Source of the DNA: Xiphias gladius
Taxonomy: Eukaryota > Chordata > Actinopteri > Istiophoriformes > Xiphiidae
Length of the DNA: 64,000 nt
Assembly (NCBI RefSeq): GCF_016859285.1
Contig: NC_053415.1
Coordinates: forward strand, 4,227,001-4,291,000
Reading direction: 5' to 3'
In this document: positions 1-64,000 of the stretch, piece by piece
How the letters are laid out: each line of letters opens with the position of its first letter
Position numbering within the stretch: position 1 is the stretch's first letter
Notes under the pieces: model-generated
What the model was told of the DNA's origin: nothing
Seen by the model: only the letters and a program-made list of their open reading frames with translations
Database searches by the model: none
Translations under genes and position numbers: made by a program

Positions 1-1286
1 TAATGCTAACAATGGTTATGTAGTGATAGCAAAAACTTACATATAGCACCTTTAAAGATTTTACATGTTGCATAAGCAAGAGAAAATGTCTTTCTTAATC
101 CATTGTTTAAAAAACTGCTTTTATACAGGGAATAAAAGAACGTTTATATTAAACTGCTTCCTTCTACAGTTCCTGGAATTTAGTTCCTTTGTGCCCTGTT
201 TTCTATCAGTGTGCTGTTTATTCATGTGGTCACTGTCTGTGACTGGTTTGCTGTATGATTAAGGCACTTGGGGAGTTCTGCTGTATGTTTTGGAGTGTCT
301 CTTACCTCTTTTAATTTCAGCCTGTCTGTCATGGGGCATATGAGCATGTGTTAACATCTGTGAGTCCCTCCCTTCTCATGTCCAATTCTACTTGATGTCC
401 AGTGGACCAAGACGGCGCTCATGTGCTCAGGATGTCCACCCCAGTGCTCACATACCGTTTATTCTGTAAATTTTGTTATTACAATTTTATCGGAGTTTTC
501 CTGAGGCCAACTATTGGCCTCAGGACACCCTTTGCACACCCGACTGCCCTTCTCTGTGACGGCTTTTGTGGGGTTTCTCTCTTTTTTTGTCCTCTTGGGG
601 ATTTAAACGCAGCATTTTTTGTTGTTTTTGAAACTAAACTTTAGCTGAGTAATTTTATTTGAATCTTCTGAGTTAAAACATGAGCATGGAGCCCTTCAAC
701 ATTGTAAATAGGGGCTACCTTAACAAACTTGTGTCACCCATGCTGTCATATTTTCAGTAGCTATTGTTCTGTATCACCACATTTTGACTGGTCAGCTGCT
801 AACAAGAAATAGTTGCAATCACAAAATGGTTTATCTTCACTGTTTCTTTTAGTTCAAGAACACGCCCTAAACAAAAGCTGTGTGTGTATGTGTTTGTGTA
901 TGTGAGTGTCTAGGAAATCAATCATTTGAATTGTCATAACATTGGAAACATAACCTAGACTTGTCTTTATCACTTCCACTTGTGGCACAGAGTCAAGGTG
1001 CTTTTTTCACTGCTATAAACAGATGAAGAGGCTGTCTGACATGTCCATACATTACAGGCAGCGATGGTAGTAAAACAACATCACATAGACACAACACCAT
1101 GCACAATGGCCCAAAAATATCACTTACCAACATTTCTGTTAACACTTTTCAGAGATTTCTGCTGTTACGTGGACACTCAGATCCCAAAGCGTATTAATAC
1201 TGCAACAGAGTTCTAAAATCATTTCTTTGATGAGACACAGTGGGTGGAACAACATTTCTTTTTATGATAATAAAGCAACAACCTAC
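1..1286. other. gpr39 intron 1 (part); no gene seen
   Basis: This AT-rich stretch lies downstream of the gpr39 exon 1 splice donor on the minus strand, so it belongs to the gpr39 intron. I looked on the minus strand for the second gpr39 exon (transmembrane segments 6-7 with an NPxxY-type motif) and did not find it. The open frames here (for example 402-644 on the plus strand) resemble no protein I know. Confidence 0.6.
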
Positions 1287-2070
1287 CAAGAAAAATGATG
1301 GTCTGCTTCCTGGCCATCTTGACCTTGGAACTTCCATGTTTAGGTGGTCTTTGGGTTACATTTATGCCTCCATCCAAGGAACCCAAAGGTTTCTGCAGGA
1401 CCAGGATCATAGCATGACACATGAAGGCCACGCAGATCAACACGATCATGTACACGATGAAAGCCACAAAGATGCTGACCCTGTACATCACCCAGCGCTC
1501 CCTCAGATTGGTGCAGAAAGTCAAATTTTGGACAGGTGTATCTGCTAGGAACGGAATGTGGCCCTGCGTTCCTGTGGCAACCAGCAATGGCAGGGCCACA
1601 AGCACAGACACTAGCCAGGCAAAGGCAATGAGGGCAGAGGTACGTTTCCCACCCAAGGCTTTGAAGCGAAATGGGTGGCAGATAGCCACATAGCGCTCAA
1701 AGCTAAGCGTGGCTACATTGAGGATGGTAGCATAGCTGCAAGCCTCAAACAAGAAGTTGTAGATCTTACAGTAAGCGTTGCCTGATGCGGATGTGAATGG
1801 GAACCAGATGGCACTGTAGAGCTCAACTGGCATGCCGATGAAGAGAACCAACAAGTCAGAGCACGCCAGGCTAACCATGTGGCCTGTCACATTCTTCTGC
1901 AGGTAGCCATTTTGCTTCAGCACTTGTGTCACTCTGATAGTGATGGAATTACCCACAATACCTGTCACCAGGATGAGGCTATAAAAGACCGTGAGTACGA
2001 TTTTGACAGGATAGTTGGGTTCAAGTTCACTCCAGTCTTTCTCATCTGGGTTCTCCATTTCCTCACTCAT
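1287..2070 (-). CDS. gpr39: GPR39-like G protein-coupled receptor, exon 1 only (partial)
   Basis: Plasma-membrane class A receptor of the ghrelin/neurotensin group; the mammalian protein is a zinc-sensing receptor. The exon gives about 261 residues: a 23-residue N-terminus, then TM1 to TM5 and the third cytoplasmic loop. Family marks are GNS in TM1, LACSDLLV in TM2, the FERYVAICHP (DRY-type) motif after TM3, and the block ARKQTIIFL just before the splice. The minus-strand donor GTAGGT starts at 1286, matching the place where mammalian GPR39 is split by a very large intron; TM6-TM7 are outside the window. The frame is open upstream to 2160, but that first codon is GTG, so the ATG at 2070 is the likely start. 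The N-terminus has no histidine or cysteine, unlike human GPR39. Identification rests on strong similarity over TM1-TM5. Confidence 0.9.
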
Positions 2071-2160
2071 GGTTAGAGTGGTAAGCTCAGATTTTCCAGG
2101 TATTGATTTGTCCCTTAGCTTATCAGCTGTGGTGAGCGCAGTCGCTGTGATCAGAGCCAC

Positions 2161-4440
2161 GATCCAGAGGTGAGCAATCTTCCGATAAAACAGTATATAC
2201 TGAAGACTGAAGACTACAGTGGGTGTATTATTTCATGAAATTCCACAGCAGAAAACATGAGGACTCATCTGTACTTTCTATTTTGTTCTAAATAGTCAGT
2301 GTCTTAACCTTGAAGTCCAGTGTGTGGCCCCAAGCCTAGTCGATCTCCTCTCATTTTGGATGATCATCTGGGATCCCCAAGAGTCCTCACAGATCCTAGT
2401 CCAGAGTCGGGTGGTTTCACCTCAGTCTGAGCAAAGTATTAGCCAACATGCAACTCCCACAAATTTCCTCCTCCCTCTTATGAGGGCAGGGCAGTTAAAC
2501 ATTAAACACTATCACAAGCAGCATGAGTGCTGAGGCCTGGCTTCACTTCTTATCATCAAGACTAATGTGCCTCCCTTTCACAGAAACATTTTGTTTAACT
2601 TTAAGTTACAGTCGGGATTAGAGATGTGGTTAAAAGCTGCTACAAATTGCAAATATATAATAAGAAAAACAGGATAAACACTGCTGATTTTGACCAAATA
2701 AATCAAGCTGAATGAGATTTAAAAGCTATTGGTTTTGATGAGGTAAAAACGGAGATATGACATACTCAGTGGACCTGAAAATGATACTAAGGTTAAACAT
2801 GGCTGAGAATGTGTGCTAGAGAAATTAAAACAATAGACAATAACCATGTAGGAAGACACAGAAGGCAAGCAAGAACAAGGTAGCGTTTTGATTAAAATAG
2901 AGAAACAAGCAGGGAAGTTGAAAAGTTCAAACAGAAACAAGACTGAAATAAGCCAGGCATGGATGGATTGGTGAGGTGAACATATTTTCCATTGGGTTCA
3001 CACCACCAGTCCAGCTATATCTACCACATTTGCGTGGTAGATAAAATTATACTCTTGAGCTAGACTGGTTTCACTGTATTTTAAAGATAACGAATGATTA
3101 ATGTTGTCTCTTTTCTACTTTAAACACTGAGAAGATGTTTAAAGTAGAAATAGAAAAATGACTGCATGAATCCTAAAACCAGCTGTCACCCTTAGAAAAG
3201 AGAACCTTTTCCCCAGACTTCACCAGTCACATAGCTGCCTCTGCTGTAGAAGACAAAGATGAAATTATATAGAAAGGTTGAACATGATTAGATAAAAGCC
3301 TTGAGTGCCCTCCAACTGTAATTGAATATTGTAAGATACTGTCAATTAAACCTTGATGCGCTGCACATCATCACATTGTTAGCCAAATGTTAACTGTCAA
3401 AAGTGAAGAAAGTAAAATCAGGGTTGATTGTTCACTAGGATACTGAAGCCTCTTAATTTATGTCTCATAAGTCTCATTTGAATTATCTGCTATTGTGTTC
3501 AGATGCCTGTGAGTAATTACATAGCATAAAACAATGCATTTGTTGTATCTTAGTGATTAGATATATCTCATTTGTAAGAGACTACATGAACTTTCTTTGT
3601 GACTTTGAGAAAAACACATTACAGACAGTTTTGTACTGTGTCTAGTGAGCTAGAAATTATCAACAGCAAATGGATGTTAAAGGAAATAAGCCAACATATA
3701 ATGACTGGCAAACATGAGAAGGGCTTAATGAAAGCCTAATAATTTACATTACAAAACCATGTATTGGGGCAACAAGGATGACTTTTAGCCTATGTAGACA
3801 AACTCAGTGATCCTGAAAATGATACTCAGTATGAAGAGCTAGTCGTCGTATTTCAGTACAGTATGAAAAAGCAAAATAATGAAAGGATGTCAAGGAAAAA
3901 GCCAATACACTTGAGTATCCACTTGACACTTAAAAGCTCAAAAGGGACACACTCTAGGTCTACTTGAAATGCCTCAGGTAAAATGTACTCTACTCTGTAA
4001 GACATAAAATGTCTACTGCTTTGTGTAACAGGAGGTTAGAGTAAACATTTATGGGCCTTGTCTGTGTCCAACTTTTATGATGTACATGGTTGCAAGTCAT
4101 GCTCTAGTGTTCTACAATTTAGACTTACACTATTTGGCCTCTATTATCTAAGTTCAAAGCCATCATGCAGCACTAAATGCTTAAAGGAACGTAAAAGTTA
4201 TCTTGAGCAGACTCATAAATGTTTTCATACATTATGAAAGCAAATATTTTGCACATCAAAAAAATCTCTAAATGAAATGCAGGTATGTTTTCATGACTCA
4301 GGCAAAAACATGATAAACAGCATTGAAGAGGTGAATGTGTGAACAAAGCCTCGAATCCACGAGAGTATCTTTTTAGCGCAGTCTATAATTGGATATCATT
4401 ACGAGCTTTTCTTTATGTGTATATTTTGTTCATTTTTTAA
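2161..4440. other. Intergenic, no gene recognised
   Basis: The sequence upstream of gpr39 exon 1 should contain its promoter and possibly non-coding leader exons, but I see no clear CpG-rich promoter or splice donor to mark them. The remaining open frames are short and look random. Confidence 0.5.
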
Positions 4441-4454
4441 GCTTTTTTTGCGAG

Positions 4455-4860
4455 CAGATTTAGGCTGTGCTTAGGCACAGCAGTGCTCTGAGCTAAATGC
4501 TAACATCAGCATGCTAACATCCTCACAATAACAATGCTAAGATGCTGATACTTAGCAGTTCAGCATCTTAGAATAGCGTGTTGACATGCTAACATTAGCT
4601 AATTAGCACTAAGGATAAAGTAGAGCTGACACTGATGAGAATGTCATTAGTTTTGTTTTGCAGGTATTTGTTCATCAACCAAAGAATTGAGCTGAATAAA
4701 AAATTTAAAATGGTGCTAGATGAGAAGTTCAGAATTTCGGTCTAGTAGATGCTGAGATCTTTGACTGGATACATAAAAAATCAAACTATTTCAGTCTGGA
4801 CCAAAGTAGTGGACCAGCCAACTAACAAGACATTTCCATTAGACGACCCATGCTGTTAAA
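4455..4860. repeat. Teleost interspersed repeat with GCTAACAT motifs
   Basis: The block is built from tandem variants of 'atgctaacat' and 'ttagcatgctaac', followed by a conserved stretch with 'tgtcattagttttg' and ending near 'cagtctggaccaaagtagtg'. I recognise this as an abundant fish non-autonomous repeat. The related tail ('ggcaatccatccaatagttg') occurs separately at 47310-47590. It has no coding capacity. Exact ends are uncertain. Confidence 0.55.
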
Positions 4861-6482
4861 AAAATGGTGCTGCCTGCCACAACCACATCAACAACTCTGT
4901 AAAACGCAGCTGCATCATGGTCTAATAATCCCCCCAGTTAGCCCTCACTTAAACAGCCAATACTGTGCTGGCTAAATAACAAAATAGCTTGACCTGATGG
5001 TGGCTAGCACCAAGCACGGATCTACACAACGGATGTGTTCATGACTACGTGGTCAGTAGATGATCGCAAATGCATGCAAATCAGGTTGAAGAAGAAATGC
5101 TGTTGTTCTGACACATCTTAACATTAACAATGTCTTCTGTAGAAATAAATAATTTAAAGCAGAGATTTAAAACAATATGTTTTAATAGTGCAGTGTAAGT
5201 ATGGAAACAGTCTTGCAAAATAATAGGATTATTGAAGAGCTTAGGCTGATAAAAGGAGAGTTGCTATCACAGTCTTTTTCTGGGCCTTAATAATAATAAT
5301 AAAATAATAAAAACAAGACAAAGAACCTGAGAAAAAAAAATCTTATCCATGATTCCACAAGCACCACTGATAAAAGATGAAAAAATAATTTTCTTTTGAA
5401 GTCTATGCAGACATGAGAAATATCACCACCTATAAACGAATGGGTAGGGTAGGGAGGGTAGAACTGATTGGCAAAAACACAGCAAGTGCAATAATGAACA
5501 TAAATGAAACCGTCCAGTCAGTGATGAGTGCAATAAAAACATTCCATAAAGATGTACACACATCTGGCATTTAACAGGATGAGTGGAATAAAGTTTAAAT
5601 TTCACCTTCAACTGCCATTATCCTTATTACATGACAGACACTGAGGCTGCTAAAATATATGCTTTTTTCTCATCACATGAAATCAAAAACAGTAAATGCA
5701 GTAAATCATTTTCATTTACAAAAAAATAGATCACCTACAACAGTCCCATTGATGTGATATAATCTCAGTTGCAACTAAAAGAGAATTTGGCTGTGATGCA
5801 AACTCTTCCTCTGGAAGTCATCATTTACAATAATATATCAAATATAAACTGATAGATAATCTCAGAAGATAAATCTGTAGTGTTCATCTGAGGTTCACAA
5901 ACAAACAACAATACTCTGCTAATGTTTCACTGTGTACAGTATTTACATCCATCTGAAAAGGAAACTGCTCATTCAAGCAGACAACCGTTATTATTTAGCT
6001 TATAGCGGAAGGCTTACTGTCAAACGCAAAGTTTATGTCTCTCTATCCCTGTTTGTCTTCAGGTTCCAGCACTGTCAGGGGAACGAGAGAAAACAATAAA
6101 GCTGGTGGTCTGTAGGATGTCACGAGGATGTAATGCTTTCTTGTTCAGCTGAGTGTGATTTCATTTTTTCTTCTTCCAGCATCAGACTAACAAAGTTTTC
6201 CTCAATAGAAGAAAATTAAGATTAGTCTCAGACTGAAAAATAGCCAATATATTAAAAAATATTTTTTTTGCTGAGAGATGAAAATTTGTCAAATCCTATC
6301 AGGACAGTGTTAGTATCACTTGGAGGTCCGAAATATGTGAAAAATTTCTTGTAACACATGCATAGGCTACTCTGAAAATTTTTTTTCATTACCCAGGCTG
6401 CTGAGGCTGGGTAATGTGAACTCATCACTACTGTATTTCTAATTATATCTGATTACTGGTCATGAAAGGAATGCAGGCAGTA

Positions 6483-7876
6483 CATAAGTATTTGGACAAT
6501 GACATTTTTTTTTTTTTTTTTGTTCTTCAGGTTCTGAGCTTCAGTTCATTCAATTTTAAATAAAATAATGGATACTACATTAAAGTGCCAAGTGTGACCT
6601 ATAATTTGAGTAGATTGACATCAAAATACAAAGGACTGTGTGGGAGATAGAGCCCTATAAACACAGCATCTAAATTTTAGAGGTTTAACAGTAATTAGAC
6701 ACTTGGTTACTAAAGCTGTGAAATGTTTCTTGGGCAGCTTTGTGTTGTTTCAATGTTAGTTCATGCACTACAAACACTCACATGGCTCAGAGTTGACTGA
6801 GAGTTGAGAGTTGCCATTTAGATTGAGCTGAAGTTGTCTGTCAGTATGAGGAGTGAAGAGGTGAACATGCAAGTGAAGATGATAATGATGAGTCTCAGAA
6901 AAAGCAAAAATCTACCAGAGAGATATCAAAAGTAGTTGGTTTGCCAAAATCAGCAGTTGGGTACTTTCTAAAAAAGCAGATCTGTACAGGAAAATTTGAA
7001 AGTAGTAAACAAGCTGGTAGACCAAGGAGCACAACTCTTGTGGATGATCCCTTTTTTGACTGCACAGCAAGTCAAGAACACGCATTTCCTTGTAAACAAT
7101 CATGAGAAGACTTGATGACCAGAACCTCAGAGGATTCACCACAAGATACAAACCCCTGGTAAACCTCAAAAACCAGGCTGCAGTTCACAAAAACACACAA
7201 AGGAAATGGGTAGAGTTCCTGAACAAAGTTCTATGGGCTGATGAAACAAAAATCAACCAGGAGCATTCTGTGAGCTCAGATTCGGTCAAATGCATCAAAA
7301 CTCATTGGACGACATTTCATCCTACAGCGATCCTAAACATACGGCCAAAGCAACCACAGAGCTTTTTCAGGGTGAAGAGGTGGAATATCTTCGACTCCCC
7401 GAGTCAGTCACCTGATCTCAGCCTGACTGAGTAGCAGTCCACTTGATGAAGACCAGACTAAAGGCAGAGAGACCCCATGACAACAGCAAGAGCTGATGGA
7501 GGCTGCAGTGAAGCTCTGGGAGAGCATCACTAGGGAAGATACAAAGTGTCTTCTGATGTCTGTGGGTCAGTTTTCAACCAGTCATTGACTGTAAAGGATT
7601 TTCCACCAAAATATGAAATATGATGATTTTGTTTGACTTCAAAAGTGTATCTATCCAGCTACTTTTGAACCCCTACAATTTGGACACTGTGTGATAAAAA
7701 GGCTCTATCTCCCACACAATTCTTTCTATAATGATGTAAACCCACCCAGATTAAAGCTGAGACTTGGCACTTAAATGTAGTATCTGTTGTTTTATATCAA
7801 ATTGAATGTGTTGAAGCTCAGAGCCAGAAGGACAAAAAAAAAAAAAAAAAAATGTGTCACTGTCCTAATACTTATG
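6483..7876 (+). mobile_element. Tc1/mariner-like transposon, decayed, with long inverted terminal repeats
   Basis: The element is about 1394 bp, bounded by TA dinucleotides (6481-6482 and 7877-7878), the Tc1 target-site duplication. Its ends match as inverted repeats for about 200 bp: CATAAGTATTTGGACAATG on the left against CATAAGTATTAGGACAGTG read inward from the right. Both are followed by a T-run, a 'tctgagcttca' block and a 'gtgtgggagatagagcc' block. Inside are transposase remnants: a helix-turn-helix region with a GRPR motif (about 6860-7050), then a stretch with RRLDDQNL and LWADETK (about 7102-7260), the latter containing the first catalytic Asp. Stops, frameshifts and lost segments make it non-autonomous, since intact Tc1 transposases are about 340 residues. 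Confidence 0.85.
7102..7434 (+). pseudogene. Tc1 transposase remnant
   Basis: This is the longest surviving frame of the transposase inside the element at 6483-7876. It starts in the linker/second helix-turn-helix region and reaches the catalytic LWADETK segment. It then loses homology, so the later catalytic residues are missing or out of frame. It cannot encode an active enzyme. Confidence 0.75.
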
Positions 7877-7879
7877 TAC

Positions 7880-8620
7880 TTGTGCTTTGTGCTTTGACTG
7901 GTCATATGAAAAGCATCACATGGCTGATTTGAATAGCAAGAATCCCAGATAGTCCCTAGAAATCTGCATGGCAGAGAAGTTGACGCTCCAAACTACACTA
8001 ACTTCTACAGATCCAGGTGTTGAAATTAGAAACAGTGCTGCAGTAAAGTATATAATTCAAGGAGGTGCTTCACTACTATGCTGCCTTGGTGATACTAAAA
8101 CCGTCGGGAAATACTAGGTTAGCTCTCTGAGGGTGCAAATGGCCATACATGAAAATACATTGTGTCTGCTCCACACATACACTTCCAAGCAGCAAGGTTT
8201 AAAAAAAAAAAAAAAGGCCTACAGACAAACATAACAATGTCCAGTACAGAACATTGTCGTGACTAAAATAGTGATGGGAACTCTTTTCCCCTGATTTGAG
8301 AAGTTCAACATGTACCGTTTCATTTGCTCACATGACACTATAGTAATCACTGATAATGTCCAGCACCTTGAGAAGCATAAAGTTTCTTTTAACACAGCAA
8401 CTTTCAAAAGAGTGAAATCTGAATCTCGATCTGACTGACATGTGAAAATAAAAAGGAGCCTGTAGAAATGGCTGGGTCATCTCAACGCTGTAGAAAATAA
8501 ATAGTTTTAATAGGAGGCACTGGGGTAGTTCAATGTCTCTGAAAGCTTCCAGATTGTCAGCTCAGCGAGATCCACATTCACCACCTTGGGAGATAAAAAA
8601 AATACATAAAAATCATATCC
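7880..8620. other. Intergenic, no gene recognised
   Basis: AT-rich DNA between the Tc1-like element and the microsatellite block. I see no coding or RNA gene signal. Confidence 0.5.
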
Positions 8621-9235
<615 letters not shown>

Positions 9236-9260
9236 ATATGTATTTTTCCTATTTTTTTCT

Positions 9261-9266
9261 TTTATT
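9261..9266 (-). other. Candidate slc35f5 polyadenylation signal
   Basis: AATAAA on the minus strand, about 173 bases beyond the slc35f5 stop codon, is the first canonical signal downstream. It would give a short 3' UTR ending just before the microsatellite block. Confidence 0.5.
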
Positions 9267-9438
9267 AATTTAAGTTTGAGATTTTTCATGTTTCTTCTAA
9301 TGCTACGTTTTAACTAACCCGCCTGATTTATGTGTCTTTATATTGTCACAAACACCAAGATTACAAACACAAACAACAGCACACATGTCAAGGTCAGGAA
9401 ATTCTTAGTGATCATTTACATTGTGTTTTTCTGTTGGA

Positions 9439-11130
9439 TCACGAACAGAAGTTTCCTTCGTTTGGGGAGACAGTGTGTAGAGGAATAAGGCTTTCACACT
9501 GCTCGCTGTCTTCCGGCAGTCTGTAAACGGAGGGAAAGGGATGTCAATCATTATCACAGTCATCATCTTTACAACTATCATTATTATAATAATCCCTCAC
9601 CAAATGGGGGGGCATTCAAAGCAGAATAGATAGTGTAATTGCCAGAGAGGTTAGTCAGTAAAGTATGCGCATATGATTACAGACTTAACTTAGTGAGGCT
9701 GAGCTACAAATAGAGTCTGTTGTCTTTGTGAGAATCAAAAGAAAAGACTTTAAATATGTTTCAGAGTTAAAGGAAAATTAATTTTTAATCGGCCATACAC
9801 CACAATACAATGAAACAACAACTCACTTTATATTTTAAACTTTAAAAGCTTTAACTTTTAAACGATTGGACTGAACACTGTTTTCTTAGAATGTTCACAT
9901 TAAGTCACAACCTCACTTCCAGCACAGACTTGAGTGGAAATTGACTAGTTAAACATGGTCCCTGGGGTGTGTGTGTGTGTGTACAGAAATATCCCCCATT
10001 TGCTTTTAACAAATGGAACTCATGATAGCAACATTTTGACCCCTTAAGCATGCGTGTCTGTTTACACTCTTTTTGCAGTTGCGTCACAAATGCCATAGTA
10101 ACCACATTTGACGCTACTGAGGCAGTCCAATGGGAAATGACTGTACACAAATAATGGTTCAATGTCACTAATAACAAGTCTAGAAAAAGAAAGACATCTG
10201 GAAATGGGTGTTGTGTGGATATGGTAATGCGATTAATCCGATAAGATAGATTGGCCTCAAAGTCATAGAGTAGTAATTGTAGTACAGGAAACTTGTTTTG
10301 TCCCTAAACCAAAGTGGCTGTATTTACTACTACTGGTTACGCATGTCTGACATGAGTAAAATCAAGTTCACTTTTATAGCTTTATATAATATTAGGCCAA
10401 TAATAATCAGACACATCATGAAAATGAAATTGCAGAGACTTGAAACTTGCTGGTGATAAATACATTCGATATAGCCCTCATCATGTTTATGTTTTGTGAA
10501 GGTTATGTTGTAACCTTTTAAGGAAGTTTTAACCAAGGACTGAAATCCTCATGCAAAATGCTACTATTTTAGTGAGGGAAATTTTTCCAATTTTCTCCCA
10601 ATTTGGGATGATAATTTCCGACACAGGATACTCTTGTCAAAGCTAAACTCTTATTATTGGCCTAAAGAGGTTGTGGGTGGTTGGAAGAACCATTAAGAAC
10701 ATTTTTGAGATGACTGAAATAAAAGGAAATACTTGGTCTTAACTGTGAGGTCAATCTAAAAGGACCCTGGATGTCCATTGGCTGTAGCTGTACTACTTTA
10801 CAGTTGCACCATGGCTTGTCACAGCTCCAATGATATGGAAGCATTTCAGAAGAAGAGCATCAAGCAGTCTGTTTTTCAGCAGCCACATTTCCAAGATTGT
10901 TTCGAGGTGTTACAAGCATACTGAATACATTGTTTGGAGCTCATTCAGGTGTAGTAACAGATATTTTGTGGCTGTACTTTACTCAGTTTAATGATTGTAC
11001 TACTGCACACTGCAGGAATGGTTACAGATAGTTGTACATTTCCATCCAGTGTTTAAAATAGAGTATTTATTATTATTATTGCTGTTGTTCCTGTTGAGGC
11101 TGTTGTTATTAAAATGCTTCTATAGTTATA

Positions 11131-11194
<64 letters not shown>

Positions 11195-14100
11195 CAACAA
11201 CAAGAGTGTAGTAGAGTACATAACCTCATTAAGTTGAGTTTCAAAACCAAAACACTGCTTACCATTTAAGAAGCATCCATGTTTGCTTATTTTTTCCATC
11301 CACTCAGTTTGATTTTCTTTGGCAGTTTAGGTGATGAATGCAATTGTTTCTGGCTACTGAGCTGAATCTAAGTTGTATCAGTGTCCTTGAATCAACCAAA
11401 AGTCAGCGGTTTCAGACTAGTTCCTGCTCACAATAGCATTACCATGCAACAATAATGTAACTTTGCCAAAAAGAATACGTGTTGCAGTGTTACCTCTAAT
11501 GGATTACCTATCCCAAGTAAGTGTCAAGTCTCTGCAGGCTGTTTTTCATAATGCCTAGAAAATGTGCTGGTACAAATGGCTGCTTTAAAATGGTCCATGG
11601 TATATGTAATTCGCAGCTATGGGGCATATGTATGTTAGCTAGCACATTGATATATCTGGTTAACACATTCAGTTGCTTAGCCACTTTCTGAGCTTCCACA
11701 GGATATTAATGTCACATGAAAGCCCAGTGGAGAACCAGGGTGTACCTCTGAATGCGATGTTTCCTGCAAATAAAGGCGTATACTCTCCTCAGCCCCACTA
11801 GGACAGGGTCCCAGTTGTTGTAGTGGCATAAAAGCGTAGCGATGAAGAAGGAGAGGAAGACAGGGACTGCCCCGGCAAAAAACAGCCACGAGAAACGTAC
11901 CTGTCCACACACACAGAAGAAAGCAAGTAGTTACAACTACTGTCATGACTGGACTTCCGTTTTTTATATTAATTTATAACCATTTGTTTAAATTTCACAA
12001 GTTTTTTGACCGGTAACCTAATAAACAAATACGTACATCACAACATTAAATTGAGTCAATCATTTCCCGGTAAAGCAATATGACAAATACAGTACACATG
12101 TAACCTCTATAAAGATATACTCCCTGGTTTTGCTTCAGTGAAAAAATATCCCCCCCACCAAATCCCCACATTTCCCGATTGTTGACGTTTGTAAACTCAA
12201 CTGTGAACTGTGTTGAGTTTAAAGAGAATAGTTTACCTTGACAAAATTAAGATTATGCTAAATCAAAACCATAACAATACCACTTTTGGCACATTATACA
12301 TTTGAGGACTAATCCATTTTGTTGAAGTTGTTCCTTCCAATTAAAATTATTTTATCAATTGAGAAATTATCATTTATTAAGAAAAATGACCAAGAAAGAG
12401 AATGGAAAATAGAGAAATACACAACATTGAAATGGGACAGACATGACTTATATTGACTTGCAACCAATCATCAGTTTAATTTAACTAAAATAGAATAACA
12501 CTGTGCAGATTAGATGAAACAAATGACAATTTGGCTAAAACTGACATTTAATTTATTAAAATTTCAAGAAAAAGGCTTAAACAAACTAATACTGCTTCCC
12601 AAATTGTCCACACTTTTCATTTTGCAATCTGCGTTGACTTACTATCCGCTAATTGGAGTCTTGCCGATGCCAAACAAACATTATCTTGACTCTGATTTGA
12701 AACTCCGACTCTGTTTGTTAAGTACCTGCTGGGGGACGCTTACCTTCTGCATACAAATATCTGCCATAATAGAGAGTGGGATAGTGAGGCTCAATGCCAG
12801 AGTTCCAATTAGAGATGATGTGAGGAAGCAGCCCCTGTGGACAGAAAGCAACATTCCCAGTCAGAAATGAAACATTTTTGAAACAATGTACATTATTCAA
12901 ACCAAAGTTCTCTTATATTAATTCAATTTAATTTATCAGCATGGTATCTAAATGGAAACTCAATTGAAGGTATCAAAATGATATAAAATGATATAAAATG
13001 TAAATTGTGATGATTTGTTGCCAAAACCTGCATAAATTATGGATCATGTGCTCACCAGAGCCAAAGGAATTCAGAGAGTACGGTTCCGATGAGGCCATTA
13101 ATGAGGATGTAAGTCCACACTAGCTGGCTGGGAAGTTCAAAGGCCTCGAAGCCCGTGTAGTGAAGTAGGAGGAAACCCGGCCACAGAAGCAGCAGGTTAA
13201 ACAGACCCACAAACCCTGAGAGACACACAGTAGCCCAATGTAGGTAGCTCTAAAGACAACCTGTCGGCCATAGAAGCTACAAGTTCATGGAATAAAAAGT
13301 TTTACAAGGGTCTCAATTTTCTACTAACCAACTGTTTTAATATGTGGATAAGCTGCAGACATTGCTAAGAATACTGTCAGTGACTGAAATATCTATAACA
13401 ACTGGTACACATTTTAACTAGAATTACCGCCTCACGGTTCTATGCCTCCGCCAGCCAGTTAAGTTGCAGTTCACATCCATGTCTGTCCAGACTCATATAC
13501 CGGTAATATATGTAGTGACGGAAAAAAACATATAAACTGTGTTTTTTGATTTATGTAGGGATATATAATTAAAACTGATTTGACTTGACTTTCTTTAGCT
13601 TTGTTGTTCTTGTTTTTCTTGGTCTTCTGTATTAGTCTGTAAATTCCCTGAGAGACAAAAAGTCAGATTCCTTGTATGTGTTCACATGCTTGGCCAATAA
13701 AGCTGATTCTGATGTTTTCTGGTCAGAAGTCTGGTGGTGTGGCATTAGCCAGAACATGTTTTGCAAGGTCACAGTAACCTTGACCGTTGACCTTTGACCA
13801 TCAGAAATCTAATCAGTTCATCCTTGAGTCCAAGTGAACGGTTGTGGCAAATTTGAAGAAATTCCCTCAATGTGTTCCTGAGATATTGCGTTCATGAGCA
13901 TGGAATGGATGGACGTATTCACAGACATACAGACAGATGTATGTATGTACAGACGGATGGACTCAAGGATGAACTCGTTAGAATTTGGCGGTAAAAGGTC
14001 AAAGGTACCACCAGTACAGACGTATATATAAATGTTGCACCAACGAACAGAATGCCTCCGGCCACAGCTGTCGCTGGCGTAGAGGCATAAAAATACTGGC

Positions 14101-17100
14101 TTTGTCCTTAAGCAAGATATACTGAGCATTTGCTTACCAAAGAACATGGGAATGTCAAGCTTATCCTCCCGATCCACTCGTCTCTTGATCATCACAATGT
14201 AGACTGCGTAAAGTATCGCCCCAGCCAGCGACCACAAAGAACCTTCATAAAAATTTAAAAGTTATTACCTTTGGAAAGAGCGCTTCAAACTATATTAATT
14301 ACACAATAGTGAGGCGGAAGAGTGACAGATACATGTTGTGTCCATGGCTACCTATGAGGCCTTTCTCATCAGGGTTGTCCATGCTGGAGAAACTCACAAG
14401 GGCCACGCCTCCCATGCTAAACAAGGGAGAGATAATACATTAACTGATAGGTAAACAAGGTTATTTTAAGATTGAACCATTTATTTGAAAAAAAAAAAAA
14501 AAAACGGCGAAAAAGAACAACAAAAAAACGTGACACAAAGTACAAAACTGCTACAAAGTTAATATGTTTTACTATATTAAAGTGTTGAAAAAAATTAACA
14601 ACATACACTGACTGCTTTTCTTATGTGAAAGGACTGAACTCCCTTACACTGACTTGTGACCAATATGTGATCAGTTCAATTTAACTTACATTAAATTAAA
14701 CACTATGCACAAAAACTTTGATGAAATTAAAGAAATGCTTTCATGGTATTGTCGATGAGGAGATCAATACCACTATCATGTCTGTGCTAAATAGGAAGCT
14801 AAAACAGCAGCTGCATATCTTAGCACAAGGACCGGAAATGGGAGAAAAACAGCTCGACAAGAGACAAGACAACAGTGATTCTGGCCTTAATCTGTATCAT
14901 TTTGTTTATTTATTTATGTATGCATATGTTTTTTTTGTATTTACAACTATTGTCTGCCATCTGTAAGCCAAATTTCTCTACTCTGCTCTGCAAACACTGA
15001 TCTTCTCTAACTTTCAGCAAGAAAGCTAATAAGGATATTTCCCAAAATGTTGAACTACTCCTCAATATTTCATTAATTAATATTTCAGAACATTAGAGCC
15101 CAAAAACTCTAAAATCTGCACGGGAAATGCTGCAACAGGCCAAGGTGATGGGGTCAATAAATTAATTGTTTTGTGTTCAAATTTTAGATTTTGTTCTGAA
15201 TGTGGTTCTAGAGGAAAGATAAGTACATCACAAAAACAATTTGAGTTTATCCACTGGGGATCATGAATTCTCTATCTATCTGAACCAGGGAATAAGGTGA
15301 TAATATATATTGATATTGGATATAACGAAAACTAGATTTCAACAACTCTTCCAAAGCGGATGCACAGCATTTTAGAGAACTGAAATGTAAAAGTTAAGTG
15401 CGGAGACACATTAGGAAAACACAAACAGCATAAAATAATACATCCACTCATGTAAATATACACTGAGCACTGAAACCTCCCGGCATGCCCTTCTCAACCC
15501 AACTGCCGACACCTTCATTCAGCCCTTACCTCAGAGCCACAGCTAGCAGTTTGGACAAGGTGAAACGGTCGCTGCTATTGCTGGGAAATATGGCTGCTAA
15601 GATGAGCGTAAACAGGCCTGAAGAGGGAAAGGTGGTAGAACACACTTGAATCAGAAAACTGATGATTCAGATAGCTGAGAGCCCAGTCACAGCAGTGGGT
15701 ATACTCTTCTTTAGGTTTAATAAATACACGACCAAACCAAGACGCATTTGTCCCATTTTCCTTCTCACCTTTAAATTGTACTTACTGTTATCAAATTCAT
15801 AGAGAGAGAGTCACCTGAGGTGGATGACAGAATGTTGACAATAGCAACCTGCACGTCGGACAGGGCTTCCTGGTAGGACAGGTTAGCCAGGAACCACTGG
15901 AAGAAAAACAGAGGCAGTGATGTGACATTTTGTACAAGAAGTGGGCAAAATGGAAAAAAAAAATTACAATACAACAGGCCTGTGGTAAATACCAGTTTGC
16001 TGTCTCAGGTTTTAATTCGACTCGCTGGTCAATTTCAATGTGTGCCCAATTTTTTTTTATTTTTTATTTTTTTAAATTGTATTCTAATGTAAGGTTGATA
16101 TCCACCTCTTATACTGCAGAGTTTTAGTTCATACATCAAAATTACAAGATATCAATAATATCAAAAATCAAAAAAACTAGATATAATATGTAATTACCTG
16201 TATATTGTGACAATGTAATAACCACTTTCCTAAAATTTTCAAACCTTGGAATAGACAGTAATTTCCAATCTGCAAGGTCCTTAAGTGATCAAGTTTAGGT
16301 CTATGTCAAATCCTCTGCTTTAATACTTTCCAGAAGTTCTTCTTTGCGCTCAGAGATGATTTGTAGAAAATTAAAAGCAGTTTATCACATTAAATGCCAC
16401 ATGATTAATGACTTTCAGTTTTGGCACTTATGAACCATTACTCTCTGCTCAGTCCCCTAATTCTTATATGCCAAAGGCACATCTTTTAAAGTACAAGCAA
16501 AACGCACTTGTTGCCACCTGACTTGCAAATAACATAAAAAGAATGCTCAAGTGTGTGTTATTAATTATGCTTTCTGAGAAGTGACTACAACAAGGCTTAA
16601 TAACAAAGACAGGTCAAGTGGTGCTGTACAGCTACAGAGACTTCACAAAGTATTCACTTGTTGCACACTTTGTTTTGTTGTAGATTTAAATATAAATGGA
16701 TAAAAATGATTATTTTTTTTTTTTTTATTTAAAGATTTTTTGCAAATTTACTAAAAATCAAACACTGTTTATACCAGCTGCAAAAGTATTCAGACGCTTT
16801 GTTTCTGACACTCCAAATTGTTTTTAGGTGCATCCTCTTTGCTTAAATTATCCTTGAGATGTGTCTAGAACCTGACTGGACTCCACCTGTGGCAAACTGA
16901 ATTGACTGGACATGGTTTACAAAAGGCACAGAGCTGTGTATATAAGGTCCTGCAATTCACACTGCATGTAGGGACAAAAACCAAGCCATGAAGTGCAAGG
17001 AACTCTCTGCACTTAAAACTGTAGTGAGGCATCAGGTATGAAACCATTTCTAAAGCTTTGAGTGTTACCAGCAGCACAGTGGCCTCAATAATTGTGAAAT

Positions 17101-20100
17101 GGAAGAAGTCTGGAACCACCAGGACTCTTCCCAGAGCTGACCGCCCAGCCAAACTGAGTAACTGGGAAAGAAGAGCCTTGTTTAGGGAGGTGACCAAGAA
17201 CCTAACTGTCACTCTAACAGAGCTTCAGAAGCCCTCTGCAGAGATGGGGAACCTGCCAGAGGGACGACCATCTCAGCAGCACTCCATCAATCAGACCTTA
17301 ATGGTGTGAGGAAAATGATTCTCTGGTCTGATGAGACAAAAATTGAACTCTTTGGGCAGAACTCCAATCACTATGACTGTTGAACACCAGGCACTGCTCA
17401 TCACCTGGCTAATACCATTTTCTACGGTGATTTATGGTGGTGGCAGCATCATGATATGGGGGCTTCTCAGTGGCAGGGACAGGGAGACTTGTCAGAATTG
17501 AGTGCATGAATGCAACCAAATACTGAGAGGTCCTTGAAGAAAACCTGCTCCAGAGTGCAGGCGACCTGAGAATGAGGTGACGGTTCACCATCACGCACAA
17601 CAATGACCCAAAGCATACAGCCAAGACAATCCAAAGCTTTTAGAAAACTTCCCCAAGAAGACTCGAAGCTGTAATTGCTGCCAAATGAGATTGATTTTTA
17701 ATAAATTTGCAAAAATTTCTAAAAACAAAAAGTTTGGTTATCATTCAACTTTTCAGTTGTATGAAGCTCTTTAGCCTCTTTTAGCTCATTGTTCTGATTT
17801 AGCAGCCAACAAATATACTTAAACCCTGTTTTCAGCAGCAGCAGGCAGCCGTTTACAAAACATGCTTCCTACCCAGTACCCAAAGTCAGACAGACAAAAT
17901 GAGCGACTAGCTGGTGTACGTTTCGGAAATCTAGCTGCTTTAGAGCAGAGTATTTTTCTCGGGAGTTGGAAAACAAGAATCTGTGAATTCGAGCGGTGGC
18001 TATGTATCTGTTGGATGTTGAACAATAAAACTGTACAGGATGTACAGAAATTTTAAAATAAATCTTTGTATTCTAATACGTGACTTTTATCAATGTTTTT
18101 TCAAACACATTCTTCTTTGTTAGAACAACAGATAAAATTTTCAATTCCATAGTCCACTAAGAGATTCCACTATAATGTGGAATAGAAATTTGTTCATTTA
18201 TTTATTACGTATACTACATAATGCACCAACAAAGGTATTCAACATTTCCCATACTATTACCTCAGTGCTAACAGCACTAAATGTTTATGTCTAAACAAGA
18301 CTTTAATTTAAAAATTACCAATTGAGCATCTTGATTCCTGAATTATTTCTCTTGACTTAGTTTTAGGGTTCATGCCACACAAATGTTGCAAATGACTTTG
18401 TGTATCTACCCGAAAATTACTTTTGAATTTGGTAGTAACATCTCAGTCCCCCAAAATGTTGCTGTTTTTGAAGCTGTCTTCTGCTACATCCCTCTTAAAA
18501 ATAAATTGGGTGCTTTTCATATCTCATCTCTTACACAGCCACAAATTATGTCTATAATTTGATGCAACAACGTAAAATTCAAAGTTGGCATTCAAGCTGG
18601 CTTCCACTCACCACAAAGCAGAAGAAGAAGCTGATTTTGGCCACATCAGTGATGGTTAGCTTGCCCACTGTGCGCAACATGGCTTCGTGGTCCTTGGCAG
18701 CTGGGTAGGACATGCGGGACAACTTGGCCTCCAGAGCTTGAGTAGAGGGTAGCTGACGCACCTCCATGATGTTACTAAAGCGCACTCGGTGCTTTTTGGA
18801 AGCTGCTGGGGGGTAGAAATGGAGAGAGGTGTGAATTAATGGAGGTTTTATTCCAATCCCCAAACACAGAAAATGGAATGTAATTTTGAGGATCCATTTG
18901 CTTTTGCAGCAAAACCATCATTTTATTGAATTACACAAAATATCACGCTTATCCGATGCTAATGCAGACTGGGCTGAAAACAAGCATCATTTTCAAAACC
19001 GGTGCCAAATATATGAAAACCTAAAATTCATACACAACAGAAACCCTAATAAACTGTCTCAGAACCTCTGTTGTGTGGCTTTGGACTCTGGAGGAACCAT
19101 CGCCTGTCAGCCAGCTCCAGATATTGAGGTAATTCACAGCTTTCCTGAAGGACACCACTTACAAAGGGGGTGCATAAGAATCATCAAACTTTTCAATTGC
19201 TCTGCAAAATACAGCTGAGCCAGAGGACAGAAAAATCCTATCGTTCATCATTTTGTTCTTATTATGATGGCATGTGAAAGAAGAGAGACGACATGAGAGA
19301 TAGGACTGTGTCTGAGGGTCGCTGGAAAAGTCAGACAGAGGTTTCTCATGGTCAATATTGTGGCCCTAAACAGTGGTTTGACCTATTTTCATGGCTCAGC
19401 ACTGCCCTCTGTTGTTCAAATTTTAGTACTCATTAATGAGACCAATTTGATGAGGTTATCAAACTCATATCAAAACTTAAACACGTACGCATACTTATTC
19501 AGAAGAGGATACAATGTTGATGCAAGACAATAAATATGCTTCCTGCTTCATTTTTTTTTAAAAGAGAAAACATCATCTATGTACTCACAAGATTCAAAGT
19601 CTCCAATTAGACAATTTGAGTGTTCAGCAGGTACATCCTGGAACTTCACTGGCACATAAAGTGGTTCACTCTGCACAAGAGTGAAAGAGAAAGTCAGACA
19701 TTTATAGTTGTTAGAGTGTTGGCAAACACTGTTGGTAAACCAACCAAAATTCATTTGAGGATTGGTTTACCAATTATTTCTGAAAGCTTTTGTCGGCTCC
19801 CTCCACTGCCAACACAATAGGAAATGGTAAAAAAAAAACAATACATTGCAGGTAGAGTTATAATTTAATCTGCAATTAAACTACGTACCAAACAGTTGTT
19901 CACAGTGATGTCAGGGGTGCAGGGTGCTAAGTAAGCGTCAGCATCAGCAAACTGCAGAAAGACGCAATTCAAACTGTCAACAGACCAACACCAAGAATTC
20001 TGATTCTGACTTTCTGCTAAGTGACTGAGATTCATTTACAATTTTATCATCCCAGGCCCTGAAAAACATTCTCCGGCAGCTTCTAAGTGAGTTTAAAAGC

Positions 20101-21637
20101 AGTTCAATGTGATGATGATATTTAGGCCATTAAAAACCATGATGCATCTGCGTTTTAATAAAAGGAAGCTCAGTCGTCACAGACAAACTATTCTGGCCAT
20201 TTAAAAAGGTCATAAAAGGTCTTTCACAACTTTCTGCTTCTGCTGCAGATTTAGCTGAGAAAATAAAGTCAATAAACCTGACAGAGGGCATGGTTTGTGA
20301 TTGTGTATCCCTAAGGTTGTGAACTGCACTGTCAGATATTTTTGGAGAAAAAAAACATTTTAAACATTTCAGCATACTGCCCCCATGTGGTGAGTGTGGC
20401 TTGACTACTTACAAATGCAGAGTGCCGGCGCTTCAGAGTGCCAGTGCACTGCTGCCGCCAGGGCCGCCACAGCAGGAAACCCAGCAAATACAGCACAAAC
20501 ATGGAGGTCTTGGTGAATGTGCTGAAGAAGGGTTTGTTGTACTCCTGTCGCTTGAAAATGTACTGCAGGAACAATCATCAAGCGGAAACTGTTAGGATAA
20601 CCATTGGTCAACCGGAAAGTCTACACTTTCATGTCTTCAAAGCACCAGGCTTGGTTTCACATTGCTGTGCTCTCAGTTCAAATATGTTTCACCTCAGTTT
20701 CCCCTCTCAGACAGTCCTGTTGATTATTTTCTGTTGTATTTCTGGATTGTCAAGTTAAATATAGTTCTCCCTAGGAACATAGGAGAGTAACAAATTATAT
20801 TTACTCAACCCAATGCAACACTTCATACTTTCAAATCAAATACGTGTAAAAAAGACTCCTTGTACTTCTTATTCCAGTACATTTATGTGATGGATCTAGT
20901 TACTATTTTTTCTTTGTCTAGTTATTTCTTTATTTTTTCCGCAAGACATTTTTGACTGTGAGAAGCTATATGTTTGCAGCCCCCCGTTGTCTTCCATTGC
21001 TAGCTACCTCCAACCACTTCGGTGCTGCTAACCCTGCCTTCTCTTGTAATGGTGCCACTGCTACAAGAAATGAACTGGCATCCATTTAAGATGTTTAAGT
21101 TCAAAACTGTGAAATGTTATGAATGTCTATAGTCTTCAATAACCTGCAGTATATAGGGTAATTTAAATACTTATACTTACACATTAACCCAGGCTTATTT
21201 ACGTTAAAATATGGATTTTGAATTTTTGACTTTCACTTTTTTGGAGTTGCAGTATTAATATTAAGTAAATAAGGATTTGAGTAATTCATCAACCACTTGT
21301 TAGGGGAGAGAAGGGCAAAGTTATGTCATGCATTGGGCTCCAAACAAAAATATAAAGTTCATACCATTGTCTGCTGATCCCAGAACATCTCAGTGCACTC
21401 TGGTTACTGAGTACATCTGCACCCCCTCTCTCATTTCACTCCTATTGTATCATCTTGCAAAGGCAGGTGTGGAAAACTGACTGACTGTGACAAAGTCCTT
21501 ACTGAGGTTAGCTCAGAGGAGGCTACCCAGATGACATCCACGAGCAGGAGTATCACCACCCCCAGGGCCATCCGCCTCCGCTGGCTTGCAGAGCTACCCT
21601 GAGAGCTCATCCGATTCATGATGAATACCCATTCCAT
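9439..21637 (-). CDS. slc35f5: Solute carrier family 35 member F5
   Basis: Multi-pass EamA/DMT-type membrane protein of the nucleotide-sugar transporter superfamily; its substrate is not established. Thirteen coding exons in transcription order: 21637-21503, 20562-20413, 19951-19889, 19670-19589, 18805-18612, 15896-15815, 15617-15530, 14416-14352, 14242-14138, 13215-13056, 12834-12744, 11900-11746, 9520-9439. They total 1452 nt, 483 residues plus stop, in frame at every junction. TM1 is about residues 23-42 ([15 protein letters not shown]) and TM2 follows in exon 2. A polar loop of roughly 100 residues then precedes the main bundle, with [20 protein letters not shown] and [16 protein letters not shown]. 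The soluble tail [19 protein letters not shown] is typical of the family; its last piece sits in an isolated exon 2.2 kb away. Human SLC35F5 has about 40 more N-terminal residues. Here the upstream frame carries a stop and no ATG, so I start at 21637. Confidence 0.95.
11131..11192. repeat. (TG)n microsatellite in slc35f5 last intron
   Basis: A nearly pure TG tract of about 60 bp. It lies inside the intron between the last two coding exons of slc35f5. Confidence 0.95.
13441..14091. mobile_element. MITE-like element with inverted ends, carrying a nested insertion
   Basis: The left end reads TATGCCTCCGCCAGCC. The right end (about 14073-14089) read inward gives TATGCCTCTACGCCAGC, an inverted pair. 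Internal blocks ('ggtcacagtaaccttgacc', 'tcagttcatccttgagtcc', 'gaagaaattccctcaa') match an abundant teleost non-autonomous repeat that I recognise. A foreign piece (about 13535-13710) ending 'ccaataaagctgattctgat' interrupts it and resembles a retroposon 3' tail. The whole lies in a slc35f5 intron. Confidence 0.65.
14985..15055 (-). repeat. Fragment of the 'gggatagttc' teleost MITE
   Basis: A short piece in a slc35f5 intron with 'aactttcagcaagaaagctaata' and 'atatttcccaaaatgtt' blocks. These match the ends of the longer copies near 49.4-49.7 kb and 61.0-61.5 kb. Confidence 0.45.
16635..17745 (+). mobile_element. Tc1-like transposon (salmonid Tss-like family), internally deleted
   Basis: It lies in the large slc35f5 intron. 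The left part ('ttcacaaagtattcacttgt', then 'ccacctgtggcaaactgaat', 'tataaggtcctgcaattcac', 'aaaaccaagccatga') follows the well-known fish Tc1 consensus from terminal repeat through leader. A transposase remnant comes next. The right part has 'gaagactcgaagctgtaattgctgcc' and a 'aataaatttgcaaaaatttct' terminal block that is an inverted partner of about 16735-16770. Compared with a roughly 1.6 kb full element, it has lost internal coding sequence and most of the outer right end. Confidence 0.8.
16987..17660 (+). pseudogene. Tc1 transposase remnant
   Basis: Translated pieces in different frames show the second DNA-binding helix region ([20 protein letters not shown], then a degenerate GRPAKLS-like motif), the first catalytic block [12 protein letters not shown] (about 17318-17355) and a degenerate [11 protein letters not shown]-like block (about 17600-17630). 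Stop codons and frameshifts separate them, and the segment between the DNA-binding region and LWSDETK is deleted. It is non-functional. Confidence 0.8.
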
Positions 21638-22418
21638 CGGGACACTGTTACGAGAGGCATGTACGAACACAAATGTTCAAGTTACTGAAACCTAACATTT
21701 AGAAATCATAATAAATCAATGTCTTTTCTTTGAAAGTGACATTCTGCCAACAGAATTATAGATTCTAACAAGGGAGTACAACAATAGTATAGTCAATAAG
21801 ACAAAATGAGCAAGGGGTATCTCATAAGTCAAAATGCAGAACTCATGCTAATATTGTGCATGATTGCAGTACTGTTTGAAATGACATCCGCAAAGACTCT
21901 AATCACGTAGGACTGTTACAGTGAACACAAAAGCCACTGTCACCCTGAAATCTGTCATACTGTTCAAGAATCAATATTTCCTTCAGGTAAATATCCCGGA
22001 GGCAATACATGGGTAATTAAGTGCAAGATAAGAGACAATAAAAGAACAAAGGCAAGGTATAACTAAAAGACCCTGGCAGAACTGGAAGAAACTTTTTTTT
22101 GATACATTGCAGTACACACCTGTTTACCCACAAAAGTTACACTCTGAAATGTTATCCGTGGGCTTTCCAGATGCAAGCTGGGATTCACTGTACACAGTCA
22201 GGGACACGCGGAGGGAGGGTTGTCAGTTAACAAAATCCTGCCACAGAAGAAAGCAAGAGAGTAATGTTGTGCTATGTTCAAGAACCAATAACTATGACTA
22301 ATGTGACAACGAACCGCAGCGGAAGTGCTACCGCTCTAACAAGAGACGAAACGTGACTCTACAACCACCGAAGACTGACTAACTCACTTACTAAAAACAT
22401 GTTGATATCTCGACTCAC

Positions 22419-22520
22419 CTGAGTGTTAAAGTAAAGCAGAGACAGTGGGCTAAGTGTCAGTTATCTACATGTCAGCTGTGGGTGGCTGGGAACACTGCAG
22501 AGTGCATAGTAAACAGCTAA
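22419..22520 (-). other. Candidate non-coding leader exon of slc35f5
   Basis: A strong minus-strand donor, CTCAG|GTGAGT, ends an exon at 22419. Splicing it to the acceptor before 21644 gives a reading frame with an in-frame TGA and no ATG before 21637, consistent with a 5' UTR exon. Its 5' limit is unknown. A further donor at 22940/22939 (CATTCAG|GTAAAA) could belong to another first exon. Confidence 0.4.
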
Positions 22521-22960
22521 CTGTACCGATGTACAAGTTCTAAGAGTTAGCTTTTAACAGCATCTTTTCCATCTGTAAACGTGCAGCTAGCTATCGTGTT
22601 TGAATCCCGTCAAAGTTCTAGTGGTCAGATGAGCCGTTTCCTCAACCCCTGAAAGCTAGCCAAAACGTTTGCAAGCTAGCTATTTTAGTAGCTATTAATT
22701 TGTTACAGACTGGAGGTCCATAAGTAATGCTTTAGGCAATGTTTCAGTGTAACGGTGACGGTAGTGCATTGGCAGGAGTTGGTTCAGGTCCACCTATTAA
22801 TCCAGTTAACGCTAGCAAGTAACATCTCCGTGCTACGTTTACTTGTTTACCAATGTCAGATAACTAACGTTGACGAGCTAAGCGCTAACAGGTTTGCCAG
22901 CTTAAGCGATCAGATGCTTTATCAAAGTAGTCTTTTTACCTGAATGCGAGGAGGGCTCAT

Positions 22961-24560
22961 TTAGTTTGCGTTTATTATTCACTTGTCCTTTCATATAATC
23001 TGCAAATATCGGTAAATTCAATCAGTTTTTACGTTATACTATTGACAGCCCAATGGTTGTAAACATTAGCACACCCCGCCCTCCTCCTTATCAGGTGACA
23101 TCATTTATTCGGTGCAGAGACTTCTGGGATATGAAGTGGCGAATATTGTCATGCACTTCTTAAAAACTTCCTTTATATTAATTGTGTCAATATAAACACT
23201 AAGTTGTGCACATAGACCGTATACATATTCAATAGCTAGATAACTGACATTGCTGTGTGTAGTTATATAGAGCTACAGCTGAAGATTTTGACATGAGGAA
23301 AAAGATTTCTGATATTTCTTACGTACATCCATAAACTATTCTTCTTTTTGTGTTAGTGTTAATAAAAACAATGAAATATGTGAAATTTTACTAGAGGTTA
23401 TGTAGCCTATAACTATAGCGATGAGAACCATTTGCAGTTTCAAACGGGACAAATGACATGGCTGTACTAACTTAAGCATAAATACAAAGGACAACTGCAT
23501 TCAACACAAAATCAGTATTCAGTAGAGAATGATTAGATTTTTTACGTTTGAACAACTGAGATGGCGTAGCTTGCTGTATACTTAGAAATACAGGATTCTG
23601 ATTCTGCTGGATCTTCTATTCAAGTAAATTACACTTGCAGAACATGATTTTCACACACATTCAAAGAATTAAATCATGGAAAACCTACTCTCTGTGTCTT
23701 TTAGTTTCGTCCTCATAGTTCATGTTAGTACAGTAGAACAAACTGCCATGTTGCTGAACTAAAAAATACATCAGTTTTGAATGCATTCGCCCAGTGAATT
23801 ATAGCCTACTGCCTTAGTGATGACAGACAAGATTTCCCTTTCAAATCTCCTTTCTAATATTTTAGGCAGGAAAACGTGCAGATCACTATCGAGACAGAAA
23901 TGAAATATAAAGAAAGTGACAGGGCAGTGACCTCGTTCACTGGATCCTAAAGTATTCGGTGTAGAAGGGGTCCAAGTTCCAGGACCAGGGACTCAGTGTT
24001 GATAATTTTATTGTATATTCTGGTAATTGCCTTAACTGTCATAAAATAAGCGAATATTGTTTCTTGACACCATCACAGTAATAGTATCTACTGAATTAAA
24101 ATCTTTCCACAGTTTAGTTTGAAACCTTGTTCAATTTTATTGTTGATACAATATTTGTCTGATATTATCCATGCCTTTTTCAGTCCAAGTAACAAAAAAT
24201 TATCTGAAATTTTTAATTGGGAGAATATATTTTCATGAACTGATGTAATTTTCTCATTATTAAAATTAGTTTTTATTAAGGACTTCCAAATCAACCCTGA
24301 ATTTATTTTCTCTCCAGTCCACTTAATTGTGTTTTATCATCTAGAGAATTTTTCAAAACCCCTAAAGCACCTTTTTGAATCAGAGACTGTTAGAAACTGA
24401 AGACTTTCTTATGATACATATTTTTAAATAATAACAAAAATATCCCTAAAAAAATATACTGTAGGCTAAATTTTTTTCTGTAATCGCAGGCAGGTGCTCG
24501 ATGTCTCCAGCAGGTGGCTGCAGCCTCTGTGCTGTGCGGTCACCAACAGTAGAAGAAGAG
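22961..24560. other. Intergenic region between divergent slc35f5 and sympk
   Basis: About 1.6 kb separates the two divergently transcribed genes and should hold both promoters toward its edges. The middle is AT-rich and shows no coding frame. I see no convincing TATA box. A piece with 'tctccagcaggtggctgc' (about 24500) looks like a fragment of a dispersed fish repeat. Confidence 0.5.
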
Positions 24561-24583
24561 CAGCAGCGCTTTTTGAATTAAAC

Positions 24584-24631
24584 ATGGCCGCTTCCTTTAT
24601 GGGCGAGAAGAGTGGATTTAGTCCTCATTGA
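24584..24631 (+). other. Upstream ORF (15 codons) in the sympk leader
   Basis: An ATG at 24584 opens a 15-codon frame ending in TGA at 24631. It lies in the probable first non-coding sympk exon, which appears to end at the donor GTAAGT starting at 24726. A second short uORF, five codons in good context (gaccATGG), lies at 25093-25110 just before the main start. Both depend on the leader exons being as inferred. Confidence 0.4.
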
Positions 24632-25128
24632 CCACGTTAAAACTTCTACATGAATACGTTTGTCACATTAGCCGCATTCAGTTGTTGTTGTTGTTGTTAC
24701 GACGAAGCATCGAGTCTGTTTAGCTGTAAGTAGCTATGACATGTCTGTTAGTATAATGTCACAACAGCTCGCAGGGTTAGCATTGCGGTTAGCATGGTGC
24801 TAGTGCGCTGACTAGTTAGCTGAGAGCAAAGTGTTGTTGATTGTGATACTTAGCGTCAAAGCCTTGTTATTTCCAGCGTTATAACTAGTAACTTTTACTG
24901 TTAAGTAGGGTAGAAATATCTTGCAGTTGTGTCTAATGTCATTATCAGTAACGTGTATCACGTCAACTCAAACCTCACACTTGCTAACAAACCGAGCGCC
25001 ATTGTAATAAAACTTGGAGGGTTGTGATATTAATAACATCCGCAATTATATGTTAACAGAGGTCCCAGTGTTTAGTAGCATTTTTGAAGACCATGGTATC
25101 TACAAAGTGAGGGAAGCAGAGCACCATT

Positions 25129-36297
<11,169 letters not shown>

Positions 36298-36320
36298 CTG
36301 CTCAAGACACATGCACTCAA

Positions 36321-36326
36321 AATAAA
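36321..36326 (+). other. Candidate sympk polyadenylation signal
   Basis: AATAAA 24 bases after the sympk stop codon. Further AATAAA motifs lie near 36495 and 36776, so alternative 3' ends are possible. Confidence 0.45.
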
Positions 36327-36329
36327 TGA

Positions 36330-37220
36330 AAAATTCTGTCCCCTGTAAATGGTCAACAGTTTTTTCAGGATACTTGTCAAGAAAAATCTTTTTTTTTTTT
36401 GTATTTGTAGAAAAGAGGTTTTGAGGAAATAAGTACAAGTTAAATTTGTGTATGAAAGCATTCCATATGCCCTTATGTCATGACAAGTTGGCAAATAAAT
36501 CAACAAAACACTGGTTTTCTGTCTGCTTCAAATGTTTGTTTTTTTTGTACCCCTACTGCCTTATGGTTCAGAATGAATCTACCAGTTGCATATTAAAGAT
36601 CATGGAAAACAACCTTTGGGTTGAAAGACGGTGTGTCATCAGTATGTATGCAGCATGTTAAATCTTGAAAGAAAGTGTCAACAATTTTTAAAAAAGGTGC
36701 AAGAACACCTAGTGGACACCCTGCTGATATGGATATATGTGTATTAGTTTGCAGCAAAAGCAAAATGTGTATAATTAAATAAAGAAAAAGTTGTGAGAGA
36801 TGGCTAATGAAACTATACTGTACAACTGGGTTCTGTTCCAAAGGGTTCCAGGTATTGTTTGCTGGCTTTGGATACAAATGGCTTTCTTGATGAGAACTAT
36901 GCCATACAATACAAGTTTGAAAAATGCAAAACGGGCCGTTTTGCTTAGTTGTGTAGTCAGTTTGGTGATAACTTCTCACTTGTAAGTGTATGTATTTTAT
37001 TTTTATAGTTTATGGCTATAAAGTTAAGTGGCACAATAAGTTTGCACGTGCAAAGACACACATTTATTTTCTTCCACAACAGCCGGCCTACCCCTGATAA
37101 TATGCCTGAACACCATCATATAGATCTTTTGATATAAATCATTGTCATCACCGGTTCCTTTATTATCTAACCAAAATGTTAACCTACGCTTGTTTTCCTG
37201 TGAAATGACCGGAAGAAGTA
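36330..37220. other. sympk 3' flank; no gene seen
   Basis: AT-rich sequence between sympk and the nucleotidyltransferase gene, probably including the distal sympk 3' UTR. Short open frames on both strands show no recognisable similarity. Confidence 0.5.
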
Positions 37221-37229
37221 CTACTTTTA

Positions 37230-37460
37230 TTTTGTAAATCTCAACTGGAAGCGCTTTAAACCCGAAGCTAGTCTCGCGTAACCAGGATTCTGACTTTTGG
37301 TTAGACGGCTGACCTCGCGAGAGGAGTCCAAAACCTGCGCCGTGCGATGTTTCCCAACTCCTTTACCGCCCCGCGCCAGAAACTTCCAACCGTGATATCG
37401 TAGCCAAGCCACCACGTACCCCCCGGATAACAACCGCGCGGCGCTTCCTGTTCAGTGCAA
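37230..37460 (+). promoter_or_regulatory. CpG-rich promoter region of the nucleotidyltransferase gene
   Basis: The 200 bases before the ATG at 37461 are much richer in G+C and CpG than their surroundings (for example 'gacctcgcgagagg', 'ccgccccgcgcc', 'ccgcgcggcgc'), as expected of a CpG-island promoter. No TATA box is evident. The palindromic TCGCGAGA-type motif near 37315 is a known element of housekeeping promoters. Confidence 0.5.
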
Positions 37461-38618
37461 ATGAAAGCTGTGATTCTCGCCGCCGGTTACGGAACCAGGC
37501 TCCAGAGGGATGTGGTGGCCGACAGCAGCGGGCGGTTCGCTCACCTGGCTGGCACTGCTAAGCCGCTGCTGCCGGTGGGAGGCTGTGCCTTGATATCCCA
37601 CTGGGTCCATGCCCTGAGCGCCTGTGGCGCCGTGGACTGCATTTATGTTGTCGTAAGTAGTTACCACAGTGTAGTCAGCGGAGGGATCGCCTAGGTTAAG
37701 TTCGTTTACTCAAGTATTGTTTTCAATACATTTGAGGTACTTGTACCTTACTTAAATACTTTCATTTTGTGATACTTTATACCTAACTATATAATATTAT
37801 ATACCAATACATTTCAGTGGGGAAACAATGTACTTTTGACTCCACTAACGCTACAGTTCTGATTCATAATACATTTAAAAGTACTACTTTCTAATAGCTT
37901 TGCATAGTAAGAGTTTACATACAAAACATATGCTCGCATTTTAAAATATGGTGCATTATTAAAATGAAACTTCCAAACAGTACATTCAAGTTAAAATTAG
38001 CTGCATGACATTATTGTATCAATAATAATAATCCAACAATGTATATAAAAACATGACACTGAAAGATGCCAACGGCATCAATGAGTGGTCTTATGATATT
38101 CTAAGTAAATTCTGCATATACTTGTGTTTCAAACTAGGATCAGACCAGTGTGTGTGTGTGTGTGTGTGTGTTTTTTTAAGGCCATTACAGATATTTTTTG
38201 CATTAAGGGCCAGGGCTGATGTGTGTAATTGAGTGCGCCTGGTTTTCAGGTATAACTCTGACCTGAGCATAAATGATCCGTTCTGTGCCTCCGCTTATGT
38301 CTTTCAACTGTTGTCCTCTCCCCAGACTAATGCTCTTTACCATGCTGCATTTGAAGAGTGGGCTGCACATTTCACAAATGTCAAGATTCTCAGCGACCAG
38401 ACAAGAAGCAATGATGTAAATTCAGTTTTCCCATTATTGTTTTCACAGTCATCACTACCTTTGTAGCATGTTTTGGACCTTAGAAAAGGAGACTTTTCAT
38501 ACCATCCACTGACTTAATAAGCTCAAGTCTCAAGTCTCATAGTGGCAGACATGTTCCATGCTTAGGTGTCTTTGAAAATACATTTCTTGATTGGCTTTCT
38601 TTAGATCAGAAAGGGTCA

Positions 38619-38687
<69 letters not shown>

Positions 38688-40706
38688 ATAAACCTTCAAA
38701 GCTCATGTTCTCATTCCACCAGGAGCGTCTTGGTGCTATGGCCTGCCTGCAGCTTGCAGTAAAGCACTTCAAGATTGAAGACCACGTGGTAGTTATCGGA
38801 GGGTACGTTTTTAAACTCAACAGTGTCAATAGTACCATGCAGAGGCAAGTCTTATTAGCTATGAAATCTAGCCCTGTTCCCTGACAAACTGATGCAACTG
38901 TCTCTCCAATCCTAAACAGTGATACCCTCTTCAAAGAAGATTTCAGCTTCAGTAAAGTTAAAGAGAGGTTTTCTGACCGGCAAGCACACTATGAGGACAG
39001 CTGTCTAGTGCTCTCGTACCAGTGCAAAGACGAAGGTGGGGTTTACAGCATTTGCAGAGCTAAGTGAAGCTGATGAGCTGCTTCGGAACCAGACATTTTG
39101 ATTCTGACATGACTAGCCACTGAGCAGATTCAGTGGAGATGTTTGGGCTCAAATGTAATCCTATAAAAGCTTTTAGGGAAGTGGGTGAATCTCATCTTAG
39201 AATGTCCATCTTGGCTTTGCCTCATGCTCACAGTCAGTTCTATATTGTGTCTGTACAGAAACCCATAAGTACGGGATACTGGAAGTAGACAGTGATCTTC
39301 ATGTCCTCTGTATGAAGGAGAAACCTCTTCCTTCTGAGACAAGGTCAAGGAGAGCAGTAAGTTTACCATAAACACTAACCAAGGTCTACCAGTGATAAAA
39401 GAATATTTACGATGGCAAATGACCCTGTAGAAAAAGAGAGTACAAAAAGGACCCAACTGAAATCTTTACTTAGTCTTGAGAGAAATGACGTTATGCCATA
39501 AGAGCTGCCAGCCAGGTTCTCTACAGTGCAGTTAATGGTACCAGGACAGTCGTGCAACTGTTGTTGTTTTGGCAGTGTAAGCCAGCACTTTGGATTTGAA
39601 ATGAAACAATGATTAGGAAGTTAAAGTGCGGACACTCGGCTTTAGTTTGAGCACTTTTACAGCAACATCAGATGAGCAGTGTGGGAACTGTAGGCCTTTC
39701 TATTCAGTCATTCCATTTCACTAGAATAAAGTTATATTTAATCTCAGGTAGCAAATCATTTGCCATTCAATGACTGGCTAATGTTTGCGACACATGAACA
39801 TCAGCATACACTTGGTATCCTTCCTAATGGTACTCTGCCAGAACTGCCATCTTCCTTTCTCGCTGTTTTCAGAGGTACTGTATTTTGCCTCCACTCTGAT
39901 CTTCAGCAAGTGAAATACGAAGTATCGGTTGAGTGAGGTTAGGTGATTTACTTGGCTAGTCAAGAACATTCAACTCACCACATAAAAACTCTTATGTTGC
40001 CTTGATAGTTAAGGATCATTGCCCAGCTACATTGTCCTAAAACTGGTGTGATCATTGCCATATATTTATTGATATATGAAGGTTATTGGTATTTTTATGT
40101 AAAGCCTGACTTGTACTATGCATGTATTCATTTTTGAAGACATTATCAAGCAGCAACCAGCTAATAAACTCCATTTGTGTTTCAGTGTCCTTGTTTCTAT
40201 ATGTTATCGAAGAAAAGCCTTCCTCTGTTGGATACCTTCCTCGAGGAGAAGAAGGTAGGTTTAATCATCAAAAGTCCAACATGTGACGTGAGAAAAAGAG
40301 GGAGTTGTGTGTTTTAATTTCTCTACTATGCACACCTTTATATTTCCATAGGAAGCTCCTATTGAAGAGAAGGATGCCCCAGGAAACTTTGTGTCTTGGC
40401 TCATTCCAAGGTAATTTCTGATGGATCCTTTAGAATCAGGAATATGAGTTTTACTCAGCAAAGTTATCCCAATCATTTAGAAATCCTGCTTTGTGGGATA
40501 GATTTAAAAGGTGTATTAGCTTCCCATTTGTAAGTGTATTTCTCAGTAAATCATGTTTGTTTGGTTTTTTTTCTTCTTCTTTCAGGAAGCCAGTATACGT
40601 TCATCAGATTTCTGGGCGTTTTGATGTTGGAAACTTGCCTTCTTACATTGAATGTGACGTTTACTTCAGAGAAAAACTTCAAGATGTCAATTCTTACATG
40701 GTTTAG
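37461..40706 (+). CDS. Sugar-phosphate nucleotidyltransferase-like protein, bacterial type
   Basis: Predicted to join a nucleoside triphosphate and a sugar-1-phosphate to make an NDP-sugar, from the Rossmann-type NTP_transferase fold; the substrate is unknown. Eight exons: 37461-37652, 38326-38415, 38723-38802, 38920-39035, 39259-39356, 40186-40254, 40352-40410, 40586-40706, giving 274 residues in frame. The signature LAAGYGTRL is at 6-14, TAKPLLPVGG at 32-41 with the conserved Lys34, a GGD metal-binding Asp at 122, YGILEVD at 164-170, a KEKP segment near 178-181 and FDVG with the second metal Asp at 247-250. It lacks the C-terminal left-handed beta-helix of animal GMPPA/GMPPB and eIF2B subunits, and matches the short bacterial glucose-1-phosphate-type enzymes in length. 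The frame opens six bases earlier with GTG, but the ATG at 37461 is the likely start. I know no mammalian counterpart. Confidence 0.85.
38149..38171. repeat. (TG)n microsatellite
   Basis: A short TG tract followed by a T-run, in intron 1 of the nucleotidyltransferase gene. Confidence 0.85.
38621..38682. repeat. (TA)n followed by poly-T
   Basis: About 34 bp of TA repeat run directly into about 26 T residues, just upstream of the acceptor of exon 3 of the nucleotidyltransferase gene. Confidence 0.95.
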
Positions 40707-40733
40707 AGGAAACAAATGGATAAAAACAACATA

Positions 40734-40739
40734 TTTATT
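40734..40739 (-). other. Candidate asnsd1 polyadenylation signal
   Basis: AATAAA on the minus strand about 217 bases beyond the asnsd1 stop. It lies inside the predicted 3' UTR of the convergent nucleotidyltransferase gene. Confidence 0.4.
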
Positions 40740-40847
40740 ATGCCATGTTAAAAAAAATTTATCCACAGCAAACACCGAAAGAAAAAAAAAAGAAAAGGAA
40801 AAAAAAAAATCACCTTAAATTTGAAATCATGACCAAGAATCTGTAAC

Positions 40848-40853
40848 AATAAA
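40848..40853 (+). other. Candidate polyadenylation signal of the nucleotidyltransferase gene
   Basis: AATAAA about 142 bases after the stop codon at 40706 and about 100 bases before the end of the convergent asnsd1 coding region. Confidence 0.5.
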
Positions 40854-40955
40854 TCAAGAACTGTGGCTGTAAATATTAATTTTATAATGTAATTTTAGAA
40901 TAACTATTTTCTATTAAAATTATTTGAATACTATTCATTAAAACCAATGATTTTT

Positions 40956-43900
40956 CTATCCAGTGAGGAGTCTTGTGCATTTGTCAGAAGCCTTTTCATG
41001 GCTTTCCTCCATCTTTGCGATGCGGGAGCCAAACTGCATGGCTCTCTTTGGCAGGACTGCTGATTGGCCGAGGCCCAGCTGTTTCGCTGTCAGTCTCAGG
41101 AGTAGTTTCTCCCCGACACCTCGAGGAAGTAACAGGTCTGCCTTTACCCAAACAGGTAGAGAATTCAAGTAGCTCACCACGTCCTCGTCCAAGTAGGGAA
41201 ATCTGCAGATGCAAGAGTGTTATTTGTCAGATTTTATACTCCGAATTATGGGGGTGAATGGAATTTTATCTGTGGTGCTCATAGCATTGACATTTCTGAT
41301 TTAAAGAAAAAATCGACGACAAGAAAAATTTGCTTAAACAGTTTGACTGTTCTTCCAGATATTCCACACAACACAGTAGGTAATTTGTATACACACCATT
41401 TCTTTGCAGTTCAACCTTTTCAATTGTGGCTGATGAGACCCCTGCTTAGGGCGAAGGTGGGTGGAAATGTCCTAAGAATTATACGAGGTCATGCCTTGTA
41501 CCATTAAAGGACCAGTGTGTAGGATTTAGTGACATCTAGCGATGATGTTTCAGATTGCAACTAGCTGAATACCCCCCCCCCCTTTCCAAGCGTGTAGGAG
41601 AACCTATAGTGGCCTTCAGGTAACCTAAAAACACGAAAGGCCCAGTGTTTGGTTTGTCTGTTCTGGGCTACTGTAGAAACATGGCGATGCAACACGGCAG
41701 GCTCCGTGGAAGCGGACCCGCTTCCTATGTAGATATGAAGGGCTCATTCTAAGCTAACGAAACAGGATTCTTAGTTTCAGGGGATTGTACGCTGGTGAAA
41801 ATACGGATCGGTCATTTGAATAGTAATATAGGTGTAGCCCACCCAGACCTGAAATAAGGTCTGTTCACACAAAATAAGTGAAAATACCTGTATGACTGAA
41901 CCATGAGTGTACAGAGCTTATAAATACATACTGCTCATCTGACTTGCATATAAACTAATATCAAAAGATGTAATCACAGTAACTGTTAGCTTATACCTGT
42001 TACCTTCAGAGGACGAAGGTTGATTTCTTCAGTATAAACAATGAAACTTGACGCTATGTTCTGTGCCCCGTTATTCTTAAATTTCAATATTTATCACATG
42101 TTGAAGCATATCTCATACCTATTTAAGATTATATTTGTTGGAGTGTGTTTACTGAACTTTTTTTTCAGCATTGCTCTTTTTGCTTGCTGGCTAAATGGAA
42201 TGGCTTCCTGGAAACACTAAATGGAAGAGCCTTTGTTAATATAATTATTTGCACCTGTGTCTCTGCTGCTATGGCAAGTCAAAATGATTAGAATCTGAGT
42301 TGAACAGAGCCATCATTGATGTTAGTAAGACCTGTGCATTTCCTACTATGACAAGTCAAAATATCCGCTGTTACCACCTCGTAATGGAGACCGAATATCC
42401 TTTCATATCATGTCCCAGAGAAACTCATGAAAACACAGAAAAAAGGTAAATACTTCACAAAGAGGGGATTTAACCTGCGTATTTGCTGGCCAAAAAGTTG
42501 CTAAACCACTCAGAACTGTAATTAGCCAGTGTGTCGGTTTGAGCAGTACCCTCCCTGTCGTAAGCCCAGGTTTTGGATTCAGCTTCCACTTTTTATTTTT
42601 CTAATACAAACCATTTATACTGTGAGACTTGTTTTATTTTCCAATTGTAAAAATACATATCAAATATTGAGGCTGAAATAATCAAATAAAAGGTACACTG
42701 TGGAGTCGACAGTTGACCACCAGTGGCGCTAAGGAGCAATGTTTTGTTTTGGGTTTGTTTTTGGAAAGGGGTCCGTGTTTTGTTTGTATCAGGCATGAAG
42801 GCACTGGTGGTGTTTCTTACATCTTAACCACTGGTTTCACACTACTCTGATTTACAGTGGGTGGCAGTAACAAAGAAATGAAGCGGTGCGCCAGCAAAGA
42901 TGGTAAAGAAGCAAACTGCAGGCTAGCACACACTGATGCATGACTTAAAATACTTTTTAAAAGTCCGCTTTGCAAATGTTTTACGAGGAGAAAAATGCAC
43001 TCCATACATTGTTAGTCCTCAAGGATACACACACGATGTTTTTGGTGAGAAACAATGACTGGCTTCATTTAAAGAAAACTCCACAGGGCACCATTAATGG
43101 TAATGTAAAAATACTAATTTTGGTTTTTAAAAAAATGAAATACCTTTTGAATTTTATAACTGTTGCACAGACAAAATATGCAATTTCGAGACATCAATTT
43201 GGCTGTGATAACTTGAAAATGGTATTTGAAACAGGTTCCCCACCTACCTAGCCTCCTTCCCATGGTCCCCTATAACTCTGTCGTCTCTGCCTAAATTCCT
43301 TGAGGAGATCCTGCCCAGCTCCATGGCTAGTTCCCCGATCAATCCCTCATGTCCAGACATCTTAAATCGGACTCTGTGTCTGGAGTAACCTGCTAGCTGC
43401 TCATCTGCTCCAATTCCTGTCAAAATGACCTGCAAGACAGAAACTTTATTGAAAAGCAGATCAAGAAGAATTGTGAAACATCTATTATTTACAATTATTA
43501 TTTGTTTACTGTAAGAGAAAATGCATTTTTGATTTATTGTTTTAACAACAATTATATCCCCTTCCCTTTAATTGCCAAACATTTTATCCCTCCGCATTCA
43601 CACTACTGTAAAAGCCCAGGTGACAGCTACATCAAATCTCATGCATAGGTTCAAAGTCAAACAAGAGCTCAGGACCCTTTGTTCCTGGCAAAGTGGAAAG
43701 TCCAAAGAATGATGACTGTACTTTACCTTTGCTGATGATGTGAAAGGCCTCCGGTCGTTGTCCTCCATGACGAACCCCGTCCCTCTTGCTGCAAACCACA
43801 CAGCACACCCAATGCTGTCATCAAGCACTGTGTCCAGTGGATGCACCAAATGACAAATGCGCCCCTGTCGCATTTTCTGCAGCTCTTCCTGCGTTACATT

Positions 43901-45133
43901 GATTTCAACAAAATTCCATCTTCTCTCAGGATTCAGGTGTTTTAATTCCTTGAGACCTGCTTTTCCAGTAATTCTGTCCGGAACATCAAAGGGGCTGAAT
44001 GTTGGGGAACCAGCTCCAACAGTCTTAGAATCTGTGGGCTTATTTTTGTGCTTTTTGGGATTCTTTGCAGATTCTTTCTGCTTCTTTGGCTCCTGTAGTT
44101 TAAATGCTACATTGAGAAGGTCTATTGGTTCATGAGCAGGGACGTGACGGTCGGCCAAAACAGCGAGAATCATAGAATCGATACCTCCTGAGAAAAGTAT
44201 GCCAACACTAGCATGGTCATTATTAGGTGCACTGTCTTGCACCTCAAAAGGCAGAGACTGGACACGTCGCCTTACTGCCTCACTCAGAACATCAATGAGA
44301 TAGTTCACCTCATCATTTTTCTCTTGGCTAGCAAGCAGCTGCTCCAGATCTTTGACAGATGAGTGGGGGTTTGGATGAGACTCTGTCTCATTTAATGCCT
44401 TCGGGATGGACATATTAAGAGGGCACACGGGTGAGCTGAGTACTAGTCCTGATTGGTTCATCACAGCCGTGCAGCCGCTGGGAACAAACCCCAATATAGC
44501 TTCCATGCAAGTAAAGATGGCATCCTTTCCTGCATATGCCCAAGGATAAACCTCAAACGTCACAGTGCCGGCTTCTGTCACTGCCTTCAGGTCAATCCTG
44601 TACACACCAACTGCTGGGACTTCTTGCCAAGTAAACTGATCTCCTCCAGAAGCGTGAGCTGCCACAGAAGTCAGGGTCAAAACCTCTGCATCAAATTTCC
44701 AGAGCAAACTCCTCCTGCCAAAGAAGTCTCTGCCAAACCAGAGGTAGTCTCCAGCCTTTTGGTAGTAAACAAACCCCCATGGTCCCCTCATACTGGACAG
44801 GACAGACAGAATCTCTGAAGGGCTGCCGCAGGTCGACAGCCACTGAGAGACAACAGCAGTGTCGTTTTCCACTGGCATCACTGGCAGACCTCCGAAAATC
44901 TCCCCATTCCACAAAAGGACATTTCCAGTGTTGTCTTGAAGTGGCTGAGGGGTAAGAAGACCTCTCATGTGAAGAATGTGGGCAGAGAATAAACACCGAT
45001 AGCAAGGATTTCTGCCTGTAACCGTTAGATCCTGGCTTGAGTCGGGCCCTCTTCTCTTCAAATGTTCATAAACTGTTTTGTCCCACCCGAAGTGAGTGGA
45101 TGACAGACTCAACTGACAAAAGATGCCGCACAT
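40956..45133 (-). CDS. asnsd1: Asparagine synthetase domain-containing protein 1
   Basis: Paralogue of asparagine synthetase with an N-terminal class II glutamine amidotransferase domain and a C-terminal synthetase domain; its own reaction is not firmly established. Three coding exons: 45133-43727, 43429-43248, 41202-40956, totalling 1836 nt and 611 residues, in frame. The sequence begins MCGIFC, so the amidotransferase nucleophile Cys2 is present after Met removal. The WNGEIF and [13 protein letters not shown] blocks follow, then the ATP-pyrophosphatase loop SGGIDS at 315-320, LLNVAF, and the highly conserved [44 protein letters not shown] split across exons, ending in [17 protein letters not shown] Lys-rich insert (about 365-385) is variable in the family. 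Human ASNSD1 is 643 residues; this tail is shorter. It shares its transcript with the ASDURF frame upstream. Confidence 0.96.
41505..41830. repeat. Teleost 'accagtgtgtaggatttagt' repeat
   Basis: It sits in the long last intron of asnsd1. The opening 'ggaccagtgtgtaggattta' with 'gacatctagcgatga', a C-run, 'cgtgtaggagaacctatagt' and 'aacatggcgatgcaacacgg' are the diagnostic blocks of a short non-autonomous repeat very common in spiny-rayed fishes. It has no coding potential. Confidence 0.6.
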
Positions 45134-45153
45134 TGTCTTGGTGAAGATCAGTC

Positions 45154-45949
45154 TTACATATCCTGCAGTTTCTTTTTCATATTATCCAGTTCCTCTGGAG
45201 ACAGAAAATTTAATCTGTTACTTTCATCTGCTAATGATGCTAGATGATCAATATCTATGTGCACCCTAAATTATTAAGTAGTAAGACAGAAACCAGTTAG
45301 TTTATCTATTACAATGATGTGCATTCACTCAAGTTTACAGCTCTAAACTTACTTTTGCATGAACCCAGTGTCTGACCTCTGTCTGCCAGGAAGAATATGT
45401 TGCTGTTCCTCTGTTGGATGTAAACTTTCTGGGGGGGTTACATACAAAATGTACAGGATATATGCAAAGATACACATGTTGCGTGAAAAAAATCAGAATG
45501 TAAAAACAACAATTTTCTTTAGAGGTGCGTCTTAAAACACGGGAAAAACGTTTAACACCCTCACCCTGTTCTTCTTCAGATTGGAGAGCTCGTCCAATAC
45601 TACTTTCTGCTCCTTGATCTGGAAGTTAGAAACGCGAATTATTTCACGGACTTATGATGAAATGAAATTACTTCGGGCCACAAAGAGTTGACGGGAGCAT
45701 AATTGCTGGCAGCTTACAGAGCGCCGGGATTCCGTATATTTGTACACGCACGTAAATGCAAATATGACCCCCCCCAACAGGGTTGTAATGTCATCCATGA
45801 ATTCAGCTCTAATACTTTACACGATTACCAGCTCATGCATTAGCCACCAGCTAGGTGTTTATGGCCTACGATACCTTTTTGTTCAGTTCCTCCTTAAGTG
45901 CAGACTGCCCTTCAAAGTTATCGTCGTTGTCCCGACTTTTAGAAGACAT
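45154..45949 (-). CDS. asdurf: ASDURF: prefoldin-like protein encoded upstream of asnsd1
   Basis: In mammals ASDURF is a small beta-prefoldin-like subunit of the PAQosome (R2TP/prefoldin-like co-chaperone), translated from the 5' leader of ASNSD1 mRNA. Here four exons, 45949-45875, 45618-45565, 45428-45353 and 45194-45154, join in frame to 81 residues. The core matches human closely: IKEQKVVLDELSNLKKNRKV followed by YIQQRNSNIFFLADR, two helices joined by a short hairpin as in prefoldins. The N-terminus is acidic and polar and the end is a short Lys-rich helix (ELDNMKKKLQDM). The human protein is 96 residues. The TAA stop ends at 45154, leaving 20 bases before the asnsd1 ATG at 45133 in the same exon, so both frames lie on one mRNA. 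This is too fragmented to appear as a long open frame. Confidence 0.92.
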
Positions 45950-47309
45950 TTTAGTCAAAAAGGTTGGTTTGCTTTACATTAAAGTCCCTGAGGCTAGTTT
46001 ACCTCAGTGTAAACACGTTTAGCGCTAGCTTCGATGAAAGCGATTCCGGGTGTGGAGCCCTGTCTAGTCCTAGCTTCACTGCCTCCTGGAGGCGGGAGGT
46101 TGATATAATCCATTAGTTTTTATTATAATTGCCTTGAGTTTTTAGGTCTTTGTATAAGCTTTTAGCTTCCTACCTCTCCTGCACAAGCTCGTTTGCTAAA
46201 GATTTATGTATGTCTGGTACATTTAGGTGAAAGTGTGTTTGTATATATGTGAGTTTCGTCTCTGTGTATATAATATATTTTTTATAATAATTGTACTTTT
46301 TGATGTGAAAAGAAAAAAATGTTTCCAGAAATTTGTAAAGGAATTTGATTTATAGAAGTTTAATTTGGGTGTCTTATTTTATCATCTTTTATCTAATGGT
46401 GGTATAGCCAAAGCTAAAAGACTTGCATTTTATGAGTCTTCAAATGTCCCACTTCCTTTACTACCTTTCTGAAACATCACATTGTGATTAGTTCTGTGGA
46501 ACATTTCAGACAACATCCGCACCTGCAACATATCAGTCAAAACAAGCTCTGCACACTCAGTGACAGCCTTAGATTTGCAAAAACAGCCTCCTTTTCTCAT
46601 CGTCACAGTTACATACACCGTTTTTCACTTTCAGATCCAGTCAATAAAAGAAACTGTTGTCAGAGCTGTCATCTGGTCAGGCTTGCCTGAGGGCCCAGCC
46701 AATTAATCTGTCTGGGTCTAATGAAAATAGACAATTTTTTCCTTTATACAAAGTTATCAGAGCCCAAGGCAACAACATTTATTAATTTATTTCTATAAAA
46801 CCCTTGATCCTGTACAGGGTGACAATAGGGGAATGAATGCTTTCCCAGAATACACTGGGTGAGAGGCTGGCTACATCGTGGACGGGTCATTTATCACAGG
46901 GCTAACACATACAGTATACACAGACAAACACATTCACATCCATATTTACATCTCCACACACGCAGTCCACCAGACCTGCATGACTTTAGACTGAGGTGGA
47001 AACACACACAGTCACAGTGAAAACACACAGTATCAAACTCCCAGGACTCTCCACTGTGAGGCAACAGTGCAGGACCACCTAGTGACCATGCTGCCAAATG
47101 TTAAGTCTCCAGAAAATAAAACTTGACCGGTGCCTGTGGTGACAAGAGAATCACACGGGAGTTTAGGAACAAAAATCCGGAAAGAGCTGCAGAGATGATG
47201 TAATTTGAGTCTGTTCAAAACTCAAGGGTCAATTTAATACAAGTACCTTAAAACTGTACGTAAATCCAGTACTTGAGTAAATGTACTTATTTACTCTCCA
47301 CCACTGAGA

Positions 47310-47590
47310 CAAAGTACTGGACAAATTTTGACCTAATGATGGAGGATCACCAACATTATTAGGCTACAGTTTATCCTGAGGGGAAATTTCAAGGCAATCC
47401 ATCCAATAGTTGTCAAGAAATATCAGCTCAAAACCACAACGTTCAACATCATGGTGACGCTAAAGGAAAGTCAGGGGATCCCCAGAGTCAGTTGGACTGA
47501 TCCTCTGGGGACCATGAATGTCCGTACCACATTTCATGGCAATCCATCCAATAGTTGTTGAGATATTTCAGCCTTTACCAAAGAAAGAAT
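47310..47590. repeat. Teleost interspersed repeat, 'ggcaatccatccaatagttg' family
   Basis: The blocks 'caaggcaatccatccaatag' and 'tggcaatccatccaatagtt' occur twice, about 140 bp apart, around 'ctctggggaccatgaatgtc'. This sequence is a hallmark of an abundant fish non-autonomous element. It appears to be the continuation of the repeat at 4455-4860. Confidence 0.6.
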
Positions 47591-49374
47591 TGTGGCATCC
47601 ACAGACCCTTGCCACTAGCATGGTTAAAAAGCTAAGCAGAGATGAGAGCATTAATCACTCACTTCCACAATCCAGATTTTCCCAGATGGAATTTGCAGTA
47701 ATTTAAACTATCAACCTTCCAGGCACAAATGCCCACTGCTGTCTTTCATTATAATCTCTTAGAGTACACATGTGGTATAATTACATTAAAAAGATAATTT
47801 TGAGTATCTGAGATTTACTGGCCTGGCAGCAGTCAACAGCCAGTAAAGAAAGACTACCCTGGATGACACAGATGTTGAACTTGCTCCAGCAGTTGGTCAA
47901 GCACCGTTCGAACTCGCAGTGGGACAGACAAACACACCTGTTTGAGGTCTCACGTTGGCTTGCTGCCCACATCACTTGCTGCGATGTATTGATCTGAAAC
48001 AGCTGTCAGATGTTTACTGTTTCATTCCCTGGAATTGAGGGCTGTCATTTTGGGAAAGGCAGCCAGATCGACACAACCAGACACTGACCTTTGATATTTA
48101 TCGTTCTCTAGTGGACTGAGAGGAGCTGTCAGGTACAAATCAAAGTCTTAGTCCCTGGGCAGCGGTAGATATCGCACAGAAACAATAAGACCACAACACT
48201 GTTACGTTCCAAAAATGGGTAAAGGTAATAATAATTGTAATGATTGTTTCTGGTGTTCTTTGGTCACTCAGATGGTTGGTAATCTATCTATGTCCAGTGT
48301 CATGAGATCTTGGGAGACCTCAAGAGCCTAGCCTTGAGCTCAGTTTCATTGAAATGCCCGAACCACGGGCATTGTTTTTTAATACCTTTTTGCTCTCCTG
48401 TAACAAGGTTTAAGAACTCAGGACAAAAAAAAAAAAAAAACAGAAACCCTGCGTGAAGAATAGACAAACAATCCGATCCAGCCGCAGGTACACCATTCTT
48501 TAGGTTACATTCCACCTCTATCCCTTCTTTTGCTGTGGCTTGTGAGTGTCACACATCTTCAGGCCGCAGGAGGCAAGTCATTCTCATATTTTTGTCCTGG
48601 AAGTATAAATTTAGCCCACGTAAACACAGCTTGTTATTCCAGAGGCAGGTTGAAAAGAGATCCCCTCAGAGGCAGACATACTTGCAGCTCAAATGGCGGC
48701 AAAATGACACAGCAGCTTTCCAACCGCTGATGATGGGTACCTGAGCCTGGCTGACACACTGGCCCACTAATAGTGCGGCTGGTAATCTGTTTGTACCAGC
48801 TCAATGTGTGCAGACTTTCAAATGGTTGAAAGCTCTCTGTGATCCTTGAATAGAACACAAAGGGTTTGAAGTGCCTATTGTCATGACTTGGCTCAAAATA
48901 TGTGCTTATCTCACGTGTTAGCGTCAGTTTTGCTTCCTTATGCGAATGAGATGGCACAGAGGAGGTCTACGTGTTACTCTGGGCCAAAAAGAAAGTATTG
49001 AATTTTACATTTTTTTTACATCGACATATGTGAAAATTGTAATAATAAAAAAAATCTGATTTATTAGTAGCCCAGCAGCATTATGTGTTTTCACATACAT
49101 TCATAGTGCTACATGCTAAAATATAGTAATTATACTGTATGTAGGTAATGACTTGGTTACAGCGCCCACTGAAGTGCTGGTTGGCTGGGAAAGGATCAAA
49201 TATAAAAGGCTAAATACGGGGGCTGATTAACCTACATGGGGGGTTAATCCGGCCCTGAGATGTGGGCCCCCATTACCCACCCTTTCTCTTGCTCTGTGTG
49301 CATTATGGGTGCACTGTATAAGTAGTTTTTGGTAATTTGATGAAGCTGAAATAATAAAGGCCTTGGAGTAAAAA

Positions 49375-49720
49375 ACATATGTTGTGGTTTTAGGAGGGCT
49401 TATACGCTGGACTATTTCTTGGCCAGGTGCAGTAACTTCTCCACTGATTGCCCTACAAACCTCATGGCGATGACGTGTCATATTTACCTTTCTTTTTTTT
49501 TTGTATGGCCTAAAGAAACAAGACATAATGTGTTAATTAGATGCTGGTTGGTGGATTTTGTTACCTTTGGACTGTTTCCCCCTGTTTCCAGTTTTTATGC
49601 TAAGCTAAGCTAACTTTCTCCTGGCTGTAGCTTCACATTTAATGGACAGGCATCTGGTATCAATCTACTCATTTAGCTCGTTTAACAAGAAAGCAAATAA
49701 AAATATTTCCCAAAATGTGA
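49375..49720 (-). repeat. Teleost MITE, 'gggatagttc...gggaaatat' family, copy 1
   Basis: Blocks 'gttgtggttttaggagggct', 'ctggactatttcttggccag', 'gctaagctaagctaactt' and 'atatttcccaaaatg' match, in reverse orientation, the copy at 60985-61560. It is non-coding. Confidence 0.6.
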
Positions 49721-51232
49721 TCCTGGAGGTTTCGGGCCCCCTGAAGGTTTTGAATCTTAGAATATAGAATATACAATCTATTAATAGTACATAGTAATGA
49801 CACTTCTATCCTTTGCAATCATATTCGTGAAAGGAAGAGGAAACAGAAGAAGAGAAAGAAGTATTTGTACTTTAAACAGCTGCCACAGGATCCAGCATAC
49901 TACTGCACTGTATGAGTTGGCATCAGTTGGCAGTCAGTCCAGTGAAAAGCTCAAAACACACCACTTGAGAACAGACATGAGGTTTTAGTGGGGACACAAG
50001 ATAGTGGGGGGTCCCACTCAGCTGATAAGAGCCTTCTATAGTCCACTGTACAATGCGTAGTTAATAGAAACATATTGGCAATGTGCTCACTGAGCCAGTG
50101 TTTATTACTTTTTATGGATGCGGGCCAAGGAGCTCTCATCAATGCAGCCTGTAATTATAGCCGCAATTCTGTTCTGTTGACATACGTAGACAAATGCAAG
50201 TCATCCAAAAGTATACTTTGAACACAGTTTTTCTCTTATCACCGGCAAGCTCGATTGCAACAGGCTTCTTAATACAACAGCTTCACCAGGTGGAGACAAT
50301 AATGGAAGTTTCCAGTGTCAAAATGTTCAAGTGTAATTTGTGTGCCATTACATGCTGAGGAAAGTCCAGCTAATCTTTAATTTTTGCAATGTCTTTGTCT
50401 GCTCAGCTGTTTGCTTCTTTGAACCTTGGTATTTCTTTACATATGATCACAGTCTCAAATGATATTGCTGGATTTGGTTAACGTGGAGCTGTGAAAACAG
50501 TGAAAACATTTCTCCATTTAAGGTGGAACTTTTTTAGTACTCCGAATCAATGAATCAAATTTCTACTGGTATTGGCCAGAATTTAGTCTGTGCCACAGGT
50601 TGGGTGTAAATCCGACCTAATAAAACCTACATCTCACTCTGTAAAGAAAGGACTGTATCTTCGTAACTGGCAAGATAGGAAACGAGCCAGAATAAACTAC
50701 ACAACAGCACACTGTGTCAGGTAGTTAGTTAGCGCCACCTTGGCCAAATACAATAGTAAAATGCTATTTACACATGAATGCATCAGTAATTATATTCAAA
50801 TGATATAATATATAATGCTATAACACTCTCAGGTGTGCAGGACTGGTGAGGCAGTATCTTTACATGCCAGTTCCACTAACTTAAAGATGTAGCGCAAGAA
50901 CCCACTGCAGCGAGTGAGCCAACACGCAGACCAACAACAGCAGGCCCGCAGCCTGAGATGCGGCCACCAGAGCAGACCGAAGACATGTTGTCTTGCTGCG
51001 ACAGCGCCAGGCTGTCTTTGTAGAACGACATCTTCCCATCCGTGATCAGGTTCAGTTTGGAGTAACACATCAGTTCTTGCTAAAAGAAAGCCATTGTTTT
51101 GGTGCGGATATGGTCCAGCCTTTTTTTTCTTTTCCTTTTTTTTTTTTTTTTTTTTTTTCCCCCTTTTTTCTGGAGCGCGCGGGTTTGGTAGGAGGACCGC
51201 ATTTGTTTTTGACACAATGTAAATAATGGCAG

Positions 51233-51242
51233 GTCACGTGAC
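51233..51242. promoter_or_regulatory. CLEAR/E-box palindrome upstream of slc40a1
   Basis: GTCACGTGAC is a perfect 10-bp palindrome identical to the consensus bound by MiT/TFE factors (TFEB, TFE3, MITF). It lies about 355 bases before the slc40a1 start codon, near the likely promoter. The match is exact; binding is inferred. Confidence 0.5.
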
Positions 51243-51380
51243 GGAGTGGGTATATTCGAGGCGGGACGTAAACAGAGCTGCAGAGGAGAGCCAAGCGTCC
51301 GCCGGAGCAGCTGCGAATTTGGCTCCTAGCTTCGTATATGTGCCACTAACCAGCCTTTTAGGCTATCAAATTATTTCTTT

Positions 51381-51412
51381 CCAACTTCAGCTACAGTGAT
51401 AGCTAAGTTTGG
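51381..51412 (+). promoter_or_regulatory. Iron-responsive element in the slc40a1 5' UTR
   Basis: AACTT (51383-51387), a bulged C (51388), AGCTA (51389-51393), the loop CAGTGA (51394-51399), TAGCT (51400-51404) and AAGTT (51405-51409) form the canonical IRE: a lower stem, a single C bulge, five perfect upper-stem pairs and a CAGUGN hexaloop. It is almost identical to the human ferroportin element. Iron regulatory proteins bound here block translation when iron is low. It lies about 190 bases before the start codon. Confidence 0.96.
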
Positions 51413-51596
51413 AAAGGAGGAAAGAGGAAAACGCCGTGTCTTCTTTTTGTTTTTGTGTAGCTGTCGACAGTTACATGCCGCGTTCGACCTCCTTTACATT
51501 ACAAACGGGGAGATAGCGTAAAGAAAAAAAAAAAAAAAAACAACAAAAAACAACAACATTCAGTTGGGTATTTTTTGCCATTTGGACAGCTTTAAA

Positions 51597-54500
51597 ATGG
51601 ATAATTCTGGACCCAAGAAGACATGCTGTGGTAGGTTGTTTTTCATTGCATGAAATTACAAAAATATTTCCCAAGTGGATCCTTCACATCAAGGGAAAAG
51701 GTGCATATGGACCGCCAACGGAGGAACATGTCATGAATTGTATTGACACTATTTTCTTCACAGAATCTATCCGAGATTTCTTCACTTCAGCCAAATTCCT
51801 TATTTACATGGGACATGCTCTGTCAACATGGGTAAGTGAAACACTGAAACTATTACAATTGACCGCGTTATTGTCTATTTAAATGACACACCATCATATA
51901 TTTGTACGCGTTCAGCATGATGACAGGCCACATATGTTGCTTTCCAGGGTCAAACTAAATGTAATACCACATTAATGTTTTATTACAGCATGTGTTATAT
52001 AACTGTCATTACAATACAAAATGACATGTTTTCCATGTGTAGCTCACAGTAACTCTCATGTCTAAAGGCCAGATTAAACTGAGGGTGTTTACTGAGCCCG
52101 TGCAAGCAGAGAGGGTTCCTACTATTTATCCAGCACCTCAACCACATTTCCTGTCAGCCCCAACCAGGATACCTGAATCAAGCTTGCACTATAAATAATT
52201 AGGATCTGAATTCCCAGGGTGACCGAATGTGGAACTTTGCCGTGGCTGTTTTCCTGGTAGAGCTGTACGGGAACAGCCTGCTGCTCACGGCCGTATACGG
52301 GCTTGTGGTGGCCGGCTCCGTGCTGTTGCTGGGGGCCATCATTGGGGACTGGGTGGACAGAAACCCCAGACTCAAAGGTAAGGCAGCAAAAAAACAATGC
52401 CAAGTACAGCTGTTCTTGATTGACTGTCATAACACAACTTTGTCATGAATAAAATGCCGAAACTTTGTAGAATCGATCCTGAAAATGTATGTGTAGCACT
52501 TTCCAAGGGAATGGTATTCTAGTGTTGCATACAATGGGCACATGTGCAGTTTTCCTCACAAATAGATGCATCTCTTGCGGAATGTTTATTCAGAGGAATT
52601 TGGCAAAGACATTATTAGATTAGATCAGGGAGCGGGGACTGAATCCAGCCATCTTGTGGAAGCGCTCTAATGAACTAGTTTATCAGACAAAAATCTGTTG
52701 TCTTTGATCAGATTTCTGTCCCTAATGCTCATCGTGGTGTTTCCACAGTGGCCCAGACTTCGCTGCTCGTCCAGAACAGTTGCGTCATCGTGTGTGGGAT
52801 CCTCCTGATGGTTGTTTTCCAGTTCAAAGAACAGCTTGTGGAGCTCTACAATGGATGGATTCTGGTAAGATCCCCCCTGTGCTGTCTCTTACACGCTTGC
52901 TGTTTCAACGTGATTTGATGGGGACTTTCACTGAAAGGATTTTTACCCCTTCTCCTCAAGTACAACACTCTGACCCCTGAAACTTGCTTACTTTCACTGA
53001 TATTTACTGCCACGTCGATACATTTATGGCCACTTGAACAGCTTTTACAGAGTAATTCACTCCCAGAAGACCTTTGACTATTTCACTAACTTAAATTGAT
53101 AGAGTAGGTTAGTTGTTATTTACTCTTTGTTTCCAGGAGCCAATTATGTTAATGATGTATTAAATAACTTGATTTTTTACATTCTTGATACTCAGCATAT
53201 TTATCTTGTAATTGCAATTATTAATTTGTGAACTATAAATAATTAATTTGCAGTCACAAAACAAAGTTTACAGTTTAGTTTTGTTATCACAAGGAAACAA
53301 AGCATGAGAGGAAACCCCACACATATGTTCTCAGCAGCTTTATATGGAAAAGCGTTTGTGTCAGGGTTTTGCAAGGGGCTTGTTTACACTTGTTGAGCTA
53401 TGTAACTAAATAAGAGCTCCCTCACAACAAAGATTCAGTCTTGGTCCTGCAGCTAACCAAGTCTGAGATGCAGGGTTGCAGACTAGGCAGGTTTGCGTGA
53501 CAGCGTTTCTGTCGTGGGAGACTAGTTGGGGTCGGCTTAAACACAAAGCCTTTCTGTTGAGGGAAATGTCTCCAACGTTGGCATCTGCATTTGTGGGACG
53601 CCTTCGGGTTTCCACGAGGGGGGGGGGGGGTCTGTGTGAGAGGGTTTAGAGGGATGGCCAGTGTCAGAGTGTGTGTGTGTGTGTGTGGAAGCGGAGACAA
53701 GTTTGTGAAACAGGAGGTCGAGTGTGTCGTTGAAAGGCTGTGTAGTCAGCAGGTTCTTGAAGGCCTGTCACATGACAGATGGAGAGAGGGAGAGAGAAAT
53801 GTGGCCTGGTCAGTTGAAGAATGTTTTCTATTCTGATCAGAGCAGCTGCATTACAGTGTACATACAGCTCAACAAACAAAGTAGCCAGCCAGTGTGTTTA
53901 AGTAGGCCATTTCTAGACAAAACATTGTACATGTTTTAGTATTTTTGTCCTCCTATAGGCTACAAATTTATTGGGGCTGTAGTTGAGGTCACATGTGGAG
54001 TGTTATATTATCTGTCACGTTTTTTCTTTTAAGCAGCTATTTTTCAGAGAATATTATAGATTTTTTTCCAAAGGAAGTTATCGATTTTTTTTTTAGTTTA
54101 CATAAGATCACATGTGATAGTAGCATTGGTCTTTACTTTTGGTTAAAAAAGTATTTCGTCATCAATATGAGGTGAAATATGTATTTCCAAACTGACAACT
54201 ATGCAACAAATAAGTCTAATTTTACAATTGCATTTTGGATGTTACAGCGTTAAAAATTCGGTATTGAATAAAATGTAACAAGAACGTGCACATGTAAAAA
54301 TGCCTAATTTTGTTTTTCAGACAACTTGCTACATCCTGGTCATCACCATCGCCAACATCGCCAACCTTGCCAGCACGGCTACATCCATCACCATCCAGAG
54401 GGACTGGGTTGTGGTCGTGGCAGGTCAGGACAGCAGCAAGTTGGCAGGTCAGTGTTTCTTACTTACTGTAGTCTTCTGATTTAATGTAGGCCTCACATGA

Positions 54501-56712
54501 CCTGCTATCAGATCTGTTCAGTGGGGCAGACTTTGAATCCTGCATGCTGACTCACTCTGGTTTTTAGCTTTTATATCCCTGCAGTTTCCCCTGATTGTTA
54601 TAAGCTATTTAAATGATTTGCTCACATGGTGGAAAACAATCTCAGTACTTATGAACTTGGTGACCCTTGTCAATCTGCTGTGCTACTGCTGTCATTCTAG
54701 TAAAAACTGCTGTCATGTGAATGTGTAAAACTACCCAAAATATGAGGACTAGAATGGGCCACTATTTGATTACATTTCCTACACATTCACCCACTTATTA
54801 TTTGACCTATACCTCTTGTGTCAAACAGACATGAATGCCACAGTGCGGATTATTGACCAGCTGACCAACATCCTGGCTCCCATGCTGGTGGGCCAGATAA
54901 TGGCCTTTGGCTCCCATTTCATTGGCTGCGGCTTCATCTCTGGCTGGAACCTGTGCTCTATGTGTCTGGAGTATGCGCTGCTGTGGAAGGTCTACCAGAA
55001 GACGCCAGCATTAGCCGTGAAAGCAGGACAAAAGGAGCAGCAGCAGGAGCTCAAACAGCTCAGTCCTCCGAAAGGTAGCTGCAAGAACCTTGTGTTTATA
55101 TCACGTGAAACAAAAATCCTGGTAGAAAGTTATAACTGGTTTTATGTTTGGTAATAAATTGCATCTTATTTATTGGGTTTGGAGATTTTTTGGCTTGGTC
55201 ATTGATTTGTACTGAATATGACTATATCTCTCCATCCTTCTGCCCTTTCGCAGACTTGGAGAACGGCCAAAGTCCTGAGGAGTCTTCTCAGCCGCTGATG
55301 AATGAAGCCTCAGTGGTGGCCAAGCCCGACTCTCCCAAGCAGCATGGCTGTTGCTACCAGGTGACCGAACCCCTGCGCACCTTAAAGGCCGGCTGGGTGG
55401 CCTACTACAACCAGAACATATTCTTCGCCGGCATGTCCCTGGCTTTCCTCTACATGACAGTGCTGGGCTTCGACTGCATCACCACAGGTTATGCCTACAC
55501 ACAGGGCCTCAACGGCTCAGTGCTCAGCCTGCTGATGGGGGCTTCGGCCGTGTCGGGTATCTGCGGCACTGTTGCCTTCACTTGGGTTCGCAAGAAGTGC
55601 GGCTTGATCCGCACGGGCTTCATCTCGGGCGTGGCTCAGCTGTCCTGCCTCATGCTGTGCGTAGTCTCTGTCTTCACTCCCGGGAGCCCCTTCGACCTCA
55701 GTGTCTCACCCTTCCAGGACCTTTACACCCACTTGATTGGCGAGAAGACCCTGCCCGAGGCTGACCACAGCCTCACCAGCGTTCTTACGGGTGGGAATGC
55801 CACTACTGCTGCACCAGCCGAAGAGCTGCCACCTCTGCAGTCCTACATGTCTGTTAGTCTGCTGTTTGCTGGCGTCATTGCTGCTAGAGTTGGTGAGTAA
55901 AGTAGTTCCCCTTGATCTTTTTAGTAGTGGTTATCTAAATACCCGTTATGTTTTATTGGATTATGGAGAGATGTCTCATTACTTTGAAGAGGATTTAAAG
56001 TGCAAATCATCACTGATTGCTACTTAAGTAAAAGGTGCAGTCTAAATTGAGGTTTGTTAGTTTTAATTGAGAGGTTTTTGGAGTATGTAAGAATTTGTGT
56101 TCATGCTTTGTTGGCATGTTCACTTCCGTTGATGAGATTATAAAAGGCTGTTTTTCAGTTTTGACTTCCTAAAGGTAAGGCAAGCAGGTACTATTCAGTC
56201 CACAGGTTGAATGGTTTCATAAGTCACCGGAATTTCATATTAGACCTCTACGGACCTGTTAGAGCAATATCTGCAACCTTTGATGCCAATAATATGGCCT
56301 GATAGTGCTGCTATAGCTAATGTTGAGTTCCAGAGTCATTTTAATGTGGCTGTAAAAAATACCACGAGGACTGACTGTTGATCTCTGTCCTGCAGGCCTG
56401 TGGTCTTTCGACCTGACAGTGACCCAGCTCATCCAGGAGAATGTGATTGAGTCAGAGCGAGGTGTGATCAACGGCGTCCAGAACTCCATGAATTACCTCT
56501 TAGACCTGCTGCACTTCATCATGGTGATTCTGGCTCCGAACCCCGAGGCCTTTGGCCTGCTGGTCATCATCTCTGTCTCCTTTGTGGCCATGGGTCACGT
56601 CATGTACTTTAGGTATGCCTTCAAGAGCCTGGGTAGCCGCCTCTTCCTCTGCTGCTCAACGGAGCAGAAGGTGGAGATGGTAGACAGCCCCTCACTTCCT
56701 ACCACCGTCTAA
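51597..56712 (+). CDS. slc40a1: Ferroportin-1, iron exporter
   Basis: The only known vertebrate cellular iron exporter, a 12-TM plasma-membrane protein removed when bound by hepcidin. Eight coding exons: 51597-51630, 51764-51831, 52218-52377, 52749-52864, 54321-54447, 54829-55074, 55254-55892, 56396-56712, giving 1707 nt and 568 residues (human 571), in frame. Conserved blocks include [65 protein letters not shown], and [17 protein letters not shown], with Cys325 matching human Cys326, the hepcidin-binding cysteine. [22 protein letters not shown] and [24 protein letters not shown] follow in the last exon. The intracellular loop (about 228-285) and the extracellular loop with NATTAAP are the divergent parts. 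Regulated through the upstream IRE. Confidence 0.98.
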
Positions 56713-56869
56713 CTCCATTTAACCGACTCTGTCCTGGGTACATATTTCTCAAGCCTTACCCTATCCCTGCATGTTATTTATCGAGCGAACATAATTGCTT
56801 CTAGCTGTCAGAATGCTCATGCTAACATAGACGAGAGAAAGGTTACTTAACATGCTATGTATAGCCATT

Positions 56870-56875
56870 AATAAA
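56870..56875 (+). other. Candidate slc40a1 polyadenylation signal
   Basis: AATAAA about 158 bases after the stop codon is the first canonical signal. Others at about 58923 and 59504 leave room for a longer 3' UTR. Confidence 0.35.
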
Positions 56876-56879
56876 ACAT

Positions 56880-59240
56880 TAATCCTTAGCAGATGGAGGT
56901 GAGTAGAAAGCTTACAGTCATAGAAAACTGATAGTCCATAGTAAAATTTTAGATAAGGCAGGGTTTCTCTAACTTTTTCAGTCTGGGTGTCCATGCTTCT
57001 TAACACAAACATGTACTGTCAAACAATGACCCATCTCTTGGTCATTAGGCTTGCGACCCCATTTTCAGTCCTGTTAAGGAAAACAGTAAAATACTCTCCT
57101 CCTAACCGCCTGGATCTAGCTGTAAAGATTTGTAAAAGGTGCTTCAGCTAACAAAAGGGCAAAATAAGGGAGAAATGTTGCAGGGAAGCAGGCACTGAGG
57201 CTTTAACAAAGGGGGGCGACTGTCTGAGATCCTAAAAGACAGAGCATCCATCTTTTTTTGACACTTGCCTTTCAGTGACATCATTGGTGCTGTAGCTGTG
57301 ACTGCTAGCTGTTCTCTGATAGCCTCCTCTTGGTTTTGTTAGCTTACATAAACATGTATGATGAGCAGCTTGTGGATTTCTTCCTCTAGAAGGGGGTGAG
57401 TACTTTTTATTTGACCAAACACAAAAAAACTGGGATCTAGTCTCTTTAGTGAGTGGTTATAAGGGTTATGCAATTAACTGTATTTATTCAGGAAATTCAG
57501 ACAGTGGTTTTTATAATAATTGTATCATCAGTATTGTGTTGTGCGATCTTGATTGTGCCACAAGAAACAAATGAGAAATCCTGTGCACCCTTGTCAATAG
57601 TTATCTCAGTTACCAAAGTCAAAGTCCATATGTTGCATTAAAGGAAGTGAGGGAAACCAGTTATCTGTCTGAAGCATTCCAAATATATATTTTTGCATCA
57701 GGTGACAGTAGTGTAGGTTCACTAATGCTTTCATATAATCCTAGTATATCTGAGTATTTCTAACCCACTCTGAGATTGTACTTAAATTTTATTTTTCCGG
57801 TAGATTCATTTTGTCACCTTTTGATTTTTATGTTTGAGTTCTGTTGAGTGATTTTTCAATCATGATTGTTGTTACACAGGCACTTTAAGTGATTGACGTC
57901 TGTCATTACATCCAATGCGTGATCAGGTATTTGATCGATATTTTTTGCACAAGGCTGAAGTCCTGACTCCCCCAGATCCCCTCTGCACAATCATATTTCA
58001 ATCACTTATAGTTTCTCTGTCAGTCTGTTCAGGTGCTGTGGGGGGATTGTGGTTCAAAAAGGCACATATTGTAACACTCAGCACCACGTGGAAAAAAAAA
58101 CTGGACCAGCCCCTGTGAAAAAGTCTGAATATAGCCCCAGTTTACTTCAGATACCCCCGTTTTCTTGAGTCCTCAAGTCCGCCAGGGAGCTTAGTCGGCA
58201 TCCCTTATCTGATCTCAGTTTACTGCTTCAGACTGCCAACAAACCCTGGACCTGGACTCAGTCAGGGTTTTTGTTCGTATTGTCCTAAGCTTCAACAGTG
58301 AAGGAAACATTTTACTAAAGTCGAAGCTCTGTCTTCTGTCTTATGTTGACATCTTTGGCTTTGCAGTACTAGCGTAGAAAATGTATTCAATAGTACCTCA
58401 TTAAATCAAGTGCATAGTTTGTGGCTCTTTCGCATGCTAGCTTTCCTGAAGTGAAGTGATTCAGCTGATCCCACTTTGTAGGTAAAAGAGTGTCTTGAAA
58501 AACAGTTTAAGACATAGACATTGGGAAAGTAGCTTTGCTTTAAAGATCACAAAGTAACTATAATGTAGCTGTAACTACATCCTTCCACCTTCAGTGATTT
58601 CTGATGCCTTACTATAAACTAGCCATGACAGCTCTTAAACGCACACATGTGGCTACATCAAGAAAAAGCTAGCCAGTGTAGACAAGAAATTGGGGAGTGG
58701 CAGGAGGAAATATTTGAGTTGGAAACAGAGGTAGCCACAGCAGATGTAGGAGAACAGAAGGCTACTTTTCAGCTGCGCATTCCCATGAAACCTGGTAGAG
58801 GAAGTGGTGCTGAGTCAGGATGTCTGCAGGTGTGCCATGAGGTGCAGGCTCACTGGGAATGGAGCTTAATTCTCTTGTCCCACCCAAGTTTAATGTAACC
58901 CCAAACTCAGTGTGGGCATGAGAATAAAACCAGCTCTTACAACAGTCGGTCTGCTGATTCAGGAATATCACACATGGCTATAATTTTTATATTTTTAATG
59001 TAAATAATATTAGCTGTCAGTCAGTTTAAACTTACAAAAACATACAAATGAAAAATGTTTAAAAAAAAATACATTGTGTAAACTATTACATGCTGTTTGT
59101 CTGAAATATTTTTACATGTTTTATATACTTTGTGTTAGCATTTATGTCAAATTGTGGTTTCTCAAAGATTTTTGAAATTTGTGTATAAAGCAATTACTGG
59201 ATTTCATTTCAATACATCTGTATCATACTGCTTCAATCTC
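56880..59240. other. slc40a1 3' flank; no gene recognised
   Basis: Part of this may be distal 3' UTR. A frame at 58647-58898 has a mildly charged, helical-looking composition but resembles no protein I know and has no splice context. Confidence 0.45.
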
Positions 59241-59242
59241 AC

Positions 59243-59285
<43 letters not shown>

Positions 59286-59366
59286 GTATATATACATATA
59301 TTTGTGTACATATACGTGTGTGTGTGTGTGTATATATACACGCACACACGCGTATATGTATACACA
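59243..59366. repeat. (TA)n/(TG)n microsatellite
   Basis: About 40 bp of TA repeat followed by mixed TATA/CATA, a TG tract and CACACG units. Confidence 0.95.
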
Positions 59367-60044
59367 CATCAGTATTATTATATTTCAATAGGCAAACATT
59401 AAAAGACATTAAACATTAAAGGAATCAATTTCATTTTTATATAATAATCGCACTCCACTCGGTATGAGGGCGTTGATACTGCTTGTATTGCATGAGGTCT
59501 CTTGAATAAAGAAAACTTTTACGATCACCTGTCTGTATAGCCTTGTGTGTGTGTTTGTGTGCACTGTGTTATGTTTGCAGGGTTTCTTGGTCTCAGTTTT
59601 GCGCTTGGCCGCTGCTGTGTTAGGTCACATACCACAGAAGAGTTAGCGGCTAATCTCCTCCCCACAACCCATTTTTCTTTCAGGCAGCCAGTGTTAAACT
59701 GACTGACTTTAAGCTGAGCTGGATGATCGGGACTTGCGAGCCTGCTGAAAAGACAAAGAGTGACCTGGTTTTTCACAAGCGCTAGAGGGGCTTGGCCCGA
59801 GACATTTTAGTGGGCTCTGACTGCATTTTGTGGTCATTTTATCATTTTAACACTTGATGTGTTTCCATATTTTATTACCAATGCACTTATTAAAACCATG
59901 GCCATATTACGACGCTCATAGAGTTAGTACCACTTTAAGAGATTTACACAACACCAAATACAAATCCACTGCTAATCAGTAAGAAAGCTAATGAATACAA
60001 GAGTACCTTTTTGAACCTCTTTAGGCGTTTTTTGCACGTCAAAT

Positions 60045-60335
60045 GTTCTGTCGCAATATCAGATTTGTACCCTGTATAGAATTCTTCCATCTTGAACTAG
60101 AATGGCACTCAGTAGAGCGTACACCTCTACCAAGGCCAATGTCAAACAGCATACACCAGATTGTAAAGATTCGTAGTGAATGATCCAGATCTTCCCGGCC
60201 TTGTAATGGGCTCTTCCCTGGCACAATCCCCAATCCCTCCGCCAAGTTTGGTGCAAATCGGTTCAGTGCATTTTGTTCGGTTCCTGCTGACAAACAAACA
60301 AGGGTGAAAACAGAACCTCTGTGGCGGAGGTAACA
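60045..60335 (-). repeat. Teleost interspersed repeat ending in 'ctctgtggcggaggtaa'
   Basis: The sequence 'gtacacctctaccaaggcca', 'cgccaagtttggtgcaaatc', 'ggttcagtgcattttgttcg' and 'ctgctgacaaacaaacaagg' up to the GGCGGAGGTAA end matches a dispersed fish repeat I recognise from many loci. Its class is not certain. The open frames on the minus strand are by-products. Confidence 0.55.
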
Positions 60336-60984
60336 ACAGTAATAAAAAAGCCAAGGGAAAAATCTGTAGTGAGATGATGCCGTATGTTACTGTCTGTGCT
60401 GTTTTCTAAGATGCTTTTTATGTTATGACAGCAGATTTGTCATATAGGTTTAGAGCAAAATGTTCAACACAATGAGCCTCATCTTAAATAATGGTCAAAT
60501 CAGCCCCCCCCCCGCCTCCCATACTTGAAGAACCACATTCTTGGGACAAGGTTGCTGACTATAGCGAAAGTCCAATATCTATAGACAGGAACTGGGACTC
60601 AAGTGTTCACAGAGGAGATATCTCTTCCTCTTTATGTGTAAGCTTTCTTGTGTCTTCTTATGAAATATAAATAAGAGGCACAGAGAGGCAGATCTTCTCA
60701 AAAAACTAATATTCATGTTTGGTCAGCATCTCCTGCCAAAGCCTTGTGTTCATGTTTGTTGAAGTCAAAGTTTCCCGGATAAGCCTTTCACCGTAATTTC
60801 AAAGGTGAGATTAGGAATAACATTTAACAGATACCACTGCTGATAGGGAAAGTCGGGTGTGAGAGGCTTACACGTTGCTCGATTTCAGTCTTTTAAGGCA
60901 TACCTGTACAGCTCTACACTGAGGCACGTTTACTACAGACGACTGTGTCGATCTTCGCTTGATCCAAGCAGGAACTCCTGCAGC

Positions 60985-61560
60985 ACATTAAAGGGATAGT
61001 TCTAGATTTTGGGAAATATGCATATTTTCTTTCTTATAGAGAATTCGATGATTGATACCACTCTCAGGTCTTTCTGTTAAATATGAAGCGACCGCCAACC
61101 ACTAGTTAGCTTAGCTTAGCGTAATGATGAAACAGCTAGCCTGGCTCTGAACACCGGTAACAAAATTTGCCTACCAGCACCTAAAGCTCATTAATTCACT
61201 AGCTATCTTTGCTTGAAAAATGAAAAAGTTGTGGTTTTATGGGGGAGCTACAGTATGTGCCAGACTATTTCTTTGCTGGGTGCCGTCGCTTCCTCCAGGA
61301 ACTCACCGCACTTAGCGAAGAAATAGTCCAGCACATTACCAGTTGTAAAACCACAACTTTTTTTAAATATATATATATATATTAAACAAATTATATAACA
61401 TGCTAATTAGTGAGCTTTAGCTGTGGGTAAGTAGTTTTTTTTCACCTTTGGATAGAGCCAGGTTGGCTGTCTCCCCCCATTTTCAGTCTTTATGCTAAAT
61501 CAAATTCACAGTCACTGCACAGTATCAATCTTCTCATCTCATAAAACTATTATAAAGTTC
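60985..61560 (+). repeat. Teleost MITE, 'gggatagttc...gggaaatat' family, copy 2
   Basis: It begins 'aaagggatagttctagattt' and 'gggaaatatgcatattttc', with 'gttagcttagcttagcgtaa' and 'cagctagcctggctctg' inside. It also carries an internal inverted pair: 'gttgtggttttatggggg'/'ctatttctttgctgggtgc' against 'gaagaaatagtccagca'/'gttgtaaaaccacaac'. It lies in the opposite orientation to the copy at 49.4 kb. It is non-coding. Confidence 0.6.
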
Positions 61561-62429
61561 CATGGTTTTTTTTCCCCCTTTCTATTTGGTCCTAAGGCAG
61601 ATTTCCAAGAAAGTAATATTTATCACGAATATTTAAAGGGGGCTTGTTTGAATTCACATGTACTTGATCTGCTTTACAATTCCCAGTCATATCAAGCAAA
61701 AAAGGTGACATGTAAACAGATGTGTATATTGTGAGCCAGTTTGATCACCAAAGCTCCTGTACAGCCTAGATATCTGACCACATGCATAGATCATGAAGAA
61801 ACGTGAGTGATCTTTGATGGTGGGAAGCCTCGGGCCAGCTAGAGCCTGACCGAGAAAGGAACTGAAAAATGCTGAGATAAAAGCACACTGTCTTAATCGA
61901 CCTTAGGAACAAAACACGACTTTTTCCTTCTGATACAGCTTACTCAGGACTCAAGAGTCTGCTGTGTCAAGCCTGACTTTACAGCACCAATAACGTGCCA
62001 TTTCAAGGTCCTGGTGAAACAAGTACAGTTAACTCCTCAAGCTCTCCGAGAAAGCGACCAGTAACTGTGATATCGAAGATCATGGGCAGCATTTCCAAGC
62101 ACAATGTTAGACATTGACTCAAAAGATATGTCATCTTTGCAGACTTTGCCTCATGGTAATCCTAATCCTTTCTGAAGGGCCAGGCTGGCTAGATGTGTGT
62201 CATAGTTCTCTATCTTATACAACAATGTCAGAAACGTCATCTACATGTGTGACCTTCACCAGGTTACTCAATTACATCACACAGCACTTGACAACAGAAA
62301 AAGTGCTGAGTTTGGACACTGGAAGACACACTGAAGTTGTGTATGAAGGTGAGGGATGAGGCAAAATCACAGAGGCCAGCAACTGAAAGAAAGGGATACA
62401 TCTTTTTTATTAAATTTCAAAGTATAGAA

Positions 62430-62860
62430 ACCTTTTTGACTGCAAATAGATGTGCAAGCATACAGTGTCTATAAACACTTGACACCATGCCCTCGGACTT
62501 TTCCATGTTTTTAATTTGGTAGACTGTGGCTGTAATTAAGAGTTTTTGACAAATATCAACAGAAAACAAAAATTCTTTAATGTACAAGTTGAAAACTAAT
62601 CTCCTTAAATTGATCACTGATCAAAATAAATGATGGCATAATTATCTAATCCCCTTTCTACAACATACCCAAATCATCACTGGTGCAGCCTGCTGTAGGT
62701 CACGGATTAGGTGAAATGTTGACCATACGTATGTAATCAAGGCATGGCAGTTGATTTAAGGTCAAATAAACCTTATGTGGAAGATGCAGGTGTGCTTTTA
62801 TTTTATATCTTGTCAAAAACTACATCATGAAGACCAGTGATTTCCAATCAGCAGTACTTG
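62430..62860 (+). mobile_element. Tc1-like element, left-hand leader fragment
   Basis: The blocks 'tgcaagcatacagtgtctat', 'ggtgcagcctgctgtaggtc', 'attaggtgaaatgttgacca' and 'ggcagttgatttaaggtca' resemble the non-coding leader of a fish Tc1-like family. It is probably part of the same broken insertion as the transposase piece at the right edge of the window. Boundaries are approximate. Confidence 0.5.
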
Positions 62861-63769
62861 TACCCTAGGGGGTAATTCTGCAGTTACCAGGAGGTAATTC
62901 TTCAGGAAGGATTCTTCATTATATTGTAACAAAAAACAATAATTTTCCAACTGCACAGGTCGCACCTTAGTTTCCAACCAAACTGACTTGGCTGTAACAG
63001 CCTGTCCTGTGACCGAGAATGCGTGCAAACTGCTTAGCAAGATAATAGGAATCTATAGATAGGTCAAACGTCCAACTTCTAAGTCATAGGTAGTATGAAT
63101 ACAAATTTGATTGAACGTACTAAAAAAAAAAAAAAAAAAAGACCAAGCCACTGATGAAGACAAAGAAAGATTTCAATACAGTCTGCAACAACTTAACTGA
63201 AATACAAGGCGGCAGAAGGATATAACATTTACAAAACCCCGAATATCTTTCTGAGTACAGTGAGATGAATGATAAAAATGAATTAAATATGGTATGGCCA
63301 CGGTTTTGCAATTCTGTAATTCAATAACATGAGGTCCACAGCTAGGGCTTGCCAGCAGGCATGTAGGCTGAAGACGGAAATGGCAGTTTTGAATCAGAAA
63401 AATCTGAGCTTTTTGATCATCATACTAAACTCAGTATTAGCTGTGAACAAGAGACTGTACGTCAGCAAAAAAAACACCATTTCCTTCAGTAGGTCTGGTG
63501 GAGGCACCATCACGCCAAGGATTGTGGGGATGTTTCTGTGCAACAGGAACTTGGAGGCTTTTTGAATGTAGCAAGTAAAAGGGTCCTGTTTCACAAAAGC
63601 AATTTGGACGATGTCAGCTCCAAATTGCAGATATATTTTAAAGCCTTACAGATCTCTTAGATGCTTGTGCATCAATCGGATGTATGGTGTTTGTTTTGAC
63701 TGGTGAAACACGAAGAGATTGGAGAAATGATCTAATGTTAAAAATCTTGCATGTAGCAAAGTTGGTAAT

Positions 63770-64000
63770 ACAGGCCCCACAAGTGTAGCAAAATACAGAG
63801 AAATCCTGGAGGAAAACCTGCTGCAGTCTGCAACAGAACTGTGACTTGGGAAAAGATTTATTTATTTTCCAACAAGACACCACCAAAGCTATACAGGAAT
63901 GGCTTAAAAAACAACAGTGTTAATGTTCAGGAGGGGCTGAGTCCAGTCCTCAAGACATTCCAAGCGTTTCGGGCAAGAAAACTGCTGTTCACACACGATG
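63770..64000 (+). pseudogene. Tc1-like transposase fragment running off the window
   Basis: The blocks 'gagaaatcctggaggaaaac', 'ctgctgcagtctgcaacaga', 'ttattttccaacaagacacc' and 'ctatacaggaatggcttaaa' correspond to the later half of a Tc1 transposase: [11 protein letters not shown], then FQQD.. leading to the second catalytic Asp region, then ATQEWLKNN. Small indels break the frame. The catalytic D-N-D pattern is degraded. Confidence 0.7.

Follow-up and report, generated by a model that had tools for sequence, protein, structure and literature searches.

A stand-alone paralogue of the GKUP nucleotidyltransferase domain, with intact catalytic residues, in the fish Xiphias gladius

The locus and its gene

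The stretch of DNA analysed here, hereafter the window, comprises 64,000 nt of the genome of Xiphias gladius (assembly GCF_016859285.1, NC_053415.1, 4,227,001-4,291,000) and harbors on its forward strand, at window positions 37461-40706, a gene of eight exons that join in frame to encode 274 residues and a stop codon. All seven introns follow the GT-AG rule, which agrees with the eight-exon structure that a first-pass annotation had proposed. Exon 1 (37461..37652, residues 1-64) carries the LAAGYGTRL signature with Arg13, as well as Lys34, and is followed by exon 2 (38326..38415, residues 65-94) and exon 3 (38723..38802), the latter starting at residue 95 and ending within the GGD motif. The metal-binding Asp122 (GGDTLF), which aligns with the GD-motif aspartate of Escherichia coli RfbA, is encoded in exon 4 (38920..39035), Glu180-Lys181 of an EKP motif in exon 5 (39259..39356), and exon 6 (40186..40254) starts at residue 193. 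The bulk of a DAPGNFVSWL motif, also present in the aligned prokaryotic relatives, is found in exon 7 (40352..40410), whereas exon 8 (40586..40706) provides the second metal-binding aspartate, Asp248 (FDVG), and the stop. An AATAAA read in the sequence at 40848..40853 (+) may represent the polyadenylation signal.

The 5′ end of the gene lies in a CpG-rich region (37001..37600, +), with a CpG observed/expected ratio of 1.13 over 37001-37400 and 1.01 over 37201-37600 vs. 0.37 for the whole window, and the CpG-rich promoter that had been proposed is thereby borne out. It is highly improbable that the gene is a decaying or unexpressed copy, given this promoter, the intact eight-exon frame with its GT-AG introns, and the conservation of six catalytic residues despite 30-38% identity to prokaryotic relatives.

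The upstream neighbor, on the same strand, is symplekin (Pfam matches SYMPK_PTA1_N and Symplekin_C). Downstream, a long convergent frame on the minus strand exhibits a weak Asn_synthase match (21.5 bits for a cut-off of 21) and is presumably asnsd1; it ends near 40.96 kb, and ferroportin (FPN1) is located beyond it. Elsewhere in the window, a long open frame at 1222-2232 (-) encodes a rhodopsin-family receptor (Pfam 7tm_1), and decayed pieces resembling Tc1-type transposases were recognized by eye at 6857-7431 and 17028-17306 (+).

Family and catalytic residues

The Pfam NTP_transferase model (PF00483) covers residues 2-258 of the window protein with 69.5 bits (cut-off 21.2), and nucleotidyltransferase models were the only ones matched. 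The complete catalytic set claimed earlier is in place, with LAAGYGTRL, Lys34, GGD at residues 120-122 and FDVG at 247-250. When aligned to E. coli RfbA, the signature arginine, the loop lysine, the GD and DxG metal-binding aspartates and the Glu-Lys pair are all present. The same alignment contained 84 prokaryotic rows, i.e., 76 of the best 80 loci of our prokaryotic scan (four broken, incomplete or fused loci were dropped) and eight plasmid rows; Arg13, Lys34, Asp122, Glu180, Lys181, Asp248 and Gly250 are each invariant in 84/84 of them. These positions are known to matter, as an Arg-to-Ala form of the Klebsiella UGP keeps about 5% of its activity and GalF, which does not have that arginine, is inactive (PMC11796359, in the part used here), while the Mg2+-stabilizing motifs of RmlA are GDN and DTG (PMC8606822, likewise in part).

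No C-terminal extension is present, the frame stopping at residue 274 with asnsd1 following on the other strand. Pfam detected no left-handed beta-helix C-terminal domain of the GMPPB/GMPPA/eIF2B type in the protein, as had been pointed out before, and no C-terminal GHMP glucuronokinase domain up to the stop at 40706; devoid of a kinase domain, the window protein is not a GKUP. It also differs from RmlA and GalU, being approximately 21% identical to E. coli RfbA and far under the NCBIfam cut-offs: none of the equivalogs was exceeded (22 families listed, all far below), and no substrate is therefore assigned. Judging from these features, the gene encodes an intact, bacterial-type, single-domain sugar-1-phosphate nucleotidyltransferase that is predicted to synthesize an NDP-sugar.

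A complete gkup gene in the same genome

A related domain is already known from animals. Gangl et al. (2014) cloned the zebrafish GKUP, a protein of 619 residues in which some 260 N-terminal residues form a nucleotidyltransferase-like domain and the C-terminal 357 a glucuronokinase; the former is homologous to bacterial nucleotidyltransferases and was assigned to UDP-glucuronate salvage (PMC3938481). According to the portion of that article used here, the family occurs in fishes, frogs, tunicates, polychaetes, choanoflagellates and some fungi but is absent from mammals, close single-domain relatives exist in haloarchaea and Firmicutes, and no other zebrafish homologue was found (PMC3938481). 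The remark of the first-pass annotation that no mammalian counterpart is evident is consistent with this distribution. Its reading of a gene without known relatives is not supported, since a description of the GKUP domain dates from 2014 and gkup is present in this very genome, and an undescribed product is no longer a necessity given the role already assigned to that domain (PMC3938481). A 2025 paper reports, in the part used here, that gkup is single-copy across teleosts and adjoins ubash3bb in seabass (PMC12487334). Our literature search retrieved, among its top-ranked matches, no paper on a stand-alone paralogue.

The gkup gene of X. gladius was first spotted through a weak match common to two queries, the window protein (E 0.99) and a Gracilibacillus relative (E 0.043). 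It is complete and lies on another contig (C7, 3886116 down to 3875588; loci L136 and L137), where 23 exons form a single open frame of 622 residues whose product exceeds the cut-offs of Pfam NTP_transferase, GHMP_kinases_N and GHMP_kinases_C. About 1 kb beyond, the first coding exon of ubash3b was recognized (43 residues, E 3.5e-8 to the Sts-1 domain 2cpw), an adjacency that equals the seabass arrangement, whereas the window gene sits between symplekin and asnsd1, not beside ubash3b. Since gkup was found complete at this other locus, the window gene is a second, separate and kinase-less gene.

Searches of the 690 Mb genome proceeded exon by exon and were weak. With the window protein, the eight matches at E ≤ 0.001 were its own exons, and the one further match at E ≤ 10 was the gkup exon mentioned above. 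The Pfam PF00483 search at E ≤ 0.001 missed the exons of the window gene itself and the PF00288 search at E ≤ 1 missed the gkup kinase; what these two models matched we take, by eye, to be GALK1, GALK2, MVK, GMPPB, GMPPA and EIF2B3. A bacterial kinase used as query gave three weak matches (best E 0.14). Exons of MIOX were found on contig C8 (five matches, best E 2.1e-12). The viral and phage collections contained nothing close to the window gene (11 distant relatives, one phage record).

Relationship of the two fish proteins

Among the proteins of this fish, the N-terminal domain of GKUP is the closest relative of the window protein, with 78 identical residues out of 263 aligned (29.7%). In phmmer searches, the window protein scored 128.8 bits against the best listed prokaryote, 102.7 against the GKUP domain, 14.9 against RfbA and 12.0 against the fish GMPPB, which confirms the distance from GMPPB claimed at first. 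A profile of 34 prokaryotic relatives ranked the proteins similarly (window protein 196 bits, GKUP domain 136, RfbA 97, GMPPB 91). The highest identities among the matches listed were 38% for the window protein, to a Rikenellaceae protein, and 32% for the GKUP domain, to a Gracilibacillus protein.

A 63-row tree, built from 51 of the best 80 loci, eight plasmid rows and four others (near-duplicates and incomplete loci being omitted), places the window protein and the GKUP domain as sisters with a support of 99/92; GKUP, RfbA and GMPPB form long branches in it. Both fish proteins also exhibit 21 residues between the position of the signature arginine and Lys34, vs. 10 residues in 83 of the 84 prokaryotic rows and 28 in the remaining one. 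An old eukaryotic duplication fits best with the relation between the two genes as read from their sequences. The sister placement and the longer loop in common lead us to prefer such an ancient paralogue over the idea that this fish alone took the gene up from a bacterium, which fits less well.

We give next to no credence to the view that the window protein belongs, in diverged form, to an animal family already described, for instance GMPPB. The best tree pairs the window protein with the GKUP domain, but the AU test did not reject a pairing with GMPPB (p 0.19), the latter being represented by one very long branch; grouping the window protein with both GMPPB and RfbA was disfavored (p 0.036), and the low phmmer score and the missing C-terminal domain speak against it as well. 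The family is not new, and the novelty lies in a separate stand-alone paralogue with intact catalytic residues.

Loss of catalytic residues in the GKUP domain

The nucleotidyltransferase domain of the X. gladius GKUP retains the lysine, the aspartate of the GD motif and the Glu-Lys pair. At the position of the signature arginine it exhibits a valine in 5/5 alignments, and its exon 1 aligns without gap to the window protein. The aspartate of the DxG motif is missing too: FQLIG stands where the window protein has FDVG, and the position is occupied by leucine in three multiple alignments and by a gap in two pairwise ones. The gkup model is least certain at two joins, namely the exon 7 donor (GTTCGT) and the 3′ limit of exon 8, where the exon may be one codon shorter, and neither alternative supplies an aspartate. 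The fish GMPPB exhibits the full set of these catalytic residues. What is new here is that the GKUP domain of this fish has lost both residues, whereas the stand-alone protein keeps both.

These substitutions suggest that the nucleotidyltransferase half of the X. gladius GKUP is likely a pseudoenzyme domain. The window protein resembles it in family, sister placement and loop length, but differs by its other locus, its lack of the kinase domain and the retention of the arginine and of the DxG aspartate. A comparable situation is found in enterobacteria, where the active GalU coexists with GalF, a paralogue deprived of the catalytic arginine (PMC11796359, in part); these proteins belong to another subfamily and the likeness is one of analogy only.

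Prokaryotic relatives and their gene neighbors

At least 388 related stretches were confirmed among at least 589 candidates in the prokaryotic scan, of which the best 80 were kept. The bacterial and archaeal relatives, labeled "NDP-sugar synthase" (L017-L018, L020-L025, L027-L106), are 30-38% identical to the window protein, mostly unfused, and share its catalytic residues; unlike it, they are intronless, have a shorter loop after the signature and in many cases reside in polysaccharide clusters. A plasmid relative of Lactococcus garvieae (L019:6001-6681), unannotated and with an internal stop, is located in a polysaccharide gene cluster, and a Bacillota metagenome contig (L059:1626-3686) encodes a protein of 687 residues in which the nucleotidyltransferase is joined to an aldehyde dehydrogenase-like domain.

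A UDP-glucose-dehydrogenase-like gene is directly adjacent, upstream and on the same strand, in 18 of the best 80 loci (L032, L034-L036, L039, L040, L042, L044-L047, L050, L051, L053, L068, L076, L086, L088), mainly of small archaea, Woesearchaeota among them. Downstream, these loci often have an epimerase-like gene, and a gene of this kind is directly adjacent on the same strand in 14 of the 80 loci. A galactokinase-like GHMP kinase occurs in eight of the best 80 (L028, L029, L031, L033, L054, L064, L071, L079), in each case directly adjacent on the upstream side, on the same strand, at a distance of -1 to 8 bases. No locus among the 80 has both the dehydrogenase and the kinase adjacent, and 26 have one or the other. 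In the stored sequences, the kinase of L054 and the nucleotidyltransferase of L079 have broken frames. The kinase of L029 scored 202 bits with TIGR00131, under the curated cut-off of 226.65, and the bacterial kinase presumably resembles the plant galacturonate kinase. Several Clostridia have an RNA pseudouridine synthase or other housekeeping genes as neighbors instead, which is uninformative on the substrate.

The kinase neighbors fit a salvage pair, like GKUP, and the bacterial two-gene unit is possibly devoted to sugar-acid salvage. The dehydrogenase neighbors fit a supplier of UDP-glucose as well as an enzyme that shares the product UDP-glucuronate. It is possible, although rather doubtful, that the window enzyme uses another sugar, such as glucose-1-phosphate (making it a second, bacterial-type source of UDP-glucose), galacturonate-1-phosphate or an undescribed sugar of a fish glycan. 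The dehydrogenase-like genes, whose products would use UDP-glucose, the galactokinase-like character of the adjacent kinases and the silence of NCBIfam on a substrate are compatible with this view. On the contrary, fish already have UGP2 for UDP-glucose. In addition, GKUP, fused to a glucuronokinase, is the sole animal relative in this family whose partner activity is known (PMC3938481, in the part used here).

A proposed role in UDP-glucuronate synthesis

To account for the residual proteoglycans of jekyll/ugdh zebrafish mutants, the 2014 study postulated that fishes and frogs possess a second route to UDP-glucuronate (PMC3938481), and a later article on human UGDH disease raises the question of making use of a route of this kind (PMC6992768); both sources are used in part. 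The kinase of GKUP displayed good activity, whereas the pyrophosphorylase of the zebrafish and Xenopus proteins went undetected in standard assays, under many conditions and in yeast; a little UDP-glucuronate was obtained after 70 hours with the full-length protein and none from single domains (PMC3938481, in part). Losses such as the two in the X. gladius GKUP would explain this weak activity if the zebrafish and Xenopus proteins share them. With so little pyrophosphorylase activity recorded for GKUP in vitro, the window gene becomes a candidate for the working enzyme.

We propose, with a probability of about one half, that the window protein works as a nucleotidyltransferase, most likely on UTP and glucuronate-1-phosphate, performing the step that the damaged half of GKUP does poorly, if at all. 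As in RmlA and GalU, the GxGTRL loop with Arg13 and Lys34 would bind the NTP and Asp122 and Asp248 would hold Mg2+, while the phosphate of the sugar-1-phosphate would attack the alpha-phosphate of the NTP, yielding an NDP-sugar and pyrophosphate. The protein appears to be of cytosolic type, and its substrates would be UTP and a uronic acid 1-phosphate, glucuronate-1-phosphate from the kinase half of GKUP being the first choice. MIOX forms glucuronate from myo-inositol; the GKUP kinase would then produce glucuronate-1-phosphate and the window enzyme UDP-glucuronate, completing the route. More tentatively, and at somewhat less than even odds, the gene could be the missing UDP-glucuronate pyrophosphorylase of fish, with GKUP providing the kinase and its other half being a pseudoenzyme, perhaps regulatory like GMPPA or GalF.

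GMPPA, which regulates or scaffolds GMPPB, is also the model for an arrangement that we regard as unlikely, in which the window protein would associate with GKUP and act as the catalytic subunit, the degenerate domain regulating or scaffolding it and glucuronate-1-phosphate being handed over directly. The coexistence of an intact and a degenerate sister domain in one genome is consistent with such a complex, but the two are just 30% identical. That an unidentified protein might boost the GKUP pyrophosphorylase was suggested previously (PMC3938481, in part). If the stand-alone paralogue proposed here as the uridylyl-transferring partner is an active enzyme, the UDP-glucuronate pathway becomes testable, and the nucleotidyltransferase half of GKUP would be a vertebrate pseudoenzyme domain.

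Candidate counterparts exist in other species. The zebrafish zgc:136439 may be a nucleotidyltransferase gene, and no paper was found under that name. The legend of Figure 3 in the 2014 article includes Haplochromis burtoni twice, and its text mentions coelacanth and sea urchin as having separate transcripts (PMC3938481, in part); these cases may be orthologues of the window gene, and are given as a lead only.
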